Program-made: the position numbers and the translations under genes
Assembly (NCBI RefSeq): GCF_000011345.1
Contig: NC_004113.1
Coordinates: 496,001-560,000, forward strand
Length of the DNA stretch: 64,000 nt
DNA from: Thermosynechococcus vestitus BP-1
GTDB taxonomy: Bacteria > Cyanobacteriota > Cyanobacteriia > Thermosynechococcales > Thermosynechococcaceae
Reading direction: 5' to 3'
Notes under the pieces: generated by a model
The model's database searches: none
What the model was told of the DNA's origin: nothing
The model's input: only the letters and a program-made list of their open reading frames with translations
Shown: positions 1 through 64,000 of the stretch, piece by piece
Layout of the letters: each line of letters begins with the position of its first letter
Position numbering within the stretch: the first letter of the stretch is position 1

Positions 1-1
1 C

Positions 2-442
2 ATGAGTGGCACCCTCTGCACCCTTGTTGGCCTTTTCCTCCTGCTCACGTTGCGGGTGCAATTGTTAATCACGGTGAATGAGGCCTTGGCCGTGGCCCAG
101 GGGGCGGCAGTGAGAAGGCAGCGTTTGCTCTTTATTACCCTATTAGCGTTGGTGGTGGCAGTCTCCATTAAGACAGTAGGGGTACTCCTGATCAGTGCCT
201 TTGTCGTCATTCCCGCCTGTGGTGCCCGCCTTTGGAGTCGGCAATTTTCGCAGTACGTGGTCTTGGCAGCCCTCGTGGGGGTGGGCAGTGCCATTGTCGG
301 CATGCTCGTGTCAGCAGGAATGAATTGGCCCTCTGGTCCCAGTATTGTTGTCTGTCAACTGGCGTTCTTTTTAATCTCAGTTGCGCTTAACTTACTGCCA
401 GGGGCGTGGGTCCATAGAGGGCAGAAATCTCCAACAAGCTGA
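2..442 (+). CDS. Metal ABC transporter permease (ZnuB/MntB type), C-terminal part
   Basis: This is the last 146 residues of an integral-membrane permease; family members are about 270-290 residues, so the gene begins before the window and the Met at base 2 is probably internal. The visible part has about four hydrophobic segments (near residues 1-22, 40-62, 86-108 and 112-133). The loop after the first holds the family-type stretch around [14 protein letters not shown], and VKTVGVLL-like sequence follows (here [18 protein letters not shown]). Such permeases form the channel of ABC importers for Mn2+, Zn2+ or Fe2+; the metal cannot be read from this fragment. Its 3' end overlaps the convergent tsaD gene by 56 bases. 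Confidence 0.75.
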
Positions 443-1448
443 GGCGTGAACGCGCAGTTAAGTCCAAGGGGGAGCGATCGCCCCGCTGGAAGTGATCGGC
501 CGCGGCACAGCCAATCATGGCCGCATTATCGGTACACAGCCGCAGGGGCGGAAAAATTAACCGTAGTCCCAAGGGTTCAGCAGCCGCAGTGAGGTGTTGT
601 CGCAGGCCAGAATTTGCCGCTACTCCTCCCCCAATGGCTAGGGTTTTGAAGCCATGATCCACCGCTGCCGCGATCGCCCGCTTGGTCAGGGCCTGTGCCA
701 CAGCCTTCTGAAAACTGGCCGCGAGGTCAGCCACCGGCAACTCAGGATGGGTTTGACGTAGCTCCGCCACCAGCCGTGCCACTGCGGTTTTCAGTCCACT
801 AAAACTGGCATCGTAGGGATGCACCTTGCCATCTGGGAGGCGGATATTTCCCTCTGGTAGATCAAAAGCCTCTGGATTCCCCTGCTGCGCCCAGCGATCG
901 AGCAGTGGTCCCCCTGGATACCCCAAGCCCATTAGCCGTGCGACCTTATCGTAGGCTTCACCTGCTGCATCATCCCGCGTTTGCCCAAAAAGCTGGTACT
1001 CGCCACAGCCATAAACGCCAATGAGACTGGTATGCCCACCAGAGACCAAAAGGCAGAGAAACGGTGGTTCAAGGGTTGGCTCCGCTAAGTAGGAGGCATA
1101 GAGGTGGCCTTCAAGGTGGTGAATGCCCAAGAGGGGCTTTTGGTGCACAAGGGCAAGGGTTTTTGCGGCCGTAACCCCAATGAGCAGCGACCCTACCAAG
1201 CCGGGGGCACAGGTGACGGCAATGGCATCAATGGCAGACCAATCGCAACCGGCCTCACTGATGGCTGCGGTGATGACCCCATTAATGTTTTCTAAGTGGG
1301 CACGGGAGGCAACCTCCGGCACCACACCGCCAAAGGGTTGATGGGCGCACACTTGCGAGGCAATCACATTACTTTCAATGGCGCGATCGCGCACTACGGC
1401 AGCCGCCGTTTCATCGCAACTGGTTTCAATGGCCAGAATTCTTACCAT
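387..1448 (-). CDS. tsaD: tRNA N6-adenosine threonylcarbamoyltransferase TsaD
   Basis: TsaD (Gcp/YgjD) transfers threonylcarbamoyl from threonylcarbamoyl-AMP to A37 of tRNAs reading ANN codons, in the cytoplasm with TsaB and TsaE. The 353-residue protein has the normal length. It shows the ASKHA-fold N-terminus ([15 protein letters not shown], residues 4-18), the metal-binding HHLEGH motif at 110-115, the VSGGHTSL phosphate-loop region near 135, and the [10 protein letters not shown] motif near 274. The gene faces the upstream permease and overlaps its 3' end by 56 bases, an unusually long convergent overlap. The start ATG at 1448 gives the canonical N-terminus. Confidence 0.97.
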
Positions 1449-1570
1449 CGAGCAGACTTGGGCACCGACCTAGAGCCTTCCTTAAGTCTAACCTATTTTT
1501 CAAATAAACTTGTTGAAGGGCATGTCCTCAATGCAGTGAATTCTTGAGGTTGCAACCCGCGCTCCGGTGA

Positions 1571-1586
1571 AGATTCCTAAGAATCT
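1571..1586. promoter_or_regulatory. Perfect inverted repeat upstream of the Rrf2 gene (candidate operator)
   Basis: AGATTC-CTAA-GAATCT is a perfect 6-base palindrome with a 4-base spacer. It lies 25 bases before a good -10 element (TATACT, 1612-1617) and 78 bases before the GTG start of the Rrf2-family regulator. The site is seen directly; its role in autoregulation is inferred from the habit of Rrf2 proteins such as IscR and CymR. Confidence 0.4.
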
Positions 1587-1611
1587 CCTAAATCCCGATC
1601 AAGAAGTAGGG

Positions 1612-1617
1612 TATACT
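1612..1617 (+). promoter_or_regulatory. Putative -10 element of the Rrf2 gene
   Basis: TATACT within gtaTACTATA is a near-consensus sigma-70 -10 hexamer 47 bases before the GTG start of the Rrf2 regulator. No convincing -35 box is visible; the palindrome at 1571-1586 occupies that region, so a repressor bound there would cover the promoter. Confidence 0.4.
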
Positions 1618-1663
1618 ATAGGTTGGGCAATCTGCTCAATGTCGTGCCTGGGCCAAATGTCTT

Positions 1664-2101
1664 GTGGAACTGTCTGCCAAAAGTGAGTACGCCCTCTTAG
1701 CGCTCTTGGAAATGTCAGCGGCCTATGAACAGGGGGAGCCGCTACAAATTCGCCAAATTGCTGCCATGCACAACATTCCCGATCGCTACCTGGAGCAACT
1801 GATGGCAACCCTCCGCCGCAAGGGTCTCATTCGCAGTCAGCGGGGTGCGCGGGGTGGCTACGTGCTCGCAAAAGCCCCTTGGCAAATCTCAATTTTAGAT
1901 GTGCTCAACTGTATTGAGGGGATCGAGTCCAAGCTCGCGCAAAAGCCGCCCGACAACGGTGATCTGGAACGTAGCCTGATCCGCTCAGTGTGGCTTGAGG
2001 CCTGTAAAGCGGCCAATGATGTCTTGAAAAAGTACACCCTTCAGGATTTGTGCGATCGCCGCCAGGCTTACCAGCAGGTGGATGTCATGTACTACATCTA
2101 G
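1664..2101 (+). CDS. Rrf2 family transcriptional regulator
   Basis: A 145-residue winged-helix regulator. The N-terminal half (ELSAKSEYALLALLEMS, then IRQIAAMHNIPDRYLEQLMATLRRKGLIRSQRG and the wing GGYVLAK) is typical of Rrf2/IscR/CymR. The C-terminal half has scattered cysteines (in LNCIEG, LEACKAA and LQDLCDRR) but not the tight three-Cys cluster of IscR, so an Fe-S cofactor is doubtful. The start is GTG at 1664. It lies 63 bases before cysK on the same strand, and CymR of Gram-positive bacteria acts with CysK in cysteine control, so a role in cysteine or Fe-S metabolism is plausible but inferred. Confidence 0.88.
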   Translation: MELSAKSEYALLALLEMSAAYEQGEPLQIRQIAAMHNIPDRYLEQLMATLRRKGLIRSQRGARGGYVLAKAPWQISILDVLNCIEGIESKLAQKPPDNGDLERSLIRSVWLEACKAANDVLKKYTLQDLCDRRQAYQQVDVMYYI

Positions 2102-2164
2102 GCTGGGGCTGGCATGCAGCGGATTTTCCTAACCTTTTTGTCTTGAGTTGGAGATTGATACCCC

Positions 2165-3130
2165 ATGAATATTGCCCCCGATATTACTGCCCTCATTGGT
2201 CGGACGCCCCTTGTACGCCTGAACCGCATTCCCCAAGCGGAGGGCTGCGTTGCCGAAATTGTCGTCAAGCTAGAGAGCATGAATCCTGCGGCCTCAGTTA
2301 AGGATCGCATTGGCCTAAGTATGATTCAGGAGGCAGAAGCAGCGGGTCTCATTACCCCTGGTAAAACGGTTTTGGTGGAGCCGACATCGGGAAATACTGG
2401 GATTGCCTTGGCCATGGTCGCGGCGGCAAAGGGCTATCGGCTGATTCTCACCATGCCAGAAACCATGAGTGCAGAGCGCCGAGCCATGCTGCGTGCCTAT
2501 GGCGCAGAGCTGGATTTGACCCCCGGCACCGAGGGGATGAGTGGCGCCATTCGTCGTGCTGAAGAGATTGCTGCCTCCCTTGAAGATGCTTTCATGTTGC
2601 AGCAGTTCAAAAATCCCGCCAATCCAAAGATTCACCGTGAAACCACTGCGCTTGAAATTTGGCAAGATACAGACGGTCAAGTTGATATTTTGGTGGCTGG
2701 CGTTGGTACGGGGGGCACGATTACGGGGGTAGCAGAAGTGATCAAAGCAAAGAAGCCTACCTTTCAAGCGATCGCCGTCGAACCCAGCAATAGTCCAGTC
2801 CTTTCAGGAGGCAAACCGGGACCCCACAAAATTCAAGGCATTGGTGCTGGCTTTGTGCCCCCCGTTCTCAAACGAGAACTCATTGATGAAGTCATCCCTG
2901 TCTCCGATGATCAAGCCATCCATTTTGGTCGCCGCTTAGCCCGTGAAGAAGGCCTGCTCTCAGGTATTTCCAGTGGGGCTGCCCTTTGTGCTGCCATTCA
3001 GGTGGCTCAACGTCCTGAAAATGCCGGCAAGTTAATTGTCATGGTGCAGCCCAGTTTTGGCGAACGCTACTTGAGCACCCCCCTCTTCCAAGAGGCCCTG
3101 CCCTTGGTGCCAAGCTACTTGCAAACTTAG
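2165..3130 (+). CDS. cysK: Cysteine synthase A (O-acetylserine thiol-lyase)
   Basis: This PLP enzyme makes cysteine from O-acetylserine and sulfide. The 321-residue sequence has the fold-type II signature: PLP lysine K46 in [10 protein letters not shown], the substrate loop TSGNTG at 74-79, the phosphate-binding [10 protein letters not shown] near 177, and the GISSGAA motif near the C-terminus. Length is normal. It probably shares a transcript with the Rrf2 regulator just upstream. Confidence 0.96.
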
Positions 3131-3284
3131 GCACAATGGCGTTCACAGTCCCAGGGCGTCAGGATCGCCCTTGAACACCAAATTGGCGTTTGGGGAACTG
3201 GGCAATCATCAGCTGAGCTGAGGAAAAGCCACCTCTCCCCCTGTGGTGATGGCCTTGGGAAATATAGCTATTGCAGTAAAGACA

Positions 3285-3824
3285 ATGCAACGCTCAACAG
3301 AACCCAACTTTTTAGTGAAACTCCGAGCAGGAGTATTCTCCCTAGCCCTTTTTTCATTAGTTGTACCAGCGGTTGCCAACGCTGAAAATCCTGCCCATGT
3401 GCGACAACTCTTGGAAACACGCCAATGTCCCAACTGTGATCTGCGGGGCGCGAACCTGATGGATGCCAATTTGTTTAAGGCAAACTTAGCAGGCGCCAAT
3501 TTAGAGGGGGCCTATCTGGCGGGTGCGAATCTCTTTGGTGCCAATTTGGCAAGAGCAAACTTGAGCCGTGCCAGTCTATACCTAGCGATTTTGGTCAATG
3601 CCAATTTGACAGGAGCACAACTGGTGGGAGCACGCCTCACCCTCAGCAACCTTGTCAATGCCAACCTCAGCAGGGCCAATCTGGAGAATGCGGTCATGAA
3701 AGGGGCAAATATGATTGATGTGAATTTGACGGCGGCAAACCTGAAGGGGGCCGATCTCGATCGCGCCAATTTAAGTGGGGCTAATTTAAGTCAAACAATC
3801 TTCGATCGCCCCGCCAACCCCTAA
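3285..3824 (+). CDS. Secreted pentapeptide-repeat protein
   Basis: From the ATG at 3285 the protein has 179 residues: a basic N-terminus, a hydrophobic stretch ([19 protein letters not shown]) and a likely signal-peptidase site after ANA-EN, so it is probably exported to the periplasm or lumen. The mature part begins with a small Cys pair ([13 protein letters not shown]) common in cyanobacterial pentapeptide proteins, then about 22 tandem A(N/D)LXX repeats that would form a right-handed quadrilateral beta helix. An upstream in-frame ATG at 3243 would add 14 residues before the signal peptide and is less likely. The gene converges with gltX and overlaps it by 4 bases. The function is unknown. 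Confidence 0.88.
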
Positions 3825-5278
3825 GAAGTCGTTTGGGCCTGCTTTAGGGCTGCCGCCAGTCGCGGTTCATCCCAACCCCGTTGGTGGAGAATTTGCCATG
3901 CGGCCATGAGATCAGGACCATGGACAGCACCGGTGAGGGCCGCCCGTAGGGTTCGCATTGTTGCTCCCTTTTTCACCCCTGCCGCTTTGGCGGCCTGTTG
4001 AATCAATTGTTGCCCCATCGCCACAGTCAGGGCGGGCTCTGCGGGTAAATGCTCTAGTAGGTAGGCCAAAATGGTCGCACTTTGGGGCTGGCCCAGTTGA
4101 GCCATTGCTTCAGAATCAAAGGTGACGCTGGGTATAAAGAAAACGGCCCCTTGATCAATGGCCTCCCTCAGGGTGTTGAGACCAGGTTGGAGGAGTTGGG
4201 CAAGGTCAAACAACCAAGGGCGATCGCGCTCCTCATCAAAGGCATAGCCTGCCCCCTGCCACAGGGGGATGAGTTCCGCCAAAAATTCTTCTGGCTCTAG
4301 TTGCTGAATGTACTGGCGATTGAGCCAATTGAGCTTGTCCCAGTCAAAGCGGGCGCCTGCTTTGTTAATCCGCTCAAAACTAAAGTGCTTCGCCGCCAGA
4401 TCAAGGGTAAAGAGTTCTCCCACCCCTTCGGGGGGTGACCAACCCAAAAGCGTCATGTAGTTGGCCAAAGCAGGAGCTAAATACCCCATTGCCCGAAAGT
4501 CAGAAATGGAGGTAACCCCATCCCGCTTTGAGAGTTTTTGTCCTGTTGAGTTGAGAATTAAAGGCGTATGGGCAAAGTTGGGGGGCGTGGCTCCAAGGGC
4601 CTCGTAGAGCAAAATTTGTTTTGGCGTGTTACCAATGTGATCTTCGCCGCGAATGACATCGGTAATGCCCATGGCAATGTCATCCACCACAACCACCAAA
4701 TTATAGAGGGGATAGCCAATTTCACCGCGGGGTGCGGCCCGGGCAATGACCATGTCACCCCCTAGATCAGCCCCCTGCCAGCTGACTCGACCGCGCACCA
4801 AGTCCTGCCACTCAATCTGGCGATCGTCCTCAATTTTGAATCGAATCACAGGGGTTCGTCCCGCTGCCTCAAAGGCGGCTTGCTCCTCTGGGGTCAAATG
4901 GCGGTGACGGTTGTCGTAGCGAGGTGCTTGCCCCTTGGCTTTTTGTTCAGCTCGCAGCGCCTCCAGTTCTTCGGGGGTGCAGTAGCAGTAGTAGGCTAGT
5001 CCCTTGTCTAAGAGGGTTTGAATTGCTTGGCGGTACAGATCAAGGCGATCGCTCTGGAAGTAGGGGCCTTCATCCCAGGTCAGCCCCAGCCATTGCAGGC
5101 CCTCCAGAATATTCTCGGTGTACTCAGGCCGAGACCGCTCGCGATCGGTGTCCTCAATCCGCAGAATGAACTTCCCTCCCCGGTGACGGGCATAGAGCCA
5201 GTTGAATACAGCGGTACGGGCAGTCCCAATGTGCAGATTCCCTGTCGGACTCGGCGCTAAACGAACACGAACTGTCAC
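3821..5278 (-). CDS. gltX: Glutamyl-tRNA synthetase
   Basis: A class I aminoacyl-tRNA synthetase that charges tRNA-Glu; in cyanobacteria this Glu-tRNA also feeds tetrapyrrole synthesis through HemA. The family N-terminus ([21 protein letters not shown]) fixes the start at the GTG at 5278, giving 485 residues; a longer reading frame up to 5344 adds residues without family support. The HIGH-type motif is HIGT at 16-19 and the KMSKS-type motif is KLSKRDG near 253. It lies 58 bases after argZ on the same strand, so co-transcription is possible. Confidence 0.95.
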
Positions 5279-5336
5279 TGCTGACCTCGAATACAAAAAT
5301 TGCCCTTTCGATCCTACCGCATTGGTTACAGGCCTT

Positions 5337-7436
5337 CTAGGCAAGGGTATAGGGACGATTCAGCCGCTCCAACTGCTGCACCATCAGGCTGAGGAACAGT
5401 CCCACATCCGTGACGACGCCCACGGATTCCACAGAACCCCGATCCGCCAGTTTTGTTACGACCGCTGGGTTAATATCCACACAGACTAACTTCACCCCAG
5501 CAGGGGTCATATTGCCCACGCCAATGGAGTGCAGCATCGACGCGAGCATCAAAATCATGTTTGCACCCCGAATCAGGCGAGCATACTCCCGCTGCGCCAC
5601 CATTAAGTCCATGAGGGTATCCGGCAGGGGGCCATCATCGCGGATTGACCCCGCCAGGACAAAGGGCACATTATTCTTGACACACTCATACATCACGCCA
5701 CTGGTGAGAATGCCCTGAGCCACAGCGTTGGCAATACTGCCACAGCGACGAATGGTATTGATCACTTTCAGGTGGTGACGGTGACCGCCCCGCACCGGGA
5801 CGCCCCGCTTCATATCCACCCCCAAGGAGGTGCCCATGATGGCCTGCTCCATATCGTGCACAGCGATCGCGTTGCCGCCGAGGAGTCCCTGGACATAGCC
5901 TTCACGGATTAGCTTGGCTAAATGCTCACCCCCACCCGTGTGGATAACCACTGGACCAGCCACCACAATCGCTTTGCCCCCCTGATCGCGGATGCGCCGC
6001 AGTTCCCAAGCAATCTGTTCCACCACCAGTTCAACGCGGCGTTCACTGGAGACCCCCGATCCCATGAATGTGAACTCTTGGTTGTTGCGCTGGCTTTCCG
6101 TTTTCCGAATGGTGCGGATGCCTTCAACGCCCACGACCACGCGATCGCCCACCTGCAAATCCCGCAGAATGCGACACTCCGCTACTGTTCCTTCTGGGGT
6201 TGAGCGCACCACAATCGCCCCATCCATGCGTTGGTTTTGAACCCGAACCCACTCGCCCGCCACCCGCACCTCTGTGGGGTAAATTGTTGTCACATAGAAG
6301 TCATCTGGGGCAACCCCCGCTTGGGTAACGGTTTCGAGGGTAGCATCGCAGACCTCCGAGGGCGGCAAAATCGCGCCGAGGGTGATCAACTGCGCCATGA
6401 TCGCCTCCATGACCTCGGCATCGGGGGCCATGACACGAATATCCGCTTGGGAAGGACTTTGCCGCTGTTCGCCAAGGTTAAATTGTAGGACTTGGAAACT
6501 GCCGCCATTTTCGACAATTGTGTCGAGGACACGGTTCATCAGACCAGAGTCGAGGAGGTGTCCCTCCAGATGAACGACCCGATTGGGAAGGGTGACGGGG
6601 GCATGGAGTTCTTCACGCACCGGTTCAGTCACCCGCAAGGTCAAACACTTAGCCGCACCTCCCGCCTTAAGAAATTCCGTTAGGGGCGTCTCCACCACCT
6701 CAAAGCCCACTTGGGCAAGGGCCGACTTCAATTCTTGGCTAGCACAGTTGAGAATCACCGTGCGATCAATATTGACGGCATTGCAGGCAAAGTTAACGGC
6801 ATCAGTCTCTTTAACGGCAATTCGTTTATCCGCGGGTACCCGCAGTTCAATGAGACGGTTGGAATAGGCATCAAACGCGGGAGGATAGTAAAGTAAGTAG
6901 CCATCGGTCAGCGGACAAAAACAGGTGTCAAGGTGATAGAAGCGCTCATCCATCAATCGCAGGGAAAGGACTTCAATATCCAGCCACTTTGCTAAGTAGG
7001 CATGGGAATCCAATTCTGACCGGAAGCCATACCCCGCCCACAGCCAGCGACCCTCGCGATCCAAGAGGGCATCCCCTGCCCCCTCAAAGGGTACTTGTTT
7101 GGGTAGCTCAAAAACTTGATACCCCTGAGATTCAAACCACCCTTTGAAATAGGGTTCCTCTCCCTGACGTTCTGGGTGATAAAAGCGACTGAGCACTACG
7201 CGATCGCCCAACACTAAACCCGCATTCGCCGTAAACACCATATCGGGCCAGCCCGGCTGCGGCTCAATGAGCTCGACAGTCGCCCGAGCATGGATCATTT
7301 CGTAGAGCTTTTGCCACTGCTGCTGGGCGCGATCGCGGGAGGACTTATGGATATTTCCCTCCATCCAAGGATTGATCACATAGTCCACCTCATAATAGGT
7401 GGGAGGGCACATGAGGAATCGCAGGGTTGAACTCAT
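5337..7436 (-). CDS. argZ: Arginine dihydrolase / ornithine cyclodeaminase bifunctional protein (ArgZ/AgrE)
   Basis: The 699-residue protein has the cyanobacterial ArgZ/AgrE layout. The N-terminal guanidino-group-modifying domain (about 1-270) has the signatures [12 protein letters not shown] near 65-76, FYHLD (H168) and the catalytic Cys264 in GGAAKCL. After a linker comes a C-terminal LOR/SDH-type NAD-dependent ornithine cyclodeaminase domain with [12 protein letters not shown] and [12 protein letters not shown]-like motifs. Known family chemistry is arginine to ornithine plus two ammonia and CO2, with ornithine onward to proline in AgrE; this forms an ornithine-ammonia cycle that mobilises stored nitrogen. 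Whether both activities are present here is inferred from the intact domains. Confidence 0.93.
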
Positions 7437-7724
7437 AGGGATTGTTTAGAAATCGTTGAAATACGTGGAAACGGTATGAGGTGGGCTCCACAGCACCCAG
7501 CGCAAGCTTTAAATCATTCTATAGGCAGTGGGGATTCTGACGATTACTTTTGTCATCAAATCCTGACATTAGCCCCCTTGCGCTTAGGAGCAGTTCCATT
7601 TGCAAAGAGCAGGGGAAATCTGCGCTAAAATTATAATTTGTGCGATCGCGCACAGCCAACGAACACTAACGGACACCATCTGCGAAGGGGAATGACCTTG
7701 ACTGACGTGACTGACATCATTTCC

Positions 7725-9146
7725 ATGACAACTGAACCCCGTTCCAATAGCCAGCTCCTCGCCACAATTGAGGTTTCGGGGACCCACTCTCAACAGGTGT
7801 ATAACCAAGTGGTCAATGATCTCCTTCGCCACACCCAAGTGCCGGGATTTCGCAAGGGCAAAGCCCCCCGGCAGCTTGTATTGCAGCAGCTTGGCCGAGA
7901 GCGTCTGCGCTATCTTGCCATGGAAAAACTCATTGAGGATGCGGTCAAAACCGCCGTTGAAAAGAACAATATCCCCTACCTAGGCAACCTCGAACTCGCA
8001 GGGGGCATTACAGAGCTCCTGGATCAATTTCATCCCGGCGAAAACTTTTCTTTCAGCGTCACCTTTGATGTTGAACCAGAAGTTACAGTCACAGCCTATA
8101 AAGGGCTAACCATTGAGTACAATCCCGTCACCTACAATCCCGCAACCGTCGAGAAGCTCTTGCAGCAGCACCAACGGCAGCACGCCACTCTCATTCCCGT
8201 GGAAGACCGGCCCGCTCAGTGGGGCGATGATGTCACCCTGAAACTACTGACCAAAGATGAGAATGGGGAAGTGGTGAAGGAACTCTCAGCAGATGAATTG
8301 CCCCTCTCCCTCGATGAAGATCAACCCTTTTTGCTCCAAGAAATTCCTGCTGCTGTTGTCGGCATGGCTATTGGTGAGGCGAAAACGGTGACGGTGTCTG
8401 TTGCCGAGGAAGCAGAGGCTCCCAGACAGTTGACCGCTGAGATTGAACTTTTGGGAATTAAAGTCCCGGAACTGCCCCCCTTAGATGATGCCTTTGCCGC
8501 TGAGCACAGTGAATTTAGCACGATGGCAGAATTGCGGGCTTATTTAGAGCAAAATCACCAGGAGCGCGCTAAACATCAAGACAAGCAAGCCAAAGAAGCG
8601 GCCCTCATTGATACCCTCATTGCCCAAAATCCCGTTGAATTGCCAAAAACCCTGATCCGCAAAGAAGCGGATGTCAAGGTGCGGACAACTCTAATGCAGA
8701 TTCAGTCCCAAGGGGTTGATCTCCACAAGATCATGACCGAGGAACTCTACGAAAGAATGCGTCAAGAGGCAGAGCCGGCGGCAACTAAGGAGGTGCACTC
8801 CCGTTTGCTGTTGAAGGCGATCGCTCGCCAAGAGGGCATTGAACCCACTCCAGAAGCAGTGGAGGAACGGCTGAACCGCTATAAAGAGATGCTGGGGAAC
8901 AAAACGGCGAAGAATCTGGAACAACTCCGCAAATTGGCCCACGATGAAGTGCAGCAGGAGCAGACCCTCAGCTGGCTCCTAGAGCAAAATACATTTCAGC
9001 CGGTGCAGTCCGACGTAGCCACTGCCGAGCCCACAGCCACTGCTGAAGCACCAACAGAGATCCAGACGGAGGCTGTTGCTCAAACCCCATCTCAGCCGCA
9101 AAAACGGTCTGGGAAAAAAGCAAGTTCTGCCCCATCCCAGGAATAG
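7725..9146 (+). CDS. tig: Trigger factor, ribosome-bound chaperone and prolyl isomerase
   Basis: Trigger factor binds ribosomal protein uL23 at the exit tunnel and holds nascent chains. The ribosome-binding signature is [19 protein letters not shown], followed by the FKBP-type prolyl isomerase domain ([10 protein letters not shown] onward) and the long C-terminal helical arms. I chose the ATG at 7725 (473 residues) because the N-terminus then aligns with other trigger factors; an ATG at 7692 and a further in-frame ATG at 7638 would add 11 or 29 residues. The last 45 residues are rich in A, T, E and Q and look disordered. It heads a tig-clpP-clpX group, a common bacterial order. Confidence 0.93.
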
Positions 9147-9191
9147 TTCGGCATAATGAAAGTGATGATCCCCACGGGGATAAACCGCTCG

Positions 9192-9218
9192 TTACAATCT
9201 AGTTACAATTAATTACAA
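9192..9218. promoter_or_regulatory. Three phased TTACAA repeats before clpP
   Basis: TTACAA occurs at 9192, 9203 and 9213, that is at steps of 11 and 10 bases (one helical turn), 24-50 bases before the clpP start. The repeats could be a regulator site or A/T-rich promoter elements (the copies also resemble -10 boxes). No known cyanobacterial box fits well. Confidence 0.3.
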
Positions 9219-9241
9219 ACCAACCGTCATTTTAGGCAACT

Positions 9242-9931
9242 ATGCTGCAATCGCGTTACGACCATCCCCTGAGTGCCATTCTGCGCTCTCCCGCCCTCAA
9301 CCTGCCGCCGACCCATGCCAACATTGTGCCGATGGTGGTTGAGCAGTCGGGGCGGGGGGAACGAGCCTTTGACATCTACTCGCGGCTCCTGCGCGAGCGG
9401 ATCATCTTTCTAGGTGGGGGGGCCGGCGATCGCCGGGGCATTGACGATGCGGTTGCTGACTCCATCGTGGCCCAGCTTCTATTTCTTGATGCCGAGGATC
9501 CGGAAAAAGACATATACCTGTATATCAACTCACCGGGTGGCTCGGTCACAGCCGGCATGGCCATCTACGATACGATGAAGCACATTCGCCCTGATGTGTG
9601 TACCCTCTGCTTTGGCTTGGCGGCAAGTATGGGTGCCTTCTTACTCTCCGGCGGTACTCCTGGCAAACGGATGGCGCTGCCCAATGCTCGGATCATGATT
9701 CACCAGCCCCTCGGAGGTGCCCAGGGTCAGGCCGTGGATATTGAGATCCAAGCGCGGGAAATTCTCTACCACAAGCGCAAGCTCAACGAACTCTTGTCAC
9801 AGCACACGGGGCAGCCCATCGAGCGCATTGAAGCCGATACGGAGCGGGATTTCTTTATGTCCGCTGAAGAGGCCAAGGCCTATGGTCTGATTGATCAGGT
9901 GGTGACGCGGCAGACTCTTCTTAGTCCCTAA
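9242..9931 (+). CDS. clpP: ATP-dependent Clp protease proteolytic subunit
   Basis: The serine peptidase barrel that works with ClpX or ClpC. The catalytic triad is visible: Ser129 in GLAASMGAF, His154 in IMIHQP and Asp203 in TERDFFM. The protein is 229 residues, longer than the usual 195-205. It has extra N-terminal residues before the conserved [24 protein letters not shown], and about seven extra residues (GGGAGDRRG, 58-66) where most ClpP proteins have a short turn. It is followed 32 bases later by clpX. Confidence 0.96.
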
Positions 9932-9963
9932 GTACACCCTACGTGCACCCCTAGAGGTTCCCT

Positions 9964-11286
9964 ATGGCCAAATATGACACCCACCTCAAGTGCTCCTTTT
10001 GTGGTAAGTCACAGGAACAGGTGCGCAAGCTGATCGCGGGCCCTGGGGTCTATATCTGTGATGAGTGCGTAGAGCTGTGTAATGAAATCCTCGATGAGGA
10101 ATTGGCCACCGTTCCCAATGCAGCAGCTCCCCGTCGAGAATCCACACCGTCGCGATCGCCCCGCAGCACACCCCGTAGTCGCCCCCTCAGTCAAGTCCCC
10201 AAGCCTCGGCAAATCAAGGAATTTCTTGATAAGCACGTGGTCGGGCAGCACGAAGCCAAGAAAATCCTCGCGGTTGCGGTCTATAACCACTACAAGCGCC
10301 TGAGTCTGCTAGATAGCGATCAGCGGGGCGATGACAACGTCGAACTGCAAAAGTCCAATATCCTGCTCATTGGCCCCACGGGTTCCGGCAAGACTCTCTC
10401 GGCCCAGACGTTAGCGAAGCTCCTCGATGTTCCCTTTGCGGTTGCCGATGCCACCACCCTCACGGAAGCAGGTTATGTGGGGGAAGATGTGGAAAATATC
10501 CTGCTGCGGTTGCTGCAAAATGCCAATATGGATGTGGAGGAAGCACAGCGGGGGATTATCTACATTGACGAGATTGATAAAATTGCCCGCAAAAGTGAAA
10601 ACCCCTCAATTACCCGGGATGTTTCGGGGGAAGGGGTACAGCAGGCGCTCCTAAAGATACTGGAGGGGACGATCGCCAATGTACCACCCCAGGGGGGGCG
10701 CAAGCATCCCTACCAAGACTGCATTCAAATTGACACGACAAATATCCTCTTTATCTGCGGCGGTGCCTTTGTGGGTTTAGAAAAGACCATTGAGCAGCGG
10801 GTGGGCAAAAAAGCGATGGGCTTTGTCCGTGATGGCGAACCCCTGCCTAAGGAAAAACGCTCTGCAGATATTCTCAAGCAACTGGAACCCCACGATCTGG
10901 TGAAGTACGGCATGATTCCAGAGTTCATTGGCCGTATTCCTGTGGTTGCTGTGCTAGAGCCGCTGGATGTGGCTGCCTTGGCAGACATTCTCACCCAACC
11001 TCAAAACGCGCTCCTGAAGCAGTACCAAAAACTGATGCGCATGGACAGTGTGGAGTTGCGCTTTGAACCGGCGGCGGTGGAGGCGATCGCCCAAGAGGCT
11101 TACCGTCGCAAAACCGGTGCCCGTGCCCTGCGCGCCATTGTTGAAGAGATTATGTTGGATGTGATGTACGAACTGCCCTCGCGCAAAGATCTGCGGGAAT
11201 GTACCATCACGCCCGAGATGGTGGAAAAACGCTCCACGGCTGAACTGCTCCTGCATCCTTCTTCGCTGCCGACCCTATCGGCATAG
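9964..11286 (+). CDS. clpX: ATP-dependent Clp protease ATP-binding subunit ClpX
   Basis: The AAA+ unfoldase that feeds substrates to ClpP. The 440-residue protein has the N-terminal zinc-binding domain with Cys10, Cys13, Cys32 and Cys35, a Ser/Pro/Arg-rich linker (about 56-80), Walker A GPTGSGKT at 137-144, Walker B IIYIDEID, the [11 protein letters not shown]-type region that precedes sensor 2, and the C-terminal small AAA domain. Length and order of motifs are normal. It ends 18 bases from the convergent SDR gene. Confidence 0.97.
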
Positions 11287-11303
11287 GGTGATAGCACCGG
11301 GGA

Positions 11304-12023
11304 CTAGAAGAAAACGTGGCTCTCGGGCATCAAGCTCAACTCAAGGGGAACCGCATGGGGATCCGTCTCTAGGGTTGCGCGAATCAAACTGGCAACGGTG
11401 GCCGGCCGCAGGAGTTTCTGGCGATCAATTTTGAGGCTGACGGCATCCCAAAAGGGGGTATCCACACCGCCAAAGTAGAACAGACTAAAGCGGATGCCAT
11501 AGCGCTTGAGTTCTTCGGCCATACACTTGCTAAAGCCGACTACCCCAAATTTCGCAGCACAGTAGGCTGACCCCATTGCCATTGAATGTTTACCGAGAAT
11601 GCCGACAATGGTGCAGATGTGGCCCTGCTGCTGCTCTTTCATGAGTTCGGCAGCCTGTTGGGTGGTGTAAAAGCACCCCTTGAGGTTGAGGTCTAACATT
11701 TGATCGAGTTCAGCTGCAGTAATCTTTTGATAGGGCTTGAGGAGGCCAGCCCCCGCGGCGTTGATCAATACATCGAGTCGTCCCTGTTGACTGCGGATCC
11801 CTTGCATCAATTCGCTGACTTGCTCCGGTTGGGTGATGTCACAGGGCTGAATTTGTACCGTTACTGAGGCGGGAAGTTGCTCTGCTAAGGTCTGCAGGCG
11901 ATCGCGCGATCGCGCCGCTAAGACCAACGTGGCACCCGTTTCTTGGAGTTGTTCGACAACGGCTTGACCAATACCCCCTGTGGCACCCACCACTAACACC
12001 ACGCGATCGGCTAAGACACTCAT
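11304..12023 (-). CDS. Short-chain dehydrogenase/reductase
   Basis: A classical SDR of 239 residues. It has the cofactor loop GATGGIGQ at 13-20, the NAAGAG motif near 87, and the active-site tyrosine and lysine in SAYCAAKFG. The Arg-rich segment after the first strand (AARSRDRL) suggests NADP(H). The substrate cannot be told from sequence; several cyanobacterial SDRs of this size are annotated only by family. The gene is monocistronic and its promoter region borders the tnpB element. Confidence 0.85.
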   Translation of the reverse strand: MSVLADRVVLVVGATGGIGQAVVEQLQETGATLVLAARSRDRLQTLAEQLPASVTVQIQPCDITQPEQVSELMQGIRSQQGRLDVLINAAGAGLLKPYQKITAAELDQMLDLNLKGCFYTTQQAAELMKEQQQGHICTIVGILGKHSMAMGSAYCAAKFGVVGFSKCMAEELKRYGIRFSLFYFGGVDTPFWDAVSLKIDRQKLLRPATVASLIRATLETDPHAVPLELSLMPESHVFF

Positions 12024-12191
12024 TTTGTTACATTTCTTTATGTTTACCCTTTTATCCTAGCGTTTCTTGAATTCCCGAGAACCTGCCAATGGCTTAGGCG
12101 ATCAAATTTTAGAAAGACACGCCTTCGCTGTGCGTATTAGGATGGAGCCGTTAGGCTTCTCGCCTAGGTGTACGGAGTTGTCTTGACATCC

Positions 12192-12213
12192 TCCCCCCGC
12201 TAAAGCAGGGGGA
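12192..12213 (-). repeat. Right-end hairpin of the tnpB element
   Basis: The imperfect stem TCCCCC / GGGGGA, continued by GC / GC around a TAAA loop with one mismatch, lies at the 3' side of tnpB, 6 bases inside the proposed end. In TnpB systems this region is also the 3' part of the omega RNA scaffold; the guide would be the flanking bases just beyond 12183. Confidence 0.6.
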
Positions 12214-12222
12214 TTCCCAAAA

Positions 12223-13395
12223 TCACTTTTGAGACTTTCTGTTTCTTCGCAGTTGCCCTCCAGACGTATGTCTATCAGGTCTTACACCCGCTCCACAGAC
12301 TGTAACCGTGTGTCCCACGGCCAAAATATTCCCAGCGGCATTTATATCCCGATCATGGTGCGCCCCACACTTAGGACAGTCCCATTCTCGGACGCTCAAT
12401 GGCAACCGCTCAACAATGTGACCACACTGTCCACAGCGTTTAGAACTGGGAAACCATCGGTCAATCTTCACCAGTGTCCGACCATACCACTGGGCCTTGT
12501 ATTCCAATTGCCGTACCAGTTCACCCCATCCAGCATCACTGATGGATCGGGCAAGCTGACGGTTCTTGACCATATTCTTCACAGCCAACGACTCGATTAT
12601 GATCGTTTGGTTTTCACGTATCAATCGAGTCGTCAACTGGTGCAAATGGTCTTTTCTGGAATCAGAGATTTTCTGGTGAATCTTGGCAACTTTCAACCGC
12701 GCCTTATCCCAATTGCGAGAGCCTTTTTGTTTGCGACTCAAAGACCGCTGCGCCTTACGGAGTCGTTTGTAGTAGCGGTTAAAGTGCTTGGGGTTGGCAA
12801 TCTTTTCCCCTGTACTCAGGGTAATGAGACTGCTCATCCCTACGTCCAAACCAACCGACGGGTCGACGGGCTGCAGTGTCAAATCTCTGGGGTCATCAAA
12901 CCTCAGACTGATGTACCACTGTCCAGCAGGGTTAAGCCTGATGGTCACCGTGGATGGTTCAACACCATCTGGAAGCCGTCTCGACCAGAGAATATTCGGC
13001 GGTTCGTTGCACTTTGCCAAGAATACTTTTCCGTCTTTCCACCTAAAAGCAGACTTGGTGAATTCTGCGCTACCGCCATTGCGTTTCTTTTTGAAGTTGG
13101 GATATTTTGCCCGACCTGCAAAAAAGTTAGTGAAAGCAGATTGCAGATGTCTCAATGCCTGCTGCAAGGGAACACAGCTAACCTCATTCAAAAACTGAAG
13201 GTCATCTTGCTTCTTCCACTGAGTAAGCAAGGCAGAGGTTTGAACGTAGTCAAGTCTCTCTTTTCGTTCATACCAGGCTTCTGTTCTGGCTGCCAGTGCT
13301 CGGTTATAAACCAACCGAACACAGCCCAATGTTCTCCGAAGCAGGGATTCCTGCTCGGTCGTTGGGTAGAAGCGGTAACTGAAAGCCTTTTGCAT
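12223..13395 (-). CDS. tnpB: RNA-guided endonuclease TnpB
   Basis: A 390-residue TnpB, the transposon-encoded ancestor of Cas12. It has the N-terminal helix-turn-helix region (YRFYPTTEQESLLRRTLGCVR), the RuvC-like catalytic residues in GLDVGMSSL (Asp), IIIESLAVKNM (Glu) and HDRDINAAGNI (Asp), and the C-terminal zinc ribbon CGQCGH plus CPKCGA. All key residues are intact, so it may be active. Known TnpB proteins cut DNA guided by an RNA from the element's right end and keep the element in place. The gene fills most of the element, and the protein's final basic tail (RRNRKSQK) ends 10 bases from the right-end hairpin. Confidence 0.93.
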   Translation of the reverse strand: MQKAFSYRFYPTTEQESLLRRTLGCVRLVYNRALAARTEAWYERKERLDYVQTSALLTQWKKQDDLQFLNEVSCVPLQQALRHLQSAFTNFFAGRAKYPNFKKKRNGGSAEFTKSAFRWKDGKVFLAKCNEPPNILWSRRLPDGVEPSTVTIRLNPAGQWYISLRFDDPRDLTLQPVDPSVGLDVGMSSLITLSTGEKIANPKHFNRYYKRLRKAQRSLSRKQKGSRNWDKARLKVAKIHQKISDSRKDHLHQLTTRLIRENQTIIIESLAVKNMVKNRQLARSISDAGWGELVRQLEYKAQWYGRTLVKIDRWFPSSKRCGQCGHIVERLPLSVREWDCPKCGAHHDRDINAAGNILAVGHTVTVCGAGVRPDRHTSGGQLRRNRKSQK

Positions 13396-13469
13396 GCTTT
13401 AAATTATAGCGATTATTCTGTGAGTAACACAACTATACTTGGCAGTCACAGACTGCCGCTCCTATCCCT

Positions 13470-13488
13470 CCCCTCCCTAAAGGAGGGG
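13470..13488 (-). repeat. Left-end hairpin of the tnpB element
   Basis: CCCCTCC-CTAAA-GGAGGGG on the plus strand forms a perfect 7-bp stem. It lies 11 bases inside the proposed left end, the distance expected for IS200/IS605 transposase-binding hairpins. Confidence 0.65.
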
Positions 13489-13533
13489 GTCTCTCGGAGG
13501 TAAAGATGAGTGGCGATCGCTCATTTTAGGACG

Positions 13534-14601
13534 TTAGCGCCACCCCGCTCGATCCATAATCCGCAGCGCCTCGGCATTGTTGCGGCCAAAAACGGCTGCG
13601 TTGACGTTTTGCCCTCGAAAATTGCCAAATTGCTTTACAATCGGATGCACCGGTACGCCGGCGCGCACTGGATACTCAAAGTTGGCCATGGCAAACATTT
13701 CCTGCGCCTTGGGACTCACGAGGTATTCAAGAAAACGAATCGCTCCTTGCCGATTGGGGGCACCGGCTACGACGCCAGCACCAGAGATGTTGACATGGGC
13801 ACCGCGATCGCGCTGATTTGGAAAGAACAAGCCCACCTTTGCAGCAACTGCACGATCTTGTTCTTTATCGGAGGCGATCAACCGTGCTAGATAGTAGTGA
13901 TTTGCAATTGCCACACTGCCCACACCCTCGGCACAGGCACGAATTTGTGCTGTATCATTTCCCTCTGGTGGGCGGGCAAAGTTTTGTACGAGTCCCCGCG
14001 CCCACTGTTCCGTTTTCTGGGCACCATGAATGGCCAACAAGGATCCAGTGAGGGATTGATTATAGATATTGCTAGAACTGCGAGTGAGAATCTGGCGCCG
14101 CCACTTGGGATTGGCTAAGTCTTCATAGGTGGAGAGTTGGCTTGGATTGACCCTTGACTTGTTGTAAATCAGCACCCGCACCCGCCGTGAAAGTCCAAAC
14201 CAGTGGCCTTGGGGTTCCCGCAGGTTGGCCGGCACAACGCTGTTGAGAACTCTGGACTGAATAGGCTGCAAAATGCCTGCCTCCTGTGCCCGCCAGAGTC
14301 GGCCGGCATCCACCGTAATCAGGACATCGGCGGGGGTGCGACTCCCTTCACTGCGAATCCGCTCAATCAGAGCATCCGCTTCAGCCTCAATAATGTTGAC
14401 GCGAATCCCCGTCTGCTGCGTAAAAGTGTTGTAGAGGGCTTTATCTGTGTCGTAGTGCCGTGCCGAATAAACATTGATCACACCGCCTGAGGACTGTTGG
14501 GCATAGCTTGATTCAGCGTTTTGGTTCCAGAGGTGGTGGGTTACATAAGCTGTTGCTGCGGCGCCCATGCCCAGGAATACACGGCGACCTACTTTCTCCA
14601 T
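13534..14601 (-). CDS. futA: Ferric iron ABC transporter substrate-binding protein (FutA/IdiA family)
   Basis: A periplasmic Fe(III)-binding protein of 355 residues. The N-terminus has a twin-arginine-type signal ([16 protein letters not shown]), as in FutA2. The mature protein begins near [19 protein letters not shown], which carries the conserved His/Tyr ligands of the family, and contains [25 protein letters not shown] with a tyrosine pair, and [11 protein letters not shown]. Family members deliver iron to FutB/FutC or protect photosystem II; no permease or ATPase gene is adjacent. An inverted repeat sits in the promoter region (14624-14648). Confidence 0.92.
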
Positions 14602-14623
14602 AGTTGAGAATCTCTCCTAAAAT

Positions 14624-14648
14624 TAATCCGAAGAATATTCTAGGATTA
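14624..14648. promoter_or_regulatory. Inverted repeat upstream of futA (candidate operator)
   Basis: TAATCC and GGATTA form a 6-base inverted repeat with a 13-base spacer that itself contains most of the palindrome AGAATATTCT (14632-14641). It lies 23-47 bases before the futA start. It does not match the usual Fur box closely; control by iron is expected for futA but not shown by this sequence. Confidence 0.3.
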
Positions 14649-14681
14649 GAGAGGTATTTTTGCAATTCTTTCGCAATAATT

Positions 14682-15014
14682 TTAGCTTTTGCCGTACCAC
14701 CACTGGCGATCGCTCGCAGGCAGCTCTACCCAATAGAGGGTTATGACCATCATGGTGTTTGTTTCAATGTGGCGTACCCAATAGCTGGGATGTCGCTTTG
14801 TAGCACTGTCGACGACAAGCCGCCGGCCAATGCGTCGCCAACTGGGTTCTTTGCTGCGCCAAGCAATGCGACAACAGGGCCACGGTAGCTGTTCCCGATC
14901 GAAAAGGCGACAACAGGGCCCCACTACCTCATAGCTAAAGGAATACCCTGGACTGTGAAAACGCGTGCCGGCAGGCCAAAGGGGTGAGCATTCTCTAGTT
15001 ATCGAGGAGGCCAT
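14682..15014 (-). CDS. Hypothetical protein, Trp/Cys/Arg-rich
   Basis: I do not recognise this 110-residue reading frame (ATG at 15014). It fills most of the 480-base space between futA and the next small gene. It looks partly protein-like: it has several tryptophans, three CC or PWPC motifs (VGPCCRLF, PWPCCRIAW) and an RRLVVDSATKRHPSYWVRHIETNTMMVITLYWV stretch read here in parts. There is no signal peptide or membrane helix. Codon use is poorer in GCG/CTG-type codons than its neighbours, so it may be a chance frame. Confidence 0.35.
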   Translation of the reverse strand: MASSITRECSPLWPAGTRFHSPGYSFSYEVVGPCCRLFDREQLPWPCCRIAWRSKEPSWRRIGRRLVVDSATKRHPSYWVRHIETNTMMVITLYWVELPASDRQWWYGKS

Positions 15015-15082
15015 CAAGGAAATACACCAGGGTGCAGACCAGGTCTCCAGTGTATCAGCAGATCAGGCATTGATCTTAGGGC

Positions 15083-15415
15083 TTAGGGTTCCTGGGCTGC
15101 AATCAAGAGTGCACAGCAGCTAAAGCCGATGACAAGTGGAAACAAAGACTGAAGCCAGCCACTCAAGCCCGTGGTGACTAGAGCGATCGCCAGTGCCCAC
15201 ATTTGTAGGCGTCGTTGCTGCGGCGAGAGGGCAACCGGCAGTTCAATGAGTTGCAACCCCTCAGTGGGCAAGGGTAGGGGCATCACTCCCCCCGGCGGAA
15301 ACGCCCAATACTGGTACTGCTCAATGAAGAGATCGGTCCAGCCATGTTCTTGGCACCAGGCCACTGCGGACTGATAGGAGTATTTGAGTAGCTGCAACGA
15401 AGGATGGCGATCCAT
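15083..15415 (-). CDS. Small membrane protein of unknown function
   Basis: A 110-residue protein with a soluble N-terminal half (LLKYSYQSAVAWCQEHGWTDLFIEQYQYWAFPP read in parts; W, Y and Q rich) and two predicted membrane helices near 69-86 and 88-105, the latter ending at the C-terminus. The arrangement resembles cyanobacterial conserved hypotheticals found next to housekeeping genes. It is read away from the pyruvate kinase gene. Function unknown. Confidence 0.65.
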   Translation of the reverse strand: MDRHPSLQLLKYSYQSAVAWCQEHGWTDLFIEQYQYWAFPPGGVMPLPLPTEGLQLIELPVALSPQQRRLQMWALAIALVTTGLSGWLQSLFPLVIGFSCCALLIAAQEP

Positions 15416-15806
15416 AGGGGCACTGGTAAGGGCAAGACAATCAACCTCTCTATTGAGAACATAACAGAACTGGGAAATCTCTTTAGAACGCTTGTAGTAA
15501 CTCTTAATCCTTTTGCTTGGGAGAAAATTAAGGTTTCCCGAATGAAGCCGGCGGATATACTGAAAGATAGATAGAGTTTTGTCAAGAAGGACTAGAGTTC
15601 ATAGACAAAGTTCATAGACAACGGATGGTTGCCGTCCATTGATGTAAAGAAATGTTTATTTGTGTTTTACGCTGAAGGGTATTGTTAAGCCATTCGTTCA
15701 TGGTTTTCAACGATGATTAAATTTCTCCCAAATGCCCATGAAATCTTGATTTGCCATGAATCTAACCTAAGCATCAAATCCCTTAAAAATTATCGAGGAG
15801 GCGGTC
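15416..15806. other. Intergenic region upstream of the pyruvate kinase gene
   Basis: This AT-richer stretch of 391 bases carries no convincing gene. It must hold the divergent promoters. It contains an exact 13-base tandem repeat (15596-15621) and, at its end, a strong ribosome site GAGGAGG 8 bases before the ATG at 15807. Confidence 0.6.
15596..15621. repeat. Exact 13-bp tandem repeat
   Basis: AGTTCATAGACAA is repeated exactly at 15596-15608 and 15609-15621. It lies about 190 bases before the pyruvate kinase start, near or upstream of the expected promoter. It could be a regulator site or a slippage duplication. Confidence 0.7.
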
Positions 15807-17327
15807 ATGTTGCTAGAGGCACCAACTGTACCCATTTCACCTGCTGCCTTGCTCCATAGCCTGTTAGAACTGCGGCAGGAAATTACTAAGGAGGGGGAAG
15901 CCCGTTTTCAAGAGTGGCAATTAAAAATTAAGCGATCCGAATTTATACCTAGTGCGCGTAATCTTGCCTACTATTTGGCCTTGCGCTGGCGGGATCTACG
16001 GGCAATGCAAATGGCCTTGATGCCTTGGGGGTTATCGTCCCTAGGACGGATTGAGTCACGGGTGCTCCCCAATTTGGATGCGGTGATCAATACCTTGGGC
16101 GCCCTTTGCCATACCCATGGGTCACTGCCGCCGCGCCCACCCCTGGATGCTTTTTTTGCGGGCGATCGCCAACTGCGCCGCCAAACGGAGGAACTCTTTG
16201 GCCCGATTCGTGGCAAACGCCATGTGCGGATTATGGTGACACTCCCCACGGAAGCCGCCACTGACCGGCAATGGAGTATTACGCTCCTGCGCAAGGGAAT
16301 GAACTGTGCCCGCGTCAACTGTGCCCACGATGACCCTGCGACTTGGGAAGCGATGATTGAGCATCTGCGCGCGGCAAGTCACATTACGGGTCAACCCTGC
16401 AAAATTCTCATGGACTTGGGGGGGCCGAAACCCCGCATTGCCGACATTTTTCCGGAAACGGTGCGCGTCCACAGCGGCGATCGCCTGCGACTGACAACGG
16501 AAATTTGCCCTGAGGGTGGCGAAATACCGCAATTCACCTGCTCCTTGCCAGAAATTGTGCCCCAATTAGAGGTGGGGCAGCGGGTTTGGATTGATGATGG
16601 CCGCACTGGCGGTCGCATTGTCAGCAAAGATGCCCAAGGGGTAGAACTCACGATTACCCACTGCAAGGAAGGGCAGCGGCTGAAGGTGGCCAAGGGCTTG
16701 AACTTCCCCGACAGTGATTTGCGCCTGTGCCCTTTGACTGCGAGCGATCGCGAGCATCTTGCCTTTGCTTGCCGCTATGCTGACATCATTGGCTACTCCT
16801 ATGTTCAGTCCGCTGAGGATATTGCCCTACTGCAACGGGAACTGGCGCATTGTTGTGGCGATTGCGCCGACCAGATGGGCATCATTGCCAAAATTGAGAC
16901 CCCGAAAGCGATTCGGGCACTGCCAGAAATGATCATCCAAGCGGCGGGTCGCCAACCCTTTGGTGTCATGATTGCCCGAGGCGATCTCGCTGTTGAAATT
17001 GGCTATCAACGCTTGGCGGAAATGCAGGAGGAAATCCTCTGGCTCTGTGAAGCTGCCCATGTCCCGGTGGTGTGGGCCACCCAAGTCCTTGAAAACTTAG
17101 TGAAAAAAGGCGTGCCCTCCCGTGCCGAAATCACCGATGCAGCCATGGCGGAGCGAGCAGAGTGTGTCATGCTCAACAAAGGCCCCTATGTAGGGTTAGC
17201 AGTGGATATTCTCGATGATGTCCTTGCCCGCATGGAAGCACACCAGCAGAAGAAAACGCCGCAACTACGGGCACTGCACTCATGGCACCCCGACAAGACC
17301 ATTGGGCGGCCATCAATCTGTGATTAA
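15807..17327 (+). CDS. Atypical pyruvate kinase-like protein, N-terminally extended, no C-terminal domain
   Basis: A 506-residue relative of pyruvate kinase. About 135 residues of unknown helical sequence come first, then the catalytic barrel: HVRIMVTL, MNCARVNCAHD, DLGGPKPRI (203-211), IDDGRTGG, the catalytic IIAKIET, metal-binding ARGDLAVEI, and WATQVLENLVKKG. The usual C-terminal allosteric domain is missing; the sequence stops about 50 residues after MLNKGP, which replaces the usual MLSGETA. Leu204, Lys208 and Ile211 match the residues known to mark K+-independent pyruvate kinases, and the K+-ligand Ser is Ala173. Catalytic Lys and metal ligands are kept, so activity is possible. The physiological reaction is uncertain. 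The 3' end overlaps the convergent adaptor gene by 4 bases. Confidence 0.8.
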   Translation: MLLEAPTVPISPAALLHSLLELRQEITKEGEARFQEWQLKIKRSEFIPSARNLAYYLALRWRDLRAMQMALMPWGLSSLGRIESRVLPNLDAVINTLGALCHTHGSLPPRPPLDAFFAGDRQLRRQTEELFGPIRGKRHVRIMVTLPTEAATDRQWSITLLRKGMNCARVNCAHDDPATWEAMIEHLRAASHITGQPCKILMDLGGPKPRIADIFPETVRVHSGDRLRLTTEICPEGGEIPQFTCSLPEIVPQLEVGQRVWIDDGRTGGRIVSKDAQGVELTITHCKEGQRLKVAKGLNFPDSDLRLCPLTASDREHLAFACRYADIIGYSYVQSAEDIALLQRELAHCCGDCADQMGIIAKIETPKAIRALPEMIIQAAGRQPFGVMIARGDLAVEIGYQRLAEMQEEILWLCEAAHVPVVWATQVLENLVKKGVPSRAEITDAAMAERAECVMLNKGPYVGLAVDILDDVLARMEAHQQKKTPQLRALHSWHPDKTIGRPSICD

Positions 17328-18577
17328 CCCTCAGAGAAAATGCTGGGGCGAATTTTATCCCCGTCCCGCAGGGGACGACTTGAACGGACAACATAGCGAT
17401 CGCCGGCCTTGAGGCCCCTGAGGATTTCCACTTGGCCCTGCCGCCATTCGCCAAGGGTGACCTGCTGCTCCCGCACGCGATCGCCAACAACCACAAAAAC
17501 GCTCCCCTGCCGTGAGGAGAGTTGCCCCTCCTCAAAGCCCCTCAGGGCAGATTGGGGAATCATCAAGCGCGGCGCCTTCGCTCCTTGGAAAGCCACCCGT
17601 GCCAGTAAACCACTGCCTAAGCGTTCATCGGCATTGTCAATCACCACTTCCACAGGAATCAGACGGGCAGCGGCAGCGGCCGGTGAAATTCGGGTAATCC
17701 GTCCTTCATAGGTGCGGTTGGGCACAGCATCAAACGTGACTATCGCCCCTTGGCCGGGCGCAAGTCTAGCCAATTCCCGTTCCGAGACTTCCACGACAAC
17801 CTTGAGTTGGCGAATATCCCCAAGGCGGAGCACTTCCCCCCCAGGTTGCAGTAGGTTGCCCACTTCCGTGAGTCGCTCTAGCACCACGCCATGGAGGGGC
17901 GATCGCAGGAGAGCTTGATTCAACCGTGCCCGCGCCTGCTGGACAAGGGCGGTTTGGGCTTGTACCCGACCCTGGGCAACGGCTACCCCCTGTTGAGCCG
18001 TCACTACCTCTGCTTCGCGGGAACGTAGTACCTGCCGTGCTGTTTGCGCCGTTGTGCGTGCCTGCTCTGCTGCCTGTGCTGAAACGGCACCATCCCGGAG
18101 CAGGGCTTCAAAGCGGCGGGCATTGCTTTCCGCCTGTTGGAGGGTGAGACGGGCTTCTTCCACAGCCGTACGGGCACGATTGACGGCGGCTTGGGCTTGG
18201 ATCACTTCGTTGCGGCGGGCGGCCAGTTCTGCCTCTGCTTCAAAGACAGCGTTTTTGAGGACAATGGGATCCACTGCCGCCAGCAGTTGCCCCGATTGCA
18301 CGCGATCGCCCACATCCACGCCTAATTGAATCACTTGACCTTCCACCTGCGATCGCAGCATCACCTCACGGTAGGGGCGAGTGGTGCCCGTGAGGGTTGT
18401 ATCGGCCTCTAACTGTGCCAAGCGTGCCACAGCCACATCCGCAGCAACCCCGTCACTTTCTGGGCGCGCAACCGCTGGCGATTCTAAGCGACCCATGGCC
18501 GGCTGGCACCCCCCCAACAGCACTGCGATCGCGATCGCCCCCAACCATTGTTGCTTCGCCATCATCTGTTTCATCAT
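17324..18577 (-). CDS. Efflux RND/HlyD-type periplasmic adaptor lipoprotein
   Basis: The 417-residue protein starts with a lipoprotein signal (AIAIAVLLGGCQPAMG, lipobox LGGC), then a barrel-sandwich hybrid domain, a coiled-coil hairpin of heptads (about residues 110-215, rich in A, Q, R and E), the second lipoyl half, a beta-barrel domain (ELARLAPGQGAIVTFDAVP) and a membrane-proximal domain. This is the MexA/AcrA plan: it links an inner-membrane RND pump to an outer-membrane channel. The pump gene is not in the window. An alternative start lies at Met6. Confidence 0.9.
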   Translation of the reverse strand: MMKQMMAKQQWLGAIAIAVLLGGCQPAMGRLESPAVARPESDGVAADVAVARLAQLEADTTLTGTTRPYREVMLRSQVEGQVIQLGVDVGDRVQSGQLLAAVDPIVLKNAVFEAEAELAARRNEVIQAQAAVNRARTAVEEARLTLQQAESNARRFEALLRDGAVSAQAAEQARTTAQTARQVLRSREAEVVTAQQGVAVAQGRVQAQTALVQQARARLNQALLRSPLHGVVLERLTEVGNLLQPGGEVLRLGDIRQLKVVVEVSERELARLAPGQGAIVTFDAVPNRTYEGRITRISPAAAAARLIPVEVVIDNADERLGSGLLARVAFQGAKAPRLMIPQSALRGFEEGQLSSRQGSVFVVVGDRVREQQVTLGEWRQGQVEILRGLKAGDRYVVRSSRPLRDGDKIRPSIFSEG

Positions 18578-18602
18578 CTTGCCAACTGCTGCCGATAGCC
18601 TA

Positions 18603-19538
18603 TCACACTGTCCCCAACTGCATCAGTAACACCTCCCAAACAAGGCGGGGTTGAACGTACTGCTGCAAATACTGACGGGCCCGCTCCAATTGCTGAAGCA
18701 CCAGGACACACCGAGGGAGGTCTCTTTTCTGCCAAATTTGCTGCTGCATTAGACTGAGGAGCCAGAGCTGCCGTTCGACATCGAGGGATTGGCTAATGTC
18801 CCGTGCCAATTCCAAAGCCGTTTGCAGAGGGAGGGGGGCGGTCAACTGTTCACCGAGGTGGCGAAACGCCTCAGGAATTTCTTGCCATGTTTGCCACGCC
18901 TGCAGAATGGCCCCCGGAGACCCTGCTCCCAAGTCCAGGAGGGCGGGAGTGACCTGATGCCAAAAGTCAGGGGGGGCCACCTGTCGCAGTACCTGTTCGA
19001 CCGCCTGACGACTCAGGGGATAGAAGGGAATTTTCTGACAGCGGGAAACAATTGTATTCAAGAGTGCCGACGGGCTAGGGGCAATCAGAATCAAGGTGGC
19101 ACGCCCCGGTTCTTCAAGGGTTTTCAGCAGGGCATTGGCGGCGGCTTCGTTCATGGTTTCAGCCTGGGTCAAGACCACCAGGGATCGCGGTGCACGCATC
19201 GGTGGTTGGCTGAGGTGACGGCTAAGCTGGCGAATTTGCTCTAGACGAATCTGGGGGGCACTGCGGGGAATTTCCTTGTCAGCTGCCAGCAGTTGGCGAC
19301 GGGTGTAGAGGGTTCCTTGGACACTGTAGGTGGGCTCCATCCAGAGGACGTCGGGGTGGTTGCTCAGATCCTTTGCCTCGTTGAGAATTGCTTGGAGAAA
19401 ACAGCGGGCAGTGAGGGCACGGCCGACCCCTTCGGGTCCAACAAAGAGATAGGCGGGGGCAATTTGCCGGCGATCGAGGGCATAGGTCAAGAGTTGAATG
19501 GCGGTTGGTTGACCAATGACGGGACGAAACCAATTCAT
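18603..19538 (-). CDS. holB: DNA polymerase III subunit delta prime
   Basis: The clamp-loader wrench subunit. The 311-residue protein has the AAA+ N-terminal region with VIGQPTAIQLLTYAL, a degenerate Walker A (GPEGVGR at 34-40, no GKT), LKTLEEP and the SRCQKI sensor region. The usual four-Cys zinc module between strands is absent. Loss of ATP binding is normal for delta prime. It starts inside the end of the upstream 907-residue gene (4-base ATGA overlap), so the two are translationally coupled. Confidence 0.9.
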   Translation of the reverse strand: MNWFRPVIGQPTAIQLLTYALDRRQIAPAYLFVGPEGVGRALTARCFLQAILNEAKDLSNHPDVLWMEPTYSVQGTLYTRRQLLAADKEIPRSAPQIRLEQIRQLSRHLSQPPMRAPRSLVVLTQAETMNEAAANALLKTLEEPGRATLILIAPSPSALLNTIVSRCQKIPFYPLSRQAVEQVLRQVAPPDFWHQVTPALLDLGAGSPGAILQAWQTWQEIPEAFRHLGEQLTAPLPLQTALELARDISQSLDVERQLWLLSLMQQQIWQKRDLPRCVLVLQQLERARQYLQQYVQPRLVWEVLLMQLGTV

Positions 19539-22258
19539 GGCTTGGGGAAATGGGCTTCAACATAGGCAATGGCACTGGGGCGATCGCTGACAAGGCCATC
19601 GAGCATCGCCGATCGCAGGGCAAGCAGAATTTGCCGCAACTGCGGTCCACGGGGGTAGCCCAACTGCTGCAGATCATGGCCATTCAAGGGCAGCTTCTGC
19701 ACGCGCCACTGCCAGAGATACTCCCGCAGGAGGGTGACCTCTGCTAGGGCTGGCGCACGACCCTCTGCCTGCAGCACCGCTGCCAACAGCACAATCAGCG
19801 GTAGGGGGTGGCTCTCCAAAAACGCCCAGTAGTGGCTGCGCTGTGGCGTTGTCTGCCGCAATGTCTGCCATTCCTGCTGGAATTGAGGAAAAGTGTCGAG
19901 CCACTCACACAGGTGCTCCCCCAGTTGCAGTTGACGGGCGATCGCCCCCGCTGTGGGCACGGTCACAATCAAGGCCAAGAGTTCCAGCTCCCAGAGGGGA
20001 AAGGTTTGCCATTCCCGCCGCTCAGGAATCTCTGGCCACCACTGCCAAACCAACTGCAAGCGCACCTTGGCCCCCTCATCAAAGGTGACTTGGCGATCCA
20101 AACACTCAAGGGCACCCAACTCCGCGAGTAACGTCAAGGCCCGCTCACCGCCAAAGTGTTCGTTTGGGGCAAGGGGCAGTTCAAGGAGGTGGCGCAGTTC
20201 ATTGCGCAGCCGACTTTGGAGGGAAGGCCGTTTTGAGGTGGGGCGATCGCGGGTCACAAAGACACCACTGGTGAGGGCATATTCAATGTACTGGCGGCTT
20301 TGCGGCTCCACCTCAAACCCCAAACGCACAGCAAAACGCACCGCTCGAAAAATCCGCGTTGGGTCTTCAATAAAACTATTGGGGTGGAGAACCCGAATCA
20401 GTCCCCGCTCTAAATCCTCCTGCCCACCAAAAAAATCCAGAACCTCGCCGTGGCGCGGTGGGGTAAGGCGCATGGCGAGGGCGTTGATGGTAAAGTCGCG
20501 GCGGTAGAGATCTTGGCGAATGGAACTGGCGGCCACTTCTGGATGTGCGGCCGGATAGGGATAAAACTCACTGCGGGCAGTGGCAATATCCACGGCAAAC
20601 CCCGCCAAGGGGGATGCCTTCGGCCAATGGAGGGCCGCTGTTTGAAACTGACCGTAAATCTGTAAATCGGTCTCTGGGTAAAGCGCGTGGAGTGCTTGCG
20701 CCAAATGCACCCCGGCGGCCTCCTCCTGCTGCACCCCATCTACCACTAAGTCAAATTCCCGTGTGGGTAAGTGGTGATTCCCCTGGGCGATCGCCAAGAG
20801 CAGATCTCGCACCGCTCCGCCCACGAGGTACAGTTGCCAGCCACGCTCCCTGGCGATCGCGGATGCTCGTTGCAGCAGTGTCCACAGTTGCTCCGGCAGC
20901 CGCTGTTGCAGTGCCTCGTAAAGGTTTAGGGTGGGCAGCGGGCACACTGTTTCCCGGTCGCGGTTGAGGGCATAGAGGTGGCGTAGGACATCGGTACGAG
21001 TGACAATCCCGACGAGGTCGCCTTGATCGTTCACCACGGGTAACCGCCCAATATCGTACTGCACCATTAGGGCTTGAATCTCCGGCAGCGGTGTGGTGGG
21101 GGAAATGGTGCGCACCGGCGCTTTCATATAGCCTTTGACGGGCGCATGGGCAAATCCATGGTGCAGGGCCACATCCAAATCCCGCCGTGAAATAATCCCC
21201 AGAAGCTCCCCTTCAGCACTCACGACCGACAGGCCAGAGTGGCCATAGCGCAGTAGCACCCGGTGGGCATCGGCAATAGGGGTTTCTGGACGGACTGTGC
21301 GTACGGGTGAGGACATCAGTTCGGCAGCAGTGGGAGGATGGGGAATCTGTTCCCTAAGGCGAGTCAATAGTTCCTGGAGCAGTGCCTCTGGCGCCTCTGT
21401 GCTCACCGTCACAGCTGCGGCTTGGGCATGACCGCCGCCGCCCAGGGGAGCAAGCAAATGGGCAACATTGACGTTGGGAATGTGACTGCGGGCAATAATG
21501 GCGAGATGATGTTGGCGATAGGCGTGCCCAAGGAGAATGGCATCGCACTCACTGAGATCCGCCAATTGGGTGATTAGCCGAGAGAGACCAGGGAGATACT
21601 CCGCCGTACGTAGCAATACCCAGCCCAGCCGATAGCCCTGATGAACCACTTGCTGGAGATTGGCCCAGGCCTGCCGCAGCAGGGGCTGTAAATTTTCGCT
21701 CAAACCTTCCTCGCAATAGGTGGCGATCGCCCGCTGATTTGCCCCTTGGCTCAACAGCCATGCCAAGGCCTGCACATCCCGCACCGTGGTTTGCTCAAAG
21801 GTTAGGGAACCCGTATCGGCGTGAATCCCCAGGGCCAGGACAGTCGCTTCGGTGGGCCTAAGGCTAATCTCTGCCGCCTGCAACTGTTCGCAAATGAGGG
21901 TGCTAGTGGCGCCAACAGGGGCTAACCATTGCTGCTGCGAGACAATGTCCCCCCTCATCTCCAGATGGTGATCGTACAGACCAATTTGTACTTGGGGTTG
22001 ATCCAGCCATGCTGCCGCTTGCCCCAACTGGCGACGCCACTGCGTATCCACCACCCAAATCTGCCGCAATTGGCTGGGGTCAACGGCCCTTGCTTCAAGG
22101 AGGGGGTATTCATCGCGATGGTAGGCCAAAAACTCCCCCACCTTGGGATGGGTACCCCCAGTCAAGACGATTTTTGTCCCCGGATAAAGGCGCGTCAGAC
22201 CAACCGCTGCCCCAAGGGTGTCAAAATCAGCAATTTGATGACAAAGAACAACATCCAT
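19535..22258 (-). CDS. DHH-CBS-tRNA nucleotidyltransferase fusion protein
   Basis: A 907-residue three-module protein. Residues 1-310 are a DHH/DHHA1 phosphoesterase (DHH at 96-98, GGGGHAQAAAV near 275). Residues about 312-430 hold two CBS domains (PVRTVRPETPIADAHRVL and PVRTISPTTPLPEIQALM). From about 450 comes a class II tRNA nucleotidyltransferase/poly(A) polymerase head with LVGGAVRDLLL, EFDLVVDG, RRDFTINALAM, the FFGGQEDLERGLIRVLHP region and FIEDPTRIFRAVRFA. Relatives in Synechocystis and Aquifex add C or A to tRNA 3' ends; which half this enzyme performs cannot be decided here. DHH phosphodiesterase activity together with CBS nucleotide sensing suggests 3'-end editing control (inference). 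Coupled to holB. Confidence 0.92.
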   Translation of the reverse strand: MDVVLCHQIADFDTLGAAVGLTRLYPGTKIVLTGGTHPKVGEFLAYHRDEYPLLEARAVDPSQLRQIWVVDTQWRRQLGQAAAWLDQPQVQIGLYDHHLEMRGDIVSQQQWLAPVGATSTLICEQLQAAEISLRPTEATVLALGIHADTGSLTFEQTTVRDVQALAWLLSQGANQRAIATYCEEGLSENLQPLLRQAWANLQQVVHQGYRLGWVLLRTAEYLPGLSRLITQLADLSECDAILLGHAYRQHHLAIIARSHIPNVNVAHLLAPLGGGGHAQAAAVTVSTEAPEALLQELLTRLREQIPHPPTAAELMSSPVRTVRPETPIADAHRVLLRYGHSGLSVVSAEGELLGIISRRDLDVALHHGFAHAPVKGYMKAPVRTISPTTPLPEIQALMVQYDIGRLPVVNDQGDLVGIVTRTDVLRHLYALNRDRETVCPLPTLNLYEALQQRLPEQLWTLLQRASAIARERGWQLYLVGGAVRDLLLAIAQGNHHLPTREFDLVVDGVQQEEAAGVHLAQALHALYPETDLQIYGQFQTAALHWPKASPLAGFAVDIATARSEFYPYPAAHPEVAASSIRQDLYRRDFTINALAMRLTPPRHGEVLDFFGGQEDLERGLIRVLHPNSFIEDPTRIFRAVRFAVRLGFEVEPQSRQYIEYALTSGVFVTRDRPTSKRPSLQSRLRNELRHLLELPLAPNEHFGGERALTLLAELGALECLDRQVTFDEGAKVRLQLVWQWWPEIPERREWQTFPLWELELLALIVTVPTAGAIARQLQLGEHLCEWLDTFPQFQQEWQTLRQTTPQRSHYWAFLESHPLPLIVLLAAVLQAEGRAPALAEVTLLREYLWQWRVQKLPLNGHDLQQLGYPRGPQLRQILLALRSAMLDGLVSDRPSAIAYVEAHFPKP

Positions 22259-22349
22259 CAGAACTTCTCGGGGCAGTAGCGATAGTTGTCAGCTGCAATT
22301 ACCCTGTATTCAGTCTGCGGCAAGTTGTGTTCACGCAAAATGATAAACG

Positions 22350-22883
22350 CTAGTAGAAAAGCGGAATGAGTTTTTTCACCGACTGCCGGTAGGTTGGGTA
22401 GTCCTTAAACTTCGCCGATAGCCACTGTTCCTCTTGAGCTGCCTTGCGGTCAAAAAAGATAAAAAGAGCGATCGCCCCCAGACCATGGGAAAGGCTCATG
22501 TGCCATACGCTATAGGCCAACGCTAAAAAAATGACACTGCTATAGATGGGATGGCGCACCCAAGCATAAACCCCCGTGGTCACTAACTGACTCTCCTCCT
22601 TGGGATGGGGTAAGGGCGTCAAGTTGTTCCCTAGGTGAAACACACCAGCCATGCCTAGCCCCAGGCCCATCAGCCCCAAGCCAAGGGTCAGACCTAGACG
22701 CACTGCAAAAGGTAGGTGAACTATTTGTACCACCGGCAAGAGAATAAAGCCGATACTGAGCACGGTTTGCCCAAGCACCCAAAACTCTCCCCGCTGGTTG
22801 CGCCACCAGTCTTTGCTGAAGCCCCACTCTTGCAGTTTATTCACCTTGGTTGCCTTGGTTGCCGCTATTGGTGGATATTTCAA
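22350..22883 (-). CDS. Isoprenylcysteine methyltransferase-like membrane protein
   Basis: A 177-residue membrane protein with helices near 40-56, 62-85 and 117-148. It has the ICMT/phospholipid methyltransferase core: GVYAWVRHPIYSS (about 106-118), which binds S-adenosylmethionine, and the C-terminal EEQWLSAKFKDYPTYRQ. Such prokaryotic proteins methylate small substrates or lipids; the substrate is unknown. It lies 29 bases after the Fe-S membrane protein on the same strand. The start region holds the direct repeat GGCAACCAA; a GTG inside it is an alternative start. Confidence 0.82.
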   Translation of the reverse strand: MKYPPIAATKATKVNKLQEWGFSKDWWRNQRGEFWVLGQTVLSIGFILLPVVQIVHLPFAVRLGLTLGLGLMGLGLGMAGVFHLGNNLTPLPHPKEESQLVTTGVYAWVRHPIYSSVIFLALAYSVWHMSLSHGLGAIALFIFFDRKAAQEEQWLSAKFKDYPTYRQSVKKLIPLFY

Positions 22884-22912
22884 ATTGTAGCGATCCTCTA
22901 GCGATCGCGTGG

Positions 22913-23461
22913 TTACTCCACAGGGGGCAATAGTTTTGTAGCTTTAGCAGCAGCTTTTTTCGCCTTTGTTTGGCCACTTCCCAGTTTGCCGAGGGATTCT
23001 TGGAGCGTTCCCATCGGACAAATCGCACACCACGCCCGCTGATTAAAGATCACCCCCAAGAGAATGGCAACCATGGAGGTAACAACGCACATATTGACAA
23101 AGAGACCCCCCACGGCCATCCAGTGGCCCCATGCCAACGTCATGCGAATGGCAAAAATGGTCATGATAAAGCTAAACACCGCCCAACGAAAACTCTGTTT
23201 TTTGAAGAGTTTGGGATAGGGACGGTGGGGACTAAAGTGATAGAGGACAATGTCTAGGAATGCGCCACGCGGGCAGAGGTTGCCACACCAATAGCGGCTT
23301 CGAAAATAGGCCAGGGCAGGAATACCCAGCATCATTGCCAGCATGAGGTACCCCAACCACGGATACCAGAGGCCCCCAATCGCAATTAAAAAGAACAACC
23401 AAATAGTTACCCATTGACTGGGCTTGCCCCGCAACGCTCGCTTCATAACATGTCTAGCCAT
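22913..23461 (-). CDS. 4Fe-4S membrane protein (NapH/NosR-like)
   Basis: A 182-residue protein with about four membrane helices and two cysteine motifs, YWCGNLCPRGAF and WCAICPMGT, the pattern of the short polyferredoxin-like membrane proteins related to NapH, NosR and CcoG. Only two Cys motifs are present, so at most one or two clusters can form. The C-terminus is Lys/Ala-rich. A role in membrane electron transfer is inferred; no partner oxidoreductase is near. A group II intron begins 21 bases before its start codon, on the other strand. Confidence 0.78.
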   Translation of the reverse strand: MARHVMKRALRGKPSQWVTIWLFFLIAIGGLWYPWLGYLMLAMMLGIPALAYFRSRYWCGNLCPRGAFLDIVLYHFSPHRPYPKLFKKQSFRWAVFSFIMTIFAIRMTLAWGHWMAVGGLFVNMCVVTSMVAILLGVIFNQRAWCAICPMGTLQESLGKLGSGQTKAKKAAAKATKLLPPVE

Positions 23462-24096
23462 ACAGTTTTATATATTTATGACGTGCGACGCGAAAGCTAG
23501 CCAGATGATTGTCCCACTAGCCCAACAAGCTAGAACGGGACCGGTTGTTCCCCCAACCGTAGCCTAGGGAGGCATGCGCGACTGGTAACGGTCAGGTATG
23601 AAGCCCTCCCGACAACGGAGCCCGAACCGAAAGGTTGAAGCCGAATCCGTGAGGAGGAAGCAACTTTGCCAGCGTCAGGCGATAGGGAGCTAGGCTTGAG
23701 GGTATGGTGAACGCAAGTGAAGTGACGCCAGAAGCCTCGTTACTATAAACAGGCCAAAGACGCCGATAGGCCTGAGCCAAAATGGCAAACGGACTGGTTT
23801 CACTGCTGTCATCTCAGTGGACGGGGACAATAGTTCCGTCGGGGTAAAGTCACCACCTAACCCCTCGCGTCATCTGGTTGGAACGCGGTAAGCCCGTATC
23901 TTCGCCTTGAACATTCAAGGCAGGCAAACCGTAAGGAATGCTGATGAGGGTGCGGGTATGGGATGCAGGAGAAAGCGAATGCTGGTCTGTAACGGACCGG
24001 ATAGGGGTTGAGGAAACAATCCAACATCACCCCGCCCGAAAGGGAGCAGACTTCCTGCTGGTCTCCCTTTGCGAGATAACCTGTAGAACCTCTTGA

Positions 24097-26624
24097 ATGG
24101 AGACAAGGCAGTGCGACGCGAAAGCTAGCCAGATGATTGTCCCACTAGCCCAACAAGCTAGAACGGGACCGGTTGTTCCCCCAACCGTAGCCTAAGGAGG
24201 CATGCGTGACTGGTAACGGTCAGGTATGAAGCCCTCCCGACAATGAAGCCCGAACCGGAAGGTTGGAGCCGAATCCGTGAGGAGGAAGCAACTTCACCAG
24301 CGTCAGGTGATAGGGAGCTAGGCTTGAGGGTATGGTGAACGCAAGTGAAGTGACGCTAGAAGCCTCGTTACTCCAAGCAGGCCAAAGATGCTGATAGGCC
24401 TGAGCCAAAATGGCAAAGCGGATTGGATTCACTGCTTGCTTTTCAGTGAACGGGGACAGCAACTCCGCCGGGGTATAGTCACCACCTAACCCCTCGTGTC
24501 ATCTGGTTGGAACGCGGTAAGCCCGTATCTTCGCCTTGAACATTCAAGGCAGGCAAACCGTAAGGAATGCTGATGGGGGTGCGGGTAGAGGAGGTGGGAA
24601 AAAGCGAATGCTAGCCTGTAATGGGCTAGATAGGGATTGAGAATGCTGGCAGGACATTCAACATCATCCCACTCGAAAGAGGGCAGACTTCCCGCCGGTC
24701 CCCCCTTACGAGAAAGTCTATAGAACCTTCCTAATGGTGACAATGCAAATGGCGGTGATCTTGAGTCACTGGTGCGGTCACCAACCTGCTCAAAAGGTAG
24801 AGAGGCTGTAGATGAGTATCGTAAAGGTTGCATGCACAACCGGTTCCTCTTAAATGAGGGGTCCTGGGGGGCTCGAGCCGGATGCGGGGAAACTTGCACG
24901 TCCGGTTCCTAGGGGGCTAGGGGGCAGCGATGCCCCCCTGCTACCCGACAATGACGGTGGACCAAACCACTGGTGCGGTCACCAACCAAACGGAAACAAG
25001 CTGGCACAGCATAAACTGGACCAAAGCCAACCGTGAGGTAAAGAGGCTGCAAGTGCGTATCGCAAAGGCTGTGAAGGAAGGACGCTGGGGCAAAGTGAAA
25101 GCTTTGCAATGGCTCCTGACCCACTCGTTCTACGGCAAAGCCCTCGCCGTGAAACGGGTAACTGACAACTCAGGCAGTAGAACACCTGGTGTGGACGGGA
25201 TAACCTGGTCCACACAAGAGCAGAAAACCCAAGCCATAAAGTCCCTCAGGAGAAGAGGCTATAAACCCCAACCCCTGAGGCGGGTATACATCCCGAAAGC
25301 AAACGGCAAACAGCGCCCGCTAGGAATCCCGACAATGAAGGACAGGGCAATGCAGGCACTATATGCCCTAGCCCTAGAACCAGTCGCGGAAACCACAGCG
25401 GACCGGAACTCCTATGGGTTCCGCCGAGGGCGATGTACGGCAGATGCGGCAGGACAATGCTTCCTTGCTCTGGCAAAAGCCAAGTCGGCTGAACACGTCC
25501 TTGACGCTGACATATCCGGATGCTTTGATAACATCAGCCATGAGTGGCTACTAGCCAACACTCCACTGGACAAAGGGATCTTACGGAAATGGCTTAAATC
25601 TGGGTTCGTCTGGAAACAGCAACTCTTCCCCACCCATGCTGGGACACCTCAGGGAGGGGTAATCTCCCCAGTTCTTGCCAATATAACCCTAGATGGGATG
25701 GAAGAACTGTTGGCCAAACACCTCAGAGGTCAAAAAGTCAACCTCATCCGATATGCTGACGATTTTGTCGTGACGGGAAAAGATGAGGAAACCCTGGAGA
25801 AAGCCAGAAACCTAATCCAGGAGTTCCTAAAAGAACGGGGCTTGACCCTGTCCCCCGAGAAGACAAAAATCGTCCATATTGAGGAAGGCTTCGACTTTCT
25901 CGGATGGAACATTCGCAAGTACAACGGGGTTCTTCTCATCAAACCCGCGAAGAAGAACGTGAAAGCGTTCCTCAAGAAAATCCGAGACACTCTAAGGGAA
26001 CTTAGGACAGCAACCCAGGAAATCGTGATAGACACACTCAACCCAATCATTAGAGGTTGGGCCAACTATCACAAAGGACAAGTCTCTAAGGAAACCTTCA
26101 ACCGAGTGGACTTCGCCACCTGGCACAAATTGTGGCGATGGGCAAGGCGCCGGCACCCAAACAAACCTGCCCAATGGGTGAAGGACAAATACTTCATCAA
26201 AAACGGAAGCAGAGACTGGGTGTTCGGTATGGTGATGAAAGACAAGAACGGGGAACTGAGGACCAAACGCCTAATCAAAACCTCTGACACCCGAATCCAA
26301 CGCCACGTCAAAATCAAGGCAGACGCCAATCCGTTTCTCCCAGAGTGGGCAGAATACTTTGAGAAACGCAAGAAACTCAAAAAAGCCCCTGCTCAATATC
26401 GGCGCATCCGCCGAGAACTATGGAAGAAACAGGGTGGTATCTGTCCAGTATGCGGGGGTGAAATTGAGCAAGACATGCTCACTGACATCCACCACATATT
26501 GCCCAAACACAAGGGTGGTTCTGACGACCTGGATAATCTTGTCTTAATCCACGCCAACTGCCACAAACAGGTGCACAGCCGAGATGGTCAGCACAGCCGG
26601 TCCCTCTTGAAAGAGGGGCTTTGA
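24097..26624 (+). CDS. Group II intron reverse transcriptase/maturase/endonuclease, split by an inner intron
   Basis: The reading frame is ATG at 24097 to 24110, then, after splicing of the inner intron, 24950 to 26624. This gives [13 protein letters not shown]..., 562 residues. The protein has RT motifs ([63 protein letters not shown], the catalytic [14 protein letters not shown]), a maturase/thumb domain X, a DNA-binding region and an HNH endonuclease with [17 protein letters not shown] and HANCHKQVH. It is intact. Without splicing, translation could start at ATG 24951 (lacking METRQ) or at 24930 within DVI of the inner intron. It supports splicing and retrohoming, probably also of its ORF-less relatives. 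Confidence 0.9.
24111..24949 (+). mobile_element. Inner group II intron, ORF-deleted
   Basis: It starts with GTGCGACGCG at 24111 and ends with AC at 24949. It holds a complete RNA: a 5' half about as long as, and nearly identical to, that of the outer intron, DV at 24875-24908 and DVI to the end. Its DIV keeps only scraps of an RT gene: a Met start region like the outer one (near 24740), then a jump past nearly all of the coding region to sequence matching the RT 3' end (around 24840-24865). It therefore has no protein of its own. It sits between the CA and A of codon 5 of the outer RT gene. Confidence 0.88.
24875..24908 (+). ncRNA. Domain V of the inner group II intron
   Basis: This 34-base catalytic hairpin begins GAGCCGGATGCGGGGAAA and ends GTCCGGTTC, with the AGC-type triad region, GAAA tetraloop and bulge typical of group IIB domain V. 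DVI follows directly and contains GGGGGCAGCGATGCCCCCC. Confidence 0.85.
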
Positions 26625-26631
26625 GAGGCCT

Positions 26632-26665
26632 GAGCCGGATGCTGGGAAACTAGCACGTCCGGTTC
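26632..26665 (+). ncRNA. Domain V of the outer group II intron
   Basis: A 34-base hairpin nearly identical to the inner copy (GAGCCGGATGCTGGGAAACT...GTCCGGTTC). The stem changes are compensatory (GCGGGG/CTTGC versus GCTGGG/CTAGC), which indicates that selection keeps the fold. Confidence 0.85.
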
Positions 26666-26780
26666 TTAGGGGGCTAGGGGGCAGTAATGCCCCCCGCTAC
26701 CCGACTATAGAGTTATCTAGTAAAAATATCAAGGCCTTGAGGCAGTGCCTTCATGACTTTTTACGTAGTGAGGCCAATAG

Positions 26781-27812
26781 CTATGCGTGCCACTCTAATG
26801 CCAATTGCACCAAGCGATGGACCAATTCCGGGAAGGACAGGCCACTCGCCGCCCACAGTTGCGGGTACATGCTCAGGGCGGTAAACCCCGGCAGCGTATT
26901 CACTTCATTGATCAGCACTTCCCCAGTGCTTGGTACATAGAAAAAATCAAAGCGAGCCAAGCCAGCGGCACCGAGGGCCTGAAAGGCTTGCAGAGACAGG
27001 CTGCGAATTTGCTCACTCACCGCTGGGGGAATCTCCGCAGGGATATGGAGCTGAGCGCGGCCATCGGTGTATTTGGTTTCGTAGTCGTAAAACTCACTGC
27101 TGTAGGTAATCTCCCCCACTACCGAAGCTTGGGGTTTATCATTGCCGAGCACAGCACACTCGAGCTCACGGGCAACCACACCCGCTTCCACAATGATGCG
27201 GCGATCCAGTTCGGCAGCGACCTCAAGGGCAGTTGTCAGTTGTTGGCGATTTTTGGCTTTGGAGATGCCCACCGAGGAGCCAAGGTTAGCGGGCTTAACA
27301 AAGCAGGGATAACCCAATTCAGTTTCAATGCGATCGCACAAATGGTTGTAACGACAGGGATCTGACCACAGGTCACTGCGCTGAAGTGCCACATAAGGCA
27401 CTTGGGGTAAGCCGATTGCCCCAAAGACTGTTTTCATCAGAATTTTGTCCATACCAATGGCAGAGGCAGCTACCCCTGACCCCACATAGGGGCGCTGCAT
27501 CAATTCCAGGAGTCCCTGAATCGTCCCATCTTCGCCATTGGGGCCATGGACAATAGGAAACCAGACATCAATGGTGTCGACCACTGCCGGAAACTGCCAC
27601 AGGGAGCTCTCTGGTGCCGTGCCTTCAGGGATGCCAACCCGCTCCGTGTGGCGCCAGCGACCATCTTTTTCGATGTAGATGGGAATCACCTCATAGCGAT
27701 CGCCATTGTCCCCTGCCGCAAAGGCTTGGGCGATCGCTGCCGCCGAGACCACCGAAACTTCATGCTCCCGTGAGCGACCGCCAAACAATAGCCCAACCCG
27801 CAGACGACCCAT
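26781..27812 (-). CDS. ddl: D-alanine--D-alanine ligase
   Basis: Cytoplasmic ATP-grasp enzyme that makes the D-Ala-D-Ala dipeptide for peptidoglycan. The 343-residue sequence has [19 protein letters not shown] at the N-terminus, [29 protein letters not shown], the ATP-grasp segment [26 protein letters not shown] and [12 protein letters not shown]-like [17 protein letters not shown]. Length is standard for the type with an omega-loop insertion. The 3' end lies 75 bases from the twintron end. Confidence 0.97.
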
Positions 27813-27884
27813 AGGACAAACCCGTGTGAATGTGACGGTTTCTTGGTAGGATTTTCAAGGATTATACAAAGTTTGGGAGTTGCT

Positions 27885-28079
27885 ATGGACGTGGGGCAAA
27901 AAGTGCGCGTCTGTCGAATTCGCGATCGCGTCGCCCAAGACATCATTCAAAAACTCGGCCAAGTGGGTCAAATTACTGGTTTTAAGATGACCGATGGCAG
28001 TGGCGTTGGCGTCATTGTCACCTTTGACGATCGCTCCAGCACTTGGTTTTTTGAGGATGAAGTTGAAGTCGTTGGCTAA
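27885..28079 (+). CDS. petP: Cytochrome b6f complex subunit PetP
   Basis: The 64-residue protein MDVGQKVRVCRIRDRVAQ... is PetP (DUF2862), a cyanobacterial and red-algal peripheral b6f subunit with an SH3-like fold on the cytoplasmic side; I recall the Thermosynechococcus protein as the one whose structure was solved. The ATG at 27885 is preceded by GGGAG at good spacing; an in-frame ATG at 27843 lacks family support. It has no membrane helix. The next gene is atpB, 226 bases on. Confidence 0.92.
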   Translation: MDVGQKVRVCRIRDRVAQDIIQKLGQVGQITGFKMTDGSGVGVIVTFDDRSSTWFFEDEVEVVG

Positions 28080-28278
28080 GTCCTGCCCTGCCGCCTTTTT
28101 CACAGCAACTGAGCTGGGTCAATCGGACCTCAGACAGGATCCCACTGAATCCGAGAGAAAAAGGTTGCATTAGTGGTACGTTGTATTGTGGTGCGCTTGC
28201 ACCAACAGCTGCACTTTACTTTCAGTCCTGATCGCTGTGCCTCCTAGGGAGCGATCGCCCTCTGAAAAACGCAAATGA

Positions 28279-29754
<1,476 letters not shown>

Positions 29755-29821
29755 GTTTTACAGGTGTCAATACAGGGTGGGGCAACCCGCCCTTTGATCA
29801 TTGAGTGGCAAGGGAAGCGTT

Positions 29822-30238
29822 ATGGTGATGACTGTCCGGGTAATTGCGCCCGATAAAACCGTTTGGGATGCCCCCGCTGAGGAAGTGATTTTGCCCAGCA
29901 CAACCGGGCAATTGGGGATTCTCTCAAATCATGCCCCCCTCTTAACTGCCTTGGAAACGGGTGTGATGCGGGTGCGCCAAGACCGCGAATGGGTGGCGAT
30001 CGCTCTCATGGGGGGCTTTGCCGAAGTTGAAAACAACGAAGTGACGATTCTCGTCAACGGTGCCGAGCGCGGGGACACAATTGACCTTGAAAAAGCCAAG
30101 GCGGAGTTTGCCGCCGCACAGGCTGCCCTCGCTCAAGCCGAACAGGGGGAATCCAAACAGGCTAAAATTCAAGCCACCCAAGCCTTTCGTCGCGCCCGTG
30201 CTCGCTTGCAGGCCGCAGGGGGTGTGGTCGAGATTTAG
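29822..30238 (+). CDS. atpE: F-type ATP synthase subunit epsilon
   Basis: A 138-residue central-stalk subunit that inhibits ATP hydrolysis. The N-terminal beta-sandwich ([31 protein letters not shown]) is followed by the two C-terminal helices rich in A, E and K ([21 protein letters not shown] and [14 protein letters not shown]). The ATG at 29822 is preferred; a frame start at 29801 lacks support. It lies 67 bases after atpB, before a clear terminator. In E. coli naming this is atpC. Confidence 0.96.
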
Positions 30239-30275
30239 CTTTTTCTCATTTTTTCTCATTTGATGAAGTTCAAAG

Positions 30276-30309
30276 CCTCCCCAACTGCTGACTGGGAGGT
30301 TTTTTATTT
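30276..30309 (+). terminator. Intrinsic terminator of atpB-atpE
   Basis: CCTCCC (30276-30281) pairs with GGGAGG (30294-30299) and is followed by six T and ATTT. The T tract reaches the stop codon of the convergent prfB gene. Confidence 0.8.
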
Positions 30310-31418
30310 AGCTGGCCGCCGTTTGCTGCCGCAGGTAGGCTTGGATAAAGGGATCAAGGTTACCATCCATCACATCCTGAATGGCTGTCGTTTCCACCTC
30401 TGTGCGCAGGTCCTTGACCAGTTGATAGGGGTGAAAGACATAGTTGCGAATTTGGTTGCCCCAAGCCGCCTCAACGGCCTCGCCACGAATATCGGCAATT
30501 TCCTTGGCCTTTTGCTCTTGGGCAATCACCAATAGCTTCGCCTTGAGAATGGCAAGGGCCTTTTCCTTATTTTGCAGTTGCGATCGCTCCTGCGTGCAGC
30601 GGACAGCTAAGCCCGTTGGTTTATGGACAATGCGCACTGCCGTTTCCACCTTGTTGACGTTTTGCCCCCCCTTGCCACCACTGCGGGAAGTGGTAATTTC
30701 TAAATCGCTTTCGGGAATCTCAACGGTAACGGATTGATCCAGTTCGGGCATCACATCCACTCCAGCGAAGCTCGTTTGCCGTTTGCCATTGGCATTGAAG
30801 GGAGAAATGCGCACTAGCCGATGGGTACCCTTTTCAGAACGCAGATAGCCATAGGCGTAGCGACCGCGAATTTCCAAGGTTGCCGACTTAATACCTGCCT
30901 CTTCCCCTTCTGAAAGTTCTGCCAGATGGGTTTGGTAACCGTGGCGCTCTGCCCAGCGGGTGTACATCCGCAGCAACATTTCTGCCCAATCCTGGGCATC
31001 AGTCCCGCCCGCCCCAGCATTGATCGTGACAATAGCGTTGTTTTTGTCGTAGGGGCCACTGAGGAGTTGTTCCAGTTCCCAGCGATTCAACTGGGTGTCT
31101 AACTCCTTTAGCAGCGTAGTTGCCTCTGTCAGCAACCCTTCATCCAGTTCTAACTCCAGCAGTTCCAGGGCTGTTTCCACGTGTTCAATTGTTTTTTGCC
31201 ACTGTTGGAGCTGGCTGAGGCTATCCTTAGCTTCAGTGAGTTGTTGCAGCGTGGCTTGAGCCGTGGCCTGATCAGTCCAGAAATCTGGCTGAGCGGCGGT
31301 GTGCTCAAGGTCATGAATCTTGGCCTTCAGTGCCGCTGGGTCAAAGACAGTCCTGGGTATGACCCAGGCGATCGCGCAACAGAGAAAAATCGCGTTTAAG
31401 GGTGCTTAAATCAGTCAT
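30308..31418 (-). CDS. prfB: Peptide chain release factor 2, with programmed +1 frameshift
   Basis: RF2 reads UGA and UAA stops. The gene starts at the ATG at 31418 (MTDLSTLKRD), and after 25 codons reaches CTT TGA C at 31346-31340, the classic self-regulating RF2 shift site. A +1 shift on CTT skips one T and continues DPAALKAKIHDLEH... to 30308, giving about 369 residues. The catalytic GGQ lies in SGGKGGQNVNK. Upstream of the slip codon the strong AGGGGG spur of E. coli is missing (only CCAGG, 5 bases away). Instead, inverted repeats surround the site (31336-31368). Confidence 0.96.
31336..31368 (-). promoter_or_regulatory. Competing hairpins at the prfB frameshift site
   Basis: In the mRNA, CCUGGGU-CAU-ACCCAGG (31368-31352) forms a perfect 7-bp hairpin 5 bases before the slip codon. 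The same CUGGGUCA (31367-31360) can instead pair perfectly over 8 bases with UGACCCAG (31343-31336), which begins with the UGA stop itself. The two folds exclude each other. A role in tuning the shift is inferred. Confidence 0.5.
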
Positions 31419-31624
31419 TTTGGGATGCAAAGAATAGAGGGATTCTGTTGCCATTTTACCAAAGCAGATTCCCTGCAAAAGCTGTTGCTATTGGCTATTT
31501 CTAGGGCGGTCGAGGACTTCCAGGCAATAACTTCCAGGCAATAAATGTTAAAAGTTTCGCCCTTGCCCTAGGCCCCCTGCAAGTGTCACCATAATCCCTA
31601 GGTGAACTCTGGGGAATCTGACCC

Positions 31625-33484
31625 ATGGCCATCAAAAACTCGCCCGAAGTCCCACGCAATCGTTGGATTGGTAATGCCTTACTCTTCCTCGGCTTGGGGT
31701 TTTTGCTCCTGAACCTCTTCTTTCCCCAACTCTTTGCACCGCGCCCGCCTCAGGTTCCCTACAGTATGTTTATCCATCAGGTGCAAGAGGGAGATGTCGC
31801 TCGCGTCTATCTGGGTCAAAATGAGATTCTCTATCAACTGAAGCCCCAAGGGGATAAACCGCCTCAAGTTTTAGCAACCACGCCGATCTTTGATCTTGAG
31901 TTACCCAAGCGCCTCGAGGAAAAGGGAGTGGAATTTGCAGCTGCTCCGCCCCCCCGCAATAGCTGGTTGTTAAATATCTTGGGTTGGGTGATTCCACCAA
32001 TTGTTTTTGTCTTGATTCTTCAGTTCTTTGCCAATCGCCAAGCAGGCGGTGGTCCCCAGGGGGTACTCTCCATCAGTAAAAGCCGGGCGAAGGTCTATGT
32101 GGAGGGAGCAAACACCGGCATTCGCTTTGATGATGTGGCTGGGGTTGAGGAAGCTAAGGCAGAACTGGTGGAGATTGTGGATTTCCTAAAAAATCCCCAA
32201 CGCTACATTCAAATTGGTGCCCGCATTCCCAAGGGGGTGCTGCTGGTGGGGCCACCGGGAACAGGGAAAACCCTGCTGGCCAAGGCCGTTGCCGGCGAAG
32301 CCAATGTCCCTTTTTTCTCCATTTCGGGTTCGGAGTTTGTCGAGCTATTTGTGGGCGTGGGGTCTGCCCGTGTACGGGATCTCTTTGAGCAGGCGAAAAA
32401 GCAAGCCCCCTGTATTGTCTTTATTGATGAATTGGATGCCATTGGTAAGTCCCGTTCTAGTGCGGGTTTCTATGGCGGCAATGATGAACGGGAGCAAACC
32501 CTGAACCAACTGCTCACAGAAATGGATGGCTTTGATGCCACGGGGGCAACGGTGATTGTCCTTGCTGCAACCAACCGCCCAGAAACCCTTGATCCGGCAT
32601 TGCTGCGCCCCGGACGCTTTGATCGTCAAGTCTTAGTGGATCGCCCTGATTTGAGTGGTCGTGAAGCCATTTTGAAAATCCATGCCAAAAAGGTGAAACT
32701 AGCCCCTGAGGTAGATCTGCACGCGATCGCTGCCCGTACGCCCGGGTTTGCCGGTGCCGATTTGGCCAACTTGGTCAATGAAGCAGCCCTCCTAGCAGCT
32801 CGTCATCAGCGGGAAATGGTGACCCAGCAGGACTTTGCCGAAGCAATTGAACGCATTGTGGCAGGTCTGGAGAAGAAAAGCCGTGTCCTCAACGACAAAG
32901 AGAAGAAAATTGTCGCTTACCACGAAGTCGGTCATGCCCTTGTGGGCTGTGCGCTGCCGGGCAGTGGTCGGGTAGAAAAGATCTCCATTGTGCCCCGCGG
33001 CATGGCGGCTCTTGGTTACACATTGCAGTTGCCGACGGAGGACCGCTTCCTCCTTGATGAGCGGGAGCTGCGTGCCCAAATTGCCACGCTGCTGGGGGGG
33101 CGATCGGCGGAGGAGATTGTCTTTGGCACAATCACTACTGGAGCCGCCAATGATTTGCAACGGGCAACCGATTTGGCAGAGCGGATGGTGCGCAGCTACG
33201 GTATGAGCAAAGTTCTTGGCCCCCTTGCCTTTGAGCAACAACAGTCCAGCTTTTTGACAAACACTGGCATGATGCTACGGGCCGTGAGTGAGGAAACCGC
33301 TCAAGCCATCGACCGTGAAGTAAAGGAAATTGTTGAGTCAGCTCACCAGCAGGCGCTCAGTATCCTCCAAGAAAACCGTGACCTTCTTGAGGCGATCGCC
33401 CAAAAACTCTTGGAAAAAGAAGTGATTGAGGGTGAAGAACTTCAGGAGCTACTGGCTCAGGTGAAAACTCCCGCCGCTGCCTAA
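31625..33484 (+). CDS. ftsH: ATP-dependent zinc metalloprotease FtsH
   Basis: A thylakoid or plasma-membrane AAA protease. The 619-residue protein has two membrane helices (about 16-33 and 115-135) around a lumenal/periplasmic domain, then the AAA module with Walker A GPPGTGKT, Walker [15 protein letters not shown] ([20 protein letters not shown]), and the M41 zinc site HEVGHA with a later Asp in GGAAND-type [18 protein letters not shown]. In cyanobacteria such proteases degrade damaged D1. Which of the four paralogues this is cannot be settled here. Confidence 0.95.
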
Positions 33485-33502
33485 CCAAGGGAGCCGCAAA
33501 AA

Positions 33503-33532
33503 CGCAAAAAAAAGACCAGCGGCTAACTGGTC
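33503..33532 (-). terminator. Intrinsic terminator downstream of tldD
   Basis: On the minus strand, GACCAG and CTGGTC (33532-33527 and 33519-33514) form a 6-bp stem followed by eight U. It lies about 190 bases after the tldD stop and also between the convergent ftsH and tldD genes. Confidence 0.7.
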
Positions 33533-33721
33533 ATTCAGTCCAATGTTTCTGTCTCAAAGGAGAAGTCAAGGCGCCCATAAAACATGCAGGGGAGCCAAAA
33601 ACGGCACTGCCTTAGCTTCCCTTCTCTTTCTATGATAATGGAGCCAGAGTCACAAAAATTCACATATATAAATAAAATCTTTAGGTATTTCTACTCAAAC
33701 CCATAACCGCAGGTAATCAGT

Positions 33722-35197
33722 TTAGCGGCCACCGACGGTAATGGCATCCACTTTGATGTGGGGCTGACCCACGGTGACGTAGATACTACCGCTAATCGAG
33801 CCACAGAAACCGGGAGCAAGGGCAAGATCATTGGCGGACATGGAAATTCGCTGCATGATTTCTTTGGCTTCGCCAATCAGTGTGGCTCCTTTGAGGGGGT
33901 GTTTGATTTGGCCGTTGTCAATCCAGTAGGCCTCCTCAACGGCAAAGTTAAATTGACCCGTGGCACCGACACTACCACCTCCCATGCGTTTACAGTAAAT
34001 GCCGCGATCAATGGAGGCAATTAGATCCTCAACAGTGTACTTGCCGGGGGCAATGTAGGTGTTGCGCATCCGCGAAGCGGCAGCATAGGTATAGCTTTGG
34101 CGTCGGCCACTGCCAGTGCGGGGGTGGCCCGTGCGCATGGAGCCTGCGCGATCGCTCAGGAAGTTCTTGAGGATACCATTTTCAATCAGCAACGTCCGCT
34201 GTGTCGGCATCCCCTCATCGTCCATATCTAGACTGCCAAAGGCACCGCTGGTAATTCCCTCATCCCAAGCGGTCAAGTTTTCATGGGCAATTTTCTCGCC
34301 TTTTTTATCGGCAAACGGGGTCGTACCCCGTTCAATTTGAGTCGTTTCCAAAAGATGACCACAGGCTTCATGGAAGATCACACCCCCAAATTGGTTAGCC
34401 ATGATCACTGGGTAAGTGCCCGATTCCACGTAGTCGGCATAGAGCATTTTGCCGGCCGCTTCGGCAACGGTATCGGCCAAGGTGATGTAGTCCCACTGGC
34501 GCAAAAAATCTGGATTGCTGGTATCGCCACTGCGCTCACCAATGGCAGCACGGTGCTCGCCATCCGTACAGAGAACAGAGGCCACTGCCGACTGGGTAAG
34601 GCGAATGTCACGGCCAAAAGTGCCATCACTGGCGGCCACCATCACCTCTTGCCAATCGCGGAAATAACTGAGGCGACGAGATTGGAGATGGGGGGTTCTC
34701 TGGCGCAGGCGATCGCTCCCCGCTAGGAGAATATCGGCCACTTCAGCAATGGAACTACAGGTGGCCCGCCAGCCTTCCTTACGGCCTTGGGCATAGTCCC
34801 GCAGCAATTCAAGGTGAATTTCAGGTACGTAGGCTTGGGGACTGGGTAAGAGCAACCCCATTAGGCCCAGGGCTTTTTCAAGGGCGGTGCGGAGGCCGCT
34901 GAAGCTGAGGTCATTGGTGCTCACGTAGCAGTCACGAGTACCACGAAAAACACGAATACCCGCCCCTAAGCTCAAGCGAGGGGAGACACTCGTCAGGCGA
35001 TCCTCCTCGACAAGGGTACTGAGGTAATGACTGCGCTCAAGGAAAATCTCGACAAAATCAGCGCCAGCCGCCCGTCCAAGGCCAAGGAGTGTGGCAAGGG
35101 GAGCTTCCCAAGAGCCATCAAAGCGATCGCCTTCGGGGGAGTAGCTAAGGTGGGCAAGATCCGCAGAACGAAGTAGCGTGGCTGGCATTGTTAACAA
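33722..35197 (-). CDS. tldD: Metalloprotease TldD
   Basis: TldD works with TldE (PmbA) as a zinc peptidase that trims modified peptides and unfolded chains. The 491-residue protein has the zinc motif HEACGH in [14 protein letters not shown], the GSGRRQSY substrate region and the C-terminal [15 protein letters not shown] beta region. Length is typical. Two near in-frame starts exist (35197 and 35188). tldE is not in the window. An intrinsic terminator follows. Confidence 0.93.
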
Positions 35198-35239
35198 TCA
35201 CTTAACATATCCCCACTATAGCAAATTCCCCCTTGCCGC

Positions 35240-35545
35240 CTAGTTTTCAGCTTTGGCCAAAAAGGAGAGGTGGTAAAGGGTATCCTTGGCGGGGTGGGCT
35301 TGCACCTCTTGGAGCACCACCGTTCCCTGCCACGGCAAATCCGGGATCGAAAGCTGAATCGGAGTTTTCTGGGGACGGGCATCCCGTACCAACAATTCGG
35401 CGGCACGGGTATCCACCACCAGGGAAATCGAAGACTCGATGGTGGGGCCGTAGAGGACGGCAGGGATTTTGCCATTACGCCGCAGGGCATTGGGCTTGGC
35501 ATCGGCAGGGCGTAGTTGCCCCTCAATTGCTAAGGAACGAGACAT
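35240..35545 (-). CDS. rplY: 50S ribosomal protein bL25
   Basis: A 101-residue short bL25, which binds 5S rRNA. It shows the family core: LAIEGQLRPADAKPNALRRNGKIPAVLYGP, the ISLVVDTRAAELLV middle, and VVLQEVQAHPAKDTLYHLSFL. The C-terminal CTC extension found in many bacteria is absent, giving the E. coli-like short form. It follows purA by 14 bases on the same strand, so the two are probably co-transcribed. Confidence 0.85.
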   Translation of the reverse strand: MSRSLAIEGQLRPADAKPNALRRNGKIPAVLYGPTIESSISLVVDTRAAELLVRDARPQKTPIQLSIPDLPWQGTVVLQEVQAHPAKDTLYHLSFLAKAEN

Positions 35546-35559
35546 CGCTGCAACTCCAA

Positions 35560-36912
<1,353 letters not shown>

Positions 36913-37045
36913 TTAACTCGTTAATTAACACAATCGTCTATTGTAACCCTTGGGGCAGATGCACACAAGCGCGCGATCGCAAAAATTTTCTCAGTGCCCT
37001 GACTGTCCTAGGGGCGATCGTGCTACCATAAAAGGTGCTTTGGAT

Positions 37046-37117
37046 GCCGATGTAGCTCAGTGGTAGAGCACTCGATTCGTAATCGAGCGGTCGTGAGTTC
37101 GAATCTCATCATCGGCT
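37046..37117 (+). tRNA. tRNA-Thr (anticodon CGU)
   Basis: A 72-base cloverleaf: acceptor GCCGATG pairs with CATCGGC and discriminator T follows. The D arm is AGCTCAGTGGTAGAGCA, the anticodon arm CTCGATTCGTAATCGAG gives anticodon CGT (reads ACG), and the T arm is TCGTGAGTTCGAATCTCATC. The CCA end is not encoded. It lies 41 bases before ruvA. Confidence 0.96.
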
Positions 37118-37158
37118 TGGTTGAGCTGTTTACAGCCGTCTGATCGCGGGAACAGACT

Positions 37159-37791
37159 GTGTTTGTCTACCTCAGAGGAACCGTTGTTGGCCATCAATCG
37201 GAGGGTGGCCATCGCTGTGCCCTGATCCTAGAGGTCAATGGGGTCGGCTATCGCCTACTGGTGACGTCCCATCTGTTGCAGCAATATCCGCCGCGTCCTG
37301 AAGTGGTGCAGATTTTTACCCACCTTAGTATCCGTGAGGATCAGATGCTCCTCTATGGCTTTGCCTCGGCAGCCGAGCGGGATCTCTTTCTCCGTTTGAT
37401 CCGTGTCAATGGGGTTGGGCCGCAGATGGCGCTATCGCTGCTGGATACACTGCCCTTGCCAGAGCTGGTCCAGGCGATTGTTAGTGGCAATACTCGGCGT
37501 CTTAGCCGGGCACCGGGGGTGGGTCATAAAACCGCTGAGCGCATTGCCTTGGAACTCAAGGCCGCCCTGAGTGCTTGGCGACAGGAAATGGGATTCACAA
37601 CGGCTTCCTCTGGCCTACCCTCAGAGGCGGTTCGTGAAGAACTGGAGTTAACCCTCTTGGCCTTGGGCTATAGCGATCGCGAGATTGCAGCCGCCCTCAC
37701 TGCCGTCGGGCAAACGACCACTCTCCCTAACAATAGCGATCCAGAGGCATGGCTACGGGAAGCCATTGCATGGCTAAGTGCCAATACATAG
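37159..37791 (+). CDS. ruvA: Holliday junction DNA helicase subunit RuvA
   Basis: The tetrameric junction-binding subunit that loads RuvB. The 210-residue protein starts at a GTG ([11 protein letters not shown]) and has the OB-fold N-terminus, two helix-hairpin-helix motifs ([13 protein letters not shown] and [20 protein letters not shown]), and the RuvB-binding C-terminal three-helix domain ([17 protein letters not shown]). ruvB and ruvC are not nearby. Confidence 0.95.
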
Positions 37792-37828
37792 CTATCCCTG
37801 AGCCAATACCCCCCTTTAGAGTAGCTGT

Positions 37829-37851
37829 AAAAAAGGGGGCAAGCAGCCCCC
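37829..37851 (-). terminator. Intrinsic terminator of the coiled-coil membrane protein gene
   Basis: On the minus strand GGGGGC-TGCTT-GCCCCC is followed by six U. It sits 28 bases after the stop of the minus-strand gene and also separates it from convergent ruvA. Confidence 0.8.
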
Positions 37852-37878
37852 GATGAGTTGGATGAAAGATATTGATTT

Positions 37879-38691
37879 TTAGGAAAACATTGGCAGGTGA
37901 GAATAGAGGGCTGCCCACAGGGGACTCCAAGGCCCAAGGTTGAGTACTAGAGCCGCAATCGCCACGCTACTGCTGAGCCATGTCAGCCATTGGGAGTAGA
38001 TATTTGCCCTTGGCTTCTGGGTTTGCAGGTGTTCAACGGTTTGCTGAAGCTGCTCGACTTCTTGGTTGAGACCTGCAATCTCATGGTGTAGCCCCTCAAT
38101 TTCACGATCGCGATCGCTCACCGTGGCCTGGCAAGCCGCCAGTTCTGCTTCTTTTTCGCGACAGGTGGCTTCAATCGTGGTTAAGGAAGCGGTTAATGTG
38201 GCCGTTTGTCTGGCATATTCCTCTTCAAGGCTACTACTGCGCTGGTAGGCGGTTTCTAGCTCTTGGCGGTAGCGATCGCAATTCTCCCGCAGGACTTCAT
38301 TGTCGGCTTGGCTACTGTTGAGGGCATTCGTCAATTCTGCCACCTGCTGGCGATAGTCCCTGACTTGAGTTTGCAGTTGCTGTTGCTGGTTTTCTAACTC
38401 TTGGCAGCGGTTTTGCAGCCATTCCACCTCTGAGCGCAATTGCTCAATTTCTTGGCGCTGGCGATCGCGCTCCTGTTCACTACGGGCAACCAATTCCTTT
38501 AGCCCTTCGATACGCTGGGCTTGTTCGCCAACCATTCTGTGCAGGCGATCGCACTCTTCCTTCAACCGTTGGACAGACCCCTTGTACTGCCGCTGTACCC
38601 AAGCCCGCAAAAACGATAGACCAGAGATGGTAAATCCAATTAGGGCATAGGTGCCCACCAGTATATGACCCGTGGCCGACATCTGTAACAT
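37879..38691 (-). CDS. Coiled-coil protein with membrane helices at both ends
   Basis: Unrecognised 270-residue protein. A hydrophobic helix near the N-terminus (about 8-28) is followed by some 190 residues of almost unbroken heptad sequence rich in E, Q, R and L (about 35-225), and a second hydrophobic helix near 240-262. The design suggests a rod anchored at both ends to membrane, or a bundle lying along it. It stands alone between ruvA and yggT with its own terminator. Cyanobacterial proteins of this kind are often annotated only as coiled-coil; no function is claimed. Confidence 0.75.
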   Translation of the reverse strand: MLQMSATGHILVGTYALIGFTISGLSFLRAWVQRQYKGSVQRLKEECDRLHRMVGEQAQRIEGLKELVARSEQERDRQRQEIEQLRSEVEWLQNRCQELENQQQQLQTQVRDYRQQVAELTNALNSSQADNEVLRENCDRYRQELETAYQRSSSLEEEYARQTATLTASLTTIEATCREKEAELAACQATVSDRDREIEGLHHEIAGLNQEVEQLQQTVEHLQTQKPRANIYSQWLTWLSSSVAIAALVLNLGPWSPLWAALYSHLPMFS

Positions 38692-38983
38692 ATTAAACCC
38701 CTGAACTTGAGTTGAATGTCAACGAAAACGCCGCAATCCAGAATACAGCCCTTTTCCCAAGGAGGGAACTCGCCCAAAACAGCCAAAGCTGCTGTCGGAG
38801 AGGGCTCTCGACTTTTTATCCTTTGGCGATCGCTCCCCTATGCAGGCCCAGAGCGATAACTTTTGGGAATCAATGCAGAAACCTGTATTTTCTAGTCTAG
38901 CGAGGGAGAATGACTACTGGGGTTAGCTGCTTGATAGCCTTGGTACAATAGGGGATGCACTTGAATTTGCAAGGGGAAGACCA

Positions 38984-39274
38984 ATGACTGAGGCAGCTGT
39001 ATTGCCCATTCTGTTGATGGGGATTGCGAACTTTTTGCAAATCTACTTAATTATTCTGCTGATTCGCGTCCTTCTGTCGTGGTTTCCTAATATCAACTGG
39101 TATAATCCGCCCTTCTCGATTCTGAGTCAGTTAACGGATCCCTACCTGAACATCTTTCGCGGTCTGATTCCCCCCATCGGTGGTCTTGACTTTTCGCCGA
39201 TCATTGCCTTCTTCCTCTTGCAATTCATTGTTCAACTGTTGGCGGGGTTCTCCAGTAGCGCCACGTTCTTCTAA
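38984..39274 (+). CDS. YggT family membrane protein
   Basis: A 96-residue protein with two membrane spans (about 8-30 and 68-90) and the YggT signature RVLLSWFPNINWYNPPFSILSQLTDPYLNIFRGLIPP (read here in parts) with GGLDFSPIIAFFLLQ. In cyanobacteria and chloroplasts (YlmG/CCB3) the family is linked to cell division, nucleoid distribution or cytochrome assembly. A TACAAT -10 box stands about 40 bases before its start. It is 31 bases before mnmG. Confidence 0.88.
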   Translation: MTEAAVLPILLMGIANFLQIYLIILLIRVLLSWFPNINWYNPPFSILSQLTDPYLNIFRGLIPPIGGLDFSPIIAFFLLQFIVQLLAGFSSSATFF

Positions 39275-39305
39275 ACCACTGCTGGCTCGTTAGGGGGCAA
39301 TCGCC

Positions 39306-41219
39306 ATGTCAACACTGCCTGCGTTCCAAGATGAATTTGATGTTATTGTTGTCGGTGCCGGTCATGCGGGCTGTGAAGCCGCCTTGGCAACGGCGCGGTT
39401 GGGCTGTCGTACCCTCCTGCTGACCCTCAACCTCGATAAAATTGCTTGGCAGCCCTGTAATCCGGCAGTGGGTGGTCCTGCCAAATCGCAACTCGTGCAC
39501 GAAGTGGATGCCCTCGGAGGGGAAATTGGCCGTGTCAGCGATCGCACCTATGTGCAAAAGCGTCTCCTGAATGCCTCACGGGGTCCAGCGGTCTGGGCGC
39601 TGCGGGCGCAAACGGATAAGCGCGAATACAGCGCCGTCATGAAACAGGTGGTGGAAAATCAGCCCAACTTGCTCGTCCGCGAGGGCATGGTCACGGATTT
39701 AGTCCTTGATGCCAATGACACGGTGATTGGGGTTGAAACCTACTTTGGCGTCGCCTTTCGCTGTCAAGCGGTGATTCTGACAACGGGAACCTTCCTCGGT
39801 GGCCGTATCTGGGTAGGGAATAAATCGATGCCCGCTGGTCGTGCTGGCGAATTTGCCGCAGAGGGTCTCTCCCAAACCTTAGCCCGCCTCGGCTTTGAGG
39901 TGGATCGTCTGAAAACAGGAACCCCTGCGCGGGTGGACCGGCGATCGGTGGACTACAGCAAGATGGAGCCCCAGCCCCCGGATGAGCAAGTGCGCTGGTT
40001 TAGCTTTGATCCTACAGTATGGGTGGAAAGGCCCCAAATGAACTGCTACTTGACCCGCACCACCCCTGAAACCCACCGGCTCATCCGTGAGCATCTCCAC
40101 CTCACTCCTGTGTATGGTGGTTGGGTTGATGCCAAAGGCCCCCGCTACTGCCCCAGCATTGAGGATAAAATTGTCCGCTTTGCCGATAAAGAAAGCCATC
40201 AAATTTTCATTGAACCCGAAGGCCGCAATACGCCTGAACTCTACATCCAAGGCTTTTCTACGGGACTGCCAGAACCACTGCAACTGCAACTATTGCGCAC
40301 GCTGCCGGGGCTAGAAAACTGCATCATGCTGCGTCCGGCCTATGCGGTGGAGTATGACTACTTGCCGGCAACCCAGTGCTTTCCCACCCTCATGACCAAG
40401 AAAATTCAGGGGCTATTTTGTGCCGGACAAATTAACGGCACCACTGGCTATGAGGAAGCAGCCGCCCAGGGAATTGTGGCCGGGATTAATGCCGCTCGCT
40501 TTGTTCAGAGGAAACCCATGATCACCTTCCCGCGGCAAGAGAGCTACATCGGTACCCTTATTGATGATCTGTGTACGAAGGAACTGCGGGAACCCTACCG
40601 CATGCTCACTAGCCGCTCGGAATATCGCTTGGTGTTGCGATCGGACAATGCCGACCAGCGGCTTACCCCCTTGGGGTATGAGATTGGTTTGGTGAGCGAA
40701 GCCCAGTGGCAGGTGTTTCAAGCCAAGCAACGCCGTCTTGCCGCGGAGACGCAACGCCTTCAGACAACCCGCATTAAAGCCCATGAACCGGTGGGTGAAG
40801 CGATTGTCACTGCCACAGGTCAAGCGATTAAGAGTGCTATTGCCCTGGAGGAGCTGCTGCGGCGATCGGGGGTACATTACGAGCTATTGGATCGCCACGG
40901 CCTTGGCAATCCCGACTTGACGCCCCAAGAGAAAGAGGCGGTTGAAATTGCCATTAAGTACGCCGGCTACATTGAGCGGCAACAACGGGAAATTGAACAG
41001 ATTGCCCGCCAAGAACAGCGTCCTCTGCCTGTGGATTTGGATTACTTTGCCATTCCTACCCTGTCAATGGAGGCACGGGAGAAACTCAGTGCCATCCGCC
41101 CCCTCACCATTGGTCAAGCGAGTCGTATTGGGGGGGTCAATCCGGCGGATATCAATGCTCTATTGGTCTATCTACAGGTGCAACAGCAGCGGCAATCCCT
41201 GACGGCAGTGGGGGGCTAA
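39306..41219 (+). CDS. mnmG: tRNA uridine 5-carboxymethylaminomethyl modification enzyme MnmG
   Basis: MnmG (GidA) with MnmE modifies the wobble uridine of several tRNAs, using FAD and NADH. The 637-residue protein has the FAD loop [35 protein letters not shown], the conserved Cys-containing TGTFLGGRI region, the [20 protein letters not shown] motif and the C-terminal helical domain ([18 protein letters not shown]). Length is normal. It is 6 bases before ureD. Confidence 0.97.
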
Positions 41220-41225
41220 GACAAA

Positions 41226-42050
41226 GTGGCCGGCTGGTTAGGTGAATTGGAGCTGGTCTATGCTTGGCGGCGGGGGCAAACGATTCCAGTGCGGGCTTAT
41301 GCCTCGGCACCCCTGAAGCTGCAACGGTCGTTTTATCCCGAGGGAAAACCGATCTGCCACAGTGTGATCCTGCATACGGCGGGGGGCTATGTGGGGGGCG
41401 ATCGCCTGCACCAAAAGATTACCCTTGAACCCCAGTGCCGTGTCCTGTTGACAACGCCTGCCGCTACCAAGGTCTATGGTCGTGCTCAAATCCCTGTGGA
41501 GCAAACGCTCCACTGTCATGTTGCCGATGAGGCGGTTTTAGAATGGCTCCCCCAAGAAACGATTATCTTTGCGGGTGCTCAATTTCACCAACGCCTGCGC
41601 ATTGATCTTGCCCCTCAAGCACAGGTGGGCCTTTGGGAGATGACCCGCTTTGGCCGCACGGCTCGCGGTGAAGTCTTTAATCGTGGCTATTGGCGTTACC
41701 ACACGGAGGTATGGCAGGGGGGCGTCCCCCTGTGGATTGATCGCCAGCGGATTGAGGGTACGAAAATGATGCTGACAGCAATGAATGCTTTGCAGGGGTG
41801 TCCCCTCATGGGCACATTGGCTTGGGTCGGTAGGGAAGTGAGCAGCGAACAGATCCAACGGCTGCGGGATTTAGCGATGGGGATCCAGGGGGAGATGGGT
41901 GTCAGTACCCTGATTCGTGGGGTGGTTTGTCGCTATCGCGGTCATTCCATGGCGGAATTACGGCGCTGGTTTGTGGCGGCTTGGCAGTTGCTGCGGCCGG
42001 GGCAAGGTTCTCATCCTTTGGTTTGCTATCCCCGGGTGTGGCCCCGATGA
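41226..42050 (+). CDS. ureD: Urease accessory protein UreD
   Basis: UreD (UreH) joins UreF and UreG in delivering nickel to apo-urease. The 274-residue sequence shows ICHSVILHTAGGYVGGDRL, LTTPAATKVYGR, LEWLPQETIIFAGA and REVSSEQIQ-type C-terminal regions. The start is GTG at 41226. No other urease gene is in the window, so the urease genes are scattered, as often in cyanobacteria. Its stop overlaps the next start (ATGA at 42047). Confidence 0.93.
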   Translation: MAGWLGELELVYAWRRGQTIPVRAYASAPLKLQRSFYPEGKPICHSVILHTAGGYVGGDRLHQKITLEPQCRVLLTTPAATKVYGRAQIPVEQTLHCHVADEAVLEWLPQETIIFAGAQFHQRLRIDLAPQAQVGLWEMTRFGRTARGEVFNRGYWRYHTEVWQGGVPLWIDRQRIEGTKMMLTAMNALQGCPLMGTLAWVGREVSSEQIQRLRDLAMGIQGEMGVSTLIRGVVCRYRGHSMAELRRWFVAAWQLLRPGQGSHPLVCYPRVWPR

Positions 42051-42892
42051 ACCGCAGGCGTGCTCTTACGGATTACGAGCGGCAACAAATTAGAAACATC
42101 AGTGCTTGGCTGCGAGAGGAAACGACCCCTCTGCAACAGGCGGTGCAATGCGTCAATGCCGCAGTTGAGCGTCATATCTGTGGGATGTTGTCCCCTGAAC
42201 ACCTAGCAACTCTGCGTAAGGCGGGGGAGCTCCTGCTCGCCAATAGTGATCACGCTTGGCAACACTTGAAACAGCGATTGGGCAGCGGTCAGATTCCAGT
42301 CGAGCACTGGCAGGATATGAAGGATCAACCCCTCGAGGTGTGCGATCGCCTGCAAGGGAGCGTTGCCGGTGCAGCCTTGACCAAAGCGGCCGTTGCAGCC
42401 CTAATCACTGCTCCCCTTGACTTTCTTGGTGAATTGGTGGATGTGGGGTTTGCTTTGCTGCTGGGTCTCAAAATCATTCAAGAGGTGGGCTTGTGCTATG
42501 GCTTTGGCAGTGAGACCTCAGTTGAACGGCATATCCTATGGGGCACGTTGCGGATCAGTTTTGCCGCCACTGGCAAGGAACGTCAGCATCTATTGTTGAG
42601 TTTGCTGCATCCTTCTGAGGAAAACGAACGGGGGGCGATCGCCGGCCTCTTGGAGGATAGTGCCTTTGAGGTCTTTAGCGACAACACGGCGGAGGCGGTG
42701 TTGAGTCGTGCATTAGTGACGTTGAGCGAAGAATTGAGCGGCGAGTTGATCCCCATGATTGGCATTGCGTTGGGGGTTCTCGAAAGCGAAACATTTGCCT
42801 GCCAGGTGGCAACGACGGCGCGATATGTTAATCAGTTGCGTTGGCTCCTGCGTGCTCACGGTGGCAGCGGCGTCGATCTCGCTTGCAGTTGA
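42047..42892 (+). CDS. EcsC family protein
   Basis: From the ATG at 42047 (MNRRRALTDYERQQ) the protein has 281 residues. The EcsC-type core is visible: ITAPLDFLGELVDVGFALLLGLKIIQEVGLCYGF, with hydrophobic surfaces that may dip into membrane. The family's molecular job is unknown; in Bacillus it is named after the ecs ABC locus, in others it is linked to lipids. It overlaps the ureD stop (translational coupling) and its 3' end overlaps the convergent antiporter gene by 37 bases. A longer frame back to 41927 overlaps ureD and is not supported. Confidence 0.82.
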   Translation: MNRRRALTDYERQQIRNISAWLREETTPLQQAVQCVNAAVERHICGMLSPEHLATLRKAGELLLANSDHAWQHLKQRLGSGQIPVEHWQDMKDQPLEVCDRLQGSVAGAALTKAAVAALITAPLDFLGELVDVGFALLLGLKIIQEVGLCYGFGSETSVERHILWGTLRISFAATGKERQHLLLSLLHPSEENERGAIAGLLEDSAFEVFSDNTAEAVLSRALVTLSEELSGELIPMIGIALGVLESETFACQVATTARYVNQLRWLLRAHGGSGVDLACS

Positions 42893-45105
42893 TCGCCAAT
42901 GCGGCGTAGGGCATCCATAGGTCCGGTGAGGAGGAGGCGATCGCCCGCCATTAAAGGACAATCGCTGCTAGGTTCAGAAAGAAGTGTCCCTTCTCGCCGC
43001 AGGGCACGAATCGTCACAGTCTCAGGCAGATGTAGATCCGCAATGGTGCAATGTTTTTCGCCAATCTCTTGGGGTAGCAGGATCCAAAGAAAGAAGGTTT
43101 CCCCTTGGGGCACACTGACACGGCCATGGATCAGGGCTTCACAAGCCTCAAACTCCGCTGGCTCGCCCACAATCAAGAGGCGATCGCCCCCTTGGAGGCG
43201 GGTTTGACCGCTGGGATAATCCACCTCAGTACCATCCGCCCGCACAATTGCCAAGAGCGTCACCCCCGTCAACTGTCGCAGTTGGATCTCTGCTAAGCTC
43301 ATGCCGCGAATGGGGGAATCCTCAGGGACACTCAGCCAGCGACTATTCATATCCTGAGCCGCTTGCCGTAGGAGACGGGCGGTGCCCTCCGGTAGGGCAT
43401 CACCCCGCAAATTGGCGTAATGGCTGTCGCGCACCTGCTGTACCTGCTGTTGAATATGGCGCTCGCCCATGCCTAGGCTAAAGAAGAGATGGGCAGCCAA
43501 CTCTAAGCTGGCTTCAAACTCTGGTTGTACCACCTCCCGCGCCCCCAGTTGATAAAGCAATTCAATGTCGCGATCGCTATTGGCGCGAACAATGACATCC
43601 AGTTCTGGGGCAAACTCAAGGGCGCGCTTGAGACAGAGGCGGGTACTCATACTATCGGAGAGAGCGATCGCCATGCCAAGAGCTTGATCGACGCCTGCTT
43701 TGGCGAGAATTGTTTGACTGGCGGCATTGCCATAGATGTAGGGCAGTTGAGCATCGCGTACTTCATTAATGACCGTTTCACTTTGCTCAATGACCAACAC
43801 AGGATAGTTTTGTTTTTGGAGGAGTTTGACCACACTCTTGCCGACACGACCATAGCCACAGACAATGACATGGTTTCGCTTCGGCAATCCCGTTAAATCC
43901 ATGTCCAGGATTTCATCTTCCTTGAGGAGGCGGCGCAGTAGGGGCAGTTCCAAGAGCACCGGCACTAGCTTTAACAAAAAGGGCGTCACTAGCAAAGTGA
44001 CTGCTGTGGTACCGAGGGTGAGCAGGTAAACTTGTTGGGACACCAACCCCAAACCTCGCCCTGCCGTCAGCAGTACAAAGGAAAATTCGCCAATCTGGGC
44101 AAGGCCGATCCCCACCAGCAACGACGTTTTCCAGGAGTAGCCAAAGAACTTAACAATGGGGGTGGTGATCAGGAACTTACCGAGAATAACGAGGCTCACC
44201 AATTCAATAATGCGATCTAAGTGCTCCCACAGAAAGACTGGGTCAATGAGCATGCCAATGGAGGCAAAAAAGAGCGTTGTAAAGATATCACGGATCGATT
44301 CCACGTAATCGAGGGTTTGATCGGCATACTCCACCTCAGAGATCATCAGACCCGCAATAAAGGCACCAATCTCAATTGAAAGCCCCAAATACTGGGTTAG
44401 CAGAGCAATTCCCAAGCAGAGGGCAACAACGCCTAAAAGGAAAATCTCACGACTTTCGGTTTTAGCCAGTAGCCGTAGCAGGGGGGGCAGCAACCACATA
44501 CCAGCCGCGATCGCCCCCAGAGCAATTAAGGCAATGGTCAATACTGCTTGTCCGAGGGCGAGGCCCAACTCCTCTGGGGGTTTGTTCAGAGCTGGTAAGA
44601 CGGCAATCATCAAGCCCACCGCCAAATCCTGCACGACCAAGATGCCCAGCATAATTTGCCCTTGGATCGACTCCAACTCATTGCGATCCATGAGGCTGCG
44701 CAGCACCACTGCCGTTGAAGAGAGGGAGAGGACAGCACCGAGGAAAATCCCCTGATTGGGGGAACTCACCCAGCCAACCCCAACGGCAATCAGCGTTGTG
44801 ACTGCAATGGTCAGCAGAATTTGCAGGGCACTGCCCCCCAAGCTAACCCCTTGGACTTTTCGAATCTCACCGAGGGAGAAACTCACCCCCAGGGCAAAGA
44901 GCAAAAAGGCTACCCCCAGTTGTGCCAAACCTTCCACTTGAGGCACTTCCTTGAGGAGTCCCAAGCCTGTGGGCCCCACCAACATACCAGCCAAAAGGTA
45001 GCCCAGCAGGATGGGTTGTCGCAGCAAAGCTGCCAACAGACCTCCCACTGCCGCTGCCCCCAGCACCACACTGAGGTCAATGACAAGGCGAAAATCTTCC
45101 GTCAT
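42856..45105 (-). CDS. Monovalent cation:proton antiporter (CPA2/KefB type) with RCK domains
   Basis: A 749-residue protein. About 12 membrane helices (residues 8-390) form a CPA2 exchanger. After a linker, an RCK N-domain with the nucleotide loop CGYGRVGKSVVKLL comes next (about 415-540), then two TrkA-C modules (about 575-650 and 660-740: GMSLAEIQLRQLTGVTLLAI and TVRALRREG...). KefB/KefC and cyanobacterial KEA relatives exchange K+ for H+ and are gated by NAD(H) or c-di-AMP; two C modules rather than one are noteworthy. The ion preference is inferred. Confidence 0.9.
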   Translation of the reverse strand: MTEDFRLVIDLSVVLGAAAVGGLLAALLRQPILLGYLLAGMLVGPTGLGLLKEVPQVEGLAQLGVAFLLFALGVSFSLGEIRKVQGVSLGGSALQILLTIAVTTLIAVGVGWVSSPNQGIFLGAVLSLSSTAVVLRSLMDRNELESIQGQIMLGILVVQDLAVGLMIAVLPALNKPPEELGLALGQAVLTIALIALGAIAAGMWLLPPLLRLLAKTESREIFLLGVVALCLGIALLTQYLGLSIEIGAFIAGLMISEVEYADQTLDYVESIRDIFTTLFFASIGMLIDPVFLWEHLDRIIELVSLVILGKFLITTPIVKFFGYSWKTSLLVGIGLAQIGEFSFVLLTAGRGLGLVSQQVYLLTLGTTAVTLLVTPFLLKLVPVLLELPLLRRLLKEDEILDMDLTGLPKRNHVIVCGYGRVGKSVVKLLQKQNYPVLVIEQSETVINEVRDAQLPYIYGNAASQTILAKAGVDQALGMAIALSDSMSTRLCLKRALEFAPELDVIVRANSDRDIELLYQLGAREVVQPEFEASLELAAHLFFSLGMGERHIQQQVQQVRDSHYANLRGDALPEGTARLLRQAAQDMNSRWLSVPEDSPIRGMSLAEIQLRQLTGVTLLAIVRADGTEVDYPSGQTRLQGGDRLLIVGEPAEFEACEALIHGRVSVPQGETFFLWILLPQEIGEKHCTIADLHLPETVTIRALRREGTLLSEPSSDCPLMAGDRLLLTGPMDALRRIGDQLQARSTPLPP

Positions 45106-45116
45106 GGGATCTAATG

Positions 45117-46463
45117 CTAAGGCATTAGAGCCAGCAGCTGGGAAACAACGGCAAAGCTCTCACGGTAAAGAAAGTCCGGTCCCCAGCGCTGCAGCTCCTG
45201 ACTGAGGAGGATCTCAGCGGTTTGATCGCTCAGGGGTGTAACGTGGTAAGTACGACACAACTGAGCACTGCCACCGGCTTCCATGCGCATGCAGCCGCGG
45301 GTTTCAGAGCAGATGATTGTACAGCAATCTGCCTCTAGGTTGGTGGAGGTGAGCTTCAAGTCAATGAGATCCCCGAGAACCTGTCCTGGATCCCCTGTGG
45401 GTACCCCCGCCAGTTCGGCGCGAATGCAGCGCTGATCAGCACTGACGAGTTCCACCTGGTAGAGGTCATAATCGCCGCTTTGATAGACAACTTGACGGGG
45501 CTGCCACTGGAGACGGGAGGCCAACCAGCCAAGGTACATGAAAGCTTGGGCAGGATTACCTTTTTCGTAGTCAATGACCACTTGATCAATTTCCTGAATG
45601 GCCAAGCGGCGTTCGGGGGGATCAAAGGCTTCAGCAGCCAGTTCTTGCCATGCCCCAAGGCGGCGCCAGTTCAAATCCGCTAGGGGCAGGTTCTGTTCCA
45701 GAAGGGGGGCGATCGCCCGTAGGCCCCGCAGCGGATCAAGAAATTCACTGGAGTCCACAATCACACGGCTAAATTGGGGGGCAAGGGCCTGAAACAGGTC
45801 AACGTTATTGAACAAATCCCCCTTCCACCACAAAAAGCGAGGTAACTCTTGAATGATCAGGGATTTCAAGAGGGGTTGGACCCGCTGAAAAGCCTCATGG
45901 GTGCCCCTGAGGGTAATGTACTCACAGCAGACCAATGAACTGCGCAGCTTTTTGTTGATGGGACAGTAGGCGGCCACTTGAGCTGTAATCCCTGTATCTT
46001 CGCCAAGGGTAGGACACAGAGCAATCACCCGACAGGGATTTTGGCTGGCGATCGCATCGGCAATACCACTCCCACGCATATCCACTGGCTGGCGATCGCT
46101 GCGAGACTTACCCTGGGATTGCTGCTGGGCATACTCCTGTTGCAGAGCTTCTCGTAATTGGGGCGTCACCCGACCGGTCAAGGGCAAATTGTGTTTTTTC
46201 TCAGCAGTGCGGATTGCCGACTGCATCCATGGACCGAGAATGCCATCCAGCGGCCCCGTATAGTAGCCTAGGGCAGCCAGCAATTGCTGCGTATCATCCG
46301 CCTCATAGACGACGAGGGTAAACGTCGTTGCTCGCACTGCCGCCGGTGCCGTGCCATCCCCCCCATGACTGAGCCAAATTTGCCGCAGACTCTGTTCAAT
46401 GTCATCGAGGGAAACATCCACTGGGTCTTGGAGTGCTACAAGGGGAGTTGAGTCAGTTGCCAT
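45117..46463 (-). CDS. opcA: Glucose-6-phosphate dehydrogenase assembly protein OpcA, with peptidoglycan-binding-like insert
   Basis: OpcA is the redox-responsive activator of cyanobacterial Zwf. The 448-residue protein has the OpcA body from about 125 on ([42 protein letters not shown]) and a Cys-rich C-terminus (EADCCTIICSETRGCMRM) suited to thioredoxin control. Residues about 57-107 (LLAALGYYTGPLDGILGPW..., TGRVTPQLREAL) look like a PG_binding_1 fold, which cyanobacterial OpcA proteins can carry. It lies downstream of zwf on the same strand. Confidence 0.93.
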   Translation of the reverse strand: MATDSTPLVALQDPVDVSLDDIEQSLRQIWLSHGGDGTAPAAVRATTFTLVVYEADDTQQLLAALGYYTGPLDGILGPWMQSAIRTAEKKHNLPLTGRVTPQLREALQQEYAQQQSQGKSRSDRQPVDMRGSGIADAIASQNPCRVIALCPTLGEDTGITAQVAAYCPINKKLRSSLVCCEYITLRGTHEAFQRVQPLLKSLIIQELPRFLWWKGDLFNNVDLFQALAPQFSRVIVDSSEFLDPLRGLRAIAPLLEQNLPLADLNWRRLGAWQELAAEAFDPPERRLAIQEIDQVVIDYEKGNPAQAFMYLGWLASRLQWQPRQVVYQSGDYDLYQVELVSADQRCIRAELAGVPTGDPGQVLGDLIDLKLTSTNLEADCCTIICSETRGCMRMEAGGSAQLCRTYHVTPLSDQTAEILLSQELQRWGPDFLYRESFAVVSQLLALMP

Positions 46464-46532
46464 ACTAGGTACCCAATACTGTTATGGAAGGTTATGCAAG
46501 CGTGCCGCCTTAATTCCCATGATGGGTAAACA

Positions 46533-48062
46533 TCAAAGTCGCCGCCAGCGCCGGCCATCGGCATTAATCATCACTTCTGCCGCATCGGGCCCCCAAGTCC
46601 CCGCGTCATAGGTGGGTATGGCCTCTGGATCTGTGGGGGCGTCCCAAGCCGTTAAAACCGGCATCACCACCCGCCAAGCCGCCTCTACCTCATCTGCGCG
46701 CGTAAACAGGGTTTGGTCCCCCAACATGCAGTCCAGTAATAACCGCGCATAGGCATCCGCTGTGGCCATTCCAAAGGAGGAGCCGTAGCTAAAGTCCATT
46801 TCCACCGTGCGTGTGCGCAGATCTGCACCCGGCATTTTTGCCTCAAAGCGCAGAGCAATCCCTTCATTGGGTTGAATGCGCATCGTCAGGATATTGGGAT
46901 TGGTTTGGCGGGCGGCCGACTGGAAAATCAGTAAAGGCACCCCACGAAACTGAATTGAGATTTCTGTGACCTTTTTTGCCAAGCGTTTACCCGTGCGCAC
47001 ATAGAAGGGCACCCCCTGCCACCGCCAGTTATCAATCCCTAGTTTTAGGGCCGCATAGGTGGGAGTGGTGGAGGTAGGACTCACCCCCGGCTCCTGACGA
47101 TAGCCCACAACAGGTTTGCCCTTCATCCAGCCGGCTCGGTATTGGCCGCGGACAGCACAGGCATCGAGATTATCAAGATCCGCTAAACGGGTAGCTTGGA
47201 GGACTTTCACCTTTTCGCTACGCAGACTATCGGCATCGAGGGCATTGGGGGGTTCCATCGCGGTCAGAGCCAGCAACTGGAGAATGTGGTTTTGCACCAT
47301 GTCCCGCAGGGCACCCGCAGTTTCATAGTAGCCCGCGCGATCTTCCACCCCGACGGTTTCAGCAACAGTAATCTGCACATGATCCACGTACTGGCGGTTC
47401 CAGAGGGGTTCAAAAATGGCATTGGCAAAGCGAAACACCATCAGGTTTTGCACCGTCTCTTTACCGAGGTAGTGGTCAATGCGGTAAACTTGCTCCTCCT
47501 TGCACACCGACTGCACCACCTCATTGAGGGCTTGGGCAGAGGTGAGATCACGGCCAAAGGGCTTTTCAATCACAAGACGATGTTTTTGGGGATCACTCAA
47601 TAGCCCCGCTGCCCCCAGTTGCTGAATGGCCTCAACGAAAAAGCTCGGTGAGACCGCAAGGTAAAAGACGCGATTGCTGCGAGTTTGGCGTTTTTCATCT
47701 AGCTCAGCTAGCAGTGTTTTCAGCTGGGTGTAGGCGGCGGGATCATCGATATTGCCAGAGCAATAAAACAAACCTTGGGCAAATTCCTGCCACAGGGGTT
47801 CCGCCTGAATGCCGCCACCAAACTCCTCGACCCCTTGACGGAGGTGCTTGCGAAAATAGTCATGACTCCAGTTGCGCCGCGCCACGCCAACAATGGTCAG
47901 TTCGGGGGGCAGACGGCGTTCGAGTCTCAGTTGATAAATCGAGGGAATCAGCTTGCGCTGAGTAAGGTCGCCACTGGCACCAAAAATGACTAAAATCAGC
48001 GGCTCTGGGGTTCGCTCTTGGCGTAGTCCAACCCGCAGGGGATTTTCAAATAGGGTTACCAT
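46533..48062 (-). CDS. zwf: Glucose-6-phosphate 1-dehydrogenase
   Basis: First enzyme of the oxidative pentose phosphate path, the main night-time NADPH source. The 509-residue sequence has the NADP loop [12 protein letters not shown], the active-site [14 protein letters not shown] and the C-terminal [11 protein letters not shown] region. Length is typical. It is placed 3 bases after fbp and 69 before opcA, so fbp-zwf-opcA is an operon, the usual cyanobacterial order. Confidence 0.97.
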
Positions 48063-48065
48063 GGG

Positions 48066-49112
48066 TTACACCTGTGTCACGGTTGGTTGGGCAGGGGTTT
48101 GCTGGATAAAGGATTCCACGAGGGCTACATTCTCAGGACTGCCAACAATCAGTGGTGTACGCATGTGCAGATGATCGGGCACAACATCGAGGAGCGGTTG
48201 GGTACCGGTACTGGCTTTACCCCCTGCTTGTTCCACCAGGAAGGCAATTGGAGCCGCTTCGTAGAGGAGCCGCAACTTACCGGCGGGGTTCTTTTGGGTA
48301 CCCGGATAGAGAAAGACGCCCCCCTCCATGAGAATACGGTGAATATCAGCCACCAGGGCACCACTGTAGCGGGCGCTATAGCCGGGCTGACGATGGACAT
48401 GGCGGACGTAGTTACGAATCGGTTCTTCCCACGCCCAGAAGTTGCCTTCGTTCACACTGTAAATGGCACCACTGGCAGGAATTTGCAGGTTCTCGATCGC
48501 CAGAATAAACTCACCGAGGCTGGGGTCAAGGACAAACACATGGGTACCCTTGCCCAGGGAATAGACCAGCATCGTACTGGGGCCATAGAGAATATAGCCA
48601 GCGGCAATTTGCTGGTGACCATCTTGCAGGAGATCGGCAGCGGTGCTGTCTAGATCAGTCCCCTCCTGCTGGCGAATGGCAAAAATCGATCCCACATTCA
48701 GGTTAATGTCCACATTGGAGGAACCATCGAGGGGGTCGTAGAGGAGGGTGTAGCGGCCGATGGGGCAATTTTCAGGAATATAGTAGGGCTGCGCCATTTC
48801 CTCGGAGGCAAGGCGACACACCAAGCCACTCTGCTTAAAGGCCGCAATAAAGACCTCGTTGGCATAGACATCCATTTTTTTGACATCTTCGCCTTGGATA
48901 TTTACAGCTCCCGTAAAACCCAAGACCCCCTCCATCAGACCTGCTCGACTCAAACGGCGGGCAATAAGCTTGCCAGCAAGGGCAATGCGATTCATCAGGG
49001 CACTGAGGTCTTGGGCAGCGGCGTCAAAGCTTTGGAGTTGTTGGAGAACGTGGCGAGATAGGGTCAAACAATCGCGATCGAGAGCCTGTTGGTGGGCTGC
49101 ATAGTCAGTCAT
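48066..49112 (-). CDS. fbp: Fructose-1,6-bisphosphatase class 1
   Basis: Removes phosphate from fructose 1,6-bisphosphate in gluconeogenesis and, with the bifunctional enzyme, in carbon metabolism. The 348-residue protein shows the metal site [20 protein letters not shown] and the substrate motif near [26 protein letters not shown] very strong ribosome site (AGGAGGGG) precedes the ATG at 49112. First gene of fbp-zwf-opcA. Confidence 0.96.
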
Positions 49113-49997
49113 TGCCCCTCCTTAGTGAGGATGCATCTAGTCCTGATCCTAAACTGTCTCTCTTCAGAAGTGGTGAGTCTTTAGAACAACTAAAGATTCA
49201 GAGGGGCAGTCATGGTCGTCGTAATGCGGTGCATGCCGGCAGCGGCAAACTCGGCAAAGGCTGCATTGGCAGCTTTGCTAAAGTCCACGACCCCTGGCAC
49301 CACCACAGGGGACATACAGTCCTCAAGGAGATAGACGCGTTGAGCCAGTTGGGGATCTCGCTGTTGAATTTCCCTGAGGAGGTCGGCCACTGTCCAAGCA
49401 ACACAGTGGCTTTTGGCCTGACCGGCAATGATCAGGCGATCGCCCGCCAGCAGATGCCCAATCAAAGCCCTATTCACTGCCACTATAAGGATGGCCTTGG
49501 GGATCATGGCTCACCTCTGGACGGAGCACTGAGTAATTTGCCGTCAGGGGATGGCTACCCTTGAGTTCCATGCGAGTTTGCTGTTGTCGCGTCACCGTAT
49601 GAAAGAAACAGGCTTCCTCAACAGCGGAAACAAGGGCATGACTAATGCCGCCCAGCATGGAGTGGTAGGGCCAAATGCTCAAGGGAAATTTCCCTTGGGC
49701 CGCCAACTGGGCAACATAGTGCCGAGTATAGGCCTGCAAACTCTGTTGATCCGTTATTCCAAGGGAGGCCAGTAGATGGGGATTGGGTTGACAGCGCCCG
49801 CGCTCAACATCCTCAACGGTAATGGGGGTGAGGGGTGGCGGCGGTTCCCCGGCAGCATCTATCCCTAAAGAGGGGATGAAAAATTTGACTCGCTATGTGG
49901 GTATCAAGGGTAACAATGATCTCACTCATCTGGACAAGGTGGGGGTAAATAAAGCGGCATAGGCGTTGATTATCCGCAACCGCACCGGGGAGAACTA

Positions 49998-50839
49998 GAT
50001 ACTGTCGTCACGAGATTGATGCCCAAATGGCGATACAACGGATGTGCACAGCAGCAAGGAAAGAAGCCGTATTTTTGGCGTATCGCGTGGCAATACCTCG
50101 CCAACGCTTGAGATGCAAAAAAGCATTCTCAACCAGATGACGAAGCCGATACAACTGCTTGTCGCATTCACGTCGCTGTCTGCGATGTCTGCGCGAAGGG
50201 ATGACAGGCTGCATCCCATGCTCTTTGGCTTGGGCGATGAGGGCATCACTGTCGTAGCCTTTGTCCGCCAACAGGTACTTTGCATCGATTCCTTCGATCA
50301 AGGTTGCAGCTTGGCGACAATCCGCAGTGGTACCTGCTGTGATAACCATTCGCAGCGGCATACCATGCGCATCCACGGCCAGATGTATCTTGGTATTGAG
50401 CCCCCTTTTGTACGGCCCATGTCTTGGTTGCCGCCTTTGGCCCCTGTGGCATGAGGGTGGACTTTGACATGAGTAGCATCGATGATCAACCATTCGTAAT
50501 CGGGCTCGTCGATCAACTGCTCAAGGACCTTTTCCCACACGCCTTTGTCTCGCCAGCGGCAGAACCTTCGATGCACGTTCTTCCAATCTCCGTACTCCGG
50601 GGGTAAATCCCGCCAAGGGGCGCCGGTGCGCAGTATCCAGAACACCGCATTGATGAACTGCCGGTTGTCTTTCGCCACACCCCCCCAGCTCCCTCGGCGT
50701 CCAGGTAGATGCGGTTCCAACCGCTCCCAAACCCGGTCGGAAATATCGTGGCGACGGTAGTCAGGTGTCCTCATGGCACGGTCCTATAATACAGTCCAGA
50801 CACACGCTCAGTATCTCATAAACTCGTGACGGCACTATC
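49998..50839 (-). mobile_element. IS5-family insertion sequence (IS427-like), complete
   Basis: An 842-base element with 17-base imperfect terminal inverted repeats (GATACTGTCGTCACGAG at 49998-50014 and its relative GATAGTGCCGTCACGAG read on the minus strand at 50839-50823; 15 of 17 match). It is flanked by a TA duplication (49996-49997 and 50840-50841). Removing the element and one TA restores the hydrolase frame (FEL-VLPG). The transposase occupies nearly all of it. Confidence 0.85.
50008..50774 (-). CDS. IS5-family transposase, two frames joined by -1 frameshift
   Basis: A DDE transposase in two overlapping frames. The first (from 50774, MRTPDYRRHDISDRVWERLEPHLPG) holds the first Asp in LIIDATHVK. 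The second holds the rest: LADKGYDSD (second Asp) and HLVENAFLHLKRWRG (Glu). The joint lies where ...GRTKGG becomes ...KRGLNTKIHLAVD, at the run ACAAAAGGGGG (50411-50401), a plausible -1 slippage site. The joined product has about 255 residues. Such programmed shifts are normal for this IS group; the enzyme looks intact. Confidence 0.85.
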
Positions 50840-51270
50840 TAACTCAAAGTCGGGTAGGCAAAAGGTATTTTGGACATCAATTAGCAAAAGAAGCGTGCGC
50901 TGCACCTCTTCGCTTACCGGCGGCATCTGGTACTGCTGTGCCCATTGGCGAGCCTCTGCTGCCCGCTGCTGATAAGGGAGACGCCACACCTGGTCAACCT
51001 TGGTGGCATCAAAGAATTCAGGAGTGGGCAGTTCTGTTGCCGTCGCCATTAGTTTGCTCCATGCACTCAAAGGGGCTGCGCTGTAAAATCCTAGTTCCTG
51101 ATATGAATGCTAATTTTTAACAAATTTTTAACAAATTCCAATCAATCACCCAACAATCCGTAAAGTTACGGATGTATCGCCGTATACAAACTTTCCGTAT
51201 ACAAACTTTATAGAATAGTCAATAAAACCAAAACTTAAGCAAAGCTTGCCGATAACTAGGAGAACACAAA

Positions 51271-51879
51271 ATGTTGGTGCGCACACTCAAGAGTGTTCTG
51301 GAGCAACACATTGCCGGAGTTCCCGGCGTGTTAGCTGTGTTGATTGGCCGCATGACAGATGGGGCAACGATTGCCGAAATTAACTACAGTGGCAACAGCT
51401 TTGAAAAGGATTCCCTGAGTTCTCTGGGGGCCTATGCTAGCGATCTACTGCGAGCCAATAACCGCGTGTGTCAAGTGGTGGATCCTGCTTCAGAGGCAGA
51501 CTATTTACTAGCGGGTTCGGCAGAGGTGCGGCTGGTGATCAAAGCCTTCAGCAAAACTCCCTACTTTGTCCTGTTTCTCACCAAGGGGAGCACGAACCTG
51601 AAGCTGGTCTTTGAGCGAATTAAGGCCATCTTGGCGGATGGGAAGCCCCTGCTGCCGCCAGTGCAGGACAACACCACCTCAGTTGCCCAACTGCTCCTGA
51701 GCTATGCCCGTCGCTATGCCCCGGATCCCAATTTTGTGGCGCTGCGGCTGTCGTTGAAAACGGGCTTGGACCGCGAGCGCCTAGAAAAAGGCCAATTGGA
51801 TGAGCGGGAAGTGCGCATTCTCTACAAGGGGGTGGCTGATATTTTGGGTATGGAACGTCTCCCCGTTGCACTTCCCTAG
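51271..51879 (+). CDS. Roadblock/LC7-like protein, unknown function
   Basis: A 202-residue protein. The first 125 residues look like a Roadblock/longin fold: VLAVLIGRMTDGATIAEINYS, a Ser-rich helix (LSSLGAYASDLLRANN), and VRLVIKAFSKTPYFVLFLTKGSTNLKLVFERIKAIL. The rest is helical and ends in DILGMERLPVALP. Roadblock proteins such as MglB act on small GTPases or as dimer platforms for signalling. The family call is by fold pattern and is not certain. It heads a five-gene plus-strand run with short gaps (48, 14, 8 and 40 bases). Confidence 0.7.
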   Translation: MLVRTLKSVLEQHIAGVPGVLAVLIGRMTDGATIAEINYSGNSFEKDSLSSLGAYASDLLRANNRVCQVVDPASEADYLLAGSAEVRLVIKAFSKTPYFVLFLTKGSTNLKLVFERIKAILADGKPLLPPVQDNTTSVAQLLLSYARRYAPDPNFVALRLSLKTGLDRERLEKGQLDEREVRILYKGVADILGMERLPVALP

Positions 51880-51927
51880 TGCTGTTGGATTATCCCTCAT
51901 TGGAAACCCAAGAAAAGATTTGTGCCT

Positions 51928-53169
51928 ATGTTTGAGCATCTCCACATCGATCGCCCCCGAAAGCTGGTGGCTTTTTTTAACGAGCCAGTGATTTTCCACT
52001 GCCACCACTACAACCTGTTTCTGCAACAGACAATTGAGGATCCAGATTGGATTGATGGGGTCAGTATTTTGCAGACCTCAGCCCAGGAAATTTTCTATAG
52101 CCTGCTCTCAAATGCCTTTAACACATTGGGGGCACACACCCCAGGGGAACGCCTTGCCACTGCCGCAGAAATCTTTAGTTTCTTGGGGTTTGGCTGTCTC
52201 AATTTTGAGGTGAGTGAACAGGGGGGGCAGGTAGAGTTGACCCACTCCCACTATGCCGAGGGTTGGTTAGGGAAATATGGCGAGCAGGTGAGCCGCAAAA
52301 AACCGATGGATCACTTGGCGGTGGGCTATGTGGCTGCAACCCTAGATGCAACCTTTGCTGAGTTGGGCACCTATGTGGCCGAAGAAACCAGTTGCATGGC
52401 GGTGACGCGGCAGGATCACTGTAGGATTCATGTTGCAAAGGCAGCGATACGCCGCTCCTTAACCCCGAGTCCGCAAATGGGCAAACTGATTGAGCACCCT
52501 GCCCCCCTGCCCAAGCCAGACACAAGTGTGGACTATGATGCAGTGAATGAAGCCCTTTGGGGGTTGCCCCTCGCCGGAGATGAGCGGGGTCAAATCCGCG
52601 CCTTCAATGTGCTCCTGACCCGCATGCCCGCCAACTATTACAACCGCATTCAGTACCGCTTCCTAGATGAGCTACAAAAGGTAGATCCGCAGCTGCTCGA
52701 GGTTGGGCAAGCCTTGATTCGTGAATCCGGTCATGTTTGTGTCTTTTACACCTTTGGCAATATCATGGAATCCTTGGAGTGGGAAACGGTGGTTGGCCCG
52801 ATGCTGAAGACCGACACCGATTGGATTCATGGGGGCTATGCCGTTGCCAGTAGCTTGGGCTGGGGGCGCTGGCAAGCCCTAGAAGTGGTCAGGAACGAAT
52901 CCTCTCGAGTGGCTATTGATGGTAACTACGAAACCAACTACTTCTTGGCGTCCTATCCCCATGCGGCCCAACCAGCCTGCTATTTTGCCCAAGGGGCGGT
53001 GCCTGCAATGATGAACATTGTCTATAACGGGCGCATTCAACAGAAACCCGTCTTGGATGAGGCTTTTTACAATCGGCTTTTTCAGCGGGGTGGTGTCTTT
53101 CAGGGGGCAGAGGTGAAGGCACGGGAAAAGGGCGATCCGTGGTGTGAATTCTATGCCCAACGCCTGTAG
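51928..53169 (+). CDS. Protein with two V4R-like halves
   Basis: From ATG 51928 the protein has 413 residues. The N-terminal half (to about 190) includes SFLGFGCLNFEV...THSHYAEGWLGKYG...PMDHLAVGYVAATLDATF...SCMAVTRQDHCRIHV. The C-terminal half (about 200-405) repeats the theme: GHVCVFYTFGNIMESLEWETVVGPM...WIHGGYAVASSLGWGRWQALEV...ESSRVAI. V4R (4-vinyl reductase-type) domains bind small ligands or metals and occur in bacteriochlorophyll synthesis (BchJ), PSII assembly factors and signal proteins. Cysteines of the classic site are partly kept. It is placed between a Roadblock-like gene and a small gene in one operon. Function unknown. Confidence 0.7.
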   Translation: MFEHLHIDRPRKLVAFFNEPVIFHCHHYNLFLQQTIEDPDWIDGVSILQTSAQEIFYSLLSNAFNTLGAHTPGERLATAAEIFSFLGFGCLNFEVSEQGGQVELTHSHYAEGWLGKYGEQVSRKKPMDHLAVGYVAATLDATFAELGTYVAEETSCMAVTRQDHCRIHVAKAAIRRSLTPSPQMGKLIEHPAPLPKPDTSVDYDAVNEALWGLPLAGDERGQIRAFNVLLTRMPANYYNRIQYRFLDELQKVDPQLLEVGQALIRESGHVCVFYTFGNIMESLEWETVVGPMLKTDTDWIHGGYAVASSLGWGRWQALEVVRNESSRVAIDGNYETNYFLASYPHAAQPACYFAQGAVPAMMNIVYNGRIQQKPVLDEAFYNRLFQRGGVFQGAEVKAREKGDPWCEFYAQRL

Positions 53170-53183
53170 ATCAGTTCTAAGGA

Positions 53184-53480
53184 ATGTCCATTCAACTTTC
53201 TAAACGTCGAGAATGCGGCGGTACATGGGTCGTTGATGTCGATCTGGGGCGATCGCCCACAGCAGAGGAACTCGCCACCCTTGCCCAACGCTATGGTGGC
53301 CGCTGTCGCCAGTTTCAACAGTTGGTCTGGTTAGATTTGCCCAGCGGTCGGATTACGGCCTCACTGCGGCTGTCGCGTCTGACGATGCGCCTTGGGGATA
53401 AGACCCTGGAAGCCGCAATAATTGCGGACCTGCAGCAACTTGCTGAGGGGGCTGTGGTCACTTGTGGGATGGATGTCTAG
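53184..53480 (+). CDS. Small soluble hypothetical protein
   Basis: A 98-residue protein with no signal or membrane segment; charged and mixed alpha/beta (RRECGGTWVVDVDLGR, SGRITASLRLSRLTMRLGDKTLEAA). It starts 14 bases after the V4R-like gene and ends 8 before livM. I recognise no family. Confidence 0.7.
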   Translation: MSIQLSKRRECGGTWVVDVDLGRSPTAEELATLAQRYGGRCRQFQQLVWLDLPSGRITASLRLSRLTMRLGDKTLEAAIIADLQQLAEGAVVTCGMDV

Positions 53481-53488
53481 CACTGGTT

Positions 53489-54433
53489 ATGGCGGGCTGG
53501 CTGGGCACCTACGATTTCCTGCTGGTTTCGATGACCCTGGGGGCGATGCTGGCACTATCGCTCTATTTGCCTCTGATGAGTGGTCAACTTTCCCTGGCGA
53601 GTCCAGCCTTTTATGCCATTGGTGGCTATATTGCTGCTTTGCTCTCCACCCGTGTTTTTGCAGGACTGAACCCCTATCCCCTGCCCTTGGTGCTGGGGGA
53701 AATGGTTGTGGCGGCTCTTGTCTGTGGCTTGCTGGGATGGGGCTTGGGGGTGCCGGTGCTGCGGTTGCGGGGCATTTATTTTGCCATTGCCACCATCGCT
53801 TTCTCTGAGGTGCTGCGGGTGTTGGCACTCAATCTGGAGGTTACGGGGGGAGCAGTCGGTATCTTTGGCATTCCCCAACCCTTTAGTACGCCCTTGGGCT
53901 ATCTGTGGCTGACGCTACCCTTGCTAATCCTGGTGGCGATCGCCATCGGTCGCTTGGAACAGACCCGTGCCGGCAAGGCCATGCAGGCCATTCGTGGCGA
54001 TGAATTGGTGGCCCAGACCCTCGGCATTGATACCACTCGCTACAAGGTTTTGGGCTTTGCCTTGGGGGCTATTCTGGCGGGGGTGGCTGGGGTTTTGGCG
54101 GCCCATCTCTTGAATACTTGGAATCCCCGTCAGGGCACGTTTGATACGGGGGTGTTGGCCCTGACGGCCGTGCTGGTGGGGGGCAATCGGACGTTTGTGG
54201 GGGCGATCGCTGGCGGTATGCTCTTTACAGCCTTACCAGAACTCCTAAGGGGACTCGCCGATCAAGCCTATTTGCCACCAGCAGTGGCCAATTTTTGCCG
54301 CGATGGGCGTCTTATGCTCTATGGCTTGCTGATTATCCTTGGCACGCGGTTTTTTCCAAGGGGCTTGTGCCAGCCTCCCCGCTGGCGATCGCTCTGGAGC
54401 ATCCTATTGGGTCCTCAACCACGGAAAATGTAG
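53489..54433 (+). CDS. Branched-chain amino-acid ABC transporter permease (LivM type)
   Basis: A 314-residue membrane protein with about eight to ten helices. It has the LivM family pattern: SLYLPLMSGQLSLASPAFYAIGGYIAALL, LRLRGIYFAIATIAFSEVLRVLALN, and the EAA-like cytoplasmic loop AMQAIRGDELVAQTLGIDTTRYKVLGFALGA. Relatives (NatD, UrtC) take up neutral amino acids or urea. No partner gene of such a transporter is near. The ATG at 53489 is preferred over 53462, which overlaps the previous gene. Confidence 0.88.
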   Translation: MAGWLGTYDFLLVSMTLGAMLALSLYLPLMSGQLSLASPAFYAIGGYIAALLSTRVFAGLNPYPLPLVLGEMVVAALVCGLLGWGLGVPVLRLRGIYFAIATIAFSEVLRVLALNLEVTGGAVGIFGIPQPFSTPLGYLWLTLPLLILVAIAIGRLEQTRAGKAMQAIRGDELVAQTLGIDTTRYKVLGFALGAILAGVAGVLAAHLLNTWNPRQGTFDTGVLALTAVLVGGNRTFVGAIAGGMLFTALPELLRGLADQAYLPPAVANFCRDGRLMLYGLLIILGTRFFPRGLCQPPRWRSLWSILLGPQPRKM

Positions 54434-54473
54434 CTAGTCTTGACCTCGCAACGGCCCCCCTACAACTGAACCT

Positions 54474-54911
54474 ATGACCTCTCCCCCCGTGACTGTTTCC
54501 CTGACCTTGCCCAGTGACTTAACCCAGCTGGAGGCACTGTTGGCATGGTTTAATCAGTACCGCCCACCTACGCTGCCCCTTGAGGAGTGGTTGAAATTGG
54601 AACTGGCGCTCGCCGAGGGGTTTACCAACGCCGTTCGCCATGCCCATCGCGATCGCCCCCCCGATACTCCGATTCGCATTGATCTGTACATCGCCGCAAC
54701 CCACATTGAATTGCGCATTTGGGATCGGGGTGACCCCTTTGACCTGAAGGCAAAGTTGCAAACACTGCCGCCGCAAATTGCCATCGATGCCGAAGGAGGA
54801 CGGGGCCTACGCCTTTTGGCAACGATTATGGATGAACTGGCCTATCAAGCCATAGAGGAGGGGGGCAACTGTTTGATTCTGCGCAAAACCCTGAAGCCGA
54901 CCCCCCAATAA
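54474..54911 (+). CDS. Anti-sigma factor-type serine kinase (HATPase_c_2)
   Basis: A 145-residue GHKL ATPase of the RsbW/SpoIIAB kind: N box LALAEGFTNAVRHAH, G1 ELRIWDRGDPFD, and G2 GGRGLRLLATIMDELAY. Such proteins bind a sigma factor or phosphorylate an anti-sigma antagonist. No antagonist or sigma gene is adjacent. It ends 3 bases from the convergent photolyase-like gene. Confidence 0.87.
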   Translation: MTSPPVTVSLTLPSDLTQLEALLAWFNQYRPPTLPLEEWLKLELALAEGFTNAVRHAHRDRPPDTPIRIDLYIAATHIELRIWDRGDPFDLKAKLQTLPPQIAIDAEGGRGLRLLATIMDELAYQAIEEGGNCLILRKTLKPTPQ

Positions 54912-54913
54912 CG

Positions 54914-55744
54914 CTATGTCTTGTGGGGGAAAAGGCGGGCTGCCAATTCCTCGTAGGTGGCATCAAAGGGACAGCGATCGCTCATTGGGCACTGCCGACA
55001 GTATTTGCCATCACTATAGCGTTCCAGGTTTTGGCGGTTAAAAAAGTAGGGCTTGTGGCTAAAGGTACTGGCCACCCACTGCCACGAGAGGTTATTACTC
55101 GCCGGATCGCCATCGAGGAGATGCTGCAAAAACCAGGCGGCGCCCGCCTGCCAGCGCACCCGACACCAATGCACCACGTAGGCCGCCAGCCATAACCGCG
55201 CATGGTTATGGAGATAGCCCGTTCGTTGCAGATCCGAACTAAAGGCATCCATACAGGCCAGCCCCGTTTCCGCAGCGACGAGTGCGGCGGGTAAGTCGGT
55301 TGCATAATCTACTGCTGACCAACCTGTCTTATAGGGTTCAATGTCCTGCCACAGGCGATCGCCCCAATGGGCATAGAGGCGCTGCCAATAGTCTCGCCAT
55401 GCCAATTGTTGGAGTAGTGCCTCCGCTTCAGAGGGGTCATCTACCAATTGCCGCACGCGATCCCGCACCGCCGCCAAACTGATGACCCCATGGCGCAAAT
55501 AGGCCGAAAGTCCCGTCACTTCCCCTGTCAAAAAGTTGCGACGTTTGCCATAGCGTAGGGGCTGAATGTTGGCCAAACGCTCTTGGGCTGCTCCTAGGCC
55601 ACCATAGGTTTCACTCACAGTGTCATCTTCCCCCACGACGTCGGCAAACACTTGTCGCAAATAGGGCACATAGGCATCACGGTTTCCCAACCTGCGCTCC
55701 ACAGCGGCAGCCGCGAGAAGGTCTTTGGCAGAATCAGTCATCAC
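54914..55744 (-). CDS. Photolyase/cryptochrome-like FAD domain protein without antenna domain
   Basis: A 276-residue protein that matches only the C-terminal helical FAD-binding domain of photolyases: RRNFLTGEVTGLSAYLRHGVISL, LLQQLAWRDYWQRLYAHWGD, GLACMDAFSSDLQRTGYLHNHARLWLAAYVVHWC, and DGDPASNNLSWQWVASTFSHKPYFFN. The N-terminal alpha/beta antenna domain is absent. Near the C-terminus is a three-Cys motif, KYCRQCPMSDRCPF, reminiscent of Fe-S photolyases of other groups. Likely an FAD- and possibly Fe-S-binding light-responsive or DNA-repair protein; activity is unknown. It follows the KaiB-domain gene by 1-4 bases. Confidence 0.85.
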   Translation of the reverse strand: MMTDSAKDLLAAAAVERRLGNRDAYVPYLRQVFADVVGEDDTVSETYGGLGAAQERLANIQPLRYGKRRNFLTGEVTGLSAYLRHGVISLAAVRDRVRQLVDDPSEAEALLQQLAWRDYWQRLYAHWGDRLWQDIEPYKTGWSAVDYATDLPAALVAAETGLACMDAFSSDLQRTGYLHNHARLWLAAYVVHWCRVRWQAGAAWFLQHLLDGDPASNNLSWQWVASTFSHKPYFFNRQNLERYSDGKYCRQCPMSDRCPFDATYEELAARLFPHKT

Positions 55745-55745
55745 T

Positions 55746-56474
55746 CTAAGGGCTTAGCAAATGTTGCAGGCGATAGCGATGATCCAACTGTCCCACAAGG
55801 CGGCGCACTGGCTGGGGATACACCCGCACCAATGTTGGCGTGGCTTGGACCTGATCCTTCTCCGCCAGATCCGGTTGCTTAGTGACATCCACCACTTTGA
55901 GGGTATAGGGCACCTTGAGGGCGGAACTGAGCAAATCATGGAGATTTTTGAGGGCAACCTCAGCCGCATGGGTTTCCCCGCGCACATAAAGGCGAAAGAC
56001 ATAGCGATCGGGTTGCGACGGCCGCGGTGTAAAAGTACTTGGGGGCGTGGCTTCCTGCAAATCATAGATCAGTTGGTGGTGCTCCCACAGTTGGGGAAAG
56101 CTGCTGCGGTAAGCCTCTAGGGCTTGGGCATCGCAGGGGTGCTGCGGATCCTGTACCAACTGCCACGGCAAGGTGGGCTGATGAGCAGGGGCAAAGAGGG
56201 CATTCAATAGGGGGCGATGGGGCCATGCCAAAGGATAAACCTCTGCCGCCACCCGCAGGCAGTGTTGTTCTTCATCAAACCAGTAATCGACGGCCGCCGT
56301 ATAACAGGGAGAGAGAAAAAGGGGCGGCTCCTCTAAATCCAAGAGTTGTTGCAGGGCTTGGCAGAGGGACTGATGCCAATGTCCCTGCTTCGATGGGTCA
56401 CGGCAAAAGACCACGTCCTCCCCCGGCGTAAAGAGGGCCAACCCCTTGTATAGGATAGGCTTGAGGCCAACCAT
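55746..56474 (-). CDS. KaiB-domain protein with a unique N-terminal domain
   Basis: A 242-residue protein. Residues about 155-242 match KaiB closely: YVFRLYVRGETHAAEVALKNL, LKVVDVTKQPDLAEKDQVQ, and ATPTLVRVYPQPVRRLVG, where true KaiB reads ATPTLAKVLPPPVRRIIG. SasA has a related N-terminal domain. Residues 1-145 (PGEDVVFCRDPSKQGHWHQSL, LDLEEPPLFLSPCYTAAVDYWFDEEQ) have no family I know. The ATG at 56474, 4 bases after the pilT stop, gives the natural start; a longer frame to 56567 overlaps pilT. A circadian or KaiC-binding role is inferred from the domain only. Confidence 0.88.
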   Translation of the reverse strand: MVGLKPILYKGLALFTPGEDVVFCRDPSKQGHWHQSLCQALQQLLDLEEPPLFLSPCYTAAVDYWFDEEQHCLRVAAEVYPLAWPHRPLLNALFAPAHQPTLPWQLVQDPQHPCDAQALEAYRSSFPQLWEHHQLIYDLQEATPPSTFTPRPSQPDRYVFRLYVRGETHAAEVALKNLHDLLSSALKVPYTLKVVDVTKQPDLAEKDQVQATPTLVRVYPQPVRRLVGQLDHRYRLQHLLSP

Positions 56475-56478
56475 TGCC

Positions 56479-57819
56479 CTAGATACGTCCCCGCAGGATT
56501 TGCGCCATTTCGTTGGGTTTGGGGGAGTTTTCGATGGCGGTTTCCTCATCAATGCGCCCCGCCTCATAGAGCTCGTAGAGGCACTGGTTCATCGTGCACA
56601 TACCATCGTAGGTACACTGAGGAATAATCGCCTCAATTTCCTCCACTTCACCCCGCAAAATGTAGTCCTTGATGGCATCGGTGTTGATCATGATCTCGTG
56701 AATGGCCGCCCGCTTGCCATCGGTCGTGCGCACAAGGGCTTGGGCAATGACCGCCACCAGCGATTCCGCCACCTGCATCCGCATGGGCCCTTGTTCATCG
56801 GGGTTGTAGAGGTTGAGGATGCGCTCAATCGTTTTCACGGCACTGTTGGTGTGCAGGGTACCAAAGACCAAGTGACCCGTTTGCGCTGCTTTGAGGGCTG
56901 TATTCACTGTCTCGCGATCGCGCATCTCCCCAATCAGAATAATGTCGGGGTCTTCCCGCAGTGACGCCTTGAGGGCATTGTCAAATTTAAGGGTGTGGAT
57001 GCCCACCTCCCGCTGGCGGATCAGGGAACGGCGGCTTTGGTGCACAAACTCAATCGGATCCTCGATGGAGATAATGTGCTTTTGCATTTCGGTGTTGATG
57101 TAGTCCACCATGGCAGCAAGGGTTGTGGACTTCCCAGAGCCCGTTGGACCCGTCACTAGAATCAGACCCTTGTGGTAGTGGCAAAGATCCTTGAACACGG
57201 GCGGCAAATTCAACTGCTCCAGCGTCAGGATCTTCACGGGAATCAACCGCAGCACCATGGCGGGGCCTTTTAGGGCGACAAAGATGTTGATCCGTACCCG
57301 ACACAGTCCTTCATACTGGTAGGCGCCATCGTATTCCAGGTGGGTGCGAAACTGCTCAATTTGTTGGGGAGTGAGCAGTTCATTGAGCCAGTAGTTAAAA
57401 GTTTCTTCATCAGTAACGGGATAGTTGGTAATCTCTAAACGTCCGCGATCGCGAAAGCGTGGTGCTTCGCCAACGCCCACATGAATATCGGAGTAGCCGT
57501 GCTCAAAGGCCTCCCGCACCAGTTGCTCCATCGTGGGGCCAGAAATGCGAGCAGCCGGTGTCGGCATCGGTTGGGTTGCCACCACCTGCTGGGGCATTGC
57601 CGGCTGCGGCGGCATGGGGCGTGGGGGCATCCCCGGTTGGGGGGGCATGGGACGGGGAGGCATCCCCTGGGGAGGCGGGGGGGGTGCAGGACGGGGGGGC
57701 GCCATTCCCGGTTGGGGAGGCATGGGCGGAACCGCCGCACCCATTGGCGGACGGGGGGGCATCGGGGGTGAATGAGGAACACGGGGCGGTGGAGGAGGTG
57801 AACTTTGGGGATTAGTCAT
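56479..57819 (-). CDS. pilT: Type IV pilus retraction ATPase PilT with proline-rich N-terminus
   Basis: A 446-residue hexameric ATPase that pulls pili back and drives twitching and phototaxis. The core has GPTGSGKSTTLAAM (Walker A), ISIEDPIEFVHQ, EDPDIILIGEMRDRET (Walker B), and HTNSAVKTIERI. The first 90 residues are a proline-rich extension (repeats of PPRPMPPQPGM and PPMPPQPGM) that typical PilT lacks; other cyanobacterial PilT proteins have variable extensions. It heads a group pilT, KaiB-domain gene, photolyase-like gene with nearly no gaps. Confidence 0.95.
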   Translation of the reverse strand: MTNPQSSPPPPPRVPHSPPMPPRPPMGAAVPPMPPQPGMAPPRPAPPPPPQGMPPRPMPPQPGMPPRPMPPQPAMPQQVVATQPMPTPAARISGPTMEQLVREAFEHGYSDIHVGVGEAPRFRDRGRLEITNYPVTDEETFNYWLNELLTPQQIEQFRTHLEYDGAYQYEGLCRVRINIFVALKGPAMVLRLIPVKILTLEQLNLPPVFKDLCHYHKGLILVTGPTGSGKSTTLAAMVDYINTEMQKHIISIEDPIEFVHQSRRSLIRQREVGIHTLKFDNALKASLREDPDIILIGEMRDRETVNTALKAAQTGHLVFGTLHTNSAVKTIERILNLYNPDEQGPMRMQVAESLVAVIAQALVRTTDGKRAAIHEIMINTDAIKDYILRGEVEEIEAIIPQCTYDGMCTMNQCLYELYEAGRIDEETAIENSPKPNEMAQILRGRI

Positions 57820-57902
57820 AGGGAAATCTCGTTAGAGGGCTACGAATGGGTCAGGTATTTCCAGTGTGCCACTGTTCTAGGAAAACCATCCCGTCGTTAG
57901 CC

Positions 57903-58886
57903 CTATGTTAAAACTTGACGGCAAAGGAAAACCCAAAAGGGGAACACCGCTACGAAACTCAGGGTACTCAGGGCAATGACCGCAGGGGGCAAGTCGGTAT
58001 TGAGCTCGTATTCCTCCGCCAAAATCAAGGCGGCAAAGGCCGTAGGTGTGCCAGTCATAATGGCGATCGCCAGCAATGGGTCCCCCCGCAATCCCAACCC
58101 ATAGGCGATCGCCATCATCGTCAATGGCAGCAATAACGTCTTGATCAGCATAGGCAGCAACGCCATACGAAAGCTCTGCCAACCGGGGAGCCGACTGAGG
58201 CGAATTCCTGTGAGCACAAAGGCAAAGGGAATCACCAAGTGAATATCTATCTCACACAACCGTTCGATCGTCGCGGGAAACGCAAGATCATGGGTAGCAA
58301 ATCCCGCCATTGATGCCCAAAGGGTCGGTACAGTTGGAATCACTGCCAAAGCTCGCCACCAAGGTTGATCATTCCCTTTGCCGTAGTACTGACCAAGGAA
58401 TGAACCCAAGCCGTAGGTACCGAGGGCATTTTGGGTAATCGCATAGAAGGCCGCCCAGGGCAATGCCGTCGTACTCAGGAGAGGAATGGCAACCCCCAAC
58501 CCGACAAAGCCCGTGTTGCCGAGAATGCTGGCAATGAGATAGCTCCCCTGAAAGCGGCGACTTTCTCCTTCGGGAACTGTACTGGTGAGCAAGGGAGGGG
58601 TGTATTGGAGCCACTGGGGTTGAAAGTGGCGTTTCTGCAAATCGTAGAGGCTTTGGGCAAGGATATAGCCGACAATGAGCGCCACAAAGGCCAGCACCGG
58701 TGCCAACCAAATGAGTCCTGCGAAGTTGGTCTGGTGCACCAAGGCAAAAATTTGAATGGGTACCCCGACCCAATAGAGGCCCCGTCCCAACCAGTGGGGA
58801 ATCACTGCCGGCAACCAACGGCCACAGATGAACCCCAGACTTGTCCAAATGACTAAGGGGCTAGCTGCACTGAGTGCATCCGCCAT
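57903..58886 (-). CDS. AEC family transporter (auxin efflux carrier type)
   Basis: A 327-residue protein with about ten membrane helices. It has the family's paired five-helix repeats with helix-breaking motifs (SILGNTGFVGLGVAIPLL near 114 and IMTGTPTAFAALILAEEY near 277). Relatives export malonate, malate or auxin-like acids; the substrate is unknown. It stands alone, divergent from the MFS remnant. Confidence 0.85.
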   Translation of the reverse strand: MADALSAASPLVIWTSLGFICGRWLPAVIPHWLGRGLYWVGVPIQIFALVHQTNFAGLIWLAPVLAFVALIVGYILAQSLYDLQKRHFQPQWLQYTPPLLTSTVPEGESRRFQGSYLIASILGNTGFVGLGVAIPLLSTTALPWAAFYAITQNALGTYGLGSFLGQYYGKGNDQPWWRALAVIPTVPTLWASMAGFATHDLAFPATIERLCEIDIHLVIPFAFVLTGIRLSRLPGWQSFRMALLPMLIKTLLLPLTMMAIAYGLGLRGDPLLAIAIMTGTPTAFAALILAEEYELNTDLPPAVIALSTLSFVAVFPFWVFLCRQVLT

Positions 58887-58922
58887 CGCGATCGCCCGTT
58901 AACGATTCCTCATCACTATACT

Positions 58923-60091
58923 GTGAACATTCTGGCAAGGAGAAGTTCAGCATGTTGGCAGGATAGCCCTGAGTTTGTGGTGCGATTGGGAGTCGTCTCC
59001 CTGTGTGCCGATGCCACCGACGAAGGCCCACGCAGTCTCCCAGGGGTCTATTTAGGGGTTTTAGGCGCCAGTGGTACCGTTGTCGGCTTAGGGGCTGGCT
59101 TGGGGGAATTCATTGGCTACGGTCTGCGCCTTGGGATTGGCGATGCGAGCGATCGCCCCCGTGCCTATTGGCGCATTAGCACCCTAGGTTACCCCCTCAA
59201 TACCATCGCTGTGCCCCCGGCCAATCGTTGGGACGTCCTAGGGGGATTGATGATGGCTGAGCGCACTGGCAAAGCGATTCGTGCCCCCCCGCAATGTTTT
59301 GCTCTCCGATGGTGCTAGCCAAGTGGGTCGTGGCTTTGGCCGCCATGAAGCGATGGATCAAATTAGTGCCGTTGTTTTAGTGCCGTTGTTGGACCACTGA
59401 TGGTGGCTGGGGTCTTTGCCCTCACCCAGCACTATCAATGGAGTTTTGCTGTCCTTGCCATCCCTGCTCTGATTGGTTGGGTCGTTGTGCTAGTGACGCA
59501 GCGGCAGTACCCAGCGCCACAGAATTTAGAAACAGTGATTCAGGATCTCGATCCCAAAAGACGACCCACACTGTTTTGGATGTCTTTATTGGCCGCGGCC
59601 TTTCTGGGTGGGGGTTATGTTGACTTCCCCTGAATTGCCGTTTACTTACAGCAGGGAAACCGTCTGCAAACCAGTCAAATTCCGCTGCTCTATGGCCTGG
59701 GGATGGGGGTTGATGCGGTGGCGGCCCTGCTCTTTGGGCACTTCCTGGATCATATTGGCTGGATCGTACTGGCATCATGGCCTTGATCCTTGGGGTGGTG
59801 CTGTCAGTGGGCTTTGCTCCCTTGAGTTTCCTCAGTTCTGCAGTAATTTGGGGCATGGTGGGATGGGTGCCCAAGAATCCATTGGGCGAGCGATCGTCGC
59901 CTAGCTCATCCCCCCAGAAGGTGGGGGTCGGCCTATGGCCTCTTCAGCACTGGCCATGGCTTAGGGCGGTTTCTAGAAAGTTGCCTCATGGGGGTACCCT
60001 ACGATCGCTCCTTGGGGCGGGTGGTACTGGTGGCGGCGGTGCTGCAACTGCTAGGGCTGACGCTGTTATTGTGGGTGAGGCAAGGGTTTAG
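58923..60091 (+). pseudogene. MFS transporter, degenerate
   Basis: Pieces of a major facilitator about 400 residues long are spread over three frames. The start (58923-59290) reads VRLGVVSLCADATDEGPRSLPGVYLGVLGASGTVVG and AERTGKAIRAPP. A frameshift in the C run near 59284-59291 precedes the RNVLLSDGASQVGRGFG piece. A 14-base tandem duplication near 59362-59389 (AGTGCCGTTGTTTT then AGTGCCGTTGTTGG) breaks SAVVGPLMVAGVFAL. An in-frame TGA (59631-59633) follows GGGYVDFP. More shifts and a TAG appear after about 59770. No full-length product is possible. Confidence 0.9.
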
Positions 60092-61902
60092 GCATCCTGT
60101 TGAGGGGCTACGTCTTTGGTGAGTGCCTGCAACCGGTAGAGATGGGCGTACACGCCATTGCGAGCCAACAGTTCACTGTGGCTGCCCTGCTCCACCAGTT
60201 GTCCCCGTTTGAGCACAAAAATGCGATCCACATGGCGGATTGTGGCGAGGCGGTGGGCAATAATCATTGCGGTTCGATTCACCAAGAGACGGTTCAAGGC
60301 CTCCTGAATCAGTGCCTCGGTGCCCACATCCAAATTGGCCGTTGCCTCATCAAGGACAAGAATTTCTGGATTGCGAATGGCGACCCGCGCAAAGGCCAAA
60401 AGTTGTCGCTGCCCCGCCGAGAGGTTTGTGCCCCGCTGCCGCAGGGCTGTGTCATAGCCTTGGGGCAACTGCTCAATGAACTCAGCAATGTTCATTTCTG
60501 CGGCCACTCGCTGAATTTCGGCAAGGGTGTAGTTGTCGCCAAGGGCAATGTTGCCTTTGACATCCCCAGAGAAGAGAAAGCTCTCCTGTAAAATCACACC
60601 AATGTGCTGCCGCAGTTCTGCTTGGGTAAAGTCGCGCACATTGCGACCACCAATGAGGACTTCACCGCGCGTTGGCTCATAAAGACGACAGAGCAAGCGA
60701 ATAATCGAACTTTTGCCTGCACCCGTGGGGCCAACAATGGCCACCTTCTCGCCAGCATGAATTTGAAAGGAAAGCTGCTTGAGGACATAGTCATCGTCTT
60801 TGTAGGCCAGCCAGACATCACGAAACTCAACGGCAGGGGCTGTATTTTCTATCTGGGGCAAACGCAAAAAGGTGCGATCGGGATCGTGAATTTCAATGGG
60901 TTCTGAGAGCAGATCATGGATGCGCTCAATGGCGGTTAAGCCCGCTTGCACTGTGGTAAATTTCTCCGCCAACTGCCGCAGTGGATCAAAGACGCGCTGT
61001 GAAAAGAGGATAAACGTGGCTAAGGTGCCAAAGTCAATCGTGCGCTGCTGCACTAAGGCGCCGCCGAGCCAGAGAACCCCCGCGATCGCCACAAAGGCAA
61101 TCCACTCTAAGGTCGCTGATACCGCTGAATCATAGAAAATCGTCCGATCGACCTCTTTGATGTAGCGCTGATTGCGCCGCCGAAACAGTTGACTATTGAA
61201 GGCCTCACGGCGAAACAATTGCACCACCGTAATACCAACAATGTTTTCCTGAAGATCGGCATTCAGTAGCGACAGCTCCTCGCGGGACTTGTAGTTGGCG
61301 ACGCGATAGCAATGTTGAAAATAGATAATCAGGGCAGCGATCGGCAGAACCAAGGCCAGCAGCAGTGTTGCCAACAGGCGGTCAATGAAAAACATCGTCA
61401 GGATGACCACCAGCATCGAGAAGACATCACTGAGAACCCCCACAGCGCCAGTGGCAAACACATCCCCTAAGGCATCCACATCACTGGTCAAGCGGGTAAT
61501 GAGCTTACCGACGGGAGTGCGGTCAAAGAAGCGGGAGGATAACCGCAGCACGTGGTCAAATAAGTCATGGCGAAGATCGGCAGTAATGTTTTGACCAATT
61601 TTTTGAATCCAGTACCCCTGGGCTGCCTGCACCCCAAAGCGCAGCACCACGGTTACCAACAGCGCCATGCTCAGTAGATCAATCCCTTGGGTCAGCGTTA
61701 AGGTTTTCAAAAAGCCGTAGGTACTCTCTTCCCCCTTCAGGAGGGCGATCGCCTGCCCAATGATGATCGGTTGTAATGCTGCGGCTGCCGCCAAGGGAAT
61801 CAAAAGCAAGCCACTTCCCACCAGTCCCCAGCGATAGGGCTTGAGGTAAGGAAGCAGTCGTTGCAAAAGTTGCCAATCCGTGGAGCGTGTTGCTGCTGTC
61901 AT
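60088..61902 (-). CDS. ABC exporter, fused permease and ATPase (MsbA/LmrA type)
   Basis: A 604-residue half-transporter: six membrane helices (about 20-310) followed by an ATPase with Walker A GPTGAGKSS, Q loop, the signature LSAGQRQLLAFARV, Walker B ILVLDEATANLD and the H loop AHRLATI. It would act as a homodimer exporting lipid or drug. The substrate cannot be told from sequence. Confidence 0.93.
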   Translation of the reverse strand: MTAATRSTDWQLLQRLLPYLKPYRWGLVGSGLLLIPLAAAAALQPIIIGQAIALLKGEESTYGFLKTLTLTQGIDLLSMALLVTVVLRFGVQAAQGYWIQKIGQNITADLRHDLFDHVLRLSSRFFDRTPVGKLITRLTSDVDALGDVFATGAVGVLSDVFSMLVVILTMFFIDRLLATLLLALVLPIAALIIYFQHCYRVANYKSREELSLLNADLQENIVGITVVQLFRREAFNSQLFRRRNQRYIKEVDRTIFYDSAVSATLEWIAFVAIAGVLWLGGALVQQRTIDFGTLATFILFSQRVFDPLRQLAEKFTTVQAGLTAIERIHDLLSEPIEIHDPDRTFLRLPQIENTAPAVEFRDVWLAYKDDDYVLKQLSFQIHAGEKVAIVGPTGAGKSSIIRLLCRLYEPTRGEVLIGGRNVRDFTQAELRQHIGVILQESFLFSGDVKGNIALGDNYTLAEIQRVAAEMNIAEFIEQLPQGYDTALRQRGTNLSAGQRQLLAFARVAIRNPEILVLDEATANLDVGTEALIQEALNRLLVNRTAMIIAHRLATIRHVDRIFVLKRGQLVEQGSHSELLARNGVYAHLYRLQALTKDVAPQQDA

Positions 61903-62349
61903 GCCCTGCTGAAACTTGTGAACCTCTTTTTCCCAGTCTAGTGCGCACTCGTAATGGTTTGTAACAATTTACACACCTTAGTGAGTTGTCATTTAGCCAT
62001 CCCTGAGCTAAGCTAATAGGTGCTTCAGGCTGTTCAATCCCCCGTACAGCCCTACTCAAATCCCCGATAAAGGTAAGTTACGCCGAAAGGGTAACGCACA
62101 AATCAAGGATCCTGTAGCCGCCGCTTCAGAAAAGGGTATGGACGTCCTTGATGCCGAAGGGATTTTTTCCAAGCTTCGCAGCCGCTCCAGATTTAAGGTG
62201 TGTATTTTTAAGGTGTACAGTGGACTGCTCTTTAGTGGATAGGTTAGTGGATAGGAGAGTGAAGCGATCGCGAGCAGTTAGTCATCACTTTTTGGAAATC
62301 GCAGTAGGCTAGAACTAGCGGCACCCCATTTCATTTCATTCATCCGTTT
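61903..62349. other. Intergenic region between the ABC exporter and the acidic zinc-ribbon gene
   Basis: This 447-base gap has no convincing gene. It contains the structured stretch at 62028-62168 described separately, a repeated TTTAAGGTGT-type motif near 62192-62217, and a repeated TTAGTGGATAGG near 62231-62255, shortly before the start at 62350. Confidence 0.6.
62028..62168 (+). ncRNA. Structured leader or small RNA candidate, riboswitch-like
   Basis: Several pairings are visible: GGCTGT/ACAGCC (62028-62033 with 62046-62051); GTTAC/GTAAC around a CC-GAAA-GG cap (62077-62095); and a long-range perfect 8-base pair ATCAAGGA (62102-62109) with TCCTTGAT (62145-62152). The last strand can instead pair CCTT with AAGG (62146-62149 with 62157-62160) just before six T, like a terminator. 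The two states exclude each other. I match it to no riboswitch class I know. The following gene starts 182 bases later. Confidence 0.4.
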
Positions 62350-63954
62350 ATGAGTGACTCCCGTTTGCTCGATATGGCGCGGCAGGGTAACCCCCGAGCC
62401 ATTGGTACGCTGCTGAATGCCGTCCTCCTGCCCAAGCGGGTAAAGGCCACCGTGGTGCGTCAGGCGGAGGAGCTAATGATTACCCTACATTCAGAAAAAA
62501 TGCTCAATCAAGCGGCAGCTGCAACCCTGATCCGCACCGCCTTAGAAAAGTTGCACTTGCCAGAGATTCAACGGGTTTTCATTGAGTCACGGGTCTTGGG
62601 CGTCCCCCTCTGGGAAAGTCATTTTGCCTTACAGGTCCTGCCCCCTGTTCAGCCCCCACCGCCAGCGATCGTCGATCCATGGGCCACGGCAACAGCACCA
62701 CCTGAGCCATCCCCGCCTCAACCGACACTGCGGGATTTGATGTCCGCTTTTATGGCCGCCGAGGCAACTGCCACAGCTGAAAGTCAGGATGTCGGGGCGC
62801 GATCGCCCCAGGAAGCGGAACAGCCCATTCCCCTAGAGACGACACCGGAATATGGGGATAGGGTTGCCCCTAAAGCAGCTGCTCCCCTCGGGCAAGTTGC
62901 TGAAAGTGCTGAGGATGGGACAGTGGCAGAAGCAATCAGTGAGCCCCAAGAGAGTTTCCTAGATGAAGTCCCAGAAAGTGATCCTGAGGAGGACATTAGC
63001 TTGGCAGATTTAGCTGCCGCCTTTGACCCAAACTCACCCTCAGAATCCCCAGATGCCAATTTTGAGAGTGAAGAACTGACATCCGCCATTGAGCTGCCCT
63101 CCCTCCAAGGAGAATGCACTGAATCCGACACCCTTAATGGATTCTCGGGGGAATTACCAGGCCTGGAGGTGGCTCCTGAACCAGCCGCAGAAGCCCCTGA
63201 GTCCGTAGAAGAGAGCATTACGACACCAGAAGCCCAAGACAATCCTGCGGAAATACCCGAACCAACACTGGCATTCTCTACCCTAGAGCAATCGACCCTT
63301 GAGGCCTACGACGCCCCTCAACCGACGCCTGCGGACATTGCCGCCCGAGAAGCCTTAGAGACTAAGATGAGCCCATCAACTGCGATCGCCCCTGAGATAG
63401 CCGCTGAAGCTGAATCCTCGCCTGAGGAGGCGATCGCCCCAGACACTGCCCCCGTCCTTGAGGATCCTTGGGCTGCCCCAGATACTTTACCCCCTGCACC
63501 CACAGCCCCCCAACCTCAAGAACCCGTTAGCTATCCTCCTCTAGGGGATCCTTGGTTAGAGGCTGAGCCTGCCTCCGAAGTTAAGGCAGATAAGACACCA
63601 GAACCTCCACCACTCCCTGAAACCGCCCCAGACCCCCCACCGGCCGCCTCTGCAGAGGAAGTTTATACCACTCCAAGAATTGAAAAGGTGCCCCGCGATG
63701 ATCAGTCGAAGGTGGCAGGTATTGCTGGGATGGTCATGGGGTTAGGCTTTTGTGCGACGGGGTTAGGCATGATTATTGGCTTGCCGATGGTTGTGGGCGG
63801 TATGTGGATGCTTGGGGATGAGGAAGTGTGGAGGGGTGAGTGCCCCCATTGTCATCACCCTCTAAAAATTCCGGTGGGTCAGCTGTGGCGCTTTAGTTGT
63901 GAGAAGTGTCAGGGATTGATTGAAGTAAAGCAGGGCCGCTTCTACGCACGCTAG
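62350..63954 (+). CDS. Acidic low-complexity protein with membrane anchor and zinc ribbon
   Basis: Unrecognised 534-residue protein. Residues 1-95 form a folded head (MARQGNPRAIGTLLNAVLLPKRVKATVVRQAEELMITLHS), as in several cyanobacterial hypotheticals. About 100-440 is a long acidic, Pro/Ala/Glu-rich stretch, probably disordered. Then a hydrophobic hairpin (VAGIAGMVMGLGFCATGLGMIIGLPMVVGGMWML, about 455-490) and a C-terminal four-Cys zinc ribbon (CPHC and CEKC). A role as a membrane-tethered scaffold is only a guess. Downstream 46 bases show nothing. Confidence 0.8.
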   Translation: MSDSRLLDMARQGNPRAIGTLLNAVLLPKRVKATVVRQAEELMITLHSEKMLNQAAAATLIRTALEKLHLPEIQRVFIESRVLGVPLWESHFALQVLPPVQPPPPAIVDPWATATAPPEPSPPQPTLRDLMSAFMAAEATATAESQDVGARSPQEAEQPIPLETTPEYGDRVAPKAAAPLGQVAESAEDGTVAEAISEPQESFLDEVPESDPEEDISLADLAAAFDPNSPSESPDANFESEELTSAIELPSLQGECTESDTLNGFSGELPGLEVAPEPAAEAPESVEESITTPEAQDNPAEIPEPTLAFSTLEQSTLEAYDAPQPTPADIAAREALETKMSPSTAIAPEIAAEAESSPEEAIAPDTAPVLEDPWAAPDTLPPAPTAPQPQEPVSYPPLGDPWLEAEPASEVKADKTPEPPPLPETAPDPPPAASAEEVYTTPRIEKVPRDDQSKVAGIAGMVMGLGFCATGLGMIIGLPMVVGGMWMLGDEEVWRGECPHCHHPLKIPVGQLWRFSCEKCQGLIEVKQGRFYAR

Positions 63955-64000
63955 GCTTGTGGGTCTTAACCCAAATCTAAATCTATCTGACCGCGTTGGC

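Follow-up and report, generated by a model that had tools for sequence, protein, structure and literature searches.

A conserved hairpin at the place of the strong internal SD in cyanobacterial prfB

In Cyanobacteriia, an RNA hairpin located just before the P-site CUU of the prfB frameshift site has probably replaced the strong internal SD as the stimulator of +1 frameshifting. Among bacterial genes, prfB is the standard example both of +1 frameshifting and of an internal SD read during elongation. Sequence comparison reveals a cyanobacterial prfB with a conserved slip site, a stem that is conserved, covarying and constrained in its codons, loss of the strong SD and an apparently single origin of the arrangement.

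RESULTS

The prfB frameshift site

Gene content and sequence suggest that the genome analyzed is that of a Thermosynechococcus-like cyanobacterium, and its closest relatives in the comparison make up a genus of 11 species. The window, by which we mean the whole 64,000-nucleotide stretch of DNA that was analyzed, carries prfB with the following features:

31341 to 31418, minus strand: prfB ORF1, 25 codons with an in-frame UGA at the end; start codon predicted from homologues
31340 to 31346, minus strand: slip site and weak stop CUU UGA C, from the sequence and an alignment of 174 loci
30308 to 31342, minus strand: prfB ORF2, the RF2 body in the +1 frame, from frame reading and TIGR00020

ORF1, MTDLSTLKRDFSLLRDRLGHTQDCL, stops at the UGA at 31343 to 31341 on the minus strand, and an ATG lies 23 to 24 codons 5′ of the CTT in most of the prfB loci compared. 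The P-site codon of the slip is the CUU at 31346 to 31344, where a +1 shift joins ORF1 to the RF2 body. Reading on in the +1 frame gives an RF2 of 369 amino acids, which scores 487 bits against TIGR00020 (cut-off, 370). The gene has the parts of a prfB +1 cassette, namely, a short 0-frame ORF ending in UGA, RF2 in the +1 frame and a CUUU slip with UGAC.

For comparison, 174 prfB loci of Cyanobacteriia were collected from about 140 genera, largely one per genus. CUUUGA was kept in all 174 loci, as CTTTGAC in 171 and as CTTTGAG or CTTTGAA in 3. UGAG or UGAA replaces UGAC after the slip site in the related, deep-branching cyanobacterial genes L040, L096 and L097, and these contexts are expected to differ from UGAC in stop strength. 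A cyanobacterial single-ORF prfB without the hairpin was sought as a natural-loss control, and none was present among the 174 loci. At the other end of the gene, a GGGAGG/CCTCCC inverted repeat with T and A runs alongside (window 30260 to 30310) lies between atpC (end at 30238, plus strand) and prfB (end at 30308, minus strand) and is probably a bidirectional terminator common to both.

A hairpin 5′ of the slip site is conserved throughout the class

The first-pass annotation, made from the window alone, had noted a 7-bp hairpin just 5′ of the slip site, and such a hairpin is present at 31352 to 31368:

31362 to 31368, minus strand: hairpin 5′ arm CCUGGGU, from conservation and covariation across loci
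31359 to 31361, minus strand: hairpin loop CAU, one codon, from the alignment
31352 to 31358, minus strand: hairpin 3′ arm ACCCAGG, from conservation and covariation across loci
31347 to 31351, minus strand: 5-nt spacer ACUGU including the E-site codon UGU, its spacing constant in all aligned loci
31351 to 31354, minus strand: residual SD-like AGGA with three of its four bases in the stem, from the SD comparison

The hairpin (CCUGGGU-CAU-ACCCAGG) has 7 bp and a 3-nt loop, lies 5 nt 5′ of CUU and has a predicted energy at 37°C of −10.4 kcal/mol, a model value. The HIP1 palindrome GCGATCGC at window 31369 to 31376 adjoins it, and such overlap occurs in 17 of the 174 loci. An Rfam 15 covariance-model search of the hairpin region gave no match up to E = 5.

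The stem stands at a constant distance from the slip site in all 174 loci. Pairs CTG1-CAG3, CTG3-CAG1 and CTG2-CAG2 were formed in every locus (the last in one locus as U-G), as was GGN1-NCN3 (G-C in 116, G-U in 47 and A-U in 11), and GGN2-NCN2 was formed in 173. The outermost pair was formed in 170 loci and the innermost in 151; the 23 exceptions to the latter mostly had G opposite A, which shortens the stem to 6 bp and gives a loop of the GAAAA or GCAAA type. A GGG third stem codon, with 6 bp and a pentaloop, was seen in L067, L085, L117, L162 and about a dozen other loci, and the pentaloops of these variants are GNRA-like, judged by their likeness to boxB loops. When the partner was offset by 1 to 3 columns, pairing was at most 57.6% (56.5% on distinct rows).

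A covariance model of the element was run on 386 genomes of the phylum and matched 184. Judged by the list of matches, these appear to be 184 of the 186 genomes from Cyanobacteriia and none of the 200 from sister classes. Each listed genome had a single matching place, except G065, which had two. The sole sampled RF2-bearing genome of the class without a match to the model was G344 (family f2), which has a good RF2 match and whose genus-mate G054 (locus L089) has the hairpin; either the filter passed over its element or the element has truly been lost there. An exact-pattern scan of about 85,000 species found at least 118 loci, and among the matches listed 118 of 118 were Cyanobacteriota. We conclude that the upstream hairpin is well beyond chance and is not local to one genome.

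The stem also covaries. Where AGY replaced GGN, in 11 loci, it always occurred with NCU such that an A-U pair was restored, and A-U double changes appeared in several separate clades (L095, L077, L130/L175, L170, L101 and L039). Across loci, GGU was mostly paired with ACY and GGC with GCY, and in L185 the outer C-G pair was swapped to G-C. Covariation counts exceeded those of shuffled alignments. Independent-contrast tests, with co-change taken on supported branches of one RF2 tree of moderate support, gave about six concordant and no discordant contrast pairs for each of two base pairs, at a median P of only about 0.03. Because two stem pairs are invariant, and hence uninformative, the covariation signal comes mainly from two of the seven pairs.

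The strong SD is absent from Cyanobacteriia and present in sister classes

Forty-five prfB loci with the slip site from non-photosynthetic sister classes of the same phylum served as the outgroup. Sister-class genes had AGGAGG, AAGGAG or AGGGGG at the usual SD place, and most had no comparable stem. A strong SD string was found in 44 of the 45 sister-class loci versus 0 of the 174 Cyanobacteriia loci, in which the strong internal SD of the cassette (AGGGGG or AGGAGG, 3 nt 5′ of CUU) is missing. The window conforms in having AGGA alone, partly within the stem, and the absence of the usual strong SD that the first-pass annotation reported is a property of the class. Median SD:anti-SD energies, calculated with an assumed anti-SD tail, ACCUCCUUU, that may differ from a genome's own 16S tail, were −4.0 kcal/mol in Cyanobacteriia versus −9.5 kcal/mol in the sister classes, and the ranges did not overlap. 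The assumed tail agrees with the conserved 16S tail cited in PMC6847405. Median hairpin energies were −11.7 versus −1.5 kcal/mol (model values) with overlapping ranges, as some outgroup folds were moderately stable, down to −9.6 kcal/mol (L189). In three loci of family f47 from a non-photosynthetic sister class (L217, L223 and L232), CUUUGA was not found at the expected place, which suggests that the prfB frameshift has been lost in some members of that family.

In the RF2 tree, one branch with a support of 99 separated the hairpin-bearing from the SD-bearing genes, and the split fits a single switch. Since, among the genomes compared, the hairpin occurs in Cyanobacteriia only and the strong SD in the sister classes, the comparison is consistent with one replacement of the strong SD by the hairpin at the base of the cyanobacteria. 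With a class-wide covarying hairpin and the strong SD absent from 174 of 174 loci, the earlier suggestion that an RNA fold stands in for the SD appears to be correct.

AGGA persists at SD distance in most Cyanobacteriia loci, and thus weak SD pairing may still contribute to shifting. The AGG is nearly always part of the 3′ arm, so that it can pair either in the stem or with the anti-SD but not in both at once, and the hairpin could instead be a brake that hides AGGA, keeping anti-SD pairing low and either lowering shift efficiency or preventing internal initiation. We consider a brake unlikely. The stem is kept in L011, L012 and L185, where AGCA replaces AGGA, either with 6 bp or, in L185, with 7 bp and the outer pair swapped. 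Moreover, the SD was never lengthened to a strong one (0 of 174) and reached even the better AGGAG in only 29 of 174 loci. Pairing of about −4 kcal/mol leaves a brake little to act on, and a translating ribosome would melt the stem anyway. What these loci maintain seems to be the stem and not the SD.

The hairpin might also act on mRNA level or on unoccupied mRNA, as an insulator of the slip region, as protection from RNase or as a transcription pause, and not on the shifting ribosome. Stem loops a short way upstream of shift sites in viruses have been proposed to serve as insulators (PMC5009743). The constant spacing to the slip site and the reciprocal loss of the strong SD point instead to ribosome geometry, and we judge an action at the mRNA level to be quite improbable.

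A second pairing is confined to one genus

The first-pass annotation had described a perfect 8-bp pairing between the stem region and a segment containing the UGA and had suggested that this pairing and the upstream hairpin, which exclude each other, may tune the shift, for example with temperature; in such a switch the second fold would bury the UGA. The pairing itself is present as described:

31336 to 31343, minus strand: UGACCCAG, alternative partner of CUGGGUCA (31360 to 31367); genus-restricted and not supported as functional

The two segments, CUGGGUCA at 31367 to 31360 and UGACCCAG at 31343 to 31336, form eight perfect base pairs with predicted energies of −11.7 versus −10.4 kcal/mol for the hairpin at 37°C and −7.7 versus −7.1 kcal/mol at 55°C. 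By these figures the alternative has a slight edge over the hairpin, and for the free window RNA it is the structure of minimum energy that folding predicts. All eight pairs were kept in 10 of the 11 species of the genus set and seven of the eight in the eleventh, which together with the perfect pairing and the predicted fold would favor a switch. Among the 163 other Cyanobacteriia loci, however, the eight pairs were formed in only 1, and within the genus the 5′ arm was invariant and no two-sided change was found. In addition, the UGA and the bases that follow it occupy the A site and the entry channel during shifting, when they must be single-stranded. The covariation check that the first-pass annotation had recommended for cyanobacterial prfB leaders was favorable to the upstream hairpin, which is conserved and covaries, and unfavorable to the second pairing.

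The temperature idea fails because non-thermophiles, including Prochlorococcus and Nostoc, carry the same hairpin equally. The hairpin of the window was not more stable than the class median (−10.4 versus −11.7 kcal/mol), and the two folds kept almost the same predicted balance from 20 to 65°C. A switch or RNA thermometer is very unlikely, and we reject the second pairing as a switch and the hairpin as a temperature sensor. We regard the second pairing as a chance match, particular to this lineage, between GGU-CA(Y/R) and UGA-CCC.

The stem is maintained as RNA

Because the hairpin segment is coding, pairing was compared with a codon-preserving null in which only synonymous codons were permuted, within each column, over 64 distinct sequences. 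Canonical pairs numbered 430 of 448, compared to 412.5 ± 2.4 under the null, the maximum of which was 419 in 2,000 runs; no run (0 of 2,000) reached the observed pairing. Codon choice within the stem was equally restricted, as the 5′-arm Leu codon was CTG in 174 of 174 loci and the 3′-arm Gln codon was CAG in 173, the remaining locus having an Arg codon, CGG, that still forms a U-G pair. Elsewhere in these genes, conserved columns were less uniform, the most frequent codon accounting for a fraction of at most 0.47 for Leu and at most 0.79 for Gln. Although L, Q and the last L of the encoded RLGKTQDYL are almost invariant, the explanation that constraint on the protein or nascent peptide alone conserves the segment, with the hairpin as a by-product, is scarcely credible and is largely ruled out by the codon-preserving null and the codon usage, and the residues at the matching place in the sister classes are unrelated. 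We conclude that the stem is under selection as RNA.

DISCUSSION

The cyanobacterial element combines a stable stem, a fixed short distance 5′ of the slip and selection as RNA, as a refolding stimulator would. From these sequence data we infer both an effect of the hairpin on frameshifting and its refolding on the ribosome; most likely, it re-forms behind the ribosome and there stimulates shifting much as an SD does. When CUU is the P-site codon, ribosome geometry puts the 3′ arm 6 to 12 nt upstream, at the place of the SD:anti-SD helix, and the 5′ arm 16 to 22 nt upstream, where the mRNA leaves its channel. A translating ribosome would melt the hairpin on its way to the slip site, and after its arrival there, with CUU and UGA in the P and A sites, the 5′ arm would be out of the exit channel and free to pair again with the 3′ arm. 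The re-formed stem would be a duplex adjoining the E site, in the position of the SD:anti-SD helix, that could strain or block the mRNA and help the E site to empty. When RF2 is scarce, the tRNA reading CUU would slip to UUU, favored by the duplex, and RF2 would therefore be autoregulated.

The cyanobacterial site appears to be the known prfB cassette with the strong SD replaced by the hairpin as a new element. Like the canonical cassette, it has a short ORF1, the CUUU slip, the UGAC weak stop, a U(A/G)U E-site codon and RF2 in the +1 frame. Unlike the E. coli cassette (AGGGGG-UAU-CUU-UGA-C), it has no strong SD and has a conserved hairpin ending 5 nt before CUU; on the same scale, SD:anti-SD energy is −4.0 kcal/mol at the cyanobacterial median versus about −10.6 kcal/mol in E. 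coli.

The closest parallel is synthetic. A designed hairpin upstream of CUUUGA gave about 60% of the +1 stimulation of an SD with E. coli 70S ribosomes in vitro without RF2, and destabilizing it reduced the stimulation (PMC6321510). In both the synthetic refolding hairpin (Huang, Cho and Chang 2018, PMC6321510; earlier PMC3639245) and the cyanobacterial one, the stem abuts the E site before CUUUGA and is proposed to mimic the SD duplex. The former was designed, with 12 GC-rich base pairs and a CGC E-site codon, and was studied in vitro (PMC6321510), whereas the latter is natural, has 6 to 7 bp and is class-wide. As described in a review, the 5′ stem loop of T4 gene 60 bypassing is similar in that mRNA re-pairs on leaving the exit channel and drives ribosome movement, but it serves a 50-nt bypass in a phage gene and not a single-nucleotide shift as in prfB (PMC5009743). 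According to the same review, luteovirus and dianthovirus upstream stem loops likewise place a conserved stem just 5′ of the shift site but act in −1 frameshifting on eukaryotic ribosomes (PMC5009743).

The prfB SD is described as highly or hyper-conserved in that 2016 review (PMC5009743) and in a survey of 12,753 genomes, the survey using the stronger term (PMC12421855). Their searchable text names no cyanobacterial exception with a prfB hairpin or stem-loop, and that of the survey mentions neither cyanobacteria nor a hairpin. In the literature covered, we found no report of the cyanobacterial prfB hairpin; older frameshift papers may hold a remark, and priority is thus not fully assertable.

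We lean toward the view that cyanobacteria once swapped the textbook SD for a hairpin that refolds on the ribosome, which would make prfB the first natural, class-wide case of a +1 shift stimulated by a duplex internal to the mRNA. The strong SD has been dropped, and a covarying hairpin stands in its place, throughout a class to which the ecologically dominant Prochlorococcus and Synechococcus belong. The arrangement offers a natural system for asking whether any duplex by the E site, rRNA-based or not, drives +1 slippage, a question so far addressed only with synthetic hairpins, and would be a clean case of evolution exchanging the stimulator in an essential gene.
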